A stretch of DNA of 64,000 nucleotides from Bacteriovoracaceae bacterium. GTDB taxonomy: Bacteria > Bdellovibrionota > Bacteriovoracia > Bacteriovoracales > Bacteriovoracaceae. The position numbers and the translations under genes are program-made. Each line of letters starts with the position of its first letter. The first letter of the stretch is position 1. Shown here in pieces: positions 1 through 64,000 of the stretch. The stretch is from the NCBI GenBank assembly GCA_021737405.1, contig JAIPEG010000001.1, positions 1 through 64,000 of the forward strand, in the 5' to 3' direction. Under the pieces are notes generated by a model, which made no database searches, was not told the DNA's origin, and worked only from the letters and a program-made list of their open reading frames with translations.

Positions 1-1
1 A

Positions 2-439
2 TCTTTGCAAATGGTAGAGAGTCTTCCTCAATTCATTATTCATACCGATATTCGGTCTAAAAAATGGCACGAGCTAACTGAAAAGAGTTCGTCTGCGCTT
101 CACTTTTATTGCCCCAAAAGAAAATGGCAAATGCGGATAAAAGGTATCGTAAAGTTAGCCCATAACGATACGGATTCGACTATTGAATGGAATCGACTCT
201 CCCCAAATTCTAAGAAAATTTATTCTCTCATCAAAAAGCCTGGAGTCGTCATCGACACACCAGAAGAAGGATATAAATATTTATCCGATATAGAAAAAGG
301 ATTTGATAATTTTGGAGTCATCACTTTTATTCCTCAACACCTTGAATCTCTTCAGCTCTCTCATCCTAGTCAAAAAGACTTACACATCAGGGCCTTTTGG
401 AATATTTCAAATAATCAAAGGGATTTTCTGAGCCCATAA
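2..439 (+). CDS. PPOX-fold (pyridoxamine 5'-phosphate oxidase-like) protein, 5'-partial
   Basis: The frame is open to the left window edge, so the N-terminus is missing; the TTG at 5 and ATG at 11 are probably internal. The visible 144 residues contain a stretch from HIRSKKW-like residues through 'LHFYCPKRKWQMRIKG', then an NDTDS turn and a W-x-R segment. This order is typical of the FMN-binding split barrel of small PPOX-family oxidases, where the Arg/Lys residues of the 'W-Q-x-R-I-x-G' strand contact FMN phosphate. The specific substrate cannot be told: general flavin oxidoreductase of the Pyridox_oxase_2 type is as far as the sequence goes. It converges on ssb with a shared terminator between them. 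Confidence 0.55.
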   Translation, partial: SLQMVESLPQFIIHTDIRSKKWHELTEKSSSALHFYCPKRKWQMRIKGIVKLAHNDTDSTIEWNRLSPNSKKIYSLIKKPGVVIDTPEEGYKYLSDIEKGFDNFGVITFIPQHLESLQLSHPSQKDLHIRAFWNISNNQRDFLSP

Positions 440-467
440 AAAAAGCATCCCGAAGGATGCTCTTTAA
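437..467. terminator. Bidirectional intrinsic terminator between PPOX protein and ssb
   Basis: A 7-bp perfect stem AGCATCC/GGATGCT closes a CGAA loop (444-461). It is flanked by an A-run on the left and TCTTT on the right, so it can act as a U-tailed hairpin for both convergent genes. Confidence 0.75.
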
Positions 468-491
468 AATTATTAAATTTAAAATTAATTT

Positions 492-950
492 CTAAAACGG
501 AATATCATCTGCCGTAAAATTTGAATCTGTTGAGATATCAAAATCTTGATTCATGATGCTCTCATTTTGAGGAGCCATTTGATTGTACTGATCTTGGTCA
601 TTTCTACCTTGAGTAGCACCAGCTTGACCGCCTAAGAACTGAACATTCTTAGCGTTGATCTCAGTTGTGTATCTTTTTTGACCACTCTTATCATCCCACT
701 GTCTTGTTTGAAGAGAACCTTCAATAAAGGCTTGGCGCCCTTTGGCCAGGTACTGATTACATAGTTCAGCAAGCTTGCCCCAAACAACAACTCGGTGCCA
801 TTCTGTTTTCTCTTGTTTTTGTCCGCTCTTGTCTGTCCAGCTCTCAGAAGTTGCGAGAGAAAAATTACAAACGGCAGATCCAGATGGTGTGTACTTTAGT
901 TCTGGGTCTGATCCTAAACGACCGATCAACATAACTTTGTTAATACTCAT
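492..950 (-). CDS. ssb: Single-stranded DNA-binding protein
   Basis: Binds ssDNA during replication, recombination and repair and recruits partner enzymes. The 152-residue product opens with [18 protein letters not shown] and continues with the OB-fold strands typical of bacterial SSB ([14 protein letters not shown], then the GSLQTRQW strand, residues about 1-108). A Gln/Asn-rich linker leads to the acidic C-terminal tip ending ADDIPF, the canonical peptide that docks onto RecO, PriA, exonuclease I and other proteins. The start at 950 is preferred over an upstream in-frame ATG because AGGAGA lies about 9 nt before it and the protein then starts exactly at the family's usual N-terminus. Two inverted repeats lie in the leader (1017-1029 and 1094-1129). 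Confidence 0.97.
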
Positions 951-1016
951 AGGTGAAGTCTCCTGTTTTTTAAGCATAGAAGGAACAAACTTTAGAATCC
1001 TTTTATGACATGTTTA

Positions 1017-1129
1017 AGGCCAGTGGCCTGTGTGTTCTTTGATGCTTCAACATATCTCGATCATCGGAATTTTAGAAGCACCAAATTCTTGCCAAATCTC
1101 TCTGCGAGAGCCGAGGCAACAAGAGATTT
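1017..1129. promoter_or_regulatory. Two inverted repeats in the ssb upstream region
   Basis: AGGCCA-G-TGGCCT (1017-1029) is a 6-bp palindrome. AAATCTCT (1094-1101) is the exact reverse complement of AGAGATTT (1122-1129), with 20 nt between. Both lie between ssb and the upstream co-oriented gene (intergenic 951-1184). They could be operators or mRNA leader hairpins; no known SOS or other box was recognised. Confidence 0.35.
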
Positions 1130-1184
1130 CTAAGTCCTTAATATTCTATTTAAAAGAGAGGGGGCTGAGTGACATTTGGATCAC

Positions 1185-1601
1185 TTAAGGTGAAAGTTGA
1201 CTCTCATTTTCGTTGGCGGGTTGGATTGTAGGCGTCTTTTGATCCCAAAATTCGGCAACCCTTTTACGAGCGACTTTGACGTCTCGCTTATACCATGATG
1301 CATCAAACCCACAATGAGGACAAGGTACCTCTTTGCTAAAGAGCATTCTTCTGGTCATTTCAAAAGTGAGCCAAATTGGAAAAAAGACTGCGAGAGTTTT
1401 TAAACCGGCCACAGAATAAAGAGACGCGGTAACTAAGGCCGTCAAAAGAGTTATTTGCATATAGTTTAAATAAGTTAAACGATGGCCAATCGTGATACAC
1501 CTTTCAGTCCGACACAGAGGACAAAAGAACTGCAGGGCATGCTTTTTAAAGCGATAGGTTCTTGCCTCTAAAGGGTTCCAGGTTTTTTCACGTTGATTCA
1601 T
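1185..1601 (-). CDS. Small membrane protein with two zinc-ribbon-like CxxC pairs
   Basis: Product of 138 residues, function unknown. It has a CPLC pair followed by an RTERC Cys in the N-terminal third and a CPHC pair near residue 105, flanking a hydrophobic stretch of two probable membrane helices (YMQITLLTALVTASLY and LAVFFPIWLTFEM). The Cys pairs could join into one zinc site on the cytoplasmic face. A longer reading exists, but GGAGG sits about 11 nt upstream of the ATG at 1601 and a TGnTATAAT extended -10 box lies a further 23 nt upstream, which supports this start. No neighbour points to a role. A weak hairpin (1167-1184) follows the stop. Confidence 0.7.
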   Translation of the reverse strand: MNQREKTWNPLEARTYRFKKHALQFFCPLCRTERCITIGHRLTYLNYMQITLLTALVTASLYSVAGLKTLAVFFPIWLTFEMTRRMLFSKEVPCPHCGFDASWYKRDVKVARKRVAEFWDQKTPTIQPANENESQLSP

Positions 1602-1623
1602 AGACAAAAATCCTCCAATCTCA

Positions 1624-1632
1624 TTATAGCAG
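1624..1632 (-). promoter_or_regulatory. Extended -10 promoter for the zinc-ribbon membrane protein
   Basis: Read on the minus strand the sequence is TGC-TATAAT, a textbook extended -10 element, ending 23 nt before the gene's ATG. No good -35 box is visible, which is normal for extended -10 promoters. Confidence 0.55.
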
Positions 1633-1658
1633 GGTAAATTCCCTCGCATTGAGAGGGC

Positions 1659-1805
1659 AAAAAAGACCAGAAGCCGCCCTGCGACGGCTTCTGGGAGAAG
1701 CATCTGTTGTGAAAATATAGGTTTCCCTACATTCAGTGAAAAGTGATGCCTGAAGGGTTTTCCGAATACTACTAACGTACCCCCTCCTTGGGATCGGAAA
1801 CAACA
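1659..1805 (-). ncRNA. Candidate structured small RNA or leader with intrinsic terminator
   Basis: Read on the minus strand, this non-coding stretch has three nested or serial helices. The 7-bp pair TCGGAAA/TTTCCGA (1794-1800 with 1759-1765) encloses 28 nt. Next comes a 10-12 bp hairpin capped by a GAAA tetraloop (1710-1735). Last is a perfect 9-bp hairpin CAGAAGCCG/CGGCTTCTG (1668-1693) followed by TCTTTTTT (1659-1667), a clear rho-independent terminator. Its terminator precedes the separate extended -10 promoter of the downstream gene, so it looks like its own transcript rather than part of that mRNA. It matches no RNA family I can recognise (6S, SRP, tmRNA, RNase P, GEMM excluded by missing motifs). 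Confidence 0.4.
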
Positions 1806-1877
1806 AGGAGCGTTATTTTTATTTCAAAAGGTATTCCAAAAGCCAAATTAAAGTTATCAGTTACTTAGACGACTTTA

Positions 1878-4775
1878 TTGACCATGTATTTTGACCCTAG
1901 TAGCATTAAGGCACCTATTAGACGGCAAAATGAGCATTTCAAGGACAAAATGGAAGGTCAAAAAGACAGCGGTGACCAAGGTCCGAAAACCAAGAAACGT
2001 ACAAAGTTTTTAAAATCTTGGCGAGAAGCCGGTCAGCTCTCTATTTTCTTGGGCATGGTTCTTCTGGTCGTTACTACATTTATCGCTTTTGTTGTGAACG
2101 TCGGCCTCTTTGTTAAGGCCAAAATTAATTTGCAAAACTCTGTTGATGCAGCAGCCTTTGCAGGAGCCGCTGTACAGGCACGCCAACTCACCAATATTGG
2201 CTATCTCAATTGGGAAATTAGAAACACATATAAAGAGTGGCTCTTTAAGTATTACATACTTGGTAATATTGGCCTTGATGCTATTGATAATATCGATGGA
2301 AATGCACCAGGAAGCAACCCATCTTGCAATGGCAACATTGCACTTAATAATCAAGGCATGAACTTTCGATTGCGCCAATTTACAGGTAACAACTGTCGCT
2401 ATTATCAAAGTGGTATCTATGACCACTACAATGTTCCTTCAGTCTGCATTCACTTTGGTTCAAATAATAATATTTGTGAAATTGTCACTCTCCCTGGTCT
2501 TCCTCGTTTTAATACCGTTGGTCTTCCAAGTATTTCTGAACAACACGAAGCCTTTTTAAATTCTATTGTTCAAACAAAAGCAGATGACTGTGCCGATCGC
2601 TCTAATATAAATATGGGTGCGGCGATGCTTTGGACCTATGGGACCGGAAACGCCAATCTTTTTCCAGGTGTACCAGAAATTGCCCCTTCTAGAATTGGTG
2701 CTTGGGTTCAGTCCCTTGAACTTGCCTTAAGAATGAGAAACCTTGAGGCCATCGTTAATACTCCCGCAATCAATAGACCGATTTGCAGAAACCCTGGAAA
2801 TACTAATGGTGTTGATTGCGTCTCCATTGAAGACATCATGAATGACGGCAGCTCACTACCTTTTAATGAGAGGCCTACTAAAGCTTTTTGGAGTGCTTTT
2901 AGGAATCTTAGTGGAGGGGCCTTTAAAGAAAATAATGAATCCAATGATTTTTCTTCAAGCTTTCGCTTAACAGAACTTGATCCGAAACCTTTTCCGGCAA
3001 ATGAGTCTTCTTTAAGTGGCTTCCTCATCCCTTCAACCGAACCAGAAGCCCTTCAAAAAAGATACCTCGATTTAAAAATCATGCCGATTAACTATGCTAT
3101 GTTTTATACGTCCTTTTTCCCGGCGACTGGAAGTTTTGTCTCTAGCACTCCAGGACCTGATGTCCCTGATGCAGAAGCTGCTTGTGGTGGTACGAAGACC
3201 GCCATTCCAGTACCAGGTTATATTTTAGGTTTTGTTAAAAACCCCGAGGTCGTAACTTACTACGCTGTAGAAGGTGCCGCTGAATTCACTGGACTCTTTT
3301 ATCCCTTTTTTGAAAACCAAGGGATTACTCTTAAAACTTATGCTGCAGCAAAGCCTTTTGGTGGCCGCATCGGTCCCCTGCTCTTTGATGCTGGCTTTAC
3401 TGGAAATGATGCTTCACTCAAAACTCTCTCAGGAACAAAACGAAGCTCATCAAACTATATCAGTGCTTTTAATACGGCTTCCATTCCTGATATTTCTACA
3501 GACGATGGCGCGAGACAGATTCTTGAAGGTGGATATCCGATTCCGACCATTCCTGACTTTTGGATCACAAGTGCAGGTAGCGCGGATGTTGGAGGAAATC
3601 CAACGGTGAGTGGCGGTGCTACTGGATTTGGGATTCCCAATCTAATTTATGATTTTGAGAATTACAGTGAAATTAGTAACCTTGGGGAAGGTATCCTTCC
3701 CATCAATGATTTAGTGAACTCTCCAAATGATGCCGACGCTTACAGGAACTTTATAAGAGAAAAAGATTTTGGGCTCTACGACATTGAGCAGTTTCGAAAG
3801 TTTAGAGACAATAAAGTAGGCACTGGTGGTGCCGCTATTTTTTCTATCCAAGAAATCACTCAAAGTCTTCATAGAGTAAGACGGGCCACTCGTTACGAAT
3901 CCCTTAATTACATGATCCCCTTAATGGATGTGGATGGAAATAATCCGACGACCATGGATGGAAATTCATACGTTCAGCAAATCCCTGGAGCTCCTCCTCC
4001 GGCGGGAGACACGAATACCCAAGTATATCGCCTTTTTGCCCCTCTATACGGAAGTGAAACTCTCTATAATAGCCCAGCGGCCATTACAGACGTTATCAAT
4101 CGGTATATTACCGAAAATTCCACGGCGATTCAGACCTATACAACAGCACTTGAACAAATTGCCAATCGAATGCGCGCCCTATCTGCGAGCTCCTCAAGAG
4201 GTGGGAACGCCTACCTTACGGCCGCTGATACTATTCATAAATTACCCCTCATAGGACCATCAGGTCCTACTGATCCAGAGTGTGACACACTCTCCATGGC
4301 CCAAAAATTTAATATGTTCTTTTCAGTGACACAAAGAGGATGTGGAATTACCCCATTGGCCGTGAACACGACCACCTACTTTAACACCGGCCAATCTATT
4401 AGGGGACCCGACTTTCAGTACTATTATCGCTCCACCTGGCAAACCCCTACCTTTGGTGATCTTACCGAGGGACTCTCAGGATATATGCCTGGACAGCGCC
4501 AAGGGGCTAATAATGATGGATCTTTGACTTCCGTATTCGGGGCAAGTGCTGGAGTTGTCGGCATCGCCAAGAGAAACTTTTATTCCACTAAATTCATTCC
4601 CATGAATAAGGTTGTCGACACCGGCACCCCTTATGGTTTTGATGGATTACCAATATTTATCGATCCCGTTAATGCCACGGGTTACTCTACATCGACAACA
4701 ATGCAGGGTATAAGGATGAGAAACACCCTCGATGGTGGGCGACTCCAAGAATATGGCAATCCGCCGCCATTTTAG
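1878..4775 (+). CDS. Large TadE/TadG-like surface or pilus protein
   Basis: Product of 965 residues. Residues about 49-100 carry the Tad-like module: a GQLSIF start, a 20-residue membrane helix, then 'KINLQNSVDAAAFAGAA', the A-rich helix that marks TadG-type minor pilins and Flp assembly proteins. The remaining 850 residues are extracellular-looking, Gly/Asn/Pro/Tyr-rich, with many cysteines and no recognisable enzyme motif. The N-terminal 50 residues are basic and probably cytoplasmic. No other tad genes (tadA, rcpA, tadZ, flp) are in the window, so it may act alone. The reading opens at TTG 1878, ATG 1884 follows two codons later, and an ATG near 1950 has an AAGGA-type site; the start is unresolved. 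Confidence 0.7.
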   Translation: MTMYFDPSSIKAPIRRQNEHFKDKMEGQKDSGDQGPKTKKRTKFLKSWREAGQLSIFLGMVLLVVTTFIAFVVNVGLFVKAKINLQNSVDAAAFAGAAVQARQLTNIGYLNWEIRNTYKEWLFKYYILGNIGLDAIDNIDGNAPGSNPSCNGNIALNNQGMNFRLRQFTGNNCRYYQSGIYDHYNVPSVCIHFGSNNNICEIVTLPGLPRFNTVGLPSISEQHEAFLNSIVQTKADDCADRSNINMGAAMLWTYGTGNANLFPGVPEIAPSRIGAWVQSLELALRMRNLEAIVNTPAINRPICRNPGNTNGVDCVSIEDIMNDGSSLPFNERPTKAFWSAFRNLSGGAFKENNESNDFSSSFRLTELDPKPFPANESSLSGFLIPSTEPEALQKRYLDLKIMPINYAMFYTSFFPATGSFVSSTPGPDVPDAEAACGGTKTAIPVPGYILGFVKNPEVVTYYAVEGAAEFTGLFYPFFENQGITLKTYAAAKPFGGRIGPLLFDAGFTGNDASLKTLSGTKRSSSNYISAFNTASIPDISTDDGARQILEGGYPIPTIPDFWITSAGSADVGGNPTVSGGATGFGIPNLIYDFENYSEISNLGEGILPINDLVNSPNDADAYRNFIREKDFGLYDIEQFRKFRDNKVGTGGAAIFSIQEITQSLHRVRRATRYESLNYMIPLMDVDGNNPTTMDGNSYVQQIPGAPPPAGDTNTQVYRLFAPLYGSETLYNSPAAITDVINRYITENSTAIQTYTTALEQIANRMRALSASSSRGGNAYLTAADTIHKLPLIGPSGPTDPECDTLSMAQKFNMFFSVTQRGCGITPLAVNTTTYFNTGQSIRGPDFQYYYRSTWQTPTFGDLTEGLSGYMPGQRQGANNDGSLTSVFGASAGVVGIAKRNFYSTKFIPMNKVVDTGTPYGFDGLPIFIDPVNATGYSTSTTMQGIRMRNTLDGGRLQEYGNPPPF

Positions 4776-4859
4776 GCTAAAAAAACTTGATTCGCCTGTT
4801 TCCTCTTGGCTATACTGCCAACTATAAACTTTATTTCCTTAATAACAGAGGTGTTCATT

Positions 4860-5774
4860 GTGGCAAAAGCGACTAAAAAGAAAGCAACAAAGAAGCAGGC
4901 TGCTAAAAAGGTAGCAAAAAAGAAAGTAGTTAAAAAAGTAGCAAAGAAGAAAGTGGCTAAAAAAGTCGCTAAAAAGAAAGTTGCTAAGAAAGCTACTAAG
5001 AAGAAAGTTGCTAAGAAAGCTACTAAGAAGAAAGTTGCTAAAAAAGCCACTAAAAAGAAAGCAGTGAAAAAAGCGACAAAGAAAGTCGCAAAGAAGGCTG
5101 CAAAGAAAAAAGTCGCCAAAAAGAAAGTAGCGAAGAAGGCCCCAAAGAAAGCGGCTAAAAAAGTAGCTAAAAAGGCCACAAAGAAAGCGGCTAAAAAAGT
5201 AGCTAAAAAGGCCACGAAGAAAGCGGCTAAAAAAGTTGCTAAAAAGGCCACGAAGAAAGCGGCTAAAAAAGTAGCTAAAAAGGCCACAAAGAAAGCAGCA
5301 AAAAAAGTTGCAAAGAAGGCCGCAAAGAAAAAGGTCGCCAAAAAGAAAGTCGCAAAGAAGGCCGTTAAAGCAAAACTGACAAAAGCAGATATTGAAGAAC
5401 AAAAAAGACTCAAAAGAGAAGAAGCCATTCGTAAATACAAAGAAAGGAATAAGCCCCTTATTGATGAAGAGCTTTTAAAAGAAGCTGAAGAAGAAATGGA
5501 AGAGGTTGAAGTTGTGGCCATAGAAAGTGATGGACCAGAGCAAGCAATGGGCCTAAACCCAGCTGGAGAAGGAACTGATCGCGCGAAGTCAGATCCTCCA
5601 ACAACGCCAAAACTTAGTGAAGAAGTTGATCCTGATGAGGAAGACACTCAGGCCGGTGAATATGGGTTTGGTTGGGGCTACAACGATGCCTTTGATAAAC
5701 CAGATGAAGAAGAAGAGCCTGAAATCCTTGATGAGGATGAACTCTATGCCAGAGGCCTAGACAAAGACAAATAG
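4860..5774 (+). CDS. Histone H1-like lysine/alanine repeat protein with acidic C-terminal domain
   Basis: Product of 304 residues from a GTG start at 4860 with AGAGGTG upstream; this start gives the natural MAKATKKK-type N-terminus. Residues 1-170 are nearly all Lys, Ala, Val and Thr in KKAAKKVAKKAT-like repeats, the composition of bacterial H1-like nucleoid proteins (HctB, AlgP types), which bind DNA non-specifically through lysines. Residues about 180-304 switch to a Lys/Glu-rich helix and then a strongly acidic tail with PDEEDTQ and DEEEEPEIL patches and a GFGWGYND segment. The joined basic and acidic halves could self-neutralise or recruit a partner. The nucleoid role is inferred from composition only. 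A strong terminator follows. Confidence 0.75.
   Translation: MAKATKKKATKKQAAKKVAKKKVVKKVAKKKVAKKVAKKKVAKKATKKKVAKKATKKKVAKKATKKKAVKKATKKVAKKAAKKKVAKKKVAKKAPKKAAKKVAKKATKKAAKKVAKKATKKAAKKVAKKATKKAAKKVAKKATKKAAKKVAKKAAKKKVAKKKVAKKAVKAKLTKADIEEQKRLKREEAIRKYKERNKPLIDEELLKEAEEEMEEVEVVAIESDGPEQAMGLNPAGEGTDRAKSDPPTTPKLSEEVDPDEEDTQAGEYGFGWGYNDAFDKPDEEEEPEILDEDELYARGLDKDK
5151..5330 (+). repeat. 36-bp tandem repeat (five units) inside the H1-like gene
   Basis: Five consecutive 36-bp units start at 5151, 5187, 5223, 5259 and 5295, each coding a 12-residue KKAAKKVAKKAT-type unit. The first four differ by only one to three bases; the fifth has drifted more. Copy number is likely to vary between strains by slippage. 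Confidence 0.85.
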
Positions 5775-5807
5775 GTCTTTGATCTCACCTTAATTTTTGA
5801 TATCTAT

Positions 5808-5836
5808 AAAAGGTCCCTTAGAAGGGACCTTTTTTT
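5808..5836 (+). terminator. Intrinsic terminator after the H1-like gene
   Basis: Perfect stem AGGTCCCT/AGGGACCT (5811-5830) with a four-base loop and a seven-T tail, directly after the stop codon and before the glutaredoxin gene. Confidence 0.9.
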
Positions 5837-5849
5837 ATCGAGGATAAGT

Positions 5850-6110
5850 ATGTCTGGTCCAAAATTAGAGTTATTTAAATTTGATTCTTGCCCATTTTGC
5901 GTAAGAGTCATGATGAAATTAGATCAGCTAAACATCAAAGTAGAATTGAGAGACATTCTAAGTGATCCTGAGAGCTATCAGCGCCTTGTAAACGATACTG
6001 GCAGAAGGACCGTTCCGTGCCTCTATATCGATGGAAAACCAATGTTTGAATCTGCTGATATCAACGCTTGGCTTGTCGAAAATAGTGACAAACTTGAGAA
6101 AAACTCCTAG
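5850..6110 (+). CDS. Glutaredoxin-family thiol oxidoreductase
   Basis: Product of 86 residues with the thioredoxin-like fold of glutaredoxins and GST N-domains. The sequence shows 'FDSCPFCVRV' with a CPFC redox pair at about residues 14-17, the cis-proline in 'RRTVPCLYIDG' (about residues 52-62), and the 'FESADINAWL' GSH-contact helix. It likely reduces protein disulfides or mixed disulfides with glutathione in the cytoplasm. GAGGAT lies 5-10 nt before the ATG, and the upstream terminator makes this the start of a new transcript, probably shared with the HD protein 33 nt downstream. Confidence 0.9.
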   Translation: MSGPKLELFKFDSCPFCVRVMMKLDQLNIKVELRDILSDPESYQRLVNDTGRRTVPCLYIDGKPMFESADINAWLVENSDKLEKNS

Positions 6111-6143
6111 TTTAAGCTCACATCACTTTATAAAGGAATTCTC

Positions 6144-7448
6144 TTGGAAGTTCGTGATCCAGTCCATGGCTCTATCCATATTTTAGCAGAAGAGGCGCCG
6201 ATTATTAGGGCACCCTTTTTTCAGAGACTAAGAAATATAAAACAACTTGGTTTCTCAGAATATGTCTTTCCAGGCGCTACCCATACACGCTTTCTTCACT
6301 CGATTGGAGTTATGAATGTTGGAGAAAGAGCCTTTGGTAAACTCTTTCGTGATGCTAAAGCAAATAGTGAACTTACACGTATTAAAGAGACTTTTAAATT
6401 AGCCTGCCTTCTTCACGATATAGGTCATGCTCCCCTTTCGCATACGACTGAAATTGTCATGCCCACTTTACCTGAGCTTAAAATACCCAACGAGTTTTTG
6501 ACTGACTCTGATCAAAATTCAAATAGAAGGGCCACGCACGAAGATTACACAATTAAATCAATTGCTGATAGTTCCTTCTCTGAAAGCTTCAAGGCGATGG
6601 AAGAAACATTTGGTGTCAGCAGAAAATATATTGCCGATCTTATCAGAGGAAAAACCAATGACCCCGGTTACTTCACTCTAAATAATATTAACTATTTTCC
6701 TCTCCTCCACCAACTTGTCTCAAGTGAACTCGATTGTGATCGCATGGATTACTTACTTAGAGATAGCTACTTTTGTGGTGTTAGTTATGGAGCCTATGAT
6801 CTTGATTGGCTTCTTGATAATCTTGAAGTTTGTCTTGAAGATAAAAAAGCCTATCTTGGAATTACAGAACGCGCAGTAGTCACTTTTGATGATTTTCTTT
6901 TAAGTCGTTACCATATGTTTGTTATGGTTTACTTCCATTACCGTGCAGTTTGCCTAGAACAACTTTTATATAAGTATTTTGAGACAAGTCCCAGTGAATA
7001 TACAATTCCAGCTGATATTGAAAAGTATATTGAACACGATGATCACTTTCTTATGAAAATTATGAGAAGATCCACAAATCGATATGCTGGTGAAATCGTA
7101 AGAAATGAAATTCCTGCGAAAATTTATGAATCTTTCAATGAAAATCAACTACCAAAATTAGAAAATATTCAAAACTTCCTACAGTCAGAGGGCCTAGAAT
7201 TTATTCGCTGCTCCTCAAAAGGACGTTTATCTAAGTATTACGAAGAGGACGATACCAGTAACCCATTCACAATGAGGGTTGTTCGTAAGTTTTTTGGAAC
7301 GGATAAACTAGAAACATTTGGAATTGATCAAGCCACTGAACTCTTTCAAAAATTCTCAAAAAGTCATGAAATTAATAGGCTTCACTGCTACACCGAGACA
7401 ATGAACCCTAAACAACTTAGCGAGCTTGCTAAGCTGACGCGCCAATAA
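6144..7448 (+). CDS. HD-domain phosphohydrolase (COG1078 / dGTPase-like)
   Basis: Product of 434 residues. The N-terminus 'VRDPVHGSIHI' and 'RLRNIKQLGFSEYVFPGATHTRF' is the hallmark opening of the COG1078 HD phosphohydrolases related to SAMHD1 and bacterial dGTPases. Metal ligands are visible: H52 (RFLHS), H91-D92 (LLHDIGHAPLSH) with H95, and a later Asp in the DCDRMDYLLRDS segment (about residue 194). It probably hydrolyses a phosphate ester on a nucleotide, possibly dNTPs; the exact substrate is unknown. The start is TTG at 6144, chosen because AAGGA lies 7-11 nt upstream and the conserved DPVHG follows at once. Confidence 0.85.
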   Translation: MEVRDPVHGSIHILAEEAPIIRAPFFQRLRNIKQLGFSEYVFPGATHTRFLHSIGVMNVGERAFGKLFRDAKANSELTRIKETFKLACLLHDIGHAPLSHTTEIVMPTLPELKIPNEFLTDSDQNSNRRATHEDYTIKSIADSSFSESFKAMEETFGVSRKYIADLIRGKTNDPGYFTLNNINYFPLLHQLVSSELDCDRMDYLLRDSYFCGVSYGAYDLDWLLDNLEVCLEDKKAYLGITERAVVTFDDFLLSRYHMFVMVYFHYRAVCLEQLLYKYFETSPSEYTIPADIEKYIEHDDHFLMKIMRRSTNRYAGEIVRNEIPAKIYESFNENQLPKLENIQNFLQSEGLEFIRCSSKGRLSKYYEEDDTSNPFTMRVVRKFFGTDKLETFGIDQATELFQKFSKSHEINRLHCYTETMNPKQLSELAKLTRQ

Positions 7449-7517
7449 CCGAGCAACACCATCCAGTAAAATTTCTTCTCTTCAACTTTTGCAAGAGGTC
7501 GGAGATAATAAACCCCT

Positions 7518-8213
7518 ATGAATAAGATTTCATTATATACACTCCTCATTCTGATTTTCCTGGGTTTATCTAAATCATTTTCTCCCTCTGCCCAGAAAAC
7601 AACGTTTGTACAAAGTGAACAGGTTTTCCCTGGGCTCTTCTCGGGAGCACCTCTGTCTCTTATTTTAGTTGATGCTTTTGAGGCAGGTTTTCTTATTAAG
7701 ACCTATTATTTGAAATTTAAAATTGTACACGGATTTAAACAACCTGAGTTTCTCGTCGTTCGAACAAATAATAAATTCTATAAGAAAAATCAGGCCAATA
7801 TTGGGATGAGTTTATTTAGACGCTATGAAAGAAATAATGTGGAATCAACAACTCCCCTTCCTCCTGGAAGTATTTATGTTGGTGATCCCGCTTTTGGTGG
7901 CTGGAAGTATCATAATTCAGGTGAGAGAAAGTGGCATTTTCACAGAGTTTACCGTCATTTTGCGATACAATTCTACTGGGATAAATACAGACCTAATTAT
8001 GAATTTTACGAAAAAGTTAAGATACATATGAACAATGACACTCCTTTTTATGGATTAAACCAAGAGTTTGGAACAAAGGGCTCTATAACAGGACGTCTTT
8101 ACGAGACAAGTCCTTACCGAACAAAGGAATCTAAAATAAATTTCTTAGATCATCTAAAAGAATATATTTCAATTCCTTCATGGAAAGTTAAGAAAATTGA
8201 GGTCAAAGGATGA
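7518..8213 (+). CDS. Exported protein of unknown function
   Basis: Product of 231 residues, not recognised. It begins with a signal-peptide-like segment (MNKISLYTLLILIFLGLSKS) and then a mature region rich in aromatic residues, including 'PPGSIYVGDPAFGGW' and 'WHFHRVYRHF' around residues 115-150. It overlaps the next gene by four bases (ATGA), so the two are co-translated and may form an exported/membrane pair. No catalytic motif stands out. GGAG lies about 13 nt before the ATG, which is a loose site. Confidence 0.6.
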   Translation: MNKISLYTLLILIFLGLSKSFSPSAQKTTFVQSEQVFPGLFSGAPLSLILVDAFEAGFLIKTYYLKFKIVHGFKQPEFLVVRTNNKFYKKNQANIGMSLFRRYERNNVESTTPLPPGSIYVGDPAFGGWKYHNSGERKWHFHRVYRHFAIQFYWDKYRPNYEFYEKVKIHMNNDTPFYGLNQEFGTKGSITGRLYETSPYRTKESKINFLDHLKEYISIPSWKVKKIEVKG

Positions 8214-9118
8214 ATGAATTATTTGATAAACTCATCCTAAGGATTGTTTTTGCTATCTTTATCTGCCTAACGTTAATTGTTTATCGATTGGCCCACAACC
8301 TCATCTATCCTTCAAACCGTGGAAATCTACTACAAAAATTTTATCCTTCAAAAAATGGTGCCGAGTCACTTCACTTTTTTGCAAGACTTCTAGGCATAGG
8401 TATTGTCTTCTCCGAGTTCAACTTCAACCTAGATCAAGGTTTCCTTTATGCAGTAATGGACTTCTTTATCAGGGCGTTCTCTGGTTTTATTGTCTACCTC
8501 GTTAGTCTTTATACGATAGAGAGCATCGTTCTTTATAATTTTGATTATCACGATGAAATCGTTAAACGAAAGAGTCTCGCCTTTTCCCTTATTGGCTTTG
8601 TTCATGCCATCGGTATAGCCTTCATTTTGAAAGTTGTACTAAGAACCTCTGGGTCCTCTTTGGTCGTTTTGCTTTTTCTCTGGCTCTTTTCTCTCGTTCT
8701 GGTTGGGTTTGCCACAAAAACCTTTCCTTTAATGAGTCGCCTCTCCTTTAACAGACTTCTCATTCAAAAGAACTCTGCCGTTGCCGTATCTTATTTTGGT
8801 TTCTTTATTGGCTGGAGTTTTATTATTGCATCCGCCCTAAACACTCCACTGACGAACATCAAATGGTATGCCATTCAAGTTGTATTAAAAATCCTTCTCT
8901 CTCTTATAATTCTTCCTATCTTCATAAAAGGTTTGAAAGTTATTTTTAATCTTACTGATGATCTAAATACTTTAGTAAGGGATGATGGTCAGCAAGACAA
9001 TTCAAACGTAGAGCTTGGTTATGGTGTGTATGAGGGAGTAACCTTTTTTACCGCCTGCTTTCTCACGATTGTTATCACTGGTGAAGTCAACTTTAGCAAT
9101 TTCTATCCCACTTTTTAG
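8210..9118 (+). CDS. Multi-pass membrane protein, DUF350-like
   Basis: Product of 302 residues with about eight predicted membrane helices. The arrangement looks like two repeats, and the last segment 'YGVYEGVTFFTACFLTIVIT' resembles the repeat signature of DUF350 inner-membrane proteins. In other bacteria DUF350 proteins sit next to glutathionylspermidine-synthase-like ATP-grasp genes, but no such neighbour is present here. Function is unknown. The start overlaps the stop of the exported protein upstream (ATGA), indicating one operon through the rhodanese-like gene 9 nt downstream. Confidence 0.6.
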   Translation: MNELFDKLILRIVFAIFICLTLIVYRLAHNLIYPSNRGNLLQKFYPSKNGAESLHFFARLLGIGIVFSEFNFNLDQGFLYAVMDFFIRAFSGFIVYLVSLYTIESIVLYNFDYHDEIVKRKSLAFSLIGFVHAIGIAFILKVVLRTSGSSLVVLLFLWLFSLVLVGFATKTFPLMSRLSFNRLLIQKNSAVAVSYFGFFIGWSFIIASALNTPLTNIKWYAIQVVLKILLSLIILPIFIKGLKVIFNLTDDLNTLVRDDGQQDNSNVELGYGVYEGVTFFTACFLTIVITGEVNFSNFYPTF

Positions 9119-9127
9119 AGGTAACTC

Positions 9128-9640
9128 ATGGACCTTAAAATTTTTCAATTATTAGAATCAATTAATGGACGTCTGACTAATATCGAAAAAAATATTGCCC
9201 GCCTTGATGAGAAGATGGATTTTTCAATTACTCTCCAAAGAAGTCATCTTATTCGTGTTAAAAATGGCCATGAAATAGATGACTCTATGATCCTTATGGG
9301 TAAACCTTATAATGATCTGCCTCCCCAAAGAGCTTTTCAAATTTTTAATGATAACGACATGGATTTTCTTCTTCTTGATGTTACTAGTGAGCATTTTACT
9401 CCCAGTGAACGTTTGAAGGGAGCGATTCATATACCTCTTGAACAGCTTCAACAAAGATCTTCAGAAATAATTAGTAAAACAATCCCTATCCTTGTCATCA
9501 GCGAAAGAGGTGTCCGCTCTATTCAAGCTTGTGAGCTTCTTGTTAAGCATGGCCATTTTAATTTGAATAATATTAGTGGTGGATACGAGTTTTGGCCTGG
9601 AAAGCGTGGTAGCAGGTATGTTTCTTCTCTTAAAGGTTAA
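9128..9640 (+). CDS. Rhodanese-like domain protein lacking the catalytic cysteine
   Basis: Product of 170 residues. Residues 1-30 form a short amphipathic coiled-coil ('ESINGRLTNIEKNIARLDEK'). Residues about 55-165 are a rhodanese domain with 'DFLLLDVTS', 'LKGAIHIPLEQL' and 'ISGGYEFWPG' in the expected order. Where active single-domain rhodaneses have C-x-x-G-x-R-S after the fourth strand, this protein reads 'VISERGVRS', so serine replaces the sulfur-carrying cysteine. It is therefore more likely a binding or signalling module than a sulfurtransferase. It ends four bases from the convergent MarR gene. Confidence 0.75.
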   Translation: MDLKIFQLLESINGRLTNIEKNIARLDEKMDFSITLQRSHLIRVKNGHEIDDSMILMGKPYNDLPPQRAFQIFNDNDMDFLLLDVTSEHFTPSERLKGAIHIPLEQLQQRSSEIISKTIPILVISERGVRSIQACELLVKHGHFNLNNISGGYEFWPGKRGSRYVSSLKG

Positions 9641-9644
9641 GCCC

Positions 9645-10100
9645 TTAAAGTGGAAGTTCGTTATTACGAGAAGAATTGATTTTGATATGAAAATTCTTTA
9701 AAAGATGCTGAACACGATCGAGTTCAACTTCTCCCAAAACATCCGTATAGTTTTTTTCAATGCTATCAATGCATTCAAAGAGATTTAATTTAAATTTCTC
9801 TCCATACTCAGTGAGAAATATATTTTGCTCTCGCTTGTCTCTTTGATTGGAACGTCTTTCTAAATAACCACGTTTTTCTAGTTCATTTAGGTGCGAAGTC
9901 ATTGTTTGTTTTTTTAAACCACAAGCACGCCCTACTTCCTTAATCGACGGTCCTTCATTTTCACAGACGTAAAGTAGGACTTCTAAAAAGCTAGGACGAA
10001 GATCGGTAAAGCCCCTCTGTTGGAGGGAGTCTAAAAGCTCGGAGCTGTAATTTCGGTAAATCCTTTTAAGAAGACTTCCGATTAACGAGATTTTATTCAT
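9645..10100 (-). CDS. MarR-family transcriptional regulator
   Basis: Product of 151 residues. The winged helix-turn-helix is clear at about residues 40-110: 'GPSIKEVGRACGLKKQTMTSHLNELEKRGYLERR' with the wing 'SNQRDKREQNIFLTEYG'. MarR proteins are dimeric repressors relieved by small ligands or oxidation. The DNA upstream carries a 7-bp palindrome only 17 nt from the start codon (10117-10136), which fits autoregulation. The target genes are not evident; the convergent neighbour is the rhodanese-like gene. Confidence 0.88.
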   Translation of the reverse strand: MNKISLIGSLLKRIYRNYSSELLDSLQQRGFTDLRPSFLEVLLYVCENEGPSIKEVGRACGLKKQTMTSHLNELEKRGYLERRSNQRDKREQNIFLTEYGEKFKLNLFECIDSIEKNYTDVLGEVELDRVQHLLKNFHIKINSSRNNELPL

Positions 10101-10116
10101 AACCAGTGATCTATAA

Positions 10117-10136
10117 ACATACTGACATTAGTATGT
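10117..10136. promoter_or_regulatory. Palindromic operator candidate upstream of marR-type gene
   Basis: ACATACT-GACATT-AGTATGT: two perfect 7-bp half sites with a 6-bp spacer. Size and placement just before a MarR-family gene match typical MarR operators. No experimental or comparative evidence is available here. Confidence 0.5.
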
Positions 10137-10194
10137 AATTAAGACTATGTATCAAGTTATCTTGCATCACGCAAATAAACAAGCGGACATTTGT

Positions 10195-10473
10195 CTATTT
10201 ACGAGCATCCATTGAGCTAGAATTCCTCTCTCTATCGTGACGCAGCATCGCTTTTTGAAGTTCTTCAGTTTGATCATAGCTTATAGATTGTCCGTCACCT
10301 TGAACCTCATGAATTCCTTGGTACCAAAGACTTAGGCGTACAGTTTCAAGAACCATTTTTTCATTTTCACTATTTTGAGCAGCTCGAACAGATGAAAGAG
10401 CAAAGGAAGCTAAGACGAATGAAAATAACAATAATTTGATGACGAATGTTGAAAATTTAAACGTATTTGTCAT
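10195..10473 (-). CDS. Small exported protein of unknown function
   Basis: Product of 92 residues, not recognised. Residues 1-32 are a good signal peptide ending ALSSVRA-A. The mature 60 residues are polar and charged (SENEKMVLETVRLSLWYQG, then an acidic/basic helix to the end) with no cysteine. AAGGGG lies about 8 nt upstream of the ATG. It is separated from rodA by an 11-bp inverted repeat, so it probably has its own promoter or regulated leader. Confidence 0.65.
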   Translation of the reverse strand: MTNTFKFSTFVIKLLLFSFVLASFALSSVRAAQNSENEKMVLETVRLSLWYQGIHEVQGDGQSISYDQTEELQKAMLRHDRERNSSSMDARK

Positions 10474-10486
10474 TAATAACCCCTTG

Positions 10487-10520
10487 ATAATAGGTAGTAC
10501 TTAAGCTTTCTACCTATTAT
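10487..10520. promoter_or_regulatory. 11-bp perfect inverted repeat upstream of the small exported protein
   Basis: ATAATAGGTAG (10487-10497) and CTACCTATTAT (10510-10520) are exact reverse complements with a 12-nt spacer that itself contains CTTAAG and AAGCTT. It lies between the end of rodA and the Shine-Dalgarno of the small gene. It may be an operator, an attenuator hairpin, or the rodA terminator, although no U-run follows on the minus strand. Confidence 0.45.
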
Positions 10521-10550
10521 TTTGCAAAAGAGAGGCCATAAGAAGGGGCC

Positions 10551-11663
10551 TTAGAAGAGGTTTCTAGCATTTGAAAGAGAGGTCGCAATTCCGGCGCAAA
10601 TTCCAAAAGTCACGAGACTCGAACCACCATAGGACATCAGAGGCAGAGGAAGGCCCACAATAGGCATAATTCCCATGACCATGCCCATGTTTATGAAAGT
10701 GTGCCAGAAAAAAAGTGCCATGATCCCCACCGCAACAATTGAGTCAAACATTCGTGGAACAGATTGGGCCAGCCAAAGAAAGCGGAAAAATAAAATGAGA
10801 TAAAGAGAAATCAAAATGAGGGACCCAATAAAGCCATGTTCTTCATTGAAAATAGAAAAGACAAAGTCCGTATGGTTCTCTGGCAGATAATTCAAGGATG
10901 CCTGAGACGACTTCAAAAAGCCTTTTCCTAGAAACTTTCCAGAGCCAATGGCAATTTTAGATTGAATCGCATTGTAGCCAGAGCCACGAGCATCCGCGCC
11001 AGGATTGAGAAAGGTTACAATCCTTTTCCTTTGATACTCTTTTAATCCAAATTTAAACATAACCCCACCACTAACAAGAGCAAGGATTGCCAAGATTCCA
11101 ATCGTCTTCCACTTTAAGCGGCGATAAAAGCTAATCACAAGAAAGATAAGAAGAACAAGAAGACCAGTTCCGAGATCTGGTTCGGCGACAATTAAAATCG
11201 TGGGAACCATTGCAAGAATGGCCGGAATAATAAGCTCTTTAAAGCCTAACTCTTTCTCTGGTCCTGTTCGAGCATACCAACGCGCCAACACAAGAATGAC
11301 AGCAATCTTTGTAATTTCCGAAGGCTGAAGTCGAATGGGACCCAATAAAATCCAGCGCTGTGCTCCCATTCCTTTATGGCCAAGAACAAGGACGAGGACA
11401 AGAAGAGCGACTGCAACGAAATAAAAGAAATAAGAGTATCTAAAATAATTCTTAGGATTAATAAAACTTACGGCCACACCAACGAAGAGCGAAAGGAAAA
11501 ACCAACCGGCCTGAACCTTAAAAAGGCCTGCCATTAAATCTGAGTTAGAGGCATGAGTGGCGGAGTAGAGGTTAAAAACACCCATGATAAAAATCGCAAG
11601 AGTGATACCAAAAAAGGTAAAATCATATTTTTTTAAGAATTCAACTATAGCGCTACGATTCAT
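10551..11663 (-). CDS. rodA: Rod-shape peptidoglycan polymerase RodA
   Basis: SEDS-family glycosyltransferase that polymerises lipid II during lateral wall growth with PBP2. The 370 residues form about ten membrane helices. Family signatures are visible: 'LYSATHASNS' in helix 1, 'WILLGPIRLQPSEITKIAVIL' (residues about 105-124), 'AEPDLGTGLLVLLIF' with the essential Asp, and the closing 'GLPLPLMSYGGSSLVTFG'. The start overlaps the stop of mrdA (ATGA), with GAAGTGAAGG upstream, so PBP2 and RodA are co-translated. It is the last gene of the mreC-mreD-mrdA-rodA operon. Confidence 0.97.
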   Translation of the reverse strand: MNRSAIVEFLKKYDFTFFGITLAIFIMGVFNLYSATHASNSDLMAGLFKVQAGWFFLSLFVGVAVSFINPKNYFRYSYFFYFVAVALLVLVLVLGHKGMGAQRWILLGPIRLQPSEITKIAVILVLARWYARTGPEKELGFKELIIPAILAMVPTILIVAEPDLGTGLLVLLIFLVISFYRRLKWKTIGILAILALVSGGVMFKFGLKEYQRKRIVTFLNPGADARGSGYNAIQSKIAIGSGKFLGKGFLKSSQASLNYLPENHTDFVFSIFNEEHGFIGSLILISLYLILFFRFLWLAQSVPRMFDSIVAVGIMALFFWHTFINMGMVMGIMPIVGLPLPLMSYGGSSLVTFGICAGIATSLSNARNLF

Positions 11664-13657
11664 CCTTCACTTCCTCCATCGGACTCAACAGAGTTATCTG
11701 CCTGCTGGGGAATTTTCTTTTCTTCTTCTTTTTCTTTCTTTTCCTGAAGTTGACGGCGGTAAATTCGTCTTTGATTTTCTGAATTCTTCTTATGAACATC
11801 AGGCATATATTTTTTCATATAAGTGGTTATTACATCTCTAACGACAGGAGCTGCTGCACTTGAGCCATGGCAGCCATGCTCGACAACTGCGGCGACGGCC
11901 ACTTTTGGATTATCAAATGGAGCATAACCAACAAATATACCGTGGTGACGATCTTTATAAGGCATATCTTCACAACGAGCAAAGAGCTCCTTGCTTGACA
12001 TTGACCTGACCTGGGCCGTTCCGGTTTTTCCCGCCATTTCAAGGCCAATACCTCGATACCAATAAGCTGTTCCTCTTGGGTTATTCACAACTTCATAGAG
12101 GCCTCGCTGAACGGCATTGAGGGATTTTTTACTGACATCTACCTCTCCTACAGCTTCAGGTTTGTACTCTTTAATAATTTCCCCACTATTAGAGAAAATT
12201 TCTTTGATCAGATACGGTTTATAAAGAGTGCCGTTATTAGCAATGGCCGCATAGGCCATGGCCAACTGTAAGGGCGTTGCTAAAACAAATGATTGGCCAA
12301 TGACACAAGAAAGCGTCTCCCCTAACTGCCAATCTTCTCCGCTTCTTTTTTTCTTCCACTCTCTAGTTGGAATAAGTCCGGAAGTTTCCCTACTAAGAGC
12401 TATTCCTGTTTTTTCACCAAAGCCAAACATCTTTGCATATTTTGCAAGACTATCAATATCTAGCTGAGTTGCAATTTGGTAAAAATAAACATCCACTGAC
12501 CTTCTTAGCGCTTTATAGACGTTTGTTAGCCCATGCCCACCACGTTTCCAATCGTGATAAACTCGGCGGCCCAAGCGATAGGTTCCGCCACACTTTAATT
12601 CCTGCTCAGCGGTAACGATTTTTTCCTCAAGTGCGGCAATTGCAGTAAAGGTTTTAAATGTGGAACCAGGAGCGTAATGCTCTTGAATGCTTCTATCTCT
12701 TAATGGATTTCGATCATCCTCTACAAGGGAAGTCCAATATTCCTTAGTTAGGCCTTTACTAAAGTTCGTGGGATCAAACGCTGGTCTAGAAACCATTGCG
12801 AGGATTTCGCCAGTATTAACATCTACGGCCACGGCTGAACCGACTTTATCTTCAAGTGCTTTAAAGGCAGCCATTTGCATATCGCGATCAACTGTTAGCC
12901 TAATATTATGTCCTGGTTGTGCTTGCTTATTTTGAATTCCTGCAAAGAGAACATTTGAACGAATATTTCGTCTCATCCTTCCTCTAGCATCCACCTCAAC
13001 AAACTCATAGCCGTCTTCCCCTCGTAACTGAAGGTCAAACTTTTCTTCAATTCCCGCCTGGCCAATAAAGTCTCCAAGCTTGTAGTCATAACCATCTCGA
13101 TTACGATAACGAGGAAGCTGCCTTTGATTTATTTCAGAAATATAACCTAAGAGGTGGGCACCAGCATTTGCATCCCGATACTCTCTCGATATAAAGGTCT
13201 GAACCCTAACCCCAGGCATTTTAGAATTCTCCGTTTCAATGATAGAAACTTCTTTAAGAGAAATATTTTTCTTTATCGTAACTGGCCTATAGCGCGCCTG
13301 GGAACGATTCTTTATCAGAATAGAATTAACATCTTCCAAACTCATTCCTAAAACACTAGATAGTTTTGAGAGTGTCACTTTTTTATTCTTTAGATACTGA
13401 GGAATAATGATGGCATCAAACCGTGGAATATTATGGATGAGAAGCTCACTATTTCGACTAAAGATCATTCCCCTTGGGGCCTTAATGACCTCTTTACGGA
13501 GACGGTTTTCAAGGGAGAATTTATGAAAAAGATCTCCTTGATAAATTTGCAGATACCATAACCTCGCTAAGATGAGGAGAAAACACAAAATGATAATATT
13601 ACCAATGGCATCTGCCCGATTTTTATGTTGCCGGACTAGATCATCTTCACCAAACAT
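11660..13657 (-). CDS. mrdA: Penicillin-binding protein 2 (elongasome transpeptidase)
   Basis: Class B PBP that cross-links new glycan made by RodA. The 665 residues show an N-terminal membrane anchor (about 17-37), a pedestal domain with 'FIGQAGIEEKFD', and a transpeptidase domain with the active serine S332 in STFK, a SVD motif (SVDVYFYQ) in place of SxN, and KTGTAQ with K544. The C-terminus has a long Lys/Glu/Gln-rich extension ending DGGSEG. AAGGATT precedes the ATG at 13657. It lies directly between mreD and rodA. Confidence 0.97.
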   Translation of the reverse strand: MFGEDDLVRQHKNRADAIGNIIILCFLLILARLWYLQIYQGDLFHKFSLENRLRKEVIKAPRGMIFSRNSELLIHNIPRFDAIIIPQYLKNKKVTLSKLSSVLGMSLEDVNSILIKNRSQARYRPVTIKKNISLKEVSIIETENSKMPGVRVQTFISREYRDANAGAHLLGYISEINQRQLPRYRNRDGYDYKLGDFIGQAGIEEKFDLQLRGEDGYEFVEVDARGRMRRNIRSNVLFAGIQNKQAQPGHNIRLTVDRDMQMAAFKALEDKVGSAVAVDVNTGEILAMVSRPAFDPTNFSKGLTKEYWTSLVEDDRNPLRDRSIQEHYAPGSTFKTFTAIAALEEKIVTAEQELKCGGTYRLGRRVYHDWKRGGHGLTNVYKALRRSVDVYFYQIATQLDIDSLAKYAKMFGFGEKTGIALSRETSGLIPTREWKKKRSGEDWQLGETLSCVIGQSFVLATPLQLAMAYAAIANNGTLYKPYLIKEIFSNSGEIIKEYKPEAVGEVDVSKKSLNAVQRGLYEVVNNPRGTAYWYRGIGLEMAGKTGTAQVRSMSSKELFARCEDMPYKDRHHGIFVGYAPFDNPKVAVAAVVEHGCHGSSAAAPVVRDVITTYMKKYMPDVHKKNSENQRRIYRRQLQEKKEKEEEKKIPQQADNSVESDGGSEG

Positions 13658-13666
13658 ATCTAATCC

Positions 13667-14200
13667 TTAAACACTGTCTCCGAGGGCCCTATCTGTTTCA
13701 GCTCTCCATATAACGTCGAGTATCCCAAAGAAAAAGGGAGCCAATAAACTAATGACAATACTCTCTGGTAAAAAGCGCCAAAACTTTTCGACAATATAAG
13801 AAAAATTCTCCTCCTTCAAATAGAGAAGTATGGAGACAATAACAAACCACAGAGACTGAAAAACTTGAGTAACAAAGATCGTTATAACACTTGAAGATAA
13901 GTGAAGAAGATCTTTTAAGTAACTAATAACGATACAAATAATGACTCCTGCAATGGTTCCCATCTCCCAGCCCTCAATCGAGAAAAAGGAGTGAGTGTAC
14001 TGAAGGATTAGAATCAAAAGAGACGTATAAGGAGTCTCCATCTTAAAGCCTAAGTAAAGAATAATGAGAACATTAAAAGGAATTCGGTATTTCATTAAAC
14101 CAAGCATTGGTACTAATGCCGTCGAAAAAATTTCTAGTACAACTAAAATAAGAAGAGTAATCCCAAGAGGTCTAATAAGTTTTAGCCAATCACCTTTCAT
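13667..14200 (-). CDS. mreD: Rod-shape determining protein MreD
   Basis: Product of 177 residues, an integral membrane protein with about five helices. Sequence conservation in MreD is low, but size, hydrophobicity, the 'LILYLGFKMETPYTSLLI' region, and position between mreC and mrdA support the call. It overlaps mreC by four bases (ATGA) and ends 9 nt before mrdA. It connects MreC with the membrane elongation complex. Confidence 0.85.
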   Translation of the reverse strand: MKGDWLKLIRPLGITLLILVVLEIFSTALVPMLGLMKYRIPFNVLIILYLGFKMETPYTSLLILILQYTHSFFSIEGWEMGTIAGVIICIVISYLKDLLHLSSSVITIFVTQVFQSLWFVIVSILLYLKEENFSYIVEKFWRFLPESIVISLLAPFFFGILDVIWRAETDRALGDSV

Positions 14201-15114
14201 CGAGATCTCCCTGAATTATTCGTGCGCGACTCATTTTCCTCAGCCTCATCCATTTGATCTAAAGCTTCCCACTCACGTTTCTTTTGCTCATCGCCTTCTG
14301 CTGAGAGAATTACCACTTCTTCAAGACGGCCAAAATCAACAGCTGGAGTAATCTCAACATTTTGGGTTATTCCATAACTCTCTCTCTCGATGCGAGAGAC
14401 TGTTCCAACATGAATTCCCTTAGGATAAATATTTCCAAGACCAGAGGTAATAACCACATCACCTAAGATAATAGGCTCGGCCCTTGAGACGTACTTCATT
14501 ATGCTTTTTTCATTATTGAAGCCCTCAACAATTCCATGAGCACGTACCCTTTGAATCAATCCATCAACTCTATTGTTGTTGTCGAGAACGGTGAGAATAT
14601 CGGCAAAATGGTCGGTTAATCGGTAAATATATCCGACTAAACCTTGGGACGTTACAACCGGAGATTGAAGACGCACACCGTTAGTGAGACCTTTATTTAT
14701 TCTAATTACGCGAAAGTCACTTGACGCATCCCACGCAACAACCTGCGCCAATATTTTTTTATAACCAATTCCTTGCCCGAATTGCAGTAGATTTTTAAGG
14801 CGCTTATTTTCTTTTTCCAATTCTTCAAACGCATTAATACTATTTTCCAGATCCTGAACCTTTCTACGCAGGTCAACATTACTCTTTGAAGCAGAAATAT
14901 TCGCTAAATAATTATCGAAGAAACTTGATACCTCAGTACGAAGACTGGTTACAGACGTCTGTATGGGGGCAAAGCTGTCAATTAGGATATTTTCGAACGC
15001 CGAGGTCTCATCAAGCGTCTGACTACGCTTTGCAACACCAACAAAGGCAATAAGTAGCACAATAATATTTAAAATCGCACGCTGTCGGCGGTCTTTGTCT
15101 TCAATTAGACGCAC
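14197..15114 (-). CDS. mreC: Rod-shape determining protein MreC
   Basis: Product of 305 residues. One N-terminal membrane helix (about 15-30) is followed by a coiled coil at about 70-115 ('RRKVQDLENSINAFEELE') and the two beta-barrel domains, with the signature 'VVAWDASSDFRVIRINKG' and 'VVTSQGLVGYIYRL'. MreC scaffolds PBP2/RodA in the periplasm. The GTG start at 15114 has GAAGGG about 10 nt upstream. mreB, which normally precedes mreC, is absent: the next gene upstream is divergent. The C-terminus has an acidic 'MDEAEENESRTNN' extension. Confidence 0.95.
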   Translation of the reverse strand: MRLIEDKDRRQRAILNIIVLLIAFVGVAKRSQTLDETSAFENILIDSFAPIQTSVTSLRTEVSSFFDNYLANISASKSNVDLRRKVQDLENSINAFEELEKENKRLKNLLQFGQGIGYKKILAQVVAWDASSDFRVIRINKGLTNGVRLQSPVVTSQGLVGYIYRLTDHFADILTVLDNNNRVDGLIQRVRAHGIVEGFNNEKSIMKYVSRAEPIILGDVVITSGLGNIYPKGIHVGTVSRIERESYGITQNVEITPAVDFGRLEEVVILSAEGDEQKKREWEALDQMDEAEENESRTNNSGRSR

Positions 15115-15265
15115 AATGAGAACCCTTCATCCTTAAAATAAGTCCACTATAAACTACTTCAGACTTTCAAAAGCACAGCTTGTCGAAAAGCCGGCCCTGT
15201 TTCATAATGATTATTCAATTTTAAGCCATTTAAGGCAGCTTTGTGAAATAAAAGGGTAATTTAAA

Positions 15266-16756
15266 ATGAGTAGTAATTTTCAAAAAACAACATCCAATTT
15301 TTTTGTCACTTTTCTCATCGGCCTCATCGTCGTGTCCTTTATGTTCACAGGATACGAATCCATGAAGGGCTCACCAAATGCCGTAGCAAAAGTAGGGAGT
15401 TATCCTATCACCGCACGGGAATATCAGATGGAATATAACCGTCAGATAAACTTTTTTAAGAATGCTATCTTTGGTGGAAAAGATCTCTCAAGCCAAGATA
15501 TAGAAAAGTTTGGTATTAAAGATACTGCTCTTAGAAATTTGGTCCAGGCTAAACTCCAACTTGAGTTTGCTAATCGCGCGGGAATAACGGCAGCTCCCAC
15601 TCAGATCAAAGAAACAATAAAGCGTTTTGATTTCTTTCAAACAAACGGCCAATTCGATATTAATAAATATAAGTCTCTCTTAGCCGCAAATGGCTTAAGC
15701 CCAGCAGACTTTGAAAGTGATATTACCAATCAAGTCTTTGCAGACAATGCTCAGACTCTTTTTAGTAAGTACCCTGTAAGTGATCGCTACATAGATGAGA
15801 TCGGACGCTTCAAGGCCATGCGCTTCAATGCAAATGTTGCTGAAGTTAAGGAAGAAGCTTTAAGAAAATTTATCGATGTATCACAACAAGAAATTAATGA
15901 GTACCTAAAGAACGAAGCTAATAAGGCCAGAACAGAGAATCTTTTTAAAGAGAGAAAAGCCACTCTTGATGTCCCTGAAAAATTAAAAGCTTCACATATT
16001 CTCATCACAACTCCTGGTGGCGAATCAGAAAAAGCTGAAAAGAAAATTAAAGAAATCGCTAAGGAAGTAACTCCTAGTAACTTTAAAAAGATGGCCAATA
16101 AATACACAGAAGATCCTACTGGAAAAGGTAAAGGTGGCTCTTTGGGTATTTTTGGTCGTGGTCGTATGGTTCCAGAATTTGAAAGAGTGGCCTTTCAACT
16201 GCGTCCAGGATCAGTTTCTGAGCCCGTTAAGACAAACTTTGGTTATCACCTTATCTATGTTGAAAAGAAGATAGAGGCTAAAGAAGCTAAGTACACTGAC
16301 TTTGAGAAAGAAATAGCAATAGAGCTCATTCGCCAATCAAAAGAGAAGGAACTTAAAGAGTTAATGAAAGAAGTTTCTGAAAAATTAGCAGCGGCCATAA
16401 AGGCCAGAAACATGAAAGAAGTAGCGAATCTAAAAAAGAAATATGGATTTGACCTGGATGAAAATGTTCAATTTAATCGCTTTGAAGGATCTCTTGGTCA
16501 GATAAATATTGCTGCTGAGCAAACAAAAGATATCTTCAGTGGTCTTAAAGACAAAGAGGCAAACTTTTATAATTTCGCTCTTGCTGGCAAGACTTTAATT
16601 GTTGCTATTGAAAAATCATTTGATAAAGACCTTCCTGTTTTTGATAGAGAAAAGGAAAAGAATGGTCTGCAGATGGTTCTTTCAAACAAAATTAAACAAG
16701 CTGTTTTAAAAGAAATTGGTGATGAAGTTGCTGTTAAGCAATTTGTTAACCTATAG
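15266..16756 (+). CDS. PpiD/SurA-like membrane-anchored peptidyl-prolyl isomerase
   Basis: Product of 496 residues. An N-terminal membrane anchor (about 12-32) is followed by a SurA_N-type chaperone domain ('AVAKVGSYPITAREYQMEYN' and the helical region to about residue 230). A parvulin domain then spans about residues 240-340: 'KASHILITTPGG', 'NKYTEDPTGKGKGGSLGIFG', 'GRMVPEFERVAFQL', 'KTNFGYHLIYV'. It probably helps fold proteins after Sec translocation. One parvulin domain and the membrane anchor favour PpiD over SurA. AGGG lies about 9 nt before the ATG. It is divergent from mreC and 17 nt upstream of the ferredoxin gene. Confidence 0.85.
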   Translation: MSSNFQKTTSNFFVTFLIGLIVVSFMFTGYESMKGSPNAVAKVGSYPITAREYQMEYNRQINFFKNAIFGGKDLSSQDIEKFGIKDTALRNLVQAKLQLEFANRAGITAAPTQIKETIKRFDFFQTNGQFDINKYKSLLAANGLSPADFESDITNQVFADNAQTLFSKYPVSDRYIDEIGRFKAMRFNANVAEVKEEALRKFIDVSQQEINEYLKNEANKARTENLFKERKATLDVPEKLKASHILITTPGGESEKAEKKIKEIAKEVTPSNFKKMANKYTEDPTGKGKGGSLGIFGRGRMVPEFERVAFQLRPGSVSEPVKTNFGYHLIYVEKKIEAKEAKYTDFEKEIAIELIRQSKEKELKELMKEVSEKLAAAIKARNMKEVANLKKKYGFDLDENVQFNRFEGSLGQINIAAEQTKDIFSGLKDKEANFYNFALAGKTLIVAIEKSFDKDLPVFDREKEKNGLQMVLSNKIKQAVLKEIGDEVAVKQFVNL

Positions 16757-16773
16757 ATTTAACTTAGGGCTTC

Positions 16774-17010
16774 ATGGCAGATAAAAGTGCAAAATGGGAT
16801 CAAAATGTAGATGGTCAATTTTATGTTGATGATCAATGTATTGCCTGTGATGCCTGTGTCGTCGAAGCCCCCCGCTTTTTCGAAATGAATGATGATGATG
16901 GCCATGCCTTCGTCAAGGCCCAGCCTCTAACAGAACAAGATCTTAAAGAATGTCTTGAAGCTTTAGAGGCATGCCCTGTTGAGGCAATCGGATCTAATGG
17001 GTCTGACTAA
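16774..17010 (+). CDS. Small [4Fe-4S] ferredoxin
   Basis: Product of 78 residues. The cluster ligands are CIACDAC plus a distant C in 'ACPVEAIG', i.e. C-x2-C-x2-C...C-P, which fits a single [4Fe-4S] electron carrier of the Fer4_13/ferredoxin I type. The 'FYVDDQCIACDACVVEAP' opening is typical of these proteins. Redox partner unknown. The gene follows the foldase gene by 17 nt and is probably in its transcript. Confidence 0.88.
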   Translation: MADKSAKWDQNVDGQFYVDDQCIACDACVVEAPRFFEMNDDDGHAFVKAQPLTEQDLKECLEALEACPVEAIGSNGSD

Positions 17011-17030
17011 TCCTTAAAAAGTGAAATACC

Positions 17031-18629
17031 CTAGAAGCTCGCTGTTAAGTCTGGAACTGGACGGTGAGGAATGTAAATCAGATCTTCAAATCTCGTCTCA
17101 CAGCTTCTCTTATTAATCATTTCGTCACCGCGCTCACCGGGTCTCTGACCTGATTCACTCTTACAAACCTTATAAGGTCTCTTATAAACACCATCTATTT
17201 TAACAAAGCCAATATCTTCTGCGAGGTTCTCTTTGTCTTTGTAAACGATTCTTCCTTCTTTAGTTCCTATAACAAAATAAACTAAGTCAATTGGAGGATT
17301 ATTAAAAAGGGCTAGGGAGACAACGTTGTCAGGAGAAATGGTTGTACGACCAATATAAGAGTCTGTCGGCCAATTTACTGAACCAAATGACTGATATAGG
17401 AGTTCAGAGCAAACCAGTTTATCAGTCGTTTCAACATCAAAGTTGAAATCATACTTCTTACCCAATTGAGCTAAGGCGACCTCGTAAACCTCTAATACTT
17501 TCTCTTTCTCACTATTAATATCAAGTGTATCTTTTCTAAATCTTAGAAGTCCAAATTCATCTACGTTCATAAAGTCTTTAAGAGATTTAAAATGAGTGCC
17601 CGAGCGATCAGTCTCGATAATGGATCGACCTGATGCAATGTCTTTTTGAAAAGGCTTCATCATGGGATGATCCCATAGGCCAAGGGCGATAAGCTGATCC
17701 TTACTTCCAAGCCAAATAGCATTATGACCAAAGTGCCCCGGAATAAAGAAGTCCGTGGGAGTGTAACTTACCTTTTCAGTGATGATATCAAGGGGTTTAA
17801 GCTGATTTAAAATTTCTTTTCGAATAGATTCATTTTTCCAAAGCCAACCCTTACGCCAGCGAATTGAACCTGCACCATTTCCAAAAGCACCACTCAAATG
17901 GTGAACGATATTTGAAGACACTCTAGTGCCAAAATCCGAGAGTGTCTGACCGACGAGACGCCTTCGCCATGAACGCCAAAACTTACCCTCTGAGATTAAA
18001 TTTCCACTTGAATGATTTAGAGTTTCAGACACTAAGGGGTCAGTTTTTCTGATCTCCCCTCTTTTAACTCTAGCTTTAAAATCAGAAAAACGACTATTCA
18101 CTCTCTTGAGTTCTTCCTTTTCTATCAACAGCCTCAGTTGTCTTTTTAATTCCTTTCGCTCCACTTCGTAAGAGAGATCCTCTGCATTGACGAGCATTCG
18201 AAACTTCTTTTCTTTATAAAAAGGTAAATAAACAACATTAAAATTTTCATAGCGATCAAGAAGAGACAAAATTTGTAACGTTCTATTTTTCGAAGATTCT
18301 GAAATTTTGATCAATCTGTAGTCAAGTTCAACAAAAACGCCCACAATTTTATGAAGCAACGTTAGCTGAGCTCCATGAAGAGGCTTTTCAATTTCAAGAT
18401 CTCTTACAACATCTTGATGAAATTCTGGCGCAATACTTTGTAGTTCTTCACTAATAGAATTTAACATTAAGTAAAAATCAACAGCACTGGCACTTTTTTG
18501 AAACTTTAAATTTTGAATTTGTTGCTCTAGATTATCGACCGCGAGAGTGCTCTTATCGAGGCCACTTACACTGGCCCAAGGCTTAACCATCGTGAAAATG
18601 AATAAAAGAAAAACAATTTTATAATTCAT
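17031..18629 (-). CDS. Exported YiiX/YaeF-like permuted papain-fold hydrolase
   Basis: Product of 532 residues from ATG 18629 (GGGG shortly upstream; an earlier in-frame ATG gives six extra residues before the signal peptide). Residues 1-22 are a signal peptide. Residues about 25-250 are a charged helical region without a recognised domain. Residues about 290-470 resemble the permuted NlpC/P60 (C92, YiiX) fold: catalytic His in 'PGHFGHNAIWLG' and, later in the chain, catalytic Cys in 'DKLVCSELLYQSF', the circularly permuted order. Such enzymes cut amide or thioester bonds in cell-wall or lipid substrates; the substrate here is unknown. A GATAATGAT Fur-like half site lies 104 nt upstream (18733). 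Confidence 0.75.
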   Translation of the reverse strand: MNYKIVFLLFIFTMVKPWASVSGLDKSTLAVDNLEQQIQNLKFQKSASAVDFYLMLNSISEELQSIAPEFHQDVVRDLEIEKPLHGAQLTLLHKIVGVFVELDYRLIKISESSKNRTLQILSLLDRYENFNVVYLPFYKEKKFRMLVNAEDLSYEVERKELKRQLRLLIEKEELKRVNSRFSDFKARVKRGEIRKTDPLVSETLNHSSGNLISEGKFWRSWRRRLVGQTLSDFGTRVSSNIVHHLSGAFGNGAGSIRWRKGWLWKNESIRKEILNQLKPLDIITEKVSYTPTDFFIPGHFGHNAIWLGSKDQLIALGLWDHPMMKPFQKDIASGRSIIETDRSGTHFKSLKDFMNVDEFGLLRFRKDTLDINSEKEKVLEVYEVALAQLGKKYDFNFDVETTDKLVCSELLYQSFGSVNWPTDSYIGRTTISPDNVVSLALFNNPPIDLVYFVIGTKEGRIVYKDKENLAEDIGFVKIDGVYKRPYKVCKSESGQRPGERGDEMINKRSCETRFEDLIYIPHRPVPDLTASF

Positions 18630-18839
18630 AGTCGCCCCGAATTCCAATAAGTATCCACAAGATAAAATGATGCTACGGACACTTCCAATCTGGCCAATCT
18701 TTGCACGGCATTAAAGTAATTCCTAGTCTTTTGATAATGATTACAATGTGAAAATTCATGTGATTACTTACACTTAAGGGACAGTTTCGAACTAATTTGC
18801 TCGGAACAGACGCAAGTACGGTGTTAATTTACAAATTGT

Positions 18840-18857
18840 GCCCTCCCAAAGGAGGGC
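18840..18857 (-). terminator. GC-rich hairpin after the dioxygenase gene
   Basis: Perfect GCCCTCC/GGAGGGC stem with a CAAA loop, located a few bases past the stop codon on the minus strand. The following bases are not a strong U-run, so termination efficiency is uncertain. Confidence 0.45.
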
Positions 18858-18863
18858 GGAGTT

Positions 18864-19511
18864 TTAAAGAGCTTTTAAGGTCAAGTTGAACTGACCAAAG
18901 GGAAATCCCCTTCTGTTTTTAAATTCTACTTCAACTAGCTCTCTTTCTTTTTGGCTTAGCGTTTGAAGAATACGATCAGTTTTATTCAAGGCATGTCCCT
19001 TCCAATACATTTGAGTCGTTAATTCTTCAAAGCCTCTTAAGTGGACTTTAAAATGAATATGAGGTGGCCTCATCCAAGTGGAAGTAGCTGGATATGCTCC
19101 GGGCACGATTGTTTTAAAGAGATATTCTCCATTTTTATCCGTTACTGTTCGACCCCAGTATTGAAAGTTTGGGTCGATTTTAGCAGGGTTTGGATCTGCT
19201 GGATGATTGTACTTACCAGTGACACAGGCCTGCCAAATCTCTACCAGAGCACCTGGAACAGGTTGGCAAAACTCATCTTGAACAACTCCTGCAATAAAAC
19301 AAACTTCCCCAAGAGCACGGGCCGAGCGCCCCTCAATTTGGGTTAAGTCAGTATTCTTATCTAATTGGTCTGCAATTGGATAAAAAGGCCCTTCTGTTTG
19401 CTCTGGAGTAATGCCACAAGCATTTGCTAGAGCTGACTTGCTCACAATTCCGACAGGAACCGCTAAAGCCAATTTTTTTAATAAATTTCTTCGACCGTTA
19501 TCTTGAGACAT
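18864..19511 (-). CDS. Tat-exported intradiol ring-cleavage dioxygenase-like protein
   Basis: Product of 215 residues. The N-terminus 'GRRNLLKKLALAVPVGIVSK' has the twin-arginine pair and a hydrophobic stretch, so export of a folded metalloprotein by Tat is likely. The body matches the catechol/protocatechuate dioxygenase family: 'TEGPFYP' (about residue 40), 'GALVEIWQA', 'GKYNHPAD', 'YWGRTVTDKNGEYLFKTI', 'PGAYP' and the iron-ligand 'RPPHIHFKV' with two His. Two Tyr and two His would bind Fe(III). Substrate unknown; exported relatives are poorly studied. The start at 19511 has AGGAGG upstream, and that site sits inside a 9-bp mRNA hairpin. Confidence 0.85.
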   Translation of the reverse strand: MSQDNGRRNLLKKLALAVPVGIVSKSALANACGITPEQTEGPFYPIADQLDKNTDLTQIEGRSARALGEVCFIAGVVQDEFCQPVPGALVEIWQACVTGKYNHPADPNPAKIDPNFQYWGRTVTDKNGEYLFKTIVPGAYPATSTWMRPPHIHFKVHLRGFEELTTQMYWKGHALNKTDRILQTLSQKERELVEVEFKNRRGFPFGQFNLTLKAL

Positions 19512-19539
19512 TTGTCCTCCTTTATTAACTGAGGACAAA
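19509..19539 (-). promoter_or_regulatory. Hairpin that sequesters the Shine-Dalgarno of the dioxygenase gene
   Basis: On the mRNA, TTTGTCCTC (19539-19531) pairs perfectly with GAGGACAAA (19519-19511) across an 11-nt loop. The 3' arm contains the GAGG part of the ribosome-binding site and reaches the A of the start codon. In the paired state translation should be blocked. This could be an RNA thermometer, a protein-bound operator, or a riboregulator. Confidence 0.5.
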
Positions 19540-19597
19540 TTAGCGAAAAACTATTGATAATTATAATAAATATTCACACTAGCTATCATAAGCAAAT

Positions 19598-20536
19598 CTA
19601 ATCAGTGCTTGAAGCCGTGACTGTAATGAAATCTTTATACTCACCAGATGACTTACCAGCGGGACTTCCTATTACAAAGCCCAAACCAAAGTTTACGCCA
19701 CTCTCTGGAGTGACCCCAGGCGCGCTCCCCAATGGAAGTGGTACGGAAGGTCCATTAAAAGTTTTAGGAATGCCGTTCACTGAAAGATTATAGGAGATCT
19801 TGTCACTGTTTAAAGTATTCTTTAAAGCTCCATTATAGAGAGACTCAATACTTAACGAGTAGCCCGCATTTGATTTAACCTTTAAATCTACATTTCGGAC
19901 ATCACCGGCACTAATGGTACCAAAGTCTAGAGTATAGGCTTTAGTACCCGAATCAAAAGTTCCCCCGGGACTAATAAGAGAAATATTTATTTCAGCAGGT
20001 ATATCTAAAGAGATTTCAATATTCTTCGTAATGCTTAAGACATTGCCACCTTTTGACTCAACTCTGATTTCAACAATGTCTTTATAAAGTCCTTTGGAAA
20101 GAAAGTAGCGATTATCATTTGGCATAAGAAATCTCGCCTCAAAAGTCACACTCTCAACGACGTCAGTCTTCTTTTTAAATTTAATCGCTATGAATTCGCC
20201 TTTATTAGGGTTGGTATCCAAAGCCTTTAGGGGAGCGTTTGCTTGGTTATCTTTATACAAATTATAGGAAATATAATTACTATTTAGGCTTGTTGCCCTT
20301 CGAGCGTAATTACCTGCCAACCCCGTTGAGAAACCAATTTCAAAGTTCTTACAGTTTCCACCCGTATTTGTTCTTCTAAGCGTTATGTTACCGGTAAAGG
20401 TCTGAGAATTACCATCCCAATTAAAAGTCACATTACTGACATTATCTAAACTTAATCCGCAATCGGTTTGAGCAAATGTATTTTTCCCGAAAAGAAAAAA
20501 AAGAATCATCATAAAGTGGAGAAAATATTTATTCAT
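19598..20536 (-). CDS. Exported fimbrial tip/adhesin-like subunit
   Basis: Product of 312 residues from ATG 20536 (GGGAG about 9 nt upstream, inside the 3' end of the usher gene). Signal peptide at 1-22 (ends NTFAQ). The mature part has two beta-rich halves, the second with 'LDIPAEINISLISPGGTFDSG' and a C-terminal 'GEYKDFITVTAS' strand that resembles the donor-strand-acceptor end of chaperone-usher subunits. Being last in the pilin-chaperone-usher operon, a tip adhesin role is the likeliest reading. No ligand-binding motif is recognisable. Confidence 0.6.
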   Translation of the reverse strand: MNKYFLHFMMILFFLFGKNTFAQTDCGLSLDNVSNVTFNWDGNSQTFTGNITLRRTNTGGNCKNFEIGFSTGLAGNYARRATSLNSNYISYNLYKDNQANAPLKALDTNPNKGEFIAIKFKKKTDVVESVTFEARFLMPNDNRYFLSKGLYKDIVEIRVESKGGNVLSITKNIEISLDIPAEINISLISPGGTFDSGTKAYTLDFGTISAGDVRNVDLKVKSNAGYSLSIESLYNGALKNTLNSDKISYNLSVNGIPKTFNGPSVPLPLGSAPGVTPESGVNFGLGFVIGSPAGKSSGEYKDFITVTASSTD

Positions 20537-22952
20537 AATTATGCTCCCACCGATGTATCGGCTTACCTTCTTTTGGAATATTGACTTCTCCCAAAAACTT
20601 TCCTTCGACAAAGAGTTTGTAATTCCCTGGTAAAATGGACTCGACTAGGAAACGTCCTTTTCTATTAGTAAAAAAGTTATAGGCATTTTCCGTACCATCA
20701 ACAAGTCTTCCTGTTTTTAAGGCCAGGGGATTACTTTTAAACTGAATTTTTCCCACAAAAGCGATTGTTGGTTTTGATGATATATCAATAAAAACACCAC
20801 CCCTATAAGGAGCTTCTATGACAACTTGGTCGGGTGGAGCTTCTGCACCGAAGGGTAAATCTCGACTATCTATGCGCACAGGGTAGAAGCGATAGGCTTG
20901 ATAATTAGGTAAAACGGCATTTCCAAGAAGGCCAGTCTCGGCCTCATAGTAGCTGGAATTCTTATTCAAAAATAGATTATAATCCTCTAAAGATCCAGAG
21001 AGAGCGACAAGAGCAAAACTTTCATTGATTGGTCGACTTACTGAAAACTTTCCTCCGGCAAAAGCAATTGCTGTACTTAAATTGAGAGTTTTCAAGTTTG
21101 AATCAACTCCAAGTTTTTGATCTCTTTTTAGATAACTAAAGTTTGCTCGGTATCTTTGTTCTTCTCGGCCAAGATCGACTTCGTATTGACTTCGCTGTGG
21201 ACTTTTTCGAATATTCGCCTGACTTCTCCAACGGGCAGGCCTTCCAAGGCCTGTATAACTCCATTGTCCACTTGATTCTTGTGATTGAGTGTTATAACTC
21301 GCAGTAACCACTTGCCCGGAAGATGGTAGAGACATATTAAAAGAGACGAGAAATTGTTGATCCTTATTGCCCGTAGGAAAGCCAGAGAGAGAGTACTGAC
21401 CACTTAACTGGTAAAAACGTTTAAATAGGAAAGTCGTTGCCACTGAACCTGTATAAAAATTTTGATTCTTATCAGTTGAGTTAAAACGGTAAGATCCCCT
21501 TAGTCTGACATTTAAATAGTCACTTAGAAACTGAGTATAACCAAACTCCGGTGTAAGACTTGAGTCTTGGCGAATATTAAGAGTATCCATTGGAGAAAAA
21601 CCAACCCCTAGATACTCAAGGGCCAAATCAAAAGTTCTTAATCGTCTTTCTCTCTCCTGATAATCTCGAAAAAGATGAGTGAATCGTGCAGCAAGACCCT
21701 CTCCATGATTTCCTAAGGTAGGTTTCATTAATTGCGAGCCAGATACATTTAAAGTTGAAAGGCCCAAAGAGTTTTGAGTTAATCCCCTAAAAGAGAGTAA
21801 ACGCTGCAATGAATTTCCAGTCAAACCAAAACCTAAATTTACAGAATCGTTGAATCCATAGAGATGATTTAAAATATAGAAATATTTTTTATAGTCACTG
21901 TCATATCGACGATCGCCTAAGGCATCATAAGCGGGCACTCCCCCACCATAAGTAAAATCATGTAGTCCTTTTCCGATGAGTGAGAAACTAGTCGTTCCTT
22001 TAAACGAGATATCCTCTTGTCTTCCTCGATTATCCTGAATTTCTAGCCGAATATTATTAATCCCCTCATTAAGAGGTAAATTTTCAAGACGATGCCTACC
22101 TGTCGGTAGATTCAATGTTTGGACCAGAACTTCGTTTATAAATACCCTTACTCTAGAGGGAGCGTTCAACGTTATCTCCCTAAAACTCATGGGATTAAAT
22201 AATCGATAGGGGTTTAAGTTAAAATTTGTACTAAAGAGAAGACCTGCTCCTGGTTGAAAGGACTGATAGTCTGTGATTTGATAATTCAAGTCTCCAAGTT
22301 GACCTCTTATCAACTTGTCCTGCCAATCATAGGTGACTCTGACATCTTGGCGAGCAAATCGACTCTCACTATCTCGCTGAAAACTTGTTTGCCCTAAGAA
22401 AGCGAATTTACCAAAGTTTAAATTGATACTTTGATCACTTGTATAAGAGTCGTTTGTGGCAAGATCATCACTTCGGTAATAATTAAAAAGATTAACAAAG
22501 CCAGAAACCCCCTGCGATTTTCTGGCGCCTTTTGCCCAATCGGGAACAATACCGAAAGAAAGGTCAGACTGCTTTACCCTTCTTAATTGACTTGGAACTT
22601 CTAAATAAATATAGAGGTTTTTAGGATCAAACCCTGTGACAATTCCTATTTTCTTAAGTTCTTCTTTAAAAAGATAGTTCACACTCTTATTCTTAATATT
22701 TTTTAAACTATCGTCCTTTAATATATTTCGCGTAATTTTCTCAAACGATGCTATCTCAATACTCTCAAGCTTGTTTCCATTTTCGATTTTAACAAAGACA
22801 TCTCCCAAGAAACTGCCTTCAAAAAACAAAGGAAGGGACACTACTTTCTTTGTCCTCTTTTTAAAAACCTTTTGAAAGAGATCATCTTGACCTTTCACAC
22901 TAGGGGTGAGGGAGATCAGCGAAAGGAATATAAAGATTAGAGAGTTTTTCAC
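20529..22952 (-). CDS. Fimbrial outer-membrane usher
   Basis: Product of 807 residues with signal peptide (1-22, SLTPSVKGQ). It forms the outer-membrane pore that takes subunit-chaperone complexes and polymerises the fibre. Visible features: an N-terminal domain to about 135, a barrel with repeated aromatic strands from about 150 ('FVNLFNYYRSDD'), the plug-region 'VRVFINEVLVQTLNLPTGRHRLENLPL', 'FSVSRPINESFALV' and a C-terminal 'GRFLVESILPGNYKLFVEG'. These are all in the order of PapC/FimD/CS1-type ushers. Start overlaps the chaperone stop (ATGA). Confidence 0.88.
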   Translation of the reverse strand: MKNSLIFIFLSLISLTPSVKGQDDLFQKVFKKRTKKVVSLPLFFEGSFLGDVFVKIENGNKLESIEIASFEKITRNILKDDSLKNIKNKSVNYLFKEELKKIGIVTGFDPKNLYIYLEVPSQLRRVKQSDLSFGIVPDWAKGARKSQGVSGFVNLFNYYRSDDLATNDSYTSDQSINLNFGKFAFLGQTSFQRDSESRFARQDVRVTYDWQDKLIRGQLGDLNYQITDYQSFQPGAGLLFSTNFNLNPYRLFNPMSFREITLNAPSRVRVFINEVLVQTLNLPTGRHRLENLPLNEGINNIRLEIQDNRGRQEDISFKGTTSFSLIGKGLHDFTYGGGVPAYDALGDRRYDSDYKKYFYILNHLYGFNDSVNLGFGLTGNSLQRLLSFRGLTQNSLGLSTLNVSGSQLMKPTLGNHGEGLAARFTHLFRDYQERERRLRTFDLALEYLGVGFSPMDTLNIRQDSSLTPEFGYTQFLSDYLNVRLRGSYRFNSTDKNQNFYTGSVATTFLFKRFYQLSGQYSLSGFPTGNKDQQFLVSFNMSLPSSGQVVTASYNTQSQESSGQWSYTGLGRPARWRSQANIRKSPQRSQYEVDLGREEQRYRANFSYLKRDQKLGVDSNLKTLNLSTAIAFAGGKFSVSRPINESFALVALSGSLEDYNLFLNKNSSYYEAETGLLGNAVLPNYQAYRFYPVRIDSRDLPFGAEAPPDQVVIEAPYRGGVFIDISSKPTIAFVGKIQFKSNPLALKTGRLVDGTENAYNFFTNRKGRFLVESILPGNYKLFVEGKFLGEVNIPKEGKPIHRWEHNYE

Positions 22953-23659
22953 TTATTAAGGAGGCTCACCACGATTTCTTTAGATTCATTTATATTTTTG
23001 ATTAAGCGTTTGGGGATTTTAATATTAAAAACTCTTATGTTTCCAGCAAGTACATTTTCTCCAAATAATCCCTGCATTTCATTTTCATTCAGGTCATATT
23101 TTTCCTTGCCTATAGTAAGTTGAATAAAATGATCTCTTAAGAGGATGTGCTTGTTCCCCGTATTTTTTATCGTGAGTTTTAATTTGTTTTTATTAAGAGA
23201 GTAGGAAATTAACGAAGGCACGCCTTTCCCCTTTTTAGGACTTAGATAAAAAGCCGCTCTATATTTTAAAAGAATTTTTATATTTGTTTTTTCATCTTTC
23301 TTCTCTTTTAAGTCTATTGGAAGTTGCTCCGCCACAAATCGATAAGCCTCCTCAACGTTAATAGCATTAACTTCAAGAGAAGAAACTTTAATCGCTCTTT
23401 TCTCCCCTGGTTTTACAATTAACTGATCAGGGAAGATCATAAATTTTTCTTCAACATCCGAATTCTTTTCTTTTCCAGTTTCATCCATCTCCCTTTTACT
23501 AACGCTTGCTTGGATAGCGATAGGGTTAACTCCATCGTTGATAATCGAAAAGACAGCACTTCTCTCCCCTGATTCAGGAGTTAAAGAAAGAGTCATTGGA
23601 CTCAGTTTAAAAGCAAAGGAGTTTGTAATCGTTAAGAGAAAAAGAAGATATTTAATCAT
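22949..23659 (-). CDS. Periplasmic fimbrial chaperone
   Basis: Product of 236 residues from ATG 23659 (an in-frame TTG four codons upstream is less likely). Signal peptide MIKYLLFLLTITNSFA. The two immunoglobulin-like domains of PapD-type chaperones are suggested by 'SLTPESGERSAVFSIINDG' (strand A/B), 'FMIFPDQLIVKPGEKRAIKV' (F1-G1 region), 'LLKYRAAFYLSP' and the C-terminal 'GNIRVFNIKIPKR'. Its strand G1 would complete pilin subunits until they reach the usher. Divergent from the classical gamma chaperones, closer in feel to archaic or alternative systems, though that cannot be settled by eye. Confidence 0.8.
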   Translation of the reverse strand: MIKYLLFLLTITNSFAFKLSPMTLSLTPESGERSAVFSIINDGVNPIAIQASVSKREMDETGKEKNSDVEEKFMIFPDQLIVKPGEKRAIKVSSLEVNAINVEEAYRFVAEQLPIDLKEKKDEKTNIKILLKYRAAFYLSPKKGKGVPSLISYSLNKNKLKLTIKNTGNKHILLRDHFIQLTIGKEKYDLNENEMQGLFGENVLAGNIRVFNIKIPKRLIKNINESKEIVVSLLNK

Positions 23660-23746
23660 AAGCTCAACCAATCCATGGGATTAAACAAGAAAATCATATT
23701 CTTGTACTCAATACATTTTAAATGTTTTAGTGAGTTACGTTAAGGA

Positions 23747-24028
23747 TTACTTAACTTCCACGACCATTTTACGGTAGCCCTTTTCCTGAAGAGAGCCTCT
23801 AGAGATGTCGCCATAGTCCTCATAGACAGTATAACTTCCACTTGGCATATTTGTCTTAACTCGGGTCCCCCTTGCACGGCTCCCCTTTGAACTCTGACCT
23901 GTAATAAAAGGCTGGGACACACTGAGAGTCGGATAAACAATTCCCACTAAGCGCAGTCTCGAAGTGCTGCTAGCTGCTGCCGAGATATTAGAGAGAAATA
24001 AGGCAAAAAGTAAAACCCGACTAATCAT
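23747..24028 (-). CDS. 93-aa exported protein in the fimbrial operon
   Basis: Product of 93 residues, not recognised. Signal peptide at 1-18 (MISRVLLFALFLSNISAA). The mature 75 residues include two basic, Gly/Ser-rich stretches ('GQSSKGSRARGTRVKTNMP') and 'YTVYEDYGDISRG', and end in a hydrophobic beta-strand KMVVEVK. Too short for a complete Ig-like pilin domain (about 120+ residues). It may be a mini-subunit, a terminator of polymerisation, or an assembly factor. It lies between the pilin and chaperone genes in the same direction. Confidence 0.65.
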   Translation of the reverse strand: MISRVLLFALFLSNISAAASSTSRLRLVGIVYPTLSVSQPFITGQSSKGSRARGTRVKTNMPSGSYTVYEDYGDISRGSLQEKGYRKMVVEVK

Positions 24029-24082
24029 ACTAATTTGGTCGGGTTATTTGATCAAAAACTTAAGTGCTTTTTAAATATGCTT

Positions 24083-24565
24083 CTATTTAGCTGAAATCGT
24101 GAAGGTCAGATTGTCTGTGTAAGTACCTGAGGCCATTTGATCAGCGCTCTTTCCTGTATACTTTATAAACACATCACTATTATTAACTGTAACTCCGCTG
24201 GTCGTTGCCGTTTTAACGACAACATCAGTACTAGAAGGTGTTGCAAACGTCCCAGAAGCTCCATACTTAATTTCATAAGCTAGAGAATCTACTGTTCCAT
24301 TCTTTAAAAAGCCGTTGCCAGCAGATTTCATACTGATATTGTATCCAATTGAAGAGTTCGTAGACTCGGTAACTGCAGCTACCTTTAGATTTGTTGGAGA
24401 GGCCGTAAGATCAAGTGAATCCGCTACACCTGAGACATCTGCCACACTTATTGAGAATACCTCATCAACTTGCCCAGTGAGCGTTAAAACACCTGTCGTA
24501 CTAGCTTGAGCAAAGATATTATTTGCAGTGAGTATCATAAGGCCTATTATTAAAAGTTTTTTCAT
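24083..24565 (-). CDS. Major fimbrial subunit (pilin), spore coat U/chaperone-usher type
   Basis: Product of 160 residues. Signal peptide MKKLLIIGLMILTANNIFA-Q. The mature chain is small, Thr/Ser/Gly/Val-rich with no Cys, alternating beta-strand patterns ('TTGVLTLTGQVDEVFSISV', 'YNISMKSAGNG') and a C-terminal 'GTYTDNLTFTISAK', the typical end of chaperone-usher pilins. A GGGGGGGAAGA site stands directly before the ATG, a strong SD suited to a highly made structural protein. First gene of the operon, preceded by the -24/-12 promoter candidate at 24611-24627. Confidence 0.75.
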   Translation of the reverse strand: MKKLLIIGLMILTANNIFAQASTTGVLTLTGQVDEVFSISVADVSGVADSLDLTASPTNLKVAAVTESTNSSIGYNISMKSAGNGFLKNGTVDSLAYEIKYGASGTFATPSSTDVVVKTATTSGVTVNNSDVFIKYTGKSADQMASGTYTDNLTFTISAK

Positions 24566-24610
24566 TCTTCCCCCCCATCTGTGGAATAACCAGATTCTGA
24601 TAGATATACA

Positions 24611-24627
24611 TACAAAACCTGTGCCAA
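24611..24627 (-). promoter_or_regulatory. Sigma-54 type -24/-12 promoter candidate for the fimbrial operon
   Basis: On the minus strand the sequence reads TTGGCAC-AGGTT-TTGTA. The -24 element matches the consensus TGGCAC exactly, spacing is canonical and the -12 element TTGTA differs from TTGCA at one base. Transcription would start near 24600, about 35 nt before the pilin ATG. The -24 box is also half of a palindrome TGCCAAA-AGA-TTTGGCA (24622-24638). Confidence 0.55.
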
Positions 24628-24641
24628 AAGATTTGGCATTA

Positions 24642-24672
24642 AAAAGCTCTAAAAGTCCGTTTTGGAGCTTTT
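24642..24672 (-). terminator. Strong hairpin upstream of the fimbrial promoter
   Basis: AAAAGCTC...GAGCTTTT with an inner AAAA/TTTT pair makes a nearly perfect 31-nt hairpin with a five-base tip. On the minus strand it ends in a run of five T, so it reads as an intrinsic terminator or insulator for transcripts arriving from the PilZ gene. Confidence 0.55.
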
Positions 24673-24710
24673 CTTAACCTCTTCATTGTAAATCTTTTAG
24701 GCAGTGAATG

Positions 24711-24746
24711 AAAAAAAGACAGTAAGGGGCAAAACTTAACCCCCTA
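24711..24746 (-). terminator. Terminator after the PilZ gene
   Basis: On the minus strand AGGGG pairs with CCCCT across an 11-nt loop, followed six bases later by a seven-T run (24711-24717). Located shortly after the PilZ stop codon. Confidence 0.6.
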
Positions 24747-24780
24747 AGATTGTGACGAAACTGTGAAATTTAATGAATTT

Positions 24781-25533
24781 TCAGACGCTTATCTTTTGAA
24801 CAGGTAGAAAATCTTTAAAGCTTGAACGTAAATAAATCTTTTCTTTAGGAGTGACATTATGAAACTCCAATCCCAGTGTCATAAAAGCTCCAGTTTCTCG
24901 AAAACTGGCACATTTAAAATCACAAGAAAAAGGTCTTCCATAGGGATCTATAAAAGATATTTTGCCGCTTTTGAGTTCTTCCTTTATTGGGGAGACGTCA
25001 ATACTGACGCCACCACTACTTATATTTTTAACCTTACCTACATAAGCCTTTGTGGCCCCTTCAATAAAAAGAAAAGCTTCAAAATCGCAATCAATTCTCC
25101 CTCTTGCATCCCAATAATTTCTTAAATAACGACTCAAGAAGTACCTCTGAATGATTGGATAAAATAGGAAGATAAAGAGTCCAAGATTTAACAATTCAAA
25201 AGCATAAGCACTTATAGGGGGTCTTTCTGAAAAGTAAGGCCAATCAAATGAAGCATAGTTGAAAAGCAAATAGACCCTAAAAACACTCAAAAGAAAGTAA
25301 AGAGCATAAGCAAGGGAAGAGTAAGTAAGAAGAAAGACTCCCGTGAGGGGTGAGAGAATCCAAAAAATAAAGAATCGGGAGAAGCTATGAGAGTTATCAA
25401 TGATATTTGACCAAATTAAACTCCAGTCAAGTCCTGTCTGAAGTTTCATTACTATGACTTTGAAAAATGGTTCTGTAATCAAGAGGAGGGCAATTATTGA
25501 AATTCCTCTCATTAATTTTGACTGAGCTTCCAT
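24781..25533 (-). CDS. PilZ-domain membrane protein
   Basis: Product of 250 residues. Four to five membrane helices fill residues about 8-130; the C-terminal 115 residues are a PilZ-like domain with 'GKVKNISSGGVSID' (the [D/N]xSxxG motif), and 'MTLGLEFHNVTPKEKIYLRSSF' as the closing strand and helix. The N-terminal RxxxR motif of c-di-GMP-binding PilZ domains is not clean: the sequence has RGR ('WDARGRI'), so ligand binding is uncertain. Position between flagellar and fimbrial operons suggests a role in motility or adhesion control. GGAG lies about 9 nt before the ATG. Confidence 0.75.
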   Translation of the reverse strand: MEAQSKLMRGISIIALLLITEPFFKVIVMKLQTGLDWSLIWSNIIDNSHSFSRFFIFWILSPLTGVFLLTYSSLAYALYFLLSVFRVYLLFNYASFDWPYFSERPPISAYAFELLNLGLFIFLFYPIIQRYFLSRYLRNYWDARGRIDCDFEAFLFIEGATKAYVGKVKNISSGGVSIDVSPIKEELKSGKISFIDPYGRPFSCDFKCASFRETGAFMTLGLEFHNVTPKEKIYLRSSFKDFLPVQKISV

Positions 25534-25658
25534 TAGACATTCTCCTCTTTCATTCGCATGAGAGTATGTTAAAGACTTTTCTAGCTAAAACTAGCCCATA
25601 ACAAAACAATTACTTATAGCGAATCAAGATTTAAAAATGTGCCAATATTTGTACTCAG

Positions 25659-25688
25659 AAAAAAAGAAACCCCGCCTGCAAGCGGGGT
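25659..25688 (-). terminator. Terminator of the flagellar operon (after flgE)
   Basis: Perfect ACCCCGC/GCGGGGT stem with a six-base loop. On the minus strand it is followed by TTTCTTTTTTT. It closes the operon whose last gene is flgE. Confidence 0.9.
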
Positions 25689-25735
25689 CCCTCTTCGATC
25701 TCTTCTTCTGATAATTAATTAACCATCCTAGTTAA

Positions 25736-27016
25736 TTATCTCTTAATGCTAAGAACTTCCTGAAGCATTTCATCAGAAGTTTGAAGAGTTTTTGCGTTTG
25801 CTGAAAAATTTCGTTGGGCCTTCATAAGTTCTACGAACTCAGTAGCAATATCAACGTTTGAAAGTTCAATAGATTTTGAGAGAACTTCCCCACGACCAGA
25901 TTCGCCGGGCTTACCCATTGCTGCTTGACCAGATTTTCGAGACTCTTTAAAAAGGTTTTTACCTACTTTAAAAAGACCTTCGTTATTTTCAAATTTCGCA
26001 ATAGCGATTGAAGCAATCTGGCGAGACTCACCATTATCATAAACTGCCGTTAGGATACCATCATCATTAAATGATAATGACCCTAATGTACCTGCAGTGG
26101 CACCATCTTGCGTGTGTCTTGCAATCGCAGAATCAGAACCATACTGAGTTGTAGCATCAAGACCTGTACCGCCTTCAGAAATTGATTCACCCCAGCTCAA
26201 CTTAATCTGCTGGTTTGGAGCAGCACCCTGATTAAAGTTAAAGGAGTTACTATTAACTTGTTCTTCTTGAAGAACACCTTTGTCATTAAAGACAAGCTTA
26301 CCAGCGGCCATCTCGACCATTGTTCCCGCTTGACCACCATTGGCATCTTTACCATCTGCCATGACTCGGTAATCCCAATTATTATTTGCTGTTTTATTGT
26401 AATAAAGTGTTACAAGGCGTGCTGTACCCACGTTGTCATAAACCGTTACAGAGTGAGAAAAGTTGGAGGTATCTTCTGGCTCGGCAGGATTAAATTGCTT
26501 AACCTTAACTCTAGAATCTAAGTTCATGCTTAGATCAATTTTAGTTGTGGCCTCAGCAGGAATAGTCGTGTTTCCTAATTTGATAGGTCCGACTTGATTC
26601 GTGATCTCGCCTTCCTCTGATGCCATAAAACCTTGAACTTTATAACCGTCTCCATTTACGAGGAAACCTTCTTTATCAAAGTTCATTGAGCCATCTCTTG
26701 TGTAACCGTATCCAAAGGGAGCTTCTACCCTTAAGAAACCGTTACCATTAATGGCCAAGTCAGTAATAGATTCAGTTCTTGCAACATCCCCTTGGGTCAT
26801 GATTGCCTTAACGTGACCTAGCTTCACACCAGCTCCTAGCTGATCTCCACCATCAATACCTTTAAGTGAACTGGCCAACACATCTTGAAATTCAGCCCGT
26901 GAGGACTTGTATCCAAATGTACTCGCATTAGAAATGTTATCCGAGATAACGCTTAAGCCTTGTCCCATGGCCGATAGACCTGAAACTCCAATATTAAACG
27001 AGCGCAAGATTCCCAT
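25736..27016 (-). CDS. flgE: Flagellar hook protein FlgE
   Basis: Product of 426 residues, structural subunit of the hook. The N-terminal 'FNIGVSGLSAMGQGLSVISDNISNASTFGYKSS' motif belongs to the rod/hook family, followed by FlgE-type domains ('TESITDLAINGNGFLRVEAP', 'TRDGSMNFDKEGFLVNGDGYKVQG') and the C-terminal 'LSNVDIATEFVELMKAQRNF' helix. Length and the large D1/D2 insert fit FlgE rather than FlgG (about 260 aa). AGGAGG lies before the ATG. Last gene of the operon, after flgD. Confidence 0.95.
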   Translation of the reverse strand: MGILRSFNIGVSGLSAMGQGLSVISDNISNASTFGYKSSRAEFQDVLASSLKGIDGGDQLGAGVKLGHVKAIMTQGDVARTESITDLAINGNGFLRVEAPFGYGYTRDGSMNFDKEGFLVNGDGYKVQGFMASEEGEITNQVGPIKLGNTTIPAEATTKIDLSMNLDSRVKVKQFNPAEPEDTSNFSHSVTVYDNVGTARLVTLYYNKTANNNWDYRVMADGKDANGGQAGTMVEMAAGKLVFNDKGVLQEEQVNSNSFNFNQGAAPNQQIKLSWGESISEGGTGLDATTQYGSDSAIARHTQDGATAGTLGSLSFNDDGILTAVYDNGESRQIASIAIAKFENNEGLFKVGKNLFKESRKSGQAAMGKPGESGRGEVLSKSIELSNVDIATEFVELMKAQRNFSANAKTLQTSDEMLQEVLSIKR

Positions 27017-27149
27017 AGTGTCCCTCCTAGACTCCTATTGTTTTCTACACATCATTTACCTAGGATTTGCTAGAGGGCTACGGCCTCAAACTTTAAGCCT
27101 CCGAAAAGGACCAGCTTATTTATCCCGGTTCATGACAACCTTAAAAATT

Positions 27150-27560
27150 TTAAACCAATACTGTCGAGTCTATTTTTGTAAAAACATTCTCTGCAATATT
27201 TTCTTTATCAATAGCTGTAACCACTTTGTTATTGGCGACATCTACAATATATGCTGCTTTATCTGTGATAACGAGTGAGTCTTGACCACCTTTTTCTTGT
27301 AACTTTTTAAAGGCCGATCTCAATTTAAAAAACTCAGCGTTATCCATCTCCAAGTTTCTCTCCTTCAAACGTTTTGCCGCGTGTACAGAGAGTTGAATCG
27401 GTCTTTCCCCTTGAGGAGTTCCGACTTGTTCTTGAAGTAAATTCTTAAACTCATTCGGGATAGCATTCGGATCGATCTTGGCCTTATCAACCTTGCTATG
27501 TTTCGGAAGTTTCGAAACATTAGGGATAAGCATGCTGTTAATTGATCCTTGTTTTCCCAT
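27150..27560 (-). CDS. Flagellar operon protein (TIGR02530-like)
   Basis: Product of 136 residues, usually placed between flgD and flgE in flagellar operons of many phyla. The core 'QLSVHAAKRLKERNLEMDN' through 'KAAYIVDVANNKVVTAIDKEN' is the family's signature pattern: a helix with AxxRLxxR and a closing beta hairpin. Biochemical role unknown, thought to assist hook assembly. The first 20 residues are variable; another ATG (MLIPNV) lies inside, but AAGGTGAT about 10 nt upstream favours the annotated start. Confidence 0.8.
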   Translation of the reverse strand: MGKQGSINSMLIPNVSKLPKHSKVDKAKIDPNAIPNEFKNLLQEQVGTPQGERPIQLSVHAAKRLKERNLEMDNAEFFKLRSAFKKLQEKGGQDSLVITDKAAYIVDVANNKVVTAIDKENIAENVFTKIDSTVLV

Positions 27561-27575
27561 TATCTTTTAATCACC

Positions 27576-28466
27576 TTAATGATTTTGTTCACTCATATTA
27601 TTATAGGCTGCGTTAGCTTGAGACTTCAATCCCTCATTTGGTTGGTTATTTTTTGCCGCAGCGTGTTTTTGTTTAGGCTTAAAAAAACTATCTACATCGC
27701 GAAGTGCAACTTTCTTATTGCCATCAACAGTAAGCATGGTTTCGCCGTTTTCAAAGTTTACACCTGTCACAACCCCTTCTGCTTTTGTCTCACCTTTAAA
27801 GGCCTGAAACTTTTCATCGAACGCTTGCACATCAAAATGGTATTCACCCTTTACGGCGCGGATACCATCCATTTGACCACCATTCCAGGTAACACTATTA
27901 GCGCCACTTCCCATGGTTTCTCTTTCAATTTGAGCAATGAGATTATTTGATTTATCAAAAACTCTAATCACGACATTTTTAGCTGGACGAGAAAGATGAA
28001 AAGGTAGATTCACAGAATTCTTTTTACCGTCATAAGCAATCCCTGTACCAGAAGTATGGATTGCCTTACCAATGAAGCTTGCGCCCATGTACTTGAGCTG
28101 TTCTGAGTTATTTGAAGATGACTTATCCATCTTAGTGTTCATATTTGTTAATTGCTCAAGTTGTGCGAACTGGGCCATGTCTGCAGCAAACTTCTTTTGA
28201 TCAACTGGCTTAAAGGGATCTTGGTTTGCTAATTGAGTTGAAAGAAGTTTTAAGAAGGCATCTTTATCAAGACGATTGTGCTTATCTTTATCGACAAATT
28301 TTTCTTCACGACGGGCACCTGATAATTCATTAAGAACATCACCAACATCACGATCATCTTTCTTAAACGAGTTTGGATTGGCCGGATCATTTCTAGACGG
28401 ACCATTATATTTCGAAATTTTTCGAAATGAATTTGATGCTGCATTGGGATTACCAATTTCTGGCAT
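27576..28466 (-). CDS. flgD: Flagellar hook capping protein FlgD
   Basis: Product of 296 residues. The conserved N-terminal segment 'KDAFLKLLSTQLANQDPFKP' with 'AQFAQLEQLTNMN' (residues about 50-90) is the FlgD hallmark needed for export and cap formation. The central part has the FlgD tudor/Ig-like domains: 'VIRVFDKSNNLIAQIERETMGSG...VTWNG' (about 155-190). A long Ala/Asn/Gln-rich C-terminus (about 265-296) is unusual. AAGGAAGC precedes the ATG. Confidence 0.95.
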   Translation of the reverse strand: MPEIGNPNAASNSFRKISKYNGPSRNDPANPNSFKKDDRDVGDVLNELSGARREEKFVDKDKHNRLDKDAFLKLLSTQLANQDPFKPVDQKKFAADMAQFAQLEQLTNMNTKMDKSSSNNSEQLKYMGASFIGKAIHTSGTGIAYDGKKNSVNLPFHLSRPAKNVVIRVFDKSNNLIAQIERETMGSGANSVTWNGGQMDGIRAVKGEYHFDVQAFDEKFQAFKGETKAEGVVTGVNFENGETMLTVDGNKKVALRDVDSFFKPKQKHAAAKNNQPNEGLKSQANAAYNNMSEQNH

Positions 28467-28480
28467 TATGCTTCCTTAAA

Positions 28481-29782
28481 TTATGCTGCTTGGAAATTTT
28501 GCTGATACTCTTGAGCATTTTTCCAAAGCTGTCTTCTTCTATCCTGACCTGAACCCTCTTGGCCCTGTCCTCTATTATTATGCTGAGACTGAGATGAGCT
28601 ATCACTACTGCCCTGGCCATGAGAGTTATTATCACTCATCTGTGATCTTCCTTCTGATAGCGCAAAGAACTCATTATTTGCCGTAATTTTCACATGAGAA
28701 AGTTTTACGCCACTTTGAGTTAGGTTTTTAATAAGCTCACTTTCATTATCAACGAAGAATTGATGACCTTCGCGATTCATAGCATTTATTTCAAGATCAA
28801 TTTGTTGTCCGGCACCTGTACGAGTTGCCGCCACTCTAAAGTGACCTAGTTCATCATGCTTGATGACCATCTCGACAGAGTCCTGACCTGCAACGTAGGC
28901 CTGCTCGATATAATTTCCAACTTTGTTGATAAGTTCAGTTTTATTCTCAGCACTGATTTGGCTTATATCTACAACCTGTACTTTGGTAGAAAACTGACTG
29001 TCGAACCCCTTTGAATTTTTACTGGCTTGAACAGTTTGTACTTCAAATTGATTTTCCCCACTTCCCTCAAAAATTTCATTCATTTGAAATTCACTTGAAG
29101 ATTCAACTTTTGGTTCAAGACCATCAGTAGGTGAAGACTTAATAATTCTTTGATCAGTAACAATGCTCTCTTTTCGATATTGGCTAACACCAGGATTTAA
29201 ACTTTTAAGAACAGGACTATCCCCATCCATTTGAACGTGGGATTTTTTCATTAGGGCATTTCTTTGTGCCAGAAAATCCTCACCCGTTTTAATGTCTAAT
29301 TTATTAGGATCTGCTTTTTTTGAAGCATTGTTTTCGAGAGCGAACTTTTCACTATTCTCAAATTTTGATGAGTATTTATTTAAACTTTCTTTTGATGTTA
29401 AGGAATCAGTATTTAGATCACTCTTAGTAAGAGAGTCTGTGACTGATTCATTTAAATTTAATTTTTGTAGAAGAGACTTCGGATCAATGCTCTCGCCCTC
29501 AGCATTAGTGAAAATACCATTTTCATAATCAAGAGACTTTAAAAGTTCTTTTCCTTCATTCGATTGAAGTTTTGACATCAACTCATCGAGATCAGTTTGG
29601 CTACCTTGTCCCTTTTTAAAGAAATTGATTAGATCATCAGGGCTAAGTCCATCAAGGGAACCCTGTGCTTCTAGGAGTTGTGAGAACTCACCTAAGACAC
29701 CGTCAGCACTGCTCGCACTTTTAGAAGGACTTCCCGAAAGAAGCGCTAAAAGATCTGAATTTGTGATTTGGTTGGACTGCAT
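28481..29782 (-). CDS. fliK: Flagellar hook-length control protein FliK
   Basis: Product of 433 residues from ATG 29782 (AAAGGAAAAG directly upstream; an in-frame ATG six codons earlier has no site). Like other FliK proteins it has a long, Ser/Asn-rich, low-complexity N-terminal ruler (about 1-270) and a conserved C-terminal FliK_C domain ('IEQAYVAGQDSVEMVIKHDELGHFRVAA', 'TQSGVKLSHVKITANN'), then a Gln/Ser/His-rich tail. It measures hook length and triggers the export substrate switch. Position before flgD fits. Confidence 0.88.
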   Translation of the reverse strand: MQSNQITNSDLLALLSGSPSKSASSADGVLGEFSQLLEAQGSLDGLSPDDLINFFKKGQGSQTDLDELMSKLQSNEGKELLKSLDYENGIFTNAEGESIDPKSLLQKLNLNESVTDSLTKSDLNTDSLTSKESLNKYSSKFENSEKFALENNASKKADPNKLDIKTGEDFLAQRNALMKKSHVQMDGDSPVLKSLNPGVSQYRKESIVTDQRIIKSSPTDGLEPKVESSSEFQMNEIFEGSGENQFEVQTVQASKNSKGFDSQFSTKVQVVDISQISAENKTELINKVGNYIEQAYVAGQDSVEMVIKHDELGHFRVAATRTGAGQQIDLEINAMNREGHQFFVDNESELIKNLTQSGVKLSHVKITANNEFFALSEGRSQMSDNNSHGQGSSDSSSQSQHNNRGQGQEGSGQDRRRQLWKNAQEYQQNFQAA

Positions 29783-29813
29783 CTTTTCCTTTATTAACAC
29801 AATACGTCAGAGT

Positions 29814-30353
29814 CTATTTTTTCATACTCATGAACTGTTTTTGAAGTCGGGCAGATATTTCCTTATCCATTGAATTAAATATCTTAGAAACTTTGTCAGG
29901 TGATAAGGCACCGAGTATTTGCACAGATATGGCCACATCCTGCACAGAAAGCACATCTGCGGCATTTTGTGGTCTCATACCAGAGACAATATCAACCATA
30001 TGGTTGACTCTTTTCTTTTGATTTTGATCGTTCTCATCAAGACAACCGAGTAGTTTTCCACTCCTCACCTGAAGTTCTTTTAGTTTAGTGGTCAAATCTT
30101 CACTGGAAGCCTTTAACGATTCCTCTCTTTTTTGTAACTCTAGCTCTCTCAATTCAAGGGTTCTCTCTTTTTTCATGAACTCTTTACTAAGATTAACGAG
30201 GTTACTTGGCTTATAGCGCTCAAGCCGAGAATCAACTTCTTTTTCTACAGCATCAAGGAAGTCCTTCTCTGTATAAGTCTTAGACTTTGCTTCATCCTTT
30301 GCAAAACTCGCCCCCAAAAAAATGAGACAAATTATAAATACATACTTTTTCAT
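29814..30353 (-). CDS. MotE-like flagellar motor assembly/chaperone protein
   Basis: Product of 179 residues. Signal peptide or N-terminal anchor (1-18), a coiled coil at about 45-95 ('KERTLELRELELQKREESL'), and a C-terminal MgtE_N/MotE-type domain ('VNHMVDIVSGMRPQNAADVL...DVAISVQILGALSPDKVSKIF'). MotE stabilises MotC-type stator partners in alpha-proteobacteria, and homologues occur next to fliJ/fliK in many operons. It overlaps fliJ by four bases (ATGA) and AAGGAGG precedes its start. Assignment to MotE rests on domain order and position. Confidence 0.7.
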   Translation of the reverse strand: MKKYVFIICLIFLGASFAKDEAKSKTYTEKDFLDAVEKEVDSRLERYKPSNLVNLSKEFMKKERTLELRELELQKREESLKASSEDLTTKLKELQVRSGKLLGCLDENDQNQKKRVNHMVDIVSGMRPQNAADVLSVQDVAISVQILGALSPDKVSKIFNSMDKEISARLQKQFMSMKK

Positions 30354-30805
30354 AGGGAACCCTCCTTAAAGCCTCTTCTCATGCCGAGGGCCTCTTCAAT
30401 ATCCGCTTGCTCGGCCTTATCCCTATCCTTTTTCCAAAGTGACTTTTCCTTATCTTTCATATTGTGAATCAGCTTACTCTCGCCCATCGCGATACTGACT
30501 TCTTTTAATTTATTTTGATATTTTTTATTCAAACTATAGAGAAGATTCTCTTGATTTTTAATATCTTCTCTTTTGGCCTGAATAAAATAGGGAAAGAATC
30601 GCGCGAGCTGGCCATCAGTCTTTTCCTTGAGAACCTTTTCTTGTGAAGTATAGGCTTCTTCAATATGTTTTTTTAATTCAAGAATACGACTCTTGGTATT
30701 TTGAATATCAGAGTTTATTTTACCAAGTTCAACTTTTAACTGTTCTTCTTTAAAATGACGTAATTTTAAAAGGCCTTCCAGTTTGAATTTAAATTTCTTT
30801 GCCAT
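30350..30805 (-). CDS. fliJ: Flagellar export protein FliJ
   Basis: Product of 151 residues, entirely a charged coiled coil ('FKLEGLLKLRHFKEEQLKVELGKINSDIQN' start, then Lys/Glu heptads). FliJ is the central stalk of the export ATPase and an export chaperone. Family-typical first residues (KFKFKLEGLLKLRHFKE) and position directly after fliI (TAATG overlap) support the call. Confidence 0.88.
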   Translation of the reverse strand: MAKKFKFKLEGLLKLRHFKEEQLKVELGKINSDIQNTKSRILELKKHIEEAYTSQEKVLKEKTDGQLARFFPYFIQAKREDIKNQENLLYSLNKKYQNKLKEVSIAMGESKLIHNMKDKEKSLWKKDRDKAEQADIEEALGMRRGFKEGSL

Positions 30806-32169
30806 TAGTTAGTCATCCCATTTTTTGAATTACCAACTGAATTTTCGGCTTTTCTAGCCAACTCAACCATGTGGTCAAAGAGGTCTTCAATGCTTAAAGG
30901 TTCATTCATATCTTGAATTTGGCGCATGAGCTCCATAAGGTCATCATAAATAGCAATGGCCTTATCAACTTTAATATTACTTCCTGGCGCATATGCACCA
31001 ACATTTATAAGGTCTTCGTTATTTTGATAGGCAGCAAGTAGATCTCTTAGGTGAGAAGAAACGATTCGGTGCTCTTTACTAACAACTTTATTCATAACCC
31101 TTGATAGGGATTGAAGAATATCTATTGCAGGAAACTGGTTTTTTGAGGCCAAATCTCGACTTAAAATAATGTGACCATCGGAAATCGCCCTTACTGCATC
31201 AGCAATAGGCTCATCCATGTCCCCACCTTCAACAAGTACTGTATAAAGACCTGTAATGGTTCCAGAATCCTTTTTTGTACCAGCCCTTTCCATAAGCTTT
31301 GGTAAGCGCGCAAATACTCCAGGAGGATATCCCTTTTGCCCAGGAGGTTCACCGGCATTAAGACCAATTTCCCGGTAGGCCATAGCAAAACGAGTAATTG
31401 AATCCATCATAAAAAGAACATCGTGATTTTGATCTCGAAAAAATTCAGCGATAGTTGTCGCCGTGTAGGCAGCTTTTGCCCTGATCAAGGGAGATTGATC
31501 GGAAGTTGCAACAATAACAACAGAGCGCTTAAGCCCCTCTGCACCAAGATCATTTTCAATAAATTCTAAAACCTCACGCCCCCGCTCTCCGATGAGCGCA
31601 ATCACATTGATGTCAGCATTAGTATTTTTTGCGATCATACCCATGGTCACTGATTTACCAACACCAGAGCCCGCCATAATCGCCAACCTCTGACCTTTAC
31701 CAGCGGTCATAAAACAATTAATGGAATGAATTCCAGTATCAAGTGCTTCTTTAATGGGGGGTCTTTGAAGAGGATTGAGTTCTTCTCCAAATATGGAGCG
31801 AATTTCCTTATCACCCTCGATAGGCCCAAGGTTATCAATGGGATTCCCTTGAAAATCAACAATACGCCCAAGCATTTCGTAGGAAATCGGAATTTCTGTG
31901 GTTATATCCTTAAGATAAACTCGTGTTTCAGAGTTAATACCGGATATTTCGTTATAAGGCATGGCAAGACAACGATTTCCTTTGATGGCCACGACCTCAC
32001 CTAGAGAACGTTCGCCAAATTCTGTCACAAATTCGACGTTTGCTCCGATCACAGCGCGACCGAGACTTACTTCATAAACGGCACCATTATTTGCGACAAC
32101 TTTTCCGACCTTTTGATAAGGGGTTCTATACTCATAGGCTTTATGAATGGCTCCAAGATCAAGACTCAC
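30805..32169 (-). CDS. fliI: Flagellum-specific ATPase FliI
   Basis: Product of 454 residues from a GTG at 32169 (AAGGTG six bases upstream; the upstream ATG codons 32175 and 32184 have no SD). Powers type III export in the flagellar base. Walker A 'AGSGVGKS' (about 163-170), the conserved 'LIGERGREVLEF', Walker B 'DVLFMMDSITRFA' and 'PGVFARLPKLMERAG' are all present, as in F1-beta-like FliI proteins. It overlaps fliH by 11 bases. Confidence 0.96.
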   Translation of the reverse strand: MSLDLGAIHKAYEYRTPYQKVGKVVANNGAVYEVSLGRAVIGANVEFVTEFGERSLGEVVAIKGNRCLAMPYNEISGINSETRVYLKDITTEIPISYEMLGRIVDFQGNPIDNLGPIEGDKEIRSIFGEELNPLQRPPIKEALDTGIHSINCFMTAGKGQRLAIMAGSGVGKSVTMGMIAKNTNADINVIALIGERGREVLEFIENDLGAEGLKRSVVIVATSDQSPLIRAKAAYTATTIAEFFRDQNHDVLFMMDSITRFAMAYREIGLNAGEPPGQKGYPPGVFARLPKLMERAGTKKDSGTITGLYTVLVEGGDMDEPIADAVRAISDGHIILSRDLASKNQFPAIDILQSLSRVMNKVVSKEHRIVSSHLRDLLAAYQNNEDLINVGAYAPGSNIKVDKAIAIYDDLMELMRQIQDMNEPLSIEDLFDHMVELARKAENSVGNSKNGMTN

Positions 32170-33115
32170 TATCATCACCTTCATCAGGGTTTTGATTCTC
32201 TTCTACTTCTATGTCATCATTGCTAGCTGCTTCTACTTGTAAACCTTCATCACTTCCTGAGAGGTCAATGCGACCATCTTTAATAACGCCATCAAGGTTC
32301 TCGTGATCGTCTAATCCTACAGTTTCAAATAATAAGGATAAGTTTCTAAATTGTTCTTTAAGACTACCGTTAATAATTCCATTTTCACTTTCAACAATAA
32401 TCCCTGGCCCTTCAATATCATAATCGATCTCGAGTCGGACGTTATTGAGAGTGCCTAGTTTTTCTTCAAGTATCTTTAAAATATCAGGTTTATCTTCAAA
32501 AGATTTTGCATCAATTTGAATAAGTATATTGCTCTTTACTTGTAACTCTTTTATAAGTTTTTCAAGAAGACGTAAGACATAGTCGCCATCTTGTTCAATC
32601 TCTTTAAGAGTTATCCACTTTGTTAGGTTTCGAATGGTTCGGTAAACGGCCATTTTCTCGTTCGCCAAGAGTTCTTCTTGGGTTTTTAAAACGAGTTGAA
32701 TCATCTCAGTCAAGCTTTCAAGTTTACTCTCGACTTCTGCGCGTGTCTGACTGAAGACCTCTTCTTGACCATCTTGAAGACCTTTTTCGAAACCTTCCCG
32801 ATAAGCTTGATCTTGAATACGCACAAGTTGCTTTTCCACTTCTTCCTGGATAAGCCTTTGACGCTCTAAATCCTCTTGCCTATTCATACCTCTGTGTTCA
32901 CGAACAATCGGTGCAATTTCAAAACTGTTTTTTTGCGCTACCTTTCTTTCAATTTTAATAACTTTTTCATGCTCCTTAACGTCCATTACATGATTTCTAC
33001 TAAGAGGCTTAAATTCAAATTCAGATAGCCCTTCCTTTGTTTCAGATTCTTTAAACAGAGGCTGGAACTCATATTTTAGAATTTTGTCTTTTAAAAGATC
33101 CTGTAGTTCTTTCAT
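32159..33115 (-). CDS. fliH: Flagellar assembly protein FliH
   Basis: Product of 318 residues from ATG 33115 (GAGGAT about 5 nt upstream). FliH dimers regulate FliI. The chain has a long charged helical region ('RLIQEEVEKQLVRIQDQAYREGFEKGLQDG', about 90-130), with the Gly-containing 'GFEKGLQDG' segment typical of FliH, then the 'IRNLTKWITLKEIEQDGDYVLRLLEKLIKEL' C-domain, and a very acidic tail to the end (DEGDDSES). Longer than the usual 230-260 aa because of N- and C-terminal extensions. Confidence 0.88.
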   Translation of the reverse strand: MKELQDLLKDKILKYEFQPLFKESETKEGLSEFEFKPLSRNHVMDVKEHEKVIKIERKVAQKNSFEIAPIVREHRGMNRQEDLERQRLIQEEVEKQLVRIQDQAYREGFEKGLQDGQEEVFSQTRAEVESKLESLTEMIQLVLKTQEELLANEKMAVYRTIRNLTKWITLKEIEQDGDYVLRLLEKLIKELQVKSNILIQIDAKSFEDKPDILKILEEKLGTLNNVRLEIDYDIEGPGIIVESENGIINGSLKEQFRNLSLLFETVGLDDHENLDGVIKDGRIDLSGSDEGLQVEAASNDDIEVEENQNPDEGDDSES

Positions 33116-33136
33116 GCACAATCCTCATTAATGTTA

Positions 33137-34168
33137 TTAAACAAGAGCATCTCCATCTCCACCGCGTGAAATAAACGCTTTACCTTGAGATTCAAGATCC
33201 TTACACTTTTGAACAATCTCAGCTTGTGCTTTTTCAACATCAGAGAGTTTGGTTGGTCCAAGAGAGTCCAGATCTTCCATGAGAAGGGTGGCCGCACGGT
33301 TAGACATGTTCTTAAAGAGTTTTGCTCTAATCTCATCAGGTGCCGTTTTAAGGGCAATAACCAGTTTAGCGTTATCAACTTCTTTAAGAAGCCCTTGAAT
33401 ACCTCTGTCATCAACATAGACAAGGTCTTCAAAAACAAACATAAGTTTTCTAATTTCTTCTGCAAGCTCAGGATCTTTTTCCTCAACACGAGACATGATA
33501 TTTTTCTCAGAGTTTTTATCCATGAGGTTAAGCATATCCGCAATTGGCTCCACACCACCGAGTTGATTAGTATCAATTGAACCAAGAGTACTAAGTTCAG
33601 TTTTAAGAACATCATCAAGCTGAGCGATAAGTTCTGGTGAGACGTAATCTAAGTTAGCAACCCTTAGAACGACTTCTGCCTGAAGTCCCTCAGGCAATCT
33701 TCGTAGAACATCCACTTTTCGCTCAGGATTTAAGTGAGCGACAATAAGAGCAATCGTTTGCGGGTGTTCATTGATTAGGAAGTTTGCAAGTGTTCTTGTA
33801 TCAACGAGTTCAAGTGACTCAAGGGTATTAGAAGTACCAACATCGACAATTTGACCAAGAAGTTGCTTCGCTCTATCTTCACCAAGGGCATTAACAATAA
33901 AGTCACGACCTCTGTTATCAGAGAATAAAAGATCATTTTCTTCGTTAAGCTGAGTATAGAATTCTTCTAGAACCTTCTTAATCATCCAGATAGGGGCCCT
34001 ATTTATATTGGACATCGAATTAATCATTCTCTTCACGTCGTTATCGCGCATATGCTCAAAGATGAGTTGAGTGGTCTCAACACCTAATGAGCTTAAGAGA
34101 ATGGCCGACTTATCCTGACCGGAAAGTAGGCTATATTCGGTATCTGGGTCTAAGTTTTCAGCGGACAC
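33137..34168 (-). CDS. fliG: Flagellar motor switch protein FliG
   Basis: Product of 343 residues from a GTG start with GGAGAGG upstream. FliG couples stator torque to the C-ring. Signature segments are clear: 'ILLSSLGVETTQLIFEHM', the 'FLINEHPQTIALIVAHLNPE' middle domain with EHPQT, 'MFVFEDLVYVDDRGIQGLLKEVD' and the charged C-terminal helix 'MEDLDSLGPTKLSDVEKAQAEIV'. Order and length match the family. Confidence 0.97.
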   Translation of the reverse strand: MSAENLDPDTEYSLLSGQDKSAILLSSLGVETTQLIFEHMRDNDVKRMINSMSNINRAPIWMIKKVLEEFYTQLNEENDLLFSDNRGRDFIVNALGEDRAKQLLGQIVDVGTSNTLESLELVDTRTLANFLINEHPQTIALIVAHLNPERKVDVLRRLPEGLQAEVVLRVANLDYVSPELIAQLDDVLKTELSTLGSIDTNQLGGVEPIADMLNLMDKNSEKNIMSRVEEKDPELAEEIRKLMFVFEDLVYVDDRGIQGLLKEVDNAKLVIALKTAPDEIRAKLFKNMSNRAATLLMEDLDSLGPTKLSDVEKAQAEIVQKCKDLESQGKAFISRGGDGDALV

Positions 34169-34196
34169 AACGACCTCTCCTTAACTTACATGCCTC

Positions 34197-35885
34197 TTAG
34201 GCAATTGATTTATCAGATTCTTGTAAATGAATCATCTCATGTATAATTTGCGCAGCCTTAGATGGATTCGCTTCTACTAAGGAAATAATTTTTTCACGAA
34301 GCATATTTCCTTCAATCTTTTCAGGATTTATCTTCTCTTCCATCTGAGGTAGGGCGTCTTCAAGACCAGGTAACTTTTGATTGGCCTGAACCCTTTCTAG
34401 TTCTTCAAGAGTTCGTGGTAAGAAATCCTCTACAGACTCTACCGTATTATCCGTAATCCACTGAACAAACGGTCTAACAATAAGGAAGAAGAATAGACTG
34501 ATAGCAAGACCAATTGTTAGATACTTAATGATATTTTTTATGAGCTCACGATTGGCCTTTTCGCGCATAAGAGCTTCGATCGCATCAGTATCTTCTTTGG
34601 CGAACTCCATGTTTTTAATGACAAGCTTGTCACCACGGCGATCACTTAAACCAATAGTAGAGCTAACAATCGCAGAGAAATTGGCAAGGTCTGCTTCACT
34701 CCACGGCTCATATTGCATTTTTTGGGCGCCATTTTCAGTTAAGACAGGATTTCCTTGAGCATCAACAACCGGTACTCTTCGTCCATCAATCATTACAGCG
34801 GCCGACACTTGCTTAAGTCCAGCAGAAGGCTTCTTTGATTTTGTCACTCGAGAAGGGACATTGTAGTTACGCGTGGTTAATTTCTTATCGACATTATTTC
34901 TTGTCTCAGGAATACCAGGTTGCGGTGTTTCTCCTGGCAAATTGGAACGGGCACCAGGAATCCCCTGTGGACTCGGTCTTGCTCCATTAAGCTTTTGACT
35001 ATTTTCAACTTCAGAAAGAACGGCTTTATTTTCTTGGTCATAAGTAGTCTCTGTAGAAACAGATGTCGTAAAATCCATATTAACAGAAACTTTTGCAATC
35101 ACTTTTCCTTGGCCCACAACCTTAGCGAGGATTTCTTCAATTTGACGCTCATATTGTGAATTCATTTTTTGCTCAAGCGCTACACGATTGGCGGTATAGG
35201 CCGTCATAGCGTCGCCGATATTATCTGAAAGCTTCTTACCTCGATCATCTAAGATTACGACGTTCTCAGGTCTCATACCATCAACAGAGCTAGAAACAAG
35301 CTGGCCAATTCCTTTAATTTCACTTGGAGTAAGACTTACACCGCGATCAAGTTCGATTATAACCGAGGCCGTAGGCGCCTTTTTTTCACTTACAAAAGGA
35401 CTGCTCTCCGGAATACTCAAGTGGACACGCGCTCTTTTCACACCTCTGATATATTTAATCGTCTTTATGAGCTCACCTTCAAGAGCTCTTTGCTTATTTA
35501 CCTTTTGAACAAATGACGTCGTACCAAAACTTTGCTTATCGAAAACTTCATAACCAACGGTGCCACTAAAATTGACGCCCAAAGTAGCAATTTCTAGTCG
35601 CCACTTATTAACCATGTCTTCTGGTATTTTAATGACCTTGCCATCATCAACCACAAGCTTTGGAATATTCTTTTCTTCTAAGAGAATTTGTATTTTTTGA
35701 GAATCTTCCTTATTTAAGTCCGAATAGAGAATCTCATAACGCGTATTCGTCACCCATAAAACCATACTAAACAGGGCACCGATAATAAGCGTCGTTGTGG
35801 CAATAAGACCAACTTTCTTGTTGAAATCTAAGCCTACAAAAAACTCTTTAAAATTTCGGAAGACTTTTTCAATTATGTCTTGCAC
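34197..35885 (-). CDS. fliF: Flagellar MS-ring protein FliF
   Basis: Product of 562 residues from a GTG start with AGGAGG 6 nt upstream. Two membrane helices (about 25-45 and 470-490) bracket the periplasmic ring-building domains: 'YEILYSDLNKEDSQKIQILLEEKNIP', 'NKQRALEGELIKTIKYIRGVKRARVHLSIPE' with the RVHLS motif, and a Pro/Gly-rich loop around 340-370. The C-terminal tail 'NMLREKIISLVEANPSKAAQIIHEMI' binds FliG. It is the core around which the basal body assembles. Confidence 0.97.
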   Translation of the reverse strand: MQDIIEKVFRNFKEFFVGLDFNKKVGLIATTTLIIGALFSMVLWVTNTRYEILYSDLNKEDSQKIQILLEEKNIPKLVVDDGKVIKIPEDMVNKWRLEIATLGVNFSGTVGYEVFDKQSFGTTSFVQKVNKQRALEGELIKTIKYIRGVKRARVHLSIPESSPFVSEKKAPTASVIIELDRGVSLTPSEIKGIGQLVSSSVDGMRPENVVILDDRGKKLSDNIGDAMTAYTANRVALEQKMNSQYERQIEEILAKVVGQGKVIAKVSVNMDFTTSVSTETTYDQENKAVLSEVENSQKLNGARPSPQGIPGARSNLPGETPQPGIPETRNNVDKKLTTRNYNVPSRVTKSKKPSAGLKQVSAAVMIDGRRVPVVDAQGNPVLTENGAQKMQYEPWSEADLANFSAIVSSTIGLSDRRGDKLVIKNMEFAKEDTDAIEALMREKANRELIKNIIKYLTIGLAISLFFFLIVRPFVQWITDNTVESVEDFLPRTLEELERVQANQKLPGLEDALPQMEEKINPEKIEGNMLREKIISLVEANPSKAAQIIHEMIHLQESDKSIA

Positions 35886-35940
35886 GGAATTCCTCCTAAA
35901 TACTTGCTAACCACATCCTATGGACAGCTCTTAATACAGA

Positions 35941-36312
35941 TTAAACCTGCATTTTCATTACTTCACGATAGGCATCAAGAACCTTTTGTCTTATTTGATT
36001 CATACTCTTGAAGGCTATCTCTGCTTTTTCCACTGACAACATCGTTTCGTGGATATTTTTATTCTCTCCCGTCACTAGCTTCTGAATAGATTCATTGGCC
36101 TTATTTTGGAGACTATTTACTTCAGTGATTGAGTTGGCCAAGAAATCCCCAAAAGTAGAGAATCCTTTAGACTCAGGTGTTGGACTTAGACCATCGAGCT
36201 CTTCAACCCACTGGTAATCATTAACACCCTTCATTTCTGCAGAACGAGTCCAACTTTTCGCATCATAGCGGTTAAGTATGTCTTGAATTGTTCCCACATT
36301 TTGAATGGCCAT
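35941..36312 (-). CDS. fliE: Flagellar hook-basal body protein FliE
   Basis: Product of 123 residues. The C-terminal half 'NIHETMLSVEKAEIAFKSMNQIRQKVLDAYREVMKMQV' is the conserved FliE signature (helix with EKAxIAFK...QIRxKxLDAYxEIM-like spacing). FliE connects the MS ring to the rod. AGGAGG before the ATG. Sits between flgC and fliF as usual. Confidence 0.93.
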   Translation of the reverse strand: MAIQNVGTIQDILNRYDAKSWTRSAEMKGVNDYQWVEELDGLSPTPESKGFSTFGDFLANSITEVNSLQNKANESIQKLVTGENKNIHETMLSVEKAEIAFKSMNQIRQKVLDAYREVMKMQV

Positions 36313-36341
36313 GATGTCCTCCTGACGTCGTTAAGCCTTAA

Positions 36342-36782
36342 TTAATTCTTACCAATCTCTAAGGCCTTCATCGCCATGGATTTGGTTGTATTAAGAGCAC
36401 TAATATTTGCTTCATAAGCTCTTGAGGCAGATATCATGTCTGCCATTTCTTCCATTATATTTATATCAGGGTAGGCCACATAACCTTGATCATTAGCATC
36501 CGGATGATCAGGCTCATACTTTAAAACAGGTGGCTTATCTGATGAGATTACTTCTGTTGCGTGTACTGCTTGGGCCTTCTCATCAAGTTCCCCTTCAAGG
36601 ATGTCCCCAAAGGATTCTCTTGCTGGCTCACTACCAAAGACCACCTCTTTTTTACGGTAAGGCCCACCTTCGGCGGTTCTAGTTGTTTGGGCGTTTGCAA
36701 TATTAGAAGAGATTGCCCCCATTCTCTTTCTATTTGCCGCTAGGCCTGATGAACTAATTTTTAAACTTGTTAAAAAATCCAT
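36342..36782 (-). CDS. flgC: Flagellar basal-body rod protein FlgC
   Basis: Product of 146 residues. The N-terminal rod motif 'SLKISSSGLAANRKRMGAISSNIANAQTTR' and the C-terminal 'PDINIMEEMADMISASRAYEANISALNT' are the family signatures. Proximal rod subunit. AGGAGTAAG upstream of ATG; follows flgB by 9 nt. Confidence 0.95.
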   Translation of the reverse strand: MDFLTSLKISSSGLAANRKRMGAISSNIANAQTTRTAEGGPYRKKEVVFGSEPARESFGDILEGELDEKAQAVHATEVISSDKPPVLKYEPDHPDANDQGYVAYPDINIMEEMADMISASRAYEANISALNTTKSMAMKALEIGKN

Positions 36783-36791
36783 TTCTTACTC

Positions 36792-37199
36792 CTAACGATC
36801 ATTCGAGATAGCATATTTCATGAGCCCAATCTTCTTATTCAGTAGCTGTACCGCTGCATCATAGAGAATCTTGTTTTCTACCATCTTTGCCATTTCCTGC
36901 TCTCGGTCCACAGTGTTGCCATCTTCGGCGACGACACCATTACTATCTTCATAGATTTCTGGTTCCAAATTATCGAAGCCACCATTTCCCACATCAAAGT
37001 GACGCTCATCAGGAGACTTCATCTGCATATTCCCATCCACATCTAAAGCTCTCGCAAGGGCCGCTTCAAAATCGACTCTCTTTGCTTTATAACCGGGCGT
37101 ATCAGCGTTAGAGATATTACTAGAGATAATCTCTTGGCGCATTTGACGGAAGTTGAGCGAAGCCGCCAAAGCTTTAAGTGTTTTATCATCTACATTCAT
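36792..37199 (-). CDS. flgB: Flagellar basal-body rod protein FlgB
   Basis: Product of 135 residues from ATG 37199, chosen because AGGAG lies about 7 nt upstream (a longer reading would add seven unlikely residues). 'ALAASLNFRQMRQEIISSNISNADTPGYKAKRVDFE' and the C-terminal 'QEMAKMVENKILYDAAVQLL' are typical of FlgB. Proximal rod subunit. First classical structural gene of the operon, just after the AAA regulator. Confidence 0.94.
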   Translation of the reverse strand: MNVDDKTLKALAASLNFRQMRQEIISSNISNADTPGYKAKRVDFEAALARALDVDGNMQMKSPDERHFDVGNGGFDNLEPEIYEDSNGVVAEDGNTVDREQEMAKMVENKILYDAAVQLLNKKIGLMKYAISNDR

Positions 37200-37250
37200 A
37201 ATATCTCCTTCACCACACACCCGGTTGGGATTGTGGAGGTCAAAAAATTA

Positions 37251-38180
37251 TTATCTTAAATTAACGAAATAAGCGTTCCCATCAGAGCGATACTCATTAA
37301 TCTTATTTCTAAGTGTTCTAATCGATACACCAAGAATCTTTGCTGCTTGTGTTCTATTTTCACTTGTATGAATAAGTGCCTTTTTAATGAGAAGCTTTTC
37401 TGCTTCTTTTAACGACATGAGACGAATTCCCTCATTATCATCATCACTAATCATATTTACGGCCTTCTTCTCTCCAATTTCGAGATCAGCTTCTGTTAAG
37501 AACTCTCCCGTGCAATTGGCAACAGAGCTTTCAATGACAGTTCTTAATTCATGAACGTTATGTGTCCAGTAATGACCAAGAATTTTGTCCATAGCCGATG
37601 AATCAATTGTAAGGTTTTTATCCTGACAAAATTCACGAACAAAGTGTTGTGCCATCATCTCAAGATCATTAGCTCTTTCACGTAGAGGTGTTAGGCTTAC
37701 GGTGTTGTTACTTACTAAAGTATAAAGTCCACGATAGAAGCGACCAGAGCCTACCAACTTCGATAGGTTCTTAGTTGTCGTTGCCATAATACGGACATCG
37801 ATATCGTAATCGGCTAGTTCCGATACGATTTTGTGGAGTTTTTTCTGGAATTCATCATCAAGGCCGTCGATATTGGCAAAGACAACTGATCCTGTGTTGG
37901 CCTTCTCAAGAACACCCTTATTAAAGCGACCCTCTTCGTCCCTCCAACCCAGAATGTAATTTTCAACTGTTTTCGCATCAGCACTACAATCCACCATTTC
38001 AAATGGCTTTGCAGCACGACTTGAGTTTTCATGAATGTAACGAGCAAGAGTTCTCTTACCAACTCCGGCTTCACCTGCAATAAGAACAGGTGCTTTTGTT
38101 ACAGACACATTCGCTGCTACATTTACAGCTTTTTGCACCTTTGGATCTCTTCCAAATAGCTCAACATTTACCGTTTCCAT
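37251..38180 (-). CDS. Degenerate NtrC-like AAA+ regulator in the flagellar operon
   Basis: Product of 309 residues from ATG 38180 (AGGAGGTCAA upstream). AAA+ core with Walker A GEAGVGKR (36-43) and a C-terminal Fis-type HTH ('NRTQAAKILGVSIRTLRNK', about 280-298). However, the sigma-54 contact loop GAFTGA is absent: the position reads WRDEEGRFNKG. Walker B reads VVFANID instead of xxFLDEI, losing both acidic residues. The arginine-finger segment FRxDLYYRL is replaced by FYRGLYTLV. It can therefore probably bind ATP but not hydrolyse it or remodel sigma-54. It is probably a DNA-binding regulatory partner (FlbD-like position), perhaps acting with the complete regulator upstream. Confidence 0.8.
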   Translation of the reverse strand: METVNVELFGRDPKVQKAVNVAANVSVTKAPVLIAGEAGVGKRTLARYIHENSSRAAKPFEMVDCSADAKTVENYILGWRDEEGRFNKGVLEKANTGSVVFANIDGLDDEFQKKLHKIVSELADYDIDVRIMATTTKNLSKLVGSGRFYRGLYTLVSNNTVSLTPLRERANDLEMMAQHFVREFCQDKNLTIDSSAMDKILGHYWTHNVHELRTVIESSVANCTGEFLTEADLEIGEKKAVNMISDDDNEGIRLMSLKEAEKLLIKKALIHTSENRTQAAKILGVSIRTLRNKINEYRSDGNAYFVNLR

Positions 38181-38223
38181 TTGACCTCCTGTCAATTCTG
38201 AACCCAATCCTTGGGCCGGTTTT

Positions 38224-40929
38224 TTATATCGTTCGCTCTTTTATGGCCATGAGTGATAGCTCTGACCTTACTAATTCTTTTATCGATGCAGGTGTCTCAT
38301 TGTCCTGCAGTATTTTTTCAAAAAGCGCCTTTGCCTCCTGAGGTTTCTTATTCTTTGCAAGTGCCATGCCTAAAAGATAAGTACAGCGCCCAGTGTAATC
38401 TGTTCCAGGATACAGCTTTAAAAATTCCTTAATTCTAGGCTCTAGCAAAAGCGAGGACTTATCCGAATTTTTTCCTGCGATAATTTCAATATTTAAGTAT
38501 CCTAGCCTCTCCCTCATGGATTTCATGAAAGGATTATTGGGGGCGTAGTTAGAGGTGTCGGACAAAATGGCCTCAGTGACTTTTTGGAACTTATCAAACT
38601 TCCCTAATTGATAAAGAGCATCTGTGTACTTATTTATCATCCCTGCCAATTCCATTGGGTCAAAAATAGTCTGCTTCTTCTGACTTGAGAGGAAACGCTC
38701 AAAACTCATCGCGGAAGCCTTATAGTCCTTTTGGGCGTAATCAATTAAGCCTGAATAGTAATGAACCTGGTTGCTTCTATTATTAATGTTGATGATCTGC
38801 TGTAGCCCTCGCCTAGCAAGATCCCAATTTTTAAGCTTGATGTCTTTAATAACACCTAACTCATAAATCATTTCATCATTGTTATCTGTTCGTCTTCTCG
38901 GTATCCAAATGGGAAATGTCCTTTCAGGAGTCTTAGAAAGAGCTTTAAAATCACCAAATAATTTTTCAAAGCCATCATATAGACCTAAGTGAAGGTAACT
39001 CTGTCCAACTATAAAATTCATATAAGCATCATTGGCGACTTTACTTACATAAGTATTTTTAAACTTATTCCACTCTCTTACCACTTTAGAATATTCACTA
39101 TTTTCAAACTCCTTTTGAATAATCCCATATACGATTTCTGCGCCATCAGCTTGAAAGACTCTTCTCTCGACAGGCTTAAAAGAAGTTAATGGAAGGGCCG
39201 CCAAATAGGTCATAGCACTTTCATATTGCCCATCAGCGATATAACTTCTTAACCTCGTCAACCACAATAGTTTTTTGTGATCAAGAGTGAGGTTAATGTT
39301 TTCATCAATATTTAAAAAGGCACGGTTTTCTAGATCTTCTTCTTTTAAATCAATTTTACGAATGGATCTTAAGGCAGCATAACGAATTCGCGCCTCAGCA
39401 CTAATAAGGCTATCTTGTGAACGATTAATAGCATTTTTGTAGAGAACGATAGTCTGATTGATGTCTTTTTCTAAAATATCAAAGGCCAAAGCTAGCCTCA
39501 ACCGAGCATGTGATGAGTGAGTGTGGTAACTGTGTTGAGTGATAAAATCATCAAATAACTTAATCGCGATTTTATATTTAGCCTTTTGAAAATAGGCCTC
39601 TGCTACATTAAAGAGAATCGAGGGAGCAACCGGCTTTGCTAAACCAGCTTTATTAGATTCATAGATAGAAATGACCTTATCGATATCCCCTAGCTTATGA
39701 TTCACATATATCTCATAGGCCATTAACTTACTTTTTGAAATAATTTTTCTAATGGTTTTTTCTTTAATGACTTCTGAAACCTTCTCGACTTGATTCAATT
39801 TAGCCAGATTAAAGATGATGGCGTCAGCTGCATACTGACTTTCTTCATAATCAAAGTTTTCTTTACTGCTAACATAGAATCGCTTAGCGATAGTTAACGA
39901 TTCAACATATTCATTATTCTTTTTATGATAAGCGAACAAGTACTTATATATCGCCTTTTGCATATCATAGTTCTTTGTTCTTCCGGCTATCGAAGAGAGC
40001 ATATTTATGGCCATTTTAATCGGCTCTAAATTTCCACCATTTATATTGTCTCTTAATATCGCATTGGCCTTCAGATATTCTAATAAATCAACTTCTTCAT
40101 CAGCTCCATATTTTTCTTGATAGAGCTTAATGGACTTATACATAAGACCATACTTCTTCTTTCTAAAGAGGTTGATAGCAAGCTGCAGATGAGCTTCCTT
40201 CTCTGACTTTGAGTACTCTCTATTTTGAATGGGGTAAAAATGCTCTGGTGTTTTAGTTCTTAGATCAAAAGAAATCACAAGCTCTGGGCCAAAAGACTCA
40301 TAATTCCATATAAAGGAAGCGCCATAACGAAAATCTCTAAAACCGGGGTTTTTATCAATGACCTTTTCTACAAGCTTCTCTGTAGGAGCGACTTCCTTCT
40401 TCTCTTCTGTCTTCTTTAGAAATGGAGGATTCTTAACTTTCTCTTTTGCTGTGGTGACTTTTCCATCAGAGCTTGCAGTCTTCTTTTTCTTTGCCTGCTT
40501 TTCTAAATCTTTAAATGTTTGCTCATCAGTACCTTCTTTCCAAAAGTCAAAGACATGTTTTTGTTCGCGTTCTCTATAGAAGTTAAAGACTTCGACATCG
40601 TCACCAGCTAAAGCGATTTCAATTGTTGATACGTTATTCTCTCCGTTGGGCTCTTGAAACTTTAAAGACTTTATATACTTGCTATTCTTCTTCAGAGATT
40701 GAAGCTCTTTTTTCGCTTCATTATAGAACCCAGTATTCAGAGTCTTTAGCAAAACTCTCTCTCCACGCTTTTCAACAACGATATTTTCTTTTGCAGTAAA
40801 AACATTCCAACGTAAATGAGTGCTGGCATTTTCTTCTCTTATGACTTCGGCAAAAGTTTCTGGACAGGAAAAAACAATCCCTAAGATGAGCTGTGTAAGT
40901 GTCAAAAATTTGATGAACTTTTTTCTCAT
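38224..40929 (-). CDS. Exported TPR-repeat protein heading the flagellar operon
   Basis: Product of 901 residues. Signal peptide (1-27, ends ETFAE). Residues about 30-130 form a beta-rich domain. From about 235 onward helical TPR-like pairs dominate: several helices with the A/G...Y...A spacing such as 'AEAYFQKAKYKIAIKLFDDFI', 'NFIVGQSYLHLGLYDGFEKL' and 'YYSGLIDYAQKDYKASAMSFERFL'. Lys/Glu-rich low-complexity linker at about 145-195. Probably a periplasmic scaffold for the basal body; no homologue recognised for certain. Its leader carries a small hairpin whose loop exposes AGGAA before the ATG. Confidence 0.65.
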   Translation of the reverse strand: MRKKFIKFLTLTQLILGIVFSCPETFAEVIREENASTHLRWNVFTAKENIVVEKRGERVLLKTLNTGFYNEAKKELQSLKKNSKYIKSLKFQEPNGENNVSTIEIALAGDDVEVFNFYREREQKHVFDFWKEGTDEQTFKDLEKQAKKKKTASSDGKVTTAKEKVKNPPFLKKTEEKKEVAPTEKLVEKVIDKNPGFRDFRYGASFIWNYESFGPELVISFDLRTKTPEHFYPIQNREYSKSEKEAHLQLAINLFRKKKYGLMYKSIKLYQEKYGADEEVDLLEYLKANAILRDNINGGNLEPIKMAINMLSSIAGRTKNYDMQKAIYKYLFAYHKKNNEYVESLTIAKRFYVSSKENFDYEESQYAADAIIFNLAKLNQVEKVSEVIKEKTIRKIISKSKLMAYEIYVNHKLGDIDKVISIYESNKAGLAKPVAPSILFNVAEAYFQKAKYKIAIKLFDDFITQHSYHTHSSHARLRLALAFDILEKDINQTIVLYKNAINRSQDSLISAEARIRYAALRSIRKIDLKEEDLENRAFLNIDENINLTLDHKKLLWLTRLRSYIADGQYESAMTYLAALPLTSFKPVERRVFQADGAEIVYGIIQKEFENSEYSKVVREWNKFKNTYVSKVANDAYMNFIVGQSYLHLGLYDGFEKLFGDFKALSKTPERTFPIWIPRRRTDNNDEMIYELGVIKDIKLKNWDLARRGLQQIININNRSNQVHYYSGLIDYAQKDYKASAMSFERFLSSQKKQTIFDPMELAGMINKYTDALYQLGKFDKFQKVTEAILSDTSNYAPNNPFMKSMRERLGYLNIEIIAGKNSDKSSLLLEPRIKEFLKLYPGTDYTGRCTYLLGMALAKNKKPQEAKALFEKILQDNETPASIKELVRSELSLMAIKERTI

Positions 40930-41231
40930 GAAATTGAAACTTCCTGTTTCACGTTTTAGTTTAGGAGCAGATGCTATTCACTAAAACCTTTTAAATTCGC
41001 TTGTGGTCAGACTCTTCCTAAGTCTCCCATCTCAATCATTTTACCTCGATCCGCGTAAAAAAAAAGGAAATATTTGCTCACAGGAATAAAATTCCTAGTA
41101 ACAATTTTGACTCACGCATTAGAGGGATAATATCTTTTAAAATTCCACTATTTATAGAGGAGCTGGTGCCATAGGGTCACCGAGTAAAGATGTAGGCCAT
41201 CTGAGAGAGTTAAATGGTCAGAAATAAGATT
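40930..41231. other. 302-bp non-coding region between flagellar operon and sigma-54 regulator
   Basis: No gene. It holds TGAAAC-TTCCT-GTTTCA (40935-40951), whose loop carries the Shine-Dalgarno of the TPR gene on the minus strand. It also holds AGGAAT-AAA-ATTCCT (41082-41096), a minus-strand T-run (41058-41066), and two small hairpins GGTG/CACC (41167-41183) and GATG/CATC (41191-41203). These probably include the 5' leader and promoter of the flagellar operon, but no consensus sigma-70, sigma-28 or sigma-54 box is convincing. Confidence 0.4.
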
Positions 41232-42791
41232 TTATTGGAATTGATTCTCCATCAAACCCTTCTTTTTCATTTTTTCAATGAGAGTGGTTCGATTCATATG
41301 AAGAAGCTTTGAAGCCTGATTCTTATTTCCATTCGTCAATTCAAGTGCCTGACCGATTAAAGAGTCTTCAATTTCTGAAAGAGTCTTTTTTAAATCAAGT
41401 CCTTCATTAGGTAATGAAATAAGTCCTTGGTAAGCCTGCTTCTTATCAGGTCTATGATGAAGAAACTTTGCCGGAAGATCTGATATCTTAACTGTGTTAC
41501 CACCTCTTAAGATAACTAATCTTTCGATTAAGTTTTCTAGCTCACGAACGTTACCTGGCCAATCATAGGTCAAAAGAACCTCAAGCACATCGTCTGCGAA
41601 ATCGATATTGTTTCTGCCATCTGCTGATACAAAGCGAGACAAGAAGTAACTTATGAGAAGAGGAATATCGTCTCTTCTCTCAAATAATGCTGGTAATTGA
41701 ACTGGAATGACATTGAGGCGATAAAAAAGGTCTTCACGAAAATTATTTTCAGCAACGGCCTTATCTAAATCACGGTGAGTCGCTGTAATGATCCTGACAT
41801 CAATGGGAGTAGCGCCAGAACCACCTACTCGCTCGATCTCTCTATTTTGTAATACTCTCAAAAGCTTTACTTGAAGAAGGAGTGGCATATCGCCAATCTC
41901 ATCTAAAAATATCGTTCCCTTATTGGCCGATTCAAAGCGGCCTTTTCTATCTGAAATTGCGCCAGTGAAAGCTCCCTTAACATGGCCAAATAACTCTGAC
42001 TCAAGAAGCTCACCAGGAATTGCCCCACAGTTAACGCTCACGAGGTCGTGTGAGGTTCGAGGGCTTAAGCGATGAATGGCCTTGGCAACAAGCTCTTTAC
42101 CCGTTCCAGATGGCCCATTGATTAAAACAGTAGAATCACTATTGGCAACTTTTGAGATTCTCTCAAAAACCTTTTTCATCAAAGGTGAGCGACCAATCAT
42201 GCCACAAAACATATCTTCTTCTTGTGGGCTCTCTAATGTGATTTTAGAACCATAGGGACCAAGGCTCTTGCGGCTCAAAAGGCCTATATCTTGCGTTGTC
42301 TTGGCCTGATTTAATCTTTCAAGAGGAAAGCCGAGCTTTAGAGTTAAGGCCTTCACAACAAGATCAGAAAGTATCTCTAGCTCAAAAGGTTTTGTGAGGT
42401 AGTGAAAGACCCCTTTCTTTGTCGCCATAATGGCAGTTTCGATTGAAGCGAATCCTGTCATCACAATCGAAACAAAATTTAGTCCCTTTTCTTTGAGAAG
42501 ATCAATAAGAAGAAGACCATCAGTTCCCCCCTCATTAAAGCTAATATCTGAGACCAAACAGAATGGTTCCATTTCTGGATTAGAAATTTTCTCTTTGTTT
42601 AAGTATTCAATGCAATTAGAAGGATTATCAAAGAAAACGACTTCAAGCCCCAAAGATTTTTTTAAATATCTCTGAACGGCCCGACCAAGAATTTGATCGT
42701 CTTCAACTATATAGATGATTGGAAGCGGACGATTTTCATCAGCTTTATTTTTTTCATCAAAAGTTGCGTGTAAAAATTCGAAATCTTTCAC
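41232..42791 (-). CDS. Sigma-54 dependent response regulator (NtrC family)
   Basis: Product of 519 residues from a GTG at 42791 (GGGGA about 5 nt upstream; the GTG four codons earlier has no site). Receiver domain about 20-150 with phospho-acceptor Asp in LVSDISF. Then AAA+ with GPSGTGKE, the sigma-54 loop '[16 protein letters not shown]', Walker B FLDEIGD, arginine fingers [12 protein letters not shown]-terminal Fis HTH ('[20 protein letters not shown]'). All catalytic features are present, so it can activate sigma-54 promoters after phosphorylation. Position just upstream of the flagellar operon makes FlgR/FleR-type control likely; no cognate kinase is adjacent. Confidence 0.93.
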
Positions 42792-42922
42792 AGTGTTCCC
42801 CACTTTCGCACCCTACTTTCCTTGGGTGATTCAAAAATCGTAGCCAAACACTCGGGCAGTGTCAATTTATCGACACCGGGAAAGACTTTCCTTTTCTAAC
42901 AGTAATAGAATCAATGAGTTAG

Positions 42923-43162
42923 TTAGAAGTTTCGGATGAGATCATCCAGAATGCGCGCAGAGTTATCAGGACTTCCCGCAAAAATATAGTAAATGAGAAA
43001 GAGTCCACAAGAAGCGGCTATGCCGTAAAAAACATAGGCCACCCATCTAACGTCCTTTATCCAATAAACATAACCAAATTGAGTAAAAATCATCATCAGC
43101 GGAATAGACCAAAAAGGAATGTAGCGGAAAATAAAATAGAGCGTATCGAGCACAAGATTCAT
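42923..43162 (-). CDS. Small membrane protein of unknown function
   Basis: Product of 79 residues with two or three membrane helices ('YIPFWSIPLMMIFTQFGYVYW' and 'WVAYVFYGIAASCGLFLIYYIFAG'). No recognised family and no clear Shine-Dalgarno. Kept because the reading frame is compact, ends just before the metK terminator, and the composition is a plausible membrane protein; it could be spurious. Confidence 0.45.
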   Translation of the reverse strand: MNLVLDTLYFIFRYIPFWSIPLMMIFTQFGYVYWIKDVRWVAYVFYGIAASCGLFLIYYIFAGSPDNSARILDDLIRNF

Positions 43163-43197
43163 GTATCTATTTTAGCGCATGCTGAATTTATAGCACC

Positions 43198-43228
43198 AAA
43201 AAAAAGGCCTCTTAAAAAAGAGGCCTTT
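43198..43228 (-). terminator. Intrinsic terminator of metK
   Basis: Perfect 11-bp stem AAAGGCCTCTT/AAGAGGCCTTT with a four-A loop, followed on the minus strand by a T-run (43198-43202 plus flanking bases). Confidence 0.9.
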
Positions 43229-43253
43229 CTTATAAATGTCATATGAAGAAGAA

Positions 43254-44408
43254 TTAGAATTTTCCTTTTAACTCATCTAAGCGATCAAGTTTTTCCCAAG
43301 GAAAGATGTCACGGCCAAAGTGCCCGTAAGCAGAACTTGCTGAGTAAATTGGCTTTAAAAGGTCCAATCTATCAATAATGGCCTTTGGTCTCATGTCGAA
43401 GACTTCATTAACAGCAGCTGTTAGTTTCGTAAGATCTACTTTTTCAGTACCATACGTCTCTACAAGAAAGCTCATAGGCTCTGCAACACCGATAGCATAG
43501 GCCACCTGAACAAGAGCGCGATCAGCAAGTCCAGCAGCTACAATATGCTTTGCCGCATGTCTGGCAGCATAGGCCGCAGAACGGTCAACCTTTGAAGGAT
43601 CTTTACCAGAGAATGCACCACCGCCGTGAGCACCATGACCGCCATATGTATCAACGATAATTTTACGACCCGTAAGACCACAGTCTCCCATAGGACCACC
43701 AATAACGAATTTTCCAGTAGGGTTAAGCCAAACTTTAGTTTCATTATCCATAAGTTCAGAAGGAATTACTTTATTGATAACTTCTTCTCTAAGAAGTTCT
43801 CTTACTTGGTCCTGAGTCATCTCAGCAGCGTGTTGAGTAGAGATAACGATATTTCTTAGACGCTTAATTTTCCCATCCACATATTCTGCAGAAACCTGTG
43901 TTTTACCATCTGCTCTTAAAAGCTTACCCGGACCATTTTTACGGATATCTGTTAAGCGCATGGCAAGCTTATGAGAAAGGTCGATTGTGTAAGGCATGAG
44001 GTTATCAGCTTCATTGATAGCGTAACCAAACATAAGACCTTGGTCCCCTGCTCCTTGATCCTTGTGATCACCTTCACCAACATTAACACCTTGAGCGATA
44101 TCAGGAGACTGCTTATCAAGAGCAACAAGAACACTACAAGTGTTACAATCGAATCCTTTATCAGAATGATCATAACCAATATCTTTAATTTTATTTCTTA
44201 CGATCTCTTGGAAATCAACTTGTGCCTTTGTAGTAATTTCACCAGCAATAACGGCCATACCAGTTGTGATCATCGTCTCGCAGGCAACTCTTGAGGCTGG
44301 GTCTTGTGCTAACATCGCATCAAGAATCGCATCTGAAATTCCATCGGCCATTTTATCTGGGTGACCTTCAGTAACTGATTCTGAAGTAAATACGTAATCC
44401 TTAAGCAT
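43254..44408 (-). CDS. metK: S-adenosylmethionine synthase
   Basis: Product of 384 residues; makes SAM from ATP and methionine in the cytoplasm. '[25 protein letters not shown]' (active-site start), '[12 protein letters not shown]' , '[21 protein letters not shown]' and '[20 protein letters not shown]' are the invariant family signatures, in the right order, and the length is normal. GGGAGC about 7 nt before the ATG. The 147-nt leader holds a small CTCC/GGAG hairpin but no recognisable SAM riboswitch. Confidence 0.98.
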
Positions 44409-44555
44409 GGAATGCTCCCTTTTTCGTTAGCTCCCTATAGGAGAAGACTAAATAAAATTTACTAAATAAATATTACACTAATGGCCGATACTACCTGTAT
44501 GAGGACAATTGGACAACATTTAGCCGTAAAAATATGAGGATAACGCAAAGAAAAT

Positions 44556-46259
44556 TCACTTTTTCTCAAAGTATTTAAAGTAGTGAGGGTTGCGATAAGA
44601 ATGAAATAACTGGGTCTTCGTTTCAATTGCATAGACTTCGTCATTGATTTCAACGACCTTAAACTGGCGGCCCTGATCATCATAGAAATGATAGCGGTAC
44701 TTATAGTTACCCTGACGGTATTCACCTAAGAGCTTCAATCTCTCAACCTTTGGCAACAATACCCCCGCCCTTTCGCTAATAGGATTATAATCAGACCAAA
44801 TATCGTCCATGCTTATCCTTCCAAGCATACTGGCGCGAGAGAAGTAGCGAAGACCTTTAAAGGGACCAAGTGGCTCTTTTAATCGTTCAAGGGCGATTTC
44901 TAAATTTTTCTCCCTTAACTTCCTTCCGGCGCCACTCATATCTGGGCACCCTACTCTAATAGCACCGTGGATAAAGTAATAAGTAAAAGAAAACTCACCT
45001 TCTTTAAAGAGGACGTTTAACCATGGATAGTCTTTCAGTGGTCCCTTCTTACCTTCATCAATAAGATAAGGATAAAGAAAGTCATTTTCTGGGATAAAAT
45101 TATATTTAGGATTGTTAAGTCGATTTAAAACGACTTGGGAAACATCTTGCCTCTCAAGTGCATAGGGAGCATCGATACTTCCAACCTCATTAAAGAGAAT
45201 GGTCGTTATGACGTATAAGGCACGATAAACCTCTTCTTTCTTAGACCAAAAATCATAAACTTCTTTATGCTTTTTAAAGACAAATTCTTTTAAATCGGCC
45301 CGCGCCTTTGCCTGGGTCTCAATGATCTGATCCCCTGTCTCATAGTGGCCACCGACCTTAACTCTATTTTTTTTCAAGGATTCATAATATTCAAGCATAC
45401 GCTCGACTCTATCAAACCATTCCTGAAAACGTTTTGCTTGCTTCTTAGGACCTCGCTTTAATTGCTTCTCTATTCCATAAAAAGCGGAAAAGAGATCATA
45501 GCGAATTTCTTCTGGAATAAATTCAGGGTTTTCCTTCATTTTAAGAGAGAGCGTATCAAGCATGGCCCGTAAGAAAGTATCACTGTGAGAACGATTTGGA
45601 TTTTGTGCGCCATCTTGAACAATTTTACGGTAGAAGTAGACTTCATTGGCCCTAGCTTTGACTTCCTTTTCCTCGCCACCCTTTACTTCATCGTAATTCT
45701 CTCTTAATTCAAAATGATCAACTGGGTAACGATAACTAGTGAGAAAGGGAGTCTTCTTCAAGAAATTTAAAAAGCTCCTCTTAAAACTAATAAATAGATA
45801 CTTTGACTTGTTTTTAATAGAAACTTTAGCTGACTCATCAGTGGCCTCTACATACTGTTCCTTATATTTGATTAGTTGTTCAACACTTTCCTCTAAAAGC
45901 TCGAGTTCTTTTAAAAGCTCGTTAAAATCACTCGTTTTTTCTAGTTGTTCTCGCTGCGATCGAATCCATTCTTTCTTTTTGATAAGCTCTGGAACAAAAC
46001 GATTAAGGGTTTTTCTGTCGAGTTTCCCATCAGTCGCTCTTGGCAAGTAATGACCATCGCCTCGAAAGCTTCGAAACTTTGTCCAAAATTCTTCCTCAGT
46101 TCCAGGACGACAATTTTCTTTTGTGAATTCCTTATGATGTTTCCAATAGTTTTTACGAACCTGATTTTCATTTAGCTTTATAAATTTTGCCAACTTCCCT
46201 AAGTCCGTGGCAGCAACTTGAAAATTAAATAGTAGAAAAACAATGAGGAAGTTATGCAT
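44556..46259 (-). CDS. Exported protein with a SleB-like cell-wall hydrolase segment
   Basis: Product of 567 residues, signal peptide 1-18 (ends QVAAT). Residues 30-330 are Lys/Glu-rich helical. Around 340-385 'RALYVITTILFNEVGSIDAPYALERQDVSQVVLNRLNNPKY' resembles the SleB/CwlJ (Hydrolase_2) pattern, in which an NE(A/V)xG-type glutamate and a later 'VxxVVLNRxxxP' follow; the Glu in FNEVG could be catalytic. The 3' half also has 'HGAIRVGCPDMSG'. It directly follows mpl (TAATG overlap), a murein-peptide gene, which supports a wall-related role. Homology is faint and needs a profile search. Confidence 0.45.
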   Translation of the reverse strand: MHNFLIVFLLFNFQVAATDLGKLAKFIKLNENQVRKNYWKHHKEFTKENCRPGTEEEFWTKFRSFRGDGHYLPRATDGKLDRKTLNRFVPELIKKKEWIRSQREQLEKTSDFNELLKELELLEESVEQLIKYKEQYVEATDESAKVSIKNKSKYLFISFKRSFLNFLKKTPFLTSYRYPVDHFELRENYDEVKGGEEKEVKARANEVYFYRKIVQDGAQNPNRSHSDTFLRAMLDTLSLKMKENPEFIPEEIRYDLFSAFYGIEKQLKRGPKKQAKRFQEWFDRVERMLEYYESLKKNRVKVGGHYETGDQIIETQAKARADLKEFVFKKHKEVYDFWSKKEEVYRALYVITTILFNEVGSIDAPYALERQDVSQVVLNRLNNPKYNFIPENDFLYPYLIDEGKKGPLKDYPWLNVLFKEGEFSFTYYFIHGAIRVGCPDMSGAGRKLREKNLEIALERLKEPLGPFKGLRYFSRASMLGRISMDDIWSDYNPISERAGVLLPKVERLKLLGEYRQGNYKYRYHFYDDQGRQFKVVEINDEVYAIETKTQLFHSYRNPHYFKYFEKK

Positions 46260-47698
46260 TAATCAATTAACTCTTTTACAAAGTCGGACTTCCAAAGCCC
46301 CAGACATGTGCCATTACTGAGCACAAGAAGAAGAGTCTTATCATTTACTTTGTTATTGATGAATTCCATTAAGCCCTCTAAATTCAAAGCTATATCACTT
46401 TGAATATTGGCGCCTTTTAACTCTTGTTTTAAGAGATCAAAATCTAAATTCTGAGCGCTCTTTACTGTCGTTGCCCTTTCAGGTTTGGCAAACACAACAG
46501 AATTGGCCTGCAGTAATGAGTTGGCAAACTCTTCTTGAAAAATATTACTACGAGCGGTGGCAGAGTTAGGCTCTAGCACAACCATAATTTCTTTTTCAGG
46601 ATACTTGGTTTTAATGGTTTCAATCGTACAAGCGACACTTCTTGGATGGTGGGCAAAATCATCAATGACAATAGCTCCTCTATAAATTCCACGAATCTCT
46701 TGACGTCTTTTTACAAACTTTAAATCCCTAATGGATTCTCTAATTTCTTTTAGGCTAAAATTTTCGGCAAAGGCAAAGAGCACGCAGGTGCTAAGATTTA
46801 GGATATTATGCTGACCAATGACATTTGTTTCAAAAGACTCCCACTCTCCACTAAGCTTTAGTTCAAATATTGTCTTATCCGGACTCTTCTGGGTAATTCT
46901 AGGTCCTCTATCAGAATGTTCCCCATAAGGATGCCAATTTCGCTCTGGAAATTTAACTTTTAAATCTTCAACAGCACTATAGTCGACATTCGCAATAATA
47001 TGACCCTTAAGGTGTTCAATAACTGGTGTAAACTCTTTCTTGATATCTTCTATGTCATCAAAAATATCAGCATGATCAAACTCAAGAGACGTCAAAATCA
47101 TATGATTTAAAGAGTAACTTCTAAACTTAGAGATCTTTTCAAAGTAGGCCGAGTCATACTCATCACTTTCAATAAAAAAGTATCTTCCGCTTCCAAGCAT
47201 TGAAGAAGGACGCCCTTCAAGCACGCCACCAATAAGATATCCAGGGGATTGGCCCATTTTTTCAAACATTTGAGAGCAGAAATAAGTGGTTGTTGTTTTG
47301 CCGTGAGTCCCAGCGATTCCCACCACATTAAAGTCATGAAGAACAAAGGCGCCCAAAACGGCAGGAAAGCTGCAAAAAGGAACTCCTGACTCTTCAATCT
47401 TTCTAGCATCATCTCCATTTCTTGGAACAACATTTCCAACTACCACGAGATCAAAACCTTCTAATGATTTCCAATCGAAATTATCTAGATCGTGAAGGGG
47501 TATTTTCGTCTCTCTCAAATAATCGGACATCGGTGGAAAGAAGTTTAAGTCGCCCCCTTCTACCTCATAACCTTTTTCTCTTAACAAGCAGGCCGCAGCC
47601 CCCATGCCAGTACCGCAAATACGGTAGAAGAAAATCTTCTTAATGCTCTTTTTTTTATTTAAGAGACTATTTAGGTCGAGTTTATTATTTAAGTTCAC
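46259..47698 (-). CDS. mpl: UDP-N-acetylmuramate:L-Ala-gamma-D-Glu-meso-DAP ligase
   Basis: Product of 479 residues; rejoins recycled murein tripeptide to UDP-MurNAc in the cytoplasm. Family features: nucleotide-binding 'YRICGTGMGAAACLLREKGYEVEGGD' with 'FPPMSDYL', the 'GIAGTHGKTTTTYFC' Mur ATPase loop, and 'VIDDFAHHPRSV' and 'LEPNSATARSN' in the Mur-ligase C-terminal domain. GTG at 47698 has GAAGGG about 6 nt upstream and is preferred over the earlier TTG. It is likely co-transcribed with the SleB-like gene downstream. Confidence 0.93.
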   Translation of the reverse strand: MNLNNKLDLNSLLNKKKSIKKIFFYRICGTGMGAAACLLREKGYEVEGGDLNFFPPMSDYLRETKIPLHDLDNFDWKSLEGFDLVVVGNVVPRNGDDARKIEESGVPFCSFPAVLGAFVLHDFNVVGIAGTHGKTTTTYFCSQMFEKMGQSPGYLIGGVLEGRPSSMLGSGRYFFIESDEYDSAYFEKISKFRSYSLNHMILTSLEFDHADIFDDIEDIKKEFTPVIEHLKGHIIANVDYSAVEDLKVKFPERNWHPYGEHSDRGPRITQKSPDKTIFELKLSGEWESFETNVIGQHNILNLSTCVLFAFAENFSLKEIRESIRDLKFVKRRQEIRGIYRGAIVIDDFAHHPRSVACTIETIKTKYPEKEIMVVLEPNSATARSNIFQEEFANSLLQANSVVFAKPERATTVKSAQNLDFDLLKQELKGANIQSDIALNLEGLMEFINNKVNDKTLLLVLSNGTCLGLWKSDFVKELID

Positions 47699-47789
47699 TT
47701 CTAGGCCCTTCTTTATAAAATTCAAGCCCCATTCTAATATGCGGCCTTCAAGGGTCCAAGCTAGAAAAGCAATTCTTATAAGATAATTG

Positions 47790-49931
47790 TTATTCTAAGC
47801 TGATTTTTTTCAAAGGATTGTTTGGAAGCTTTTTTTCATCACGAACATCACCCTCAAAGACTAGGATTTCACTCGGTTTCTTAGGGTTTCTCACATAGGA
47901 GAGATAAGCGTCACCTTCTGCATCAATGAGTTGAACAACCATTACTGAATCAGGATCGGACGCCCCAATTCCCATGACTTCAACCTGGCGTGGATATTTA
48001 TAAGAAAATTCTGGTCTAAGCTGCTTGAGTCTTGATAACTCAACATCTTTGTTGGACTGCTTCACCCCCACTAAAACTCTAGATTTTAAGAGATGCTGAT
48101 AATCCCAATGACTACCATAGGGAGCGACAACCATCGCCCCCATTGAAAAGGCCCTACCAACTTCCCATTTTTCTGAAAGTGAAAATCCATAGCTCACTGG
48201 ATATAACTCGCCAGACTCAGAATGGTCCTTTGCCATAGGAACAATTCCACCGTTTACAACATCATTATTATAATTAGACCAATCAACCACAAGCTCATCA
48301 AATAATTTTTCAGAGTCATTAGTAAAGCGCATCGTGCGATTTGATACAAACTGATAGTGAAGAGAGCTAAACATTGAGACAATTTCTCCCTCCTCAACTT
48401 CTTCAGTGCGAGAGAGTCCTCTCCATAAAGTTTGATCTTTATACCAGCGGGCCATTTTATATTTCCATTTATCTGGATCTAGGTAACTACGATTAGCAAA
48501 AGTTTCAATAAAGTCCTGATCAACAAGTTCAAGGCCTATGATCTCATCTCCAAATTTAGCGTGCTTGTAATGCATATTAGATTCTTGGGCAAATTCAACA
48601 TATTTTTTAACCAAGTCATCTAAGACATCATTTGGTCGCGATTTAAACTCCTCCATTAAATCATCATCATTCAGAAGTTTTGTGTTTACGAACTCAGCAA
48701 ATTGCCCAGTTTTAACATCAACTTGCGCATAGTTTTTTATAGTTTTACTAGGTTTTTGACTCCGGAATGTTCGACCATACTTTCTTGGTATTTTTGGATA
48801 GAGAAGTTCTGGAGCGGCTCCAAGACGTAATCCTTGTAAAATCCGTTTTGTTAATTGAGTGTAAAGTGCATTAGAGCTGTGCACCCCTTGAATGATCTGG
48901 TTGGTCCACTCATCAAGCCCCGTATAGATATCATTATTGACATCGGCCATTCTAGGAGGAGGAAGACCTTCTAACCAAAAAGGGTAATAAAGAGAGAATT
49001 GTCTGATCGTGCGACCGTTGCCATCATAGAAAGGATGAATTGAAATGAGGCTTCTTTGAAACTCTGCAACCAATTTGGCAAATTTTCTAAAACTTTTGAC
49101 AGATTTTATGTCTCCAATCTGATCTCTTTGCTTAACGAACCAATCAAGAAGATCCTCCGTCAATTGGTTCACAAGCCTTCCCGTGAGGTCTTCAAAATTT
49201 CCTCCCTGATCGGCCTGGAATTTCACTAGGTCGCCATGGAGGTTTCGATTACTCCTTTTGATCATTTCTAAAACTTCAGGCGTCGTTGTAAAGGCATTAG
49301 GATAGCCAATCTGACCCGTGTATCCCTTAGGGCCTTTAAGAAGATCTGAAGTTACGATATATGGATTACCAACGAGGGACTGAAATTGTTTTTCATTAAT
49401 TTCATAACCACTTGGTACATTGCCAATAATATTATCTTTCCTAAAGACGCCAATTCTCTCCAAAGGAATTCCATCGATGGCCCCACTCATCATTCTCTTA
49501 TGAACTTCTTTAAGTGTACTGCTATTTATTTCTGGGGAGTTTTCAAAGAGGTACTTCGTGGCGTTCATATAGTTTTTGAAAACTTTTTTTCCGCCAGAGC
49601 CGGAATAGAGATCAAAAATAGATTCAGAAAAAAGGCGACTGTCACCTAGATGAATATCACTTAGAACATTGAAGGCATGAGCATAATCGATAAAGAGAAG
49701 AGCGTCTAAATTCTTTCCTATAATTTTAGCTTTATCACCTGAGTAATTTTCATTTAAAGTGTCTGTAAATCGCTTCTTTGTTAAGAAGAATTTTACTTCT
49801 AGAATTTCTGTAATGAGGTCCTTGCAGGTGGCATCTTCAGAGGCCAAGGATCTTTTTCCTTTAAGACCTGCAACACTGCAACTTTGAAATAAGAGGGCCG
49901 CGACTACTAAATGAATGAGCGTATTTCTCAT
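47790..49931 (-). CDS. Exported Fic-domain lipoprotein with possible C-terminal ADP-ribosyltransferase fold
   Basis: Product of 713 residues. An N-terminal signal with 'LLFQSC' puts a lipobox-like Cys at 18, so it is probably a lipoprotein. The Fic core is at about 140-330: 'HKRMMSG' and the complete catalytic motif HPFYDGNGR (299-307), which in Fic proteins transfers AMP or other nucleotide moieties to target hydroxyls. No classical (S/T)xxxE(G/N) inhibitory helix is seen. From about 500 onward 'TLWRGLSR' (R504), 'GFSLSEKW' (S584-S586) and 'RQVEV' (Q649-x-E651) recall the R-S-[Q/E]xE order of ADP-ribosyltransferases. That part is an inference. Exported Fic proteins are rare; a predator effector on prey is plausible. 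Confidence 0.75.
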   Translation of the reverse strand: MRNTLIHLVVAALLFQSCSVAGLKGKRSLASEDATCKDLITEILEVKFFLTKKRFTDTLNENYSGDKAKIIGKNLDALLFIDYAHAFNVLSDIHLGDSRLFSESIFDLYSGSGGKKVFKNYMNATKYLFENSPEINSSTLKEVHKRMMSGAIDGIPLERIGVFRKDNIIGNVPSGYEINEKQFQSLVGNPYIVTSDLLKGPKGYTGQIGYPNAFTTTPEVLEMIKRSNRNLHGDLVKFQADQGGNFEDLTGRLVNQLTEDLLDWFVKQRDQIGDIKSVKSFRKFAKLVAEFQRSLISIHPFYDGNGRTIRQFSLYYPFWLEGLPPPRMADVNNDIYTGLDEWTNQIIQGVHSSNALYTQLTKRILQGLRLGAAPELLYPKIPRKYGRTFRSQKPSKTIKNYAQVDVKTGQFAEFVNTKLLNDDDLMEEFKSRPNDVLDDLVKKYVEFAQESNMHYKHAKFGDEIIGLELVDQDFIETFANRSYLDPDKWKYKMARWYKDQTLWRGLSRTEEVEEGEIVSMFSSLHYQFVSNRTMRFTNDSEKLFDELVVDWSNYNNDVVNGGIVPMAKDHSESGELYPVSYGFSLSEKWEVGRAFSMGAMVVAPYGSHWDYQHLLKSRVLVGVKQSNKDVELSRLKQLRPEFSYKYPRQVEVMGIGASDPDSVMVVQLIDAEGDAYLSYVRNPKKPSEILVFEGDVRDEKKLPNNPLKKISLE

Positions 49932-50013
49932 AAAATACCTAAAGCAAGTTCATTGATATTTGCTTATCGGTACCCGACTAATTTACTTGAGAATTAACTT
50001 TAACTATTGGGAA

Positions 50014-50916
50014 TTACTTCCAGAGAAGGGCTCCGAGGGACTGGCGCAACTTAGTGAGTTCACCGCGGTGATACCAGTATTTCTTTGTAGAATTGGTGAG
50101 TAAGCACCAACCCTTTCCTGAATCAGCATCAATCCAAACGCTCGTGCCGGTAAAGCCTAAATGCCCAAACGTCTGGGGAGGACAACCAATACCAGCAAGT
50201 GAAACTGTTGGATCTTCAACAGTGTCCCAACCAAAGAGATAACGATCAACTTTAGAATCTTTAAATGATCGATTCATATGATCTAAGAGATTATAATTTT
50301 TTTCTAATGAATTAAGACTTTCAAAAACTCCTAAGAGCGTTCCAAAGAGGCCCGCGTGCGAGCAAAAGCGATTGATTTTGAAACAATTGTCATCATTAAC
50401 CTCTCCGTTAATAACGGCGCCCTGTCTAAACCCAGTATCAGGGCAAAGTGCATTTTCGGGAAGATCTTTCCAAAAACAGAGCTCACTATGCCAATAACCA
50501 TCAACAAGTTCTTTAAAGGTTTTTTGCTGTTCCTCTTCTAAAATAAGCATTAAGCGCAACATTGATAAATCGGAGTACTCAGTTGGTGATTCCTTAATTG
50601 GGAATTTAAGAACTGTTTCTTTCCAAGATTTTTTACCAAGAATGGCCCAACGAGGAAGACCACCTCTATGCTCAAGAAGAAGTCTTTTTTCCTCCTTAAA
50701 GAGCTCGGGTTTCATACAGGCTAAGGCTCCCATGGTCAGGGCCTTCGTCATACTCGCTAAATCAAAATAAAAGTTCTCAATCGAGCGCTCAACACCTTGG
50801 TGAAACTCTAAAAAGCTCTTCTCACCAGATTTTAAATTAAAGTAAATTAAACCCAGGTGATCGAAGTCTTGATCAGGCCAGCTTTTTAATATGATTTCTC
50901 TAGCTCTCTCTTTCAA
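50014..50916 (-). CDS. Serine beta-lactamase-fold hydrolase
   Basis: Product of 300 residues without a signal peptide. Motifs of the class C/esterase-like beta-lactamase fold: SxxK in 'LASMTKALTMG' (about residue 58), the YxN-like 'EYSDLSMLRL' with YSD, and 'HLGFTGTSVWID' in place of the third KTG box (HxG/TGT). Could be a cytoplasmic serine esterase or peptidase; drug resistance should not be assumed. TTG start at 50916 overlaps the ppdK stop by four bases, so translation is coupled; no better start is available before the first helix. Confidence 0.7.
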   Translation of the reverse strand: MKERAREIILKSWPDQDFDHLGLIYFNLKSGEKSFLEFHQGVERSIENFYFDLASMTKALTMGALACMKPELFKEEKRLLLEHRGGLPRWAILGKKSWKETVLKFPIKESPTEYSDLSMLRLMLILEEEQQKTFKELVDGYWHSELCFWKDLPENALCPDTGFRQGAVINGEVNDDNCFKINRFCSHAGLFGTLLGVFESLNSLEKNYNLLDHMNRSFKDSKVDRYLFGWDTVEDPTVSLAGIGCPPQTFGHLGFTGTSVWIDADSGKGWCLLTNSTKKYWYHRGELTKLRQSLGALLWK

Positions 50917-53573
50917 CGATTTCTTAGTGCCGCCTGAGCCGCCGCTAGACGAGCGATGGGCACTCTAAAAGGCGAACAACTGACATAATCAAGTCCTGCT
51001 CTATGACAAAAGTCTATTGAGCTAGGCTCACCACCATGCTCTCCACAAATCCCCATATGCATATTTGAGTTAGTCTTTCTTCCCTCTCTTACAGCATGAG
51101 AAACCAAAAAGCCGACTCCTTCTTGATCTAAGGCCACGAACGGATCTTGCTTTAAAATTTCTCGCTTTTGATAATCTGGTAAGAATTTTCCAGAGTCATC
51201 ACGGGACAATCCAAAAGTTGTTTGAGTGAGATCATTTGTTCCAAAAGAAAAGAAGTCAGCATATTTGGCAATCTCTGCAGCAGTGATGGCCGCACGAGGA
51301 AGCTCAATCATGGTTCCAATTTTTGTTCTGATCTCTTTTCCTTGCTCTTTCCAGACATCTTTTAGGACACCCTCTACCTCACTTCTTAAAACTCGAAGTT
51401 CAGCTCCAAGACCCACAAGTGGGATCATGATCTCTGGTTTTACCTCAATGCCCTCATTTTGAACTTTTACTGCGGCCTCAGCAATGGCCCTTACTTGCAT
51501 TTTGTAAATCTCTGGATAAGTAATCGCCAAACGACACCCACGGTGTCCAAGCATGGGATTAAACTCATGAAGTTTTTCGGCCCTAAGTTCAACTTCTTTA
51601 ACAGAGATGTTTAAATATTCTGCAAGCTCTACTTTTTCCTCTTCTTGATGAGGAAGAAATTCGTGAAGTGGTGGATCTAAAAGACGAATATTAACGGGCT
51701 TTCCTTTCATTGATTTAAAAATCCCTTCAAAATCACCTTTTTGAAAAGGAAGTAATTTCAAAAGGGCAGCCTCTCTCTCTTCTACTGATTGTGAAAAGAT
51801 CATCTCTCTCACGGCCAAGATTCTCTCTGGCGCAAAGAACATATGCTCCGTTCGACAAAGCCCGATACCTTCGGCACCAAAGCTTAAGGCCACCTCAGTG
51901 TCTTCTGGGTTATCAGCATTGGTGCGCACGCCTAACGTTCTAAATTCATCCGCCCACCTCATAAAAGAAGCAAACTCGTCACTAATTTTCGCAGATATTG
52001 TAGGCACAATACCTTTCATAATTTCGCCTGTGCCACCATCGATGGTTAAAGGATCTCCTTCTTTAAAAGTCTCTCCCCCAATCTTTACCGTTTTTTCACT
52101 GTAGCTAATCGTCAGTTCAGAGCAGCCTGCAACACAAGGCTTTCCCATGCCTCTTGCAACCACGGCAGCATGAGAAGTCATTCCTCCCCTTGCCGTTAAT
52201 ATTCCTTGGGAAGCAACCATGCCAGCAATATCTTCAGGCGATGTTTCCTGACGAACTAAAATTACCTTAACGCCATTTTCTGCATGAATTGAGGCCGCCT
52301 CTGATGAAAAGCAAATGGCACCTGATGCCGCCCCTGGAGAAGCTGGCAGCCCCGAAGCGAGTAAAACTTTTGTCGCCACAGGATCTAAACGAGGATGAAG
52401 CAACTGATTTAGATCTTCTGGATTAACTCTTAAAATGGCTTCTTCTTTACTAAGGATGCCTTCTGTCACCAGATCAGCAGCAATCGTTACGGCCGCAGCA
52501 GCAGTCCTCTTACCATTTCTTGTTTGAAGGATAAAAAGTTTCGCATTCTCGATGGTAAATTCAATATCCTGCATGTCTTTATAATGCGCCTCTAGTGTTT
52601 GATAGATTTCGACAAGGGCGTGATAACTTGCGGGCTGGACTTCTTCTAAAGTCTTTAAATTCTTATTTGATTCGTTTTTTGAATATTCGTTTATGGGCGC
52701 GGGAGTTCTAATGCCAGCAACAACATCTTCTCCTTGCGCATTCATGAGGTACTCACCAAAGAAAACTTTCTCTCCAGTGCTTGGGTCACGAGTGAAACAG
52801 ACACCAGTTCCAGAGTCTTCCCCCATATTTCCAAAGACCATGGATTGTACATTTACAGCTGTTCCCCACTCATGAGGGATACCATTTATTTCACGATACT
52901 TTATGGCACGAGGATTATTCCAAGAACCAAAAACTGCAGCGACGGCTTGCCACAACTGATCCATTGGACTCGTCGGAAAAGTTTTTCCTGTTTCTTCTAA
53001 GATAATTTTTTTGTAGACTTCGATTAGCTCCTGCCAATCTTCTGCCGTTAGCTCTGTATCCTCCTTAACACCTCTAGCTTCCTTTAAGTCTTCTAAAGTT
53101 GACTCAAGCATAGAAACATTAAAGCCCATAACAACATTGGCATACATTTGGATAAAGCGACGGTAACTGTCCCAGGCAAAACGTGGATTACCCGTTAACT
53201 TTGCTAATCCCTGAACAGAACTATCATTCATTCCAAGATTCAGCACAGTGTCCATCATACCTGGCATGGAAGCGCGGGCTCCGGAACGAACGGAGAAAAG
53301 AAGTGGGTTTTCATCATCACCAAATGATTTACCTGTAATCTTTTCTACCTGCTCTAAGGCTTCCCTTACCTGAGCACTAATTTCATCATTGATGACTTGA
53401 CCATTTTTTTCATAATCTAAGCAAGCTTCAGTTGTTACAGTAAAACCAGGAGGAACTGGTAAACCAATTGCACACATTTCTGCGAGATTGGCCCCTTTTC
53501 CACCGAGTAAAGGTTTCATCTCTCTGTTGCCTTCTGTACTTTCAGCACTAAAGCTATATACCCATTTCGTCAT
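50913..53573 (-). CDS. ppdK: Pyruvate, phosphate dikinase
   Basis: Product of 886 residues; interconverts pyruvate + ATP + Pi with PEP + AMP + PPi. The ATP-grasp N-terminal domain ('LGGKGANLAEMCAIGLPVPPGF', 'SGARASMPGMMDTVLNLGMN'), the phosphohistidine swivel ('GGMTSHAAVVARGMGKPCV', His about 455) and the TIM-barrel C-domain ('FGTNDLTQTTFGLSRDD', 'GICGEHGGEP') are all intact and of normal length. Allows gluconeogenic growth on amino acids, reasonable for a predator. AAGG before the ATG. Confidence 0.97.
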   Translation of the reverse strand: MTKWVYSFSAESTEGNREMKPLLGGKGANLAEMCAIGLPVPPGFTVTTEACLDYEKNGQVINDEISAQVREALEQVEKITGKSFGDDENPLLFSVRSGARASMPGMMDTVLNLGMNDSSVQGLAKLTGNPRFAWDSYRRFIQMYANVVMGFNVSMLESTLEDLKEARGVKEDTELTAEDWQELIEVYKKIILEETGKTFPTSPMDQLWQAVAAVFGSWNNPRAIKYREINGIPHEWGTAVNVQSMVFGNMGEDSGTGVCFTRDPSTGEKVFFGEYLMNAQGEDVVAGIRTPAPINEYSKNESNKNLKTLEEVQPASYHALVEIYQTLEAHYKDMQDIEFTIENAKLFILQTRNGKRTAAAAVTIAADLVTEGILSKEEAILRVNPEDLNQLLHPRLDPVATKVLLASGLPASPGAASGAICFSSEAASIHAENGVKVILVRQETSPEDIAGMVASQGILTARGGMTSHAAVVARGMGKPCVAGCSELTISYSEKTVKIGGETFKEGDPLTIDGGTGEIMKGIVPTISAKISDEFASFMRWADEFRTLGVRTNADNPEDTEVALSFGAEGIGLCRTEHMFFAPERILAVREMIFSQSVEEREAALLKLLPFQKGDFEGIFKSMKGKPVNIRLLDPPLHEFLPHQEEEKVELAEYLNISVKEVELRAEKLHEFNPMLGHRGCRLAITYPEIYKMQVRAIAEAAVKVQNEGIEVKPEIMIPLVGLGAELRVLRSEVEGVLKDVWKEQGKEIRTKIGTMIELPRAAITAAEIAKYADFFSFGTNDLTQTTFGLSRDDSGKFLPDYQKREILKQDPFVALDQEGVGFLVSHAVREGRKTNSNMHMGICGEHGGEPSSIDFCHRAGLDYVSCSPFRVPIARLAAAQAALRNR

Positions 53574-53585
53574 AATCTTGGCCTT

Positions 53586-54911
53586 TTAAAAATTTAATTT
53601 GTCTCTTAAGTATGCACCGACATTTTCCATAGGAACTCTTTCCTGAGTCATAGCATCACGATCCCTAATTGTTACGGTTCCGTCATCCATTGTGTCGTAA
53701 TCAATTGTGACACAATAAGGGGTTCCAATCTCATCCTGGCGGCGATAGCGCTTGCCAATAGATCCCGCAACATCAAATTCCGCCATATAATCTTGTTGAA
53801 GATCTTTGTAGAGATTGCGGGCCTTTTCTTCAAGGCCATCTTTTTTCATCAATGGTAGGACGGCCACTTTAATTGGAGCGACTTTTGGGTCAAATTTTAG
53901 AACAACACGCTCTTTTTCCTTATCGCCTTCAAACTCTTTGCGATAAGCATCGCACATGATCGACAGTGTACAACGATCTAATCCAACAGATGTTTCAACA
54001 ACATAGGGAATATATTTTTTATTTCCATCAGTTTGATCAACATACTTTTGGGACTTTCCAGAAAATTCTTCATGGCGACCAAGATCAAAGTCTGTACGAG
54101 AGTGAATCCCTTCCATCTCATCCCAGCCTTGAGGAAATTCATACTCAATATCAAAAGCTCGATCTGCATAGTGAGCAAGCTCTCCGCCCTTATGCTCGTG
54201 CCAGCGAAGTTTTTCTTTTCGAATACCATTGGCAAGGTGCCAAGCAAGCCTTGTTTCTTGCCACTCTTCAAAAGCTTCTACTTGAGTTCCTGGTTTTACA
54301 AAATATTGCATTTCCATTTGTTCAAATTCACGCATCCTAAAGATAAAGTTTCCAGGAGTAATCTCATTTCGAAAGGCCTTACCCACTTGAGCAATACCAA
54401 AGGGAAGCTTCATGCGAAGTGAAGACTGAACATTGAGAAAGTTCGTGAAAATTCCTTGTGCCGTTTCAGGACGCAGGTAAACAGTTGAGGAAGTATCTTC
54501 AACAGGACCCATTTGGGTTTTAAACATTAAATTAAAATCACGGGGTTCAGTAAACTTATCTTTTGATCCACAATTTGGACAAGGCTTACTAGTATCAATT
54601 TTATCTGCGCGAAAGCGGTTTTTACATTCCTTACAATCAACCATCGGATCACTAAATCCATCAACGTGACCAGATGCTTTCCAAACCATTGGGTTCATCA
54701 AGATTGAAGAATCTACCCCTACAACATCTTCTCTGTAGGTCATTGATTTCCACCAACGGTTTTGAAGATTTTTCTTAAGCTCAATTCCTAGCGGTCCATA
54801 GTCGTAACAACCTCCCACACCACCATAAATTTCTGAACTCTGAAATAAAAATCCACGACGCTTACATAGGCTTGAAAGGTCGCCCATTGACTTCAAATTG
54901 CTTTCTGACAC
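53586..54911 (-). CDS. glyS: Glycyl-tRNA synthetase (alpha2 type)
   Basis: Product of 441 residues from a GTG with GAGGAG upstream. Class II synthetase of the homodimeric (archaeal/eukaryal-like) type: '[27 protein letters not shown]', Zn-finger-like CKECKNRF...CPNCGS (about 90-115), motif 2 '[25 protein letters not shown]', and the C-terminal '[11 protein letters not shown]' anticodon domain. The heterotetrameric glyQ/glyS type is absent. This type is standard in several non-proteobacterial and delta-type lineages. Confidence 0.96.
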
Positions 54912-55093
54912 AGTGCTCTCCTCAAATATAAAATCTAGCCGAACTATACCTCAAAGGAAGAAGAGGTGAAAGATTTTGAATTGTAGAACCTGCGAATTGA
55001 ACGGCGCACAAAAGTAAGTAATTAAGGGGTAAAGATTACAGGCCTAACTATTGTCGATGGGCAGAACAATCTCGAGCAAGATACTCCTAAGAT

Positions 55094-56059
55094 ATGGAAA
55101 AAACATATACTCTCTTACTCGGAATCCTCCTCTCTCTCAGTCCCTTGCACCTTCGCGCCGATAGTGACGTTGATGAAGTAAAGGCCATTTTTGGAAGTGA
55201 CAATCGTCGTGACTTTTATCAAATGCCTCAAAGATTTAAAAAAATGGCAAGTGGCATGGGAAGTTGGACCGCCCCACTTTTTACGATTGAAGTTCAAGGA
55301 CTTCTTCATTTAGATTTTCCGACGATGAATGATCACTATGCCCTTTGTCCTTCAGAGAAATTTTCCAAGCAAGTAACTTCCATGATTTCTTGTACGGGCT
55401 TTTTGATAAGTGAAGACCTAATGCTTACGGCTGGCCACTGTATGGTCAATGTTGGAAATGCGAGAAATGAAGTCACTCCTATGTGCAGTGATTTCAACTG
55501 GCTCTTTGATTATTTCCTAAAAGACTCAGCTCATGACATTTTAAAAGAACTACCAAAAGAGAACTTAAGCCAATGCCTTGAGGTTCTCTTTGCTGAGTTC
55601 ACTGGCAATGATGAGAAAAGAATGGATTTTGCTCTCATTCGTTTAAAAAATAAGTACCCTAATCGCCATCATTTTAAAGTTTCAAAGCAAGAAATTTTTA
55701 AGAGTATGCCTGTGCATGTAATGGGTTTCCCATCAGGACTTCCTTTAAAGTATGCGGGAAGTGCCTTTGTTCAAAATAATAGAGAAGGATCACAATATTT
55801 TGAAGCCAATTTAGATGCCGTTGCTGGCAATAGTGGCTCCCCTGTTTTAAATGACTCGGGAGAAGTTGTGGGGATTCTTGTTCGTGGAAACGTCGACTTT
55901 TATCCTGATAAAAAAGAGAATTGCGATCGTTGGAATATTTGTAATACTCCTGGCAATCGCTGCAAAGATGGCATTCAGGAAGATGATTATGATAATGGAA
56001 TGCATATTCAAAAATTCAGCCCAGAATTTTTAAAACTTTTATCACCATACTTAAAATAG
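55094..56059 (+). CDS. Exported trypsin-like serine protease
   Basis: Product of 321 residues with a signal peptide (1-23, ends LHLRAD). The S1/V8-type catalytic triad is visible: 'LMLTAGHCMV' (His about 114), 'RMDFALIRLKN' (Asp about 180) and 'AVAGNSGSPVL' (Ser about 247), with Cys near each. The mature form would be released to the periplasm or outside. Weak SD (AAGATA), ATG at 55094. Divergent from glyS with 182 nt of shared upstream DNA and convergent with msbA (1 nt apart). Confidence 0.85.
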   Translation: MEKTYTLLLGILLSLSPLHLRADSDVDEVKAIFGSDNRRDFYQMPQRFKKMASGMGSWTAPLFTIEVQGLLHLDFPTMNDHYALCPSEKFSKQVTSMISCTGFLISEDLMLTAGHCMVNVGNARNEVTPMCSDFNWLFDYFLKDSAHDILKELPKENLSQCLEVLFAEFTGNDEKRMDFALIRLKNKYPNRHHFKVSKQEIFKSMPVHVMGFPSGLPLKYAGSAFVQNNREGSQYFEANLDAVAGNSGSPVLNDSGEVVGILVRGNVDFYPDKKENCDRWNICNTPGNRCKDGIQEDDYDNGMHIQKFSPEFLKLLSPYLK

Positions 56060-56060
56060 A

Positions 56061-57770
56061 TTATTTAGAAAGCTCATAAAGCTTTGAATACTCTCCACCA
56101 AGAGTGCAAAGCTCAGCGTGGGTGCCTTCCTCTACGAGAGTCCCTTCATGGAGAACGTAAATCCTATCGTAATCCTGGATAGTGGAAAGTCGATGGGCGA
56201 CGGCAATAACCGTTTTATGGCCGGCGAGGTTTTCAAGGGCCTTTTGAACCACTTTTTCAGATTCATTATCAAGAGCAGAGGTAGCCTCATCAAAAAGAAG
56301 AATAGGACTCTCTTGCAAATAGGCACGAGCGATAGTGATCCTTTGCTGTTGTCCACCAGAGAGGCGTGTTCCCCGATCCCCAACAATCGTCTCCAAACCA
56401 TCAGGAAGCTTATTAATAAATTCATCACAATAAGCAACACTTAAGGCCTCTTTAATTTGACTCTCACTAAAGTCTTTCCCCAGGCAGAGATTATTATGGA
56501 TCGTATCATTAAAAAGAAAAATATCCTGGCTCACAAGACCAAAGAAATCTCTGAGTCCATGAAGCGTGTAATCTTGAAGGGCTTTTCCATCAATAAGAAT
56601 TTTTCCTTCACTAAAGGGATAAAGCCCAAGCAGTAAATTAATGAGAGTCGACTTACCTGAGCCCGAAAGACCCACAAGAGCAATCTTTTCACCTTTATTA
56701 ACTTTTAAATTGAGTCCCTTTATGACTTCTCCCTCGCCATAGGAAAATCTAAGACCCTCCACTGAAATTCCAGTCGTAAAATCGGCTTTTGTAATGGTGC
56801 CTTCATCAATTTCTTGGGGAGTATCTAAAAGTAAATGAATGCGCTCACTAGCGGCACGGGCTTGAGAGAGTTTTACATTGGCCTGGGAAAATTTTCTGAT
56901 CGGATCCATAAAGAGCGCTAAAGCGGCAATAAAGGAGATAAACTCACCAATGGTTGTCTCCCCTGTTTGAATGCGATAGTGAGCAAAAACAATTACTCCA
57001 GCAAAGGCCAAGGCCCCAATCACTTCCACAAAAGGATGGGCCATCTCTTCCACAAAAGTGGTTCTCATCTGAGAGGTGAAAAACTTATCTTGAGTCTTTG
57101 TGAAACGGCTAAACACATAATCTTGTAAATTAAAGGCCTTCGTAATTTTGTGAGCACTAATACCCTCGGCAATACTATGGGTTAATTGGCCTTGCTCTCT
57201 TTGAACATCTCCTTGATTATTTTTCACTTTTTTCCCACTCACTCCAAAGATAGCAATGAGAAAGGGCGCGAGAACAAAAATAATAATGGTTAACTGCCAA
57301 TCGGCCCAAAAGGCCATGCTTAAGTAGACAACAGCTTTTAGAGGTTCACGAATGAGGTCTATGGTTGCTTTAAAACCTTGAGCAAAAATATTCGTGTCAT
57401 TTAAAATATGAGAGATGAGATCCCCCTGTTTGCTCTTTCCAAAAAAACTTGCAGGAAGCCTCATGAGCTTTGAAAAAATTTCCTCACGAACAGAACAAGT
57501 CGCCCGATCCATGATGTAGCGTAACCAGTAAAAATGAAAAAAGCGGCAAGGAAAATTGAGAAGACCAAGCCCTAATAGTTGAAGGGCCAAAATAATGGCG
57601 TCTTCCCTAGTGGAGCTAGCACTTAAACCCTTATCAAAGAGAGGTTTCACAAGGGAAACTTGAGCCCCACCAATTGCAGCAAGGGCAAAAGATAAGAGAA
57701 TGGCCCCCAATGCCCTTTTTTTATGGGGCGCTATATAGGGATAGAGTTTAAAACGAACGAGATCAAACAT
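56061..57770 (-). CDS. msbA: Lipid A-type ABC exporter (MsbA-like)
   Basis: Product of 569 residues, a half-transporter: six membrane helices (about 15-290) and an ATPase domain with Walker A 'ALVGLSGSGKSTLINL' (about 360), Q-loop 'LVSQDIFLFNDT', signature 'GTRLSGGQQQRITIARAYL', Walker B 'ILLFDEATSALD' and H-loop 'AVAHRLST'. MsbA-like exporters flip lipid A or phospholipid across the inner membrane; homologous multidrug exporters look the same, so the substrate is inferred from family resemblance ('FPCRFFHFYWLRYIMDRATCSVREEIF'). Confidence 0.85.
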   Translation of the reverse strand: MFDLVRFKLYPYIAPHKKRALGAILLSFALAAIGGAQVSLVKPLFDKGLSASSTREDAIILALQLLGLGLLNFPCRFFHFYWLRYIMDRATCSVREEIFSKLMRLPASFFGKSKQGDLISHILNDTNIFAQGFKATIDLIREPLKAVVYLSMAFWADWQLTIIIFVLAPFLIAIFGVSGKKVKNNQGDVQREQGQLTHSIAEGISAHKITKAFNLQDYVFSRFTKTQDKFFTSQMRTTFVEEMAHPFVEVIGALAFAGVIVFAHYRIQTGETTIGEFISFIAALALFMDPIRKFSQANVKLSQARAASERIHLLLDTPQEIDEGTITKADFTTGISVEGLRFSYGEGEVIKGLNLKVNKGEKIALVGLSGSGKSTLINLLLGLYPFSEGKILIDGKALQDYTLHGLRDFFGLVSQDIFLFNDTIHNNLCLGKDFSESQIKEALSVAYCDEFINKLPDGLETIVGDRGTRLSGGQQQRITIARAYLQESPILLFDEATSALDNESEKVVQKALENLAGHKTVIAVAHRLSTIQDYDRIYVLHEGTLVEEGTHAELCTLGGEYSKLYELSK

Positions 57771-57812
57771 GGTATTCCAATTTTAAGGATTAAAGACACT
57801 CAATGTCAAAAC

Positions 57813-58616
57813 TCACAAGACCATTTTTAAGCTTTTAAAGTTATGGGGTTGAAATTGAAATTGATAATAGAAATAATTTAAAAGCGTGTGAATGACCTCT
57901 CGGTTTTCAAGCTTTAGCTCCTTTAGGTCTTGATAGCGATGATTGGCGACACTTCCTAGTAATTCCCAAAGCTCGCGACCTTCTCTTGAAGAGCTCATGA
58001 CGGCATCTTCAAGTTGAGTCGTACACTCCCCACAAGAAAATCCACCGTGATCCGTCACAAGATGAATCTGGGCCAGCTTTTCTAAAGGCCTGTCACAAAA
58101 TGAGCAATTGTCTCGAATAGGAAACACCCCTTGCTCTATCAGGAGCTTCCCTAAAAAGATCGTCAGCTCACTAAAAGGGTCACACATTTTCTGCTTGGTT
58201 CTCTCTTCTAAATGAACAAGAGCATTACTAAGAACCCTAAAAAGCCCTTCCATCGTCTGATCAAATTCACTGTGACTATCGTGAAGACTCTCTTCAGGAC
58301 TAAGATTCGACATGATTTCTAAAAATAAACACATTAAGGAAAACGCGCGATGATTTAAACGAATATGCTCATAACTCCAAATAGGTAGCCACTCTTTAGC
58401 CCGCTGTAATTCTGAAGTGGAGCGACTATGACTGAGCTCAATTTTCATCATGTAACCAAGCTCAATGGTAGAGGCCTTATGCTTCTTTCCTCCCCCTTGA
58501 CCCCCATAGAAAAGAACAGATACGGAACGACCACTCCTTAATAGAAGCGTGCCAATCACGTGCCTTTCTTGAAAAGGAGTCTTTCGGGTGAGGATACCCT
58601 CTATTTTTGTTTTCAC
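57813..58616 (-). CDS. recO: DNA repair protein RecO
   Basis: Product of 267 residues from a GTG. N-terminal OB-fold ('IEGILTRKTPFQERHVIGTLLLRSGR', 'VLFYGGQGGGKK'), helical C-domain and a zinc site CSFC...CGEC (about 187-217) typical of RecO. It loads RecA on SSB-coated DNA with RecR and contacts the SSB tip. The first 140 nt overlap the end of the upstream gene, an unusually deep overlap. Confidence 0.88.
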   Translation of the reverse strand: MKTKIEGILTRKTPFQERHVIGTLLLRSGRSVSVLFYGGQGGGKKHKASTIELGYMMKIELSHSRSTSELQRAKEWLPIWSYEHIRLNHRAFSLMCLFLEIMSNLSPEESLHDSHSEFDQTMEGLFRVLSNALVHLEERTKQKMCDPFSELTIFLGKLLIEQGVFPIRDNCSFCDRPLEKLAQIHLVTDHGGFSCGECTTQLEDAVMSSSREGRELWELLGSVANHRYQDLKELKLENREVIHTLLNYFYYQFQFQPHNFKSLKMVL

Positions 58617-59298
58617 CCCACCACCGTAGCAAATCGGGCTGAAGCTGTCCTGAAAGAAGCCATGTGAGGAGTGTTTCCCACAGACACCAATGCCTCCATG
58701 AAGCGAGGGACTCTGCCGATATTAATAAGATTCTGTGTCGCCCTGCAAGAGCCAGACAAGAAGAGTCTCGCCACAGACAAAGGGGAATAAAAATCTCTTT
58801 GCCCTCCAAATTTGGCCAGCGTCGAGGGTCTTTTAAGAGAAGTCCGCGACGCGCTTCTCCTTCGTGGCGACTCAGAATCAAGAATCGACTTGGAACGATA
58901 GGAATTAGAGGAACTTTACCTTTATAAAGATAAGTCACACACGACTCTCCAAAGGACTCCTTTAATAAGAGGCTTTGATTTTTAAGCCTAAATGATTGAT
59001 AAAAGATATGAGTACCAGCTGTTCCACGAAAATGATGGCGCAGAGGTTCATACTTATTGGCCATAAAGCTAGGCCATTGATCCCACCAGACAACCGGTCT
59101 TTCAACATTTCCACACGCTCTCCATTCATAGGGATTTAAAACCCGAGAGATTCCATGGGCACGGGCCCTTTGCCTTCGAAAAGGGCAGAAACTAATAAAG
59201 ATAAGACTTCTTTCTAAAAGTGATTCTTGAAATTTTACTATGAATGCCCAAGAAAGGGAGAGGTCCTCCTCAGAAATTAAGTAGAATTGGTCAACCAC
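58477..59298 (-). CDS. Unknown protein overlapping recO
   Basis: Product of 273 residues from a GTG at 59298 (AAGGAG four bases upstream). Unusually rich in Trp and Arg (for example 'WRHWCLWETLL' and 'LRWWGENKN'). No membrane segment, no recognised domain; the middle has 'CVTYLYKGKVPLIPIVPSRFLILSRHEG'. The 3' end runs 140 nt into recO in another frame, so the last 45 residues may be free tail, or a frameshift may have extended it. It could be a real gene upstream of recO or a decayed one. Confidence 0.45.
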   Translation of the reverse strand: MVDQFYLISEEDLSLSWAFIVKFQESLLERSLIFISFCPFRRQRARAHGISRVLNPYEWRACGNVERPVVWWDQWPSFMANKYEPLRHHFRGTAGTHIFYQSFRLKNQSLLLKESFGESCVTYLYKGKVPLIPIVPSRFLILSRHEGEARRGLLLKDPRRWPNLEGKEIFIPLCLWRDSSCLALAGRHRILLISAESLASWRHWCLWETLLTWLLSGQLQPDLLRWWGENKNRGYPHPKDSFSRKARDWHASIKEWSFRICSFLWGSRGRKEA

Positions 59299-59368
59299 AA
59301 GACTCCTTTCTTGCTGTTTATTCAAGTGGCCGCTATCTTGGCGTCTTTTAAGTCCTTGATAAAAGAGA

Positions 59369-60091
59369 ATGTTAGTGAATCGAATTATTTTAGATGAAGA
59401 ACAAAAAAGAGGTCATGAGAACATATTTGTTGTTCATGACTCTGCTATTCGTGAGCATATCGTTTCTCACTTAAAGGCCAAAATCGGCTCTCAAGTAAAG
59501 GTAGCCGTTTTAAACAGAGGTCTAACTGAAGCAGTTGTTGTCACTCTAACTGACAAGGAAATTCATTTAAAAATTGGTCCTCTTTCACCTGGGGCTCCTC
59601 AGCCTTTTCAGCTATTAATCGCGGCTTCACGCCCACCAACGGTTAAAAAAATTATCGAGCACGGAACATCTATGGGCGTACAGGATTTTGTCTTTTTTAA
59701 GGCAGATCTTAGTGAAAAGAGTTACCTCACAAGTAAAGTTTTTGAGGAAAAATCTGTTCATCAACTCACCACTCTTGGACTTTCTCAAGGGGCAGTCTAT
59801 GTTAAGCGCCCAAAAGTCACAGTAGTCGACAGTCTCAGTGAGGCAGTTAAACTCGCTGAAAGCGATCGCTATATGCTCTCTCTTGAAGGCGAGAAATCTT
59901 TTCTTGATTCCTTCCCCTCTGAAAAAGTCTCTCTCGCGATTGGCCCTGAGCGAGGCTGGACACAGAAGGAAGAGGAATTCTTAGAAAATCAAGAATTCAC
60001 AAAAGTACTCATTGGCCCATCTGTTCTTAGGGTTGAAATCGCAACATTTTCGGCCCTTGGCCAATTGGCAATGATACGCACAAAAAGTTAG
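59369..60091 (+). CDS. rsmE: 16S rRNA m3U1498 methyltransferase
   Basis: Product of 240 residues. N-terminal PUA-like domain, then a SPOUT knot: 'LLIAASRPPTVKKIIEHGTSMGVQDFVFF', the SAM-binding 'LAIGPERGWTQKEEEF' and 'VLIGPSVLRVEIATFSALG', in family order. Methylates U1498 in the ribosomal decoding centre. Start could also be the GTG at 59375. The stop codon TAG lies within the first copy of the 125-bp repeat. Confidence 0.9.
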   Translation: MLVNRIILDEEQKRGHENIFVVHDSAIREHIVSHLKAKIGSQVKVAVLNRGLTEAVVVTLTDKEIHLKIGPLSPGAPQPFQLLIAASRPPTVKKIIEHGTSMGVQDFVFFKADLSEKSYLTSKVFEEKSVHQLTTLGLSQGAVYVKRPKVTVVDSLSEAVKLAESDRYMLSLEGEKSFLDSFPSEKVSLAIGPERGWTQKEEEFLENQEFTKVLIGPSVLRVEIATFSALGQLAMIRTKS

Positions 60092-60354
60092 AATACCTCT
60101 ATACTTCTACTGTAAAGGAATTCAAGCAGCGTCCCTACGGGACGTAACTTGAACCTTAATACCAGTAGAGTATACGAGCTTTTATAATATTTTTCCCTAC
60201 GGGAAAACTAAGTTAGAATACCTCTATACTTCTACTATAAAGGAATTCAAGCAGCGTCCCTACGGGACGTAACTTGAACCTTAATACCAGTAGAGTATAC
60301 GAGCTTTTATAATATTTTTCCCTACGAGAAAACTAAGTTAGAATACCTCTATGC
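60085..60354. repeat. 125-bp tandem repeat of hairpins (2.15 copies)
   Basis: Copies at 60085-60209 and 60210-60334 differ at only two bases; a third, truncated copy (60335-60354) runs into the next start codon. Each unit has an 83-nt imperfect hairpin (60097-60179 in copy 1; tip GTCCC-TAC-GGGAC) and a second hairpin TTTTCCC-TAC-GGGAAAA (60191-60207). Both share the core TCCCTACGGGA. In copy 2 the second hairpin has one stem mismatch. Confidence 0.95.
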
Positions 60355-61247
60355 CTATAAATCTCTCTGGTTTCACATTTATTAAAAATGGTCTGACGTT
60401 GGGTTATCCCATCAAAGAATCAGTTGAGAGCATCGCGCCTCTTTGTGATGAAGTTATTATCAATGTGGGCTTTGATGATCCCGAATGCCAAAAAGATGAT
60501 GGGACGTGGGATTATCTTCAACAACATTTTACCGGTGAGAAATATAAGTTCATAAAATCTTTTTGGGACCCCGAACTTACAAGCCGTGGGCTTATCTTAA
60601 GTCAGCAAACGAATATTGCGTTAGAGAAGTGCACGGGAAAATATTGTCAGTATATTCAAGGCGACGAAGCTCTTCATGAAGAAGATTTTCCCATCATTAA
60701 AAATGCTATCGAAGAACTTGACCTACGCCCGGAAGTTCAAGGATTGATTTATCAATACCGTCACTTCTATGGAAGTCCTCAAATTCTCAAGCATACCCGC
60801 AACACCTACCGAAGAGAGGTTCGCCTCATTCGAAATGATCAAGGCATAAAGTCGCACCTTGATGCCCAAGGTTTTAAGGGAGCGAATGGTGAAAAAATTA
60901 AATGCTTAGAAATTAAGGCAAGAATTTTTCATTATGGATGGGCAAGAAACTCAGCCCTAATGAATAAGAAGAATAAGGCCTTTGGAAAACTTTATCACGG
61001 TAAGGATTATGAGATAGAGGATTTTAACTACCAAAAGATCTGGGGGCTAAAACCCTTTCGCGAAAGTCACCCCGTGGTGATGAATGAATGGATTAAAAGT
61101 AACCAAGAAAACCTAGACATCTTGGGCCTTCCATTGGCCTTTGAATGGAAAAACGTGGGTTTGGCGCTTTCTGACTTTGTTGAGAGCTTGACCGGCTACC
61201 GCATAGGCGAGTATAAGAATTTTAAGAAGATAGGGAGTATTAAATGA
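60351..61247 (+). CDS. GT2-like glycosyltransferase
   Basis: Product of 298 residues. 'SGFTFIKNGLTLGYPIKESVESIAPLCDEVIINVG' and 'TNIALEKCTGKYCQYIQGDEALHEEDF' (with the GDE metal/nucleotide motif, about residue 103) are the pattern of family-2-type glycosyltransferases that act on surface glycans. Acceptor and sugar are unknown. The ATG lies inside the truncated third repeat copy, with no clean Shine-Dalgarno, so its translation could depend on the repeat. Overlaps the next gene (ATGA). Confidence 0.72.
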   Translation: MPINLSGFTFIKNGLTLGYPIKESVESIAPLCDEVIINVGFDDPECQKDDGTWDYLQQHFTGEKYKFIKSFWDPELTSRGLILSQQTNIALEKCTGKYCQYIQGDEALHEEDFPIIKNAIEELDLRPEVQGLIYQYRHFYGSPQILKHTRNTYRREVRLIRNDQGIKSHLDAQGFKGANGEKIKCLEIKARIFHYGWARNSALMNKKNKAFGKLYHGKDYEIEDFNYQKIWGLKPFRESHPVVMNEWIKSNQENLDILGLPLAFEWKNVGLALSDFVESLTGYRIGEYKNFKKIGSIK

Positions 61248-61501
61248 TTCGCCAGCTAGAAAAACTTTTTGATGACATGGTCCGTCCAGCACTTGCTGCC
61301 CACGGTGGCGACATTGAGCTCATCGATGTGGATAACAACAAGGTTTTTGTCAAAATGACAGGCGGCTGTCAGGGTTGCTCAAGCTCACAGGCCACCCTAA
61401 CTGATGGTGTTGAAAGACTTATCAAACAACACTACCCAGAAATTGAAAAAGTCATCGACCTTACAGATCATGATTCAGGGGACAATCCCTACTTTAAGTA
61501 G
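61244..61501 (+). CDS. NifU-like (Nfu) iron-sulfur scaffold domain protein
   Basis: Product of 85 residues: 'RPALAAHGGDIELIDVDNNKVFVKMTGGCQGCSSSQATLTDGVERLI' with the CxxC pair in GCQGCSSS is the NifU C-terminal (Nfu) domain. Assembles or carries [4Fe-4S] clusters. A free-standing Nfu domain, without the A-type domain of NfuA. Its end overlaps the convergent gene by 27 nt. Confidence 0.92.
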   Translation: MIRQLEKLFDDMVRPALAAHGGDIELIDVDNNKVFVKMTGGCQGCSSSQATLTDGVERLIKQHYPEIEKVIDLTDHDSGDNPYFK

Positions 61502-62029
61502 ACTTCCTCTAAACATTAGAAAAATCAGAACCATTAAAATAATAATCATCACACCTTTTCTTATGTGACCTCTTGTCCTTTCATCAGGTTTTAGGGCCTC
61601 TCTTTGAACATGGCGCAAAAGAAGAATCTCCTCATCGCCATCAATTTTGTTTAAGAGAGAGAGAATAGCATCTCCTTTAAAATTCCAAACGTTCTCGTAA
61701 TGATCTTTTGAGGGACGGTCTGATACTTTGACTCTAAAAAGCTTTTCAAGACAAAAAACTCGAAAGTCAGGTGCTAAAGATTGAAGATCTGTTAACTCTT
61801 GAAAGTCTGTTAACTCAGAGGGAACCATGTAGGCACCACTCCTTTCAATTTTTGCTCTCCAAAATCCCAATAGAAATTCAAAAGTTGCCTCGATTGGTAA
61901 AGCCCCCTTTTCACTAAAGAGTTTGGAGAAGCCCTCTCGAATCAAGGTTTCCCTATCATCATGAGTTTCTCCAAGAAGGAGAATAAAAATCCAAATTTTT
62001 CTTAATTCTTCTTGGCCGTATACAAGCAT
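61475..62029 (-). CDS. Tail-anchored protein of unknown function
   Basis: Product of 184 residues. Mostly soluble and helical with a C-terminal membrane helix ('KGVMIIILMVLIFLMFRGSLL', about 160-178) that would tail-anchor it in the inner membrane. Its start overlaps the PP2C stop (TAATG), so it belongs to the kinase/phosphatase operon and may be their membrane partner or substrate. No known domain. Confidence 0.65.
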   Translation of the reverse strand: MLVYGQEELRKIWIFILLLGETHDDRETLIREGFSKLFSEKGALPIEATFEFLLGFWRAKIERSGAYMVPSELTDFQELTDLQSLAPDFRVFCLEKLFRVKVSDRPSKDHYENVWNFKGDAILSLLNKIDGDEEILLLRHVQREALKPDERTRGHIRKGVMIIILMVLIFLMFRGSLLKVGIVP

Positions 62030-62814
62030 TAGGTGCGGATTTTTCTAAGAACAATAAAGCTGACATCATCGTCTTTACGCCAATCGTCTGCTCTATTGCG
62101 ACAAAGTTCACAAAGCTTTTCAAAGCCTTCTTCAAAGGAGCCGCGACTCACGAGTGAGTTGATGGTTTCGTGAGAAATATTATCAAAAAGCCCATCAGAA
62201 CCAACGATAACAGAGAAGCCCTTTTTAAGAGCAACTTTAGTCGCAACTTCAATGCGAAGATGCTCGTCACCAATGAGGTTATTTACAATATTGCGATCAT
62301 TGTGATCAAGTCCTTCTTCTTGAGAGAGCATACCCGCCTCAACGGCGTAGCCTACGGGAGACTGTGGGATATTATTATAAATAATATTGCCGCTAGAATT
62401 ATAATATTGAACTTCAGAATCACCCACAGAGTAAGAGCGCAATTCATTAGAGAAAAGGGCCGCAAAAGAGAGGGTGGTAAATGCTTCGGGGTATTTTTCT
62501 CTCACCTTATTATTTGCACTCTCTATCAAGGAGATCAATTGAACATCAGTAGTTTTTGTTCCACGAACGTATTGAAAGATACTCTCCCCTACCGAATAAC
62601 TAGCTTCCATTCCATTGGGGTGTCCTCCAGCGCCATCAGCAACTCCAAAGAGGCAAAAGTCATTTTTTGCCATGATAAAAAGAGTGTCCTGATTTTCAGC
62701 TCCCTTCGTTTTATTTTTTTGAATAAAATAGCCGATTCGATAGTCACTCCAATCGATAATTTCTTGGGTGTCCTCTTCAATATTATGAAGAAAAAGCTCT
62801 AGACTATTTTCCAT
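62029..62814 (-). CDS. PP2C-family serine/threonine phosphatase
   Basis: Product of 261 residues. PPM/PP2C motifs: 'GAENQDTLFIM' (D43 metal ligand region), 'LFGVADGAGGHPNG' (D60-G61), 'YSVGDSEVQYYN' and 'VIVGSDGLFDNIS'. Removes phosphate from Ser/Thr with two metals. GGGGAC sits directly before the ATG, inside the kinase gene (11-nt overlap), so kinase and phosphatase are translated together. Confidence 0.9.
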   Translation of the reverse strand: MENSLELFLHNIEEDTQEIIDWSDYRIGYFIQKNKTKGAENQDTLFIMAKNDFCLFGVADGAGGHPNGMEASYSVGESIFQYVRGTKTTDVQLISLIESANNKVREKYPEAFTTLSFAALFSNELRSYSVGDSEVQYYNSSGNIIYNNIPQSPVGYAVEAGMLSQEEGLDHNDRNIVNNLIGDEHLRIEVATKVALKKGFSVIVGSDGLFDNISHETINSLVSRGSFEEGFEKLCELCRNRADDWRKDDDVSFIVLRKIRT

Positions 62815-63538
62815 GTTGTCCCCAATTTAGTGTTTCTAGATGAACTCTCAAATGAGACACCGTTTTATATTCTTTAAGAATTAAGCCGCGCTTTAATCCT
62901 TTGATAATATCTTTAATTTCTTGAGGATGATTTTTATAAGCTTTTTGACCACCTAGGCACTCAAAAAATAAATGCATCATCTTGATGATATCCTCATCAC
63001 GATTATCTTTTTTAGAGTCACCCCAGTGGTGCATATCAATGACTTTTAAATCAAAACCAAGACCTGCTCTTTTGATAATAATATTATCAAGGTGAAGGTC
63101 TCCATGATACTCGCCATTAAGATGAATACTCTCTACTCCGAGTGCTAAGGCATAAAGGAGATGGAGCCCCTGAAAGACGCCAATTCTTCCGCCTCTGTGG
63201 CGTTTAATAAATACCGATAAAATCTCACCTTCAATAAACTCTGAAACCAAACAAGCAACCTTGAATCCTTTTATATTTAAGATTTCCTGAGCGTGATAAT
63301 TCATAACAATTGGACATGAGGCCAGCTTATTTAGTTTTCTCGCATATCTAGTTGAGACTTTAAGTTTTTCATTTCGATGAGGATAAAAAAACTTTGCCGC
63401 TCGACAAATGCCCGTATGAAGTTCCTGTACTTTATAGACCTCACCTTCCCAGCCTGCACCGAGTTTCTCCATTACTGAGTAGCGCGTGCCTATAGAGCGA
63501 CCTTTTTTAAAATCAAATTCTTCTAATTTCTTTATCAT
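62804..63538 (-). CDS. Protein kinase-like (Hanks/RIO-type) protein
   Basis: Product of 244 residues. Gly-rich loop 'EKLGAGWEGEVYKV' (25-37), Lys K49 in 'AAKFF', catalytic loop 'HGDLHLDNIII' (H145-D147-N152, HGD instead of HRD), and 'VIDMHHWG' with D168 in place of DFG (DMH). The catalytic Asp, Asn and metal Asp are present, so activity is likely. The C-lobe is short. Operon with the PP2C gene (shared end) suggests a reversible switch. It overlaps the upstream nitrilase gene by four bases. Confidence 0.78.
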   Translation of the reverse strand: MIKKLEEFDFKKGRSIGTRYSVMEKLGAGWEGEVYKVQELHTGICRAAKFFYPHRNEKLKVSTRYARKLNKLASCPIVMNYHAQEILNIKGFKVACLVSEFIEGEILSVFIKRHRGGRIGVFQGLHLLYALALGVESIHLNGEYHGDLHLDNIIIKRAGLGFDLKVIDMHHWGDSKKDNRDEDIIKMMHLFFECLGGQKAYKNHPQEIKDIIKGLKRGLILKEYKTVSHLRVHLETLNWGQHGK

Positions 63539-64000
63539 TTAAATACCTTGACTGATTTTCTTATCGTCTCAATTCGATCCATTTCTAAATCAACAACATG
63601 TAGACCCACGCCTTCTTTAGCATCAAGAAGCACGTCACCCCAAGGATCGACGACAAGTGAGTGACCAAAGGTTTGAATTCTTTCGTTATGAAGGCCATAC
63701 TGAGCAGCTGCCACGACAAAGCACTGATTCTCAATGGCCCTTGCTCTTAAAAGCGTGTGCCAGTGGGCCTTTCCTGTTGGGACAGTGAAGGCCGAAGAAA
63801 AGGTTAAAATCTGGGCGCCCTCTCTTACATATTGTCGGGCCATCTCTGGATAGCGAAGATCAAAGCAAATCCCAAGCCCTACTTTAATCCCTCCTACTGC
63901 AATTAATTGAGGAATCTTTCCCGCAGTATAAATATCGGCTTCATCAATCGCTTTTCTCTGACCCTCTTTTTGAATATCACAACTAAAGAGATTGATTTTA
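63535..64000 (-). CDS. Nitrilase-superfamily amidohydrolase (5'-partial at window end)
   Basis: The visible 154 codons run off the right window edge: upstream of the internal ATG at 63843 the frame continues with 'KINLFSCDIQ' and 'VGLGICFDLRYPEMARQYV'. Lys (in KINLF) and Cys (in GICFDLRYPE) are two of the Glu-Lys-Cys triad of carbon-nitrogen hydrolases; the Glu lies outside the window. 'FVVAAAQYGLHNERIQTFGHSLVVDPWGDVLLDAKEG' is the usual C-terminal part. Substrate unknown (omega-amidase/nitrilase-like). First visible gene of the operon with the kinase. Confidence 0.88.
   Translation of the reverse strand, partial: KINLFSCDIQKEGQRKAIDEADIYTAGKIPQLIAVGGIKVGLGICFDLRYPEMARQYVREGAQILTFSSAFTVPTGKAHWHTLLRARAIENQCFVVAAAQYGLHNERIQTFGHSLVVDPWGDVLLDAKEGVGLHVVDLEMDRIETIRKSVKVFK

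Follow-up and report, generated by a model that had tools for sequence, protein, structure and literature searches.

AnkX, a Fic phosphocholine transferase effector, is one of the closest described systems. It is an ankyrin-repeat protein that is delivered by injection into eukaryotic cells, and to our knowledge it has no ADP-ribosyltransferase (ART) domain. The AnkX-type phosphocholine transferases have the motif HPFxDANGR, with Ala in place of the first Gly. In addition, the guanine-modifying ARTs Scabin and pierisin are among the closest known systems, and so are TreX and TreTu of Xenorhabdus, which are the C-terminal tips of Rhs toxins, have immunity partners according to their entry titles, and contain no Fic domain in their chains. 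SidE-type effectors, as they are generally described, likewise link two nucleotide chemistries in one protein, namely a mono-ART and a second domain that is a phosphodiesterase and not a Fic domain. Meanwhile, explanations of prey control by predatory bacteria centre mostly on wall enzymes and hydrolases.

Here, we describe a protein with a Fic half and a predicted ART half (Fic-ART), encoded in a stretch of 64,000 nucleotides (the window) of a Bacteriovoracaceae genome that is an 84% complete draft. Its Fic motif reads HPFYDGNGR, compared with HPFRDANGR in AnkX, and there was no ankyrin model among its Pfam matches at E up to 10. Unlike FICD/HYPE and other AMPylating Fic enzymes, the window protein has a fused ART and does not contain the inhibitory helix [ST]xxxE[GN] of the self-inhibited Fic classes. 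Neither a Fic-ART fusion nor a Bdellovibrio Fic effector was described in the open-licence literature searched.

The gene and its N-terminal signal

The Fic-ART gene is an open reading frame (ORF) of 713 codons, encoding 713 aa, at 47790..49931 on the minus strand. An earlier note on this DNA had given the ORF, strand, and length correctly, together with all of the residues it named (C18, HPFYDGNGR at 299-307, R504, SLS at 584-586, and QVE at 649-651). The gene order is class II tRNA synthetase, PPDK, beta-lactamase-fold protein, Fic-ART, Mur ligase, a 567-aa protein, and SAM synthetase. The beta-lactamase-fold gene is 82 bases away and the Mur ligase gene is 64 bases away, and thus neither gap beside the window copy could hold a small immunity gene. 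Furthermore, this gene order recurs at three other loci (L033, L040, and L053). Thus, the short form of the gene is an old chromosomal gene in this branch and not a mobile cassette. A mobile-element origin was also dropped because no relatives were found among viral contigs (scanned with two short peptide patterns), plasmids, or phages at the limits used. The promoter and terminator scan was uninformative, with 7 promoter-like sites against 6.5 expected and 1 terminator-like site against 2.5 expected. The conserved 567-aa neighbour (44556-46259, minus strand) had no Pfam match at E 0.001.

Residues 1-17 (49881..49931, minus strand) form a predicted signal peptide. An earlier signal-peptide rule was unselective (122 of 270 ORFs were called), and the hydropathy peak was used in its place. 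With a limit of 2.0, a hydrophobic N-terminal peak was found in 46 of 48 family ORFs (the 5'-complete subset of 56 non-redundant ones) and in 44 of 140 neighbouring ORFs, a rough comparison, since family members were read from the first codon of the open frame and neighbours from the first start codon. In the two family ORFs under the limit (L096 and L086), signals are visible by eye. Thus, the exported protein with an N-terminal signal that had been proposed for the window copy turns out to be a trait of the family.

Cys18 (49878..49880, minus strand) stands directly after the hydrophobic stretch and is a candidate lipidation site. The canonical lipobox consensus is L-A/S-G/A-C. The signal of the window copy ends in the non-canonical FQSC and those of relatives in FQAC (L004), LSSC (L005), and IIAC (L006), and a loose lipobox pattern was present in 11 of the 48 family ORFs, including the window copy. 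Judging from these residues, lipid attachment at Cys18 is plausible with an atypical lipobox.

The Fic and ADP-ribosyltransferase halves

The predicted Fic fold covers residues about 117-366 (48834..49583, minus strand). Pfam Fic (PF02661) matched the window protein with 36.4 bits against a cut-off of 24, and the catalytic pattern HPFx[D/E]GNGRxxR was present (HPFYDGNGRTIR), with HPFYDGNGR at residues 299-307 (49011..49037, minus strand) followed by R310. The model had a pLDDT of 91.0, and in the structural search ranks 1-49 of the best 50 listed were Fic proteins and the Fic-like AvrB. Among the matches listed, the Fic half was nearest in structure to AnkX, with the alignment reaching model residue 422, which corresponds to residue 440 of the protein. 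When the full-length model was searched against a viral fold library, there was no match at E <= 0.001, and two of the first four matches were named Fic. In the relatives, [ST]xxxE[GN] occurred in 12 of the 30 rows listed, with mostly differing offsets; L050 and L092 share one, and L057 is the same protein as L031. The only Pfam match after the Fic domain, CTD12 (E 0.051), was dropped because it was under its own cut-off.

A stretch of a strand pair and helices in the predicted models (residues 380-497; 48441..48794, minus strand) lies between the two folds, and the predicted ART fold follows at residues about 498-693 (47853..48440, minus strand). The earlier note had suggested an ART domain at the C-terminus from three short motifs. 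The ordered pattern R / SxS / [QE]xE with loose spacing, though, occurred in 783 of 5000 shuffles of residues 480-713, which is near chance. Thus, the motifs alone were rejected as proof of an ART, and the claim needed other evidence; conservation and fold raise it above chance. Both structure prediction and structural search, which the note had named as checks, gave an ART fold for this part. Its best structural matches were TreX and TreTu, with an identity of 13-14%. In the C-terminal model, R105, S185, and E252 are within strands E98-109, E183-187, and E252-256, and Q250 is just before the last strand. In addition, R504 falls on residue 7 of the cholera/LT A chains, as counted from the starts of the aligned ranges and assuming that the first residues are ungapped. 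We consider it almost certain from the predicted models that the two folds are real, and within the limits of prediction we regard both the architecture and the folds as settled.

The third proposed check, an HMM search against ART families, had a different outcome, and no model was over its cut-off in Pfam or NCBIfam. A PHROGs search found only weak matches to other families, a Scabin-like model matched 1 of 17 members (E 0.019), and PDB sequences had no match to the 17-row ART profile at E up to 10. Since no known ART family model was over cut-off, the C-terminal part is, by sequence, a separate family of the ART fold, one not represented in the libraries searched.

The residues expected of an R-S-QxE enzyme are highly conserved. 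We aligned 38 ORFs, representing 37 proteins because L003 carries a truncated copy of the L002 protein. The ART arginine R504 in the first strand (48420..48422), G505, H570 (48222..48224), and S584 were each present in 38/38, S586 in 37/38 (one T), and Q649 and E651 in all 37 ORFs with a residue there (all positions on the minus strand). The SLS motif containing S584 and S586 lies at 48174..48182 and the QVE of the catalytic loop at 47979..47987, both on the minus strand. The STS form is the textbook form of this ART motif; the window copy has SLS and nearly all relatives have STS. In a smaller alignment of 20 rows, R504 and S584 were found in 20/20 and Q-x-E in 19/20, with the distant L022 as the exception. 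Thus, conserved R, S, and E positions in homologues, on which the earlier proposal depended, were indeed among the invariant ones. Meanwhile, H[P/G]x..GNGR was intact in 34 of the 36 rows of the 38-ORF set that reach the Fic motif. Between the window copy and its nearest relative (L004), dN was 0.121 in the Fic part and 0.097 in the ART part, with dS near saturation.

Some relatives have departed from this pattern. The Fic motif was lost and the ART kept in L014, L017, L095, and L101, and both motifs were lost in L098 and L100. These rows were gathered by the ART profile or the whole protein, and therefore the bias to a kept ART comes partly from selection of the rows. To judge from these motifs, some family members may do without one or both of the activities. 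In addition, the distant L099 and L102 have ExE in place of QxE in the catalytic loop, which suggests different targets.

Distribution of short and long forms

When 98 related genomes were searched with the whole protein, 27 had matches, and some of these covered just the Fic part. The ART profile matched 37 of 129 genomes of the family and 53 of 368 genomes of the phylum (41 of the 234 of good quality), with some matches weak or fragmentary (e.g., G031, G041, and G089). Fic-ART was also found in 8 genomes of one genus (g84) of another family, and the pairing of Fic and ART recurs in several families of the phylum. It was absent from 315 of the 368 phylum genomes and, within its own genus, from 5 of 7 genomes (G001 and G003-G006). 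Because of its absence from most of the phylum and of its own genus, Fic-ART is not a general requirement for predation. The profile search covered the phylum, and a scan of genome contigs used two short peptide patterns; its 97 pattern matches came down to 28 loci, all of which were placed in Bdellovibrionota by title, tree labels, or identity with family genomes. One locus, L036, was considered as a case outside the phylum and was rejected, as its genome and G160 of the window's family have identical placements and scores. Another locus (L050) is from B. bacteriovorus strain kdesi. The G170 member has a 775-codon frame with a signal, HPVLNGNGR, and the ART motifs. Fic-ART is probably present in the laboratory type strain of B. 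bacteriovorus as well.

Family members come in two sizes, a short form (about 650-820 aa) and a long form (about 1460-2235 aa); the 1431-codon frame of L047 is truncated. In the tree with 10 long forms, there were 2 label changes, compared with 8.7 in shuffles. Members were collected by their ART part, and other C-terminal tips on a shared N-terminus lie outside this sample. The window's own genome also encodes a long paralogue with a 2234-codon frame (contig C46, L105:3252-9953), and the only two Pfam Fic matches in this genome are both Fic-ART proteins. In G174, two Fic-ART genes lie head to tail with slightly overlapping open frames (L091:741-3209 and 3188-5521).

The N-terminal parts of long forms (L060:3563-5900 and L051:1409-5500) had no Pfam family over cut-off and contain Cys-bearing and hydrophobic stretches. 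By their sequence, these N-terminal parts are possibly a delivery part. Delivery domains over cut-off were found neither in five members nor in two long N-termini (a T4SS model had E 0.097, under cut-off). Furthermore, among the loci compared for neighbouring genes, tblastn placed a small gene for an exported product of about 175 aa, which we call c1, immediately upstream of the long form in 14 of 15 5'-complete cases, with L037 as the exception. L111 also has c1 upstream, as does the genome of the window (L105:2690-3262), where it overlaps the frame of the long paralogue. Two c1 members scanned had no Pfam match, and c1 was beside none of the 9 short-form loci tested. Its position is such that c1 could be an immunity or helper protein.

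Proposed function and alternatives

Fic-ART is found in a phylum that holds known predators. The reading we prefer, to which we give about an even chance, is that of an exported two-enzyme protein most likely acting in the prey cell. The signal peptide would take the protein through the inner membrane, and Cys18 would probably anchor it in the outer membrane. The Fic half would transfer a nucleotide-linked group, most usually AMP from ATP, to a hydroxyl of its target, and the R-S-QxE ART half would transfer ADP-ribose from NAD+. The targets could be prey proteins or, for a QxE ART, nucleic acids. Outside the cytoplasm, neither ATP nor NAD+ would be expected. Since both donors are cytoplasmic, the likeliest site of action would be a prey cell whose cytoplasm has been opened by the predator. 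We infer the prey role from export, from a dependence on cytoplasmic donors, and from the predatory way of life in the phylum; activity, lipid anchoring, and targets are likewise deduced. The activity of Fic-ART is likely, and we think it probable that both halves are active; given activity, a role directed at prey is modestly favoured. The absence from most of the phylum fits an accessory tool.

An active double enzyme might instead modify proteins of the predator's envelope or surface, e.g., in growth-phase regulation, and not work in prey. The short form has a conserved, housekeeping-like chromosomal order at four loci (the window, L033, L040, and L053), and the window copy is probably membrane-anchored, both of which agree with such a role. 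However, the general expectation about ATP and NAD+ speaks against it, as does the patchy presence in 53/368 genomes, and we regard it as unlikely. Loss of catalysis in one or both halves, leaving a binding or scaffold protein, would account for the degenerate Fic motifs of L014, L017, L095, and L101 and for the two relatives with both motifs gone (L098 and L100). For the window copy this is very improbable, because every motif residue is kept and dN is low in both halves.

A polymorphic-type toxin against competing or kin bacteria, with an immunity partner, would explain why the best structural matches of the ART part are Rhs toxins, and c1 upstream of 14 of the 15 long forms could then be the immunity or helper protein. 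In addition, PMC3482391 lists Tox-Doc and Tox-ART-RSE, both of them as polymorphic toxin domains. However, c1 was found at 0 of 9 short-form loci, neither flank of the window copy leaves space for a small gene, and neither the five members nor the two long N-termini had a delivery domain over cut-off. Thus, we consider this reading distinctly unlikely.

An extended form of the preferred prey reading, which we find rather unlikely, is an outer-membrane or secreted double-writer effector of predatory Bdellovibrionota, present also in the model predator B. bacteriovorus. Its AnkX-like Fic half and R-S-QxE ART half would each add a different nucleotide-derived mark to prey molecules; both marks might go onto one target, and a donor other than ATP might be used. 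Should this be true, Fic-ART would represent a type of prey-modifying enzyme without description in the open-licence literature searched. Fic-ART enables a direct genetic test of whether predators covalently modify prey molecules too. Furthermore, it adds a sequence family to the ART fold and a Fic subfamily that is, among the matches listed, structurally nearest AnkX, in bacteria without known animal infection.

Signal-like N-termini were also observed in Fic-only proteins of about 380-460 codons (L018, L021, L025, L026, L027, and L029). Among seven Fic-only N-termini inspected (these six and L020), a signal was called by the earlier, unselective rule in 3 and seen by eye in 3 more. Exported Fic proteins without an ART seem common in the phylum, as far as their N-termini indicate.
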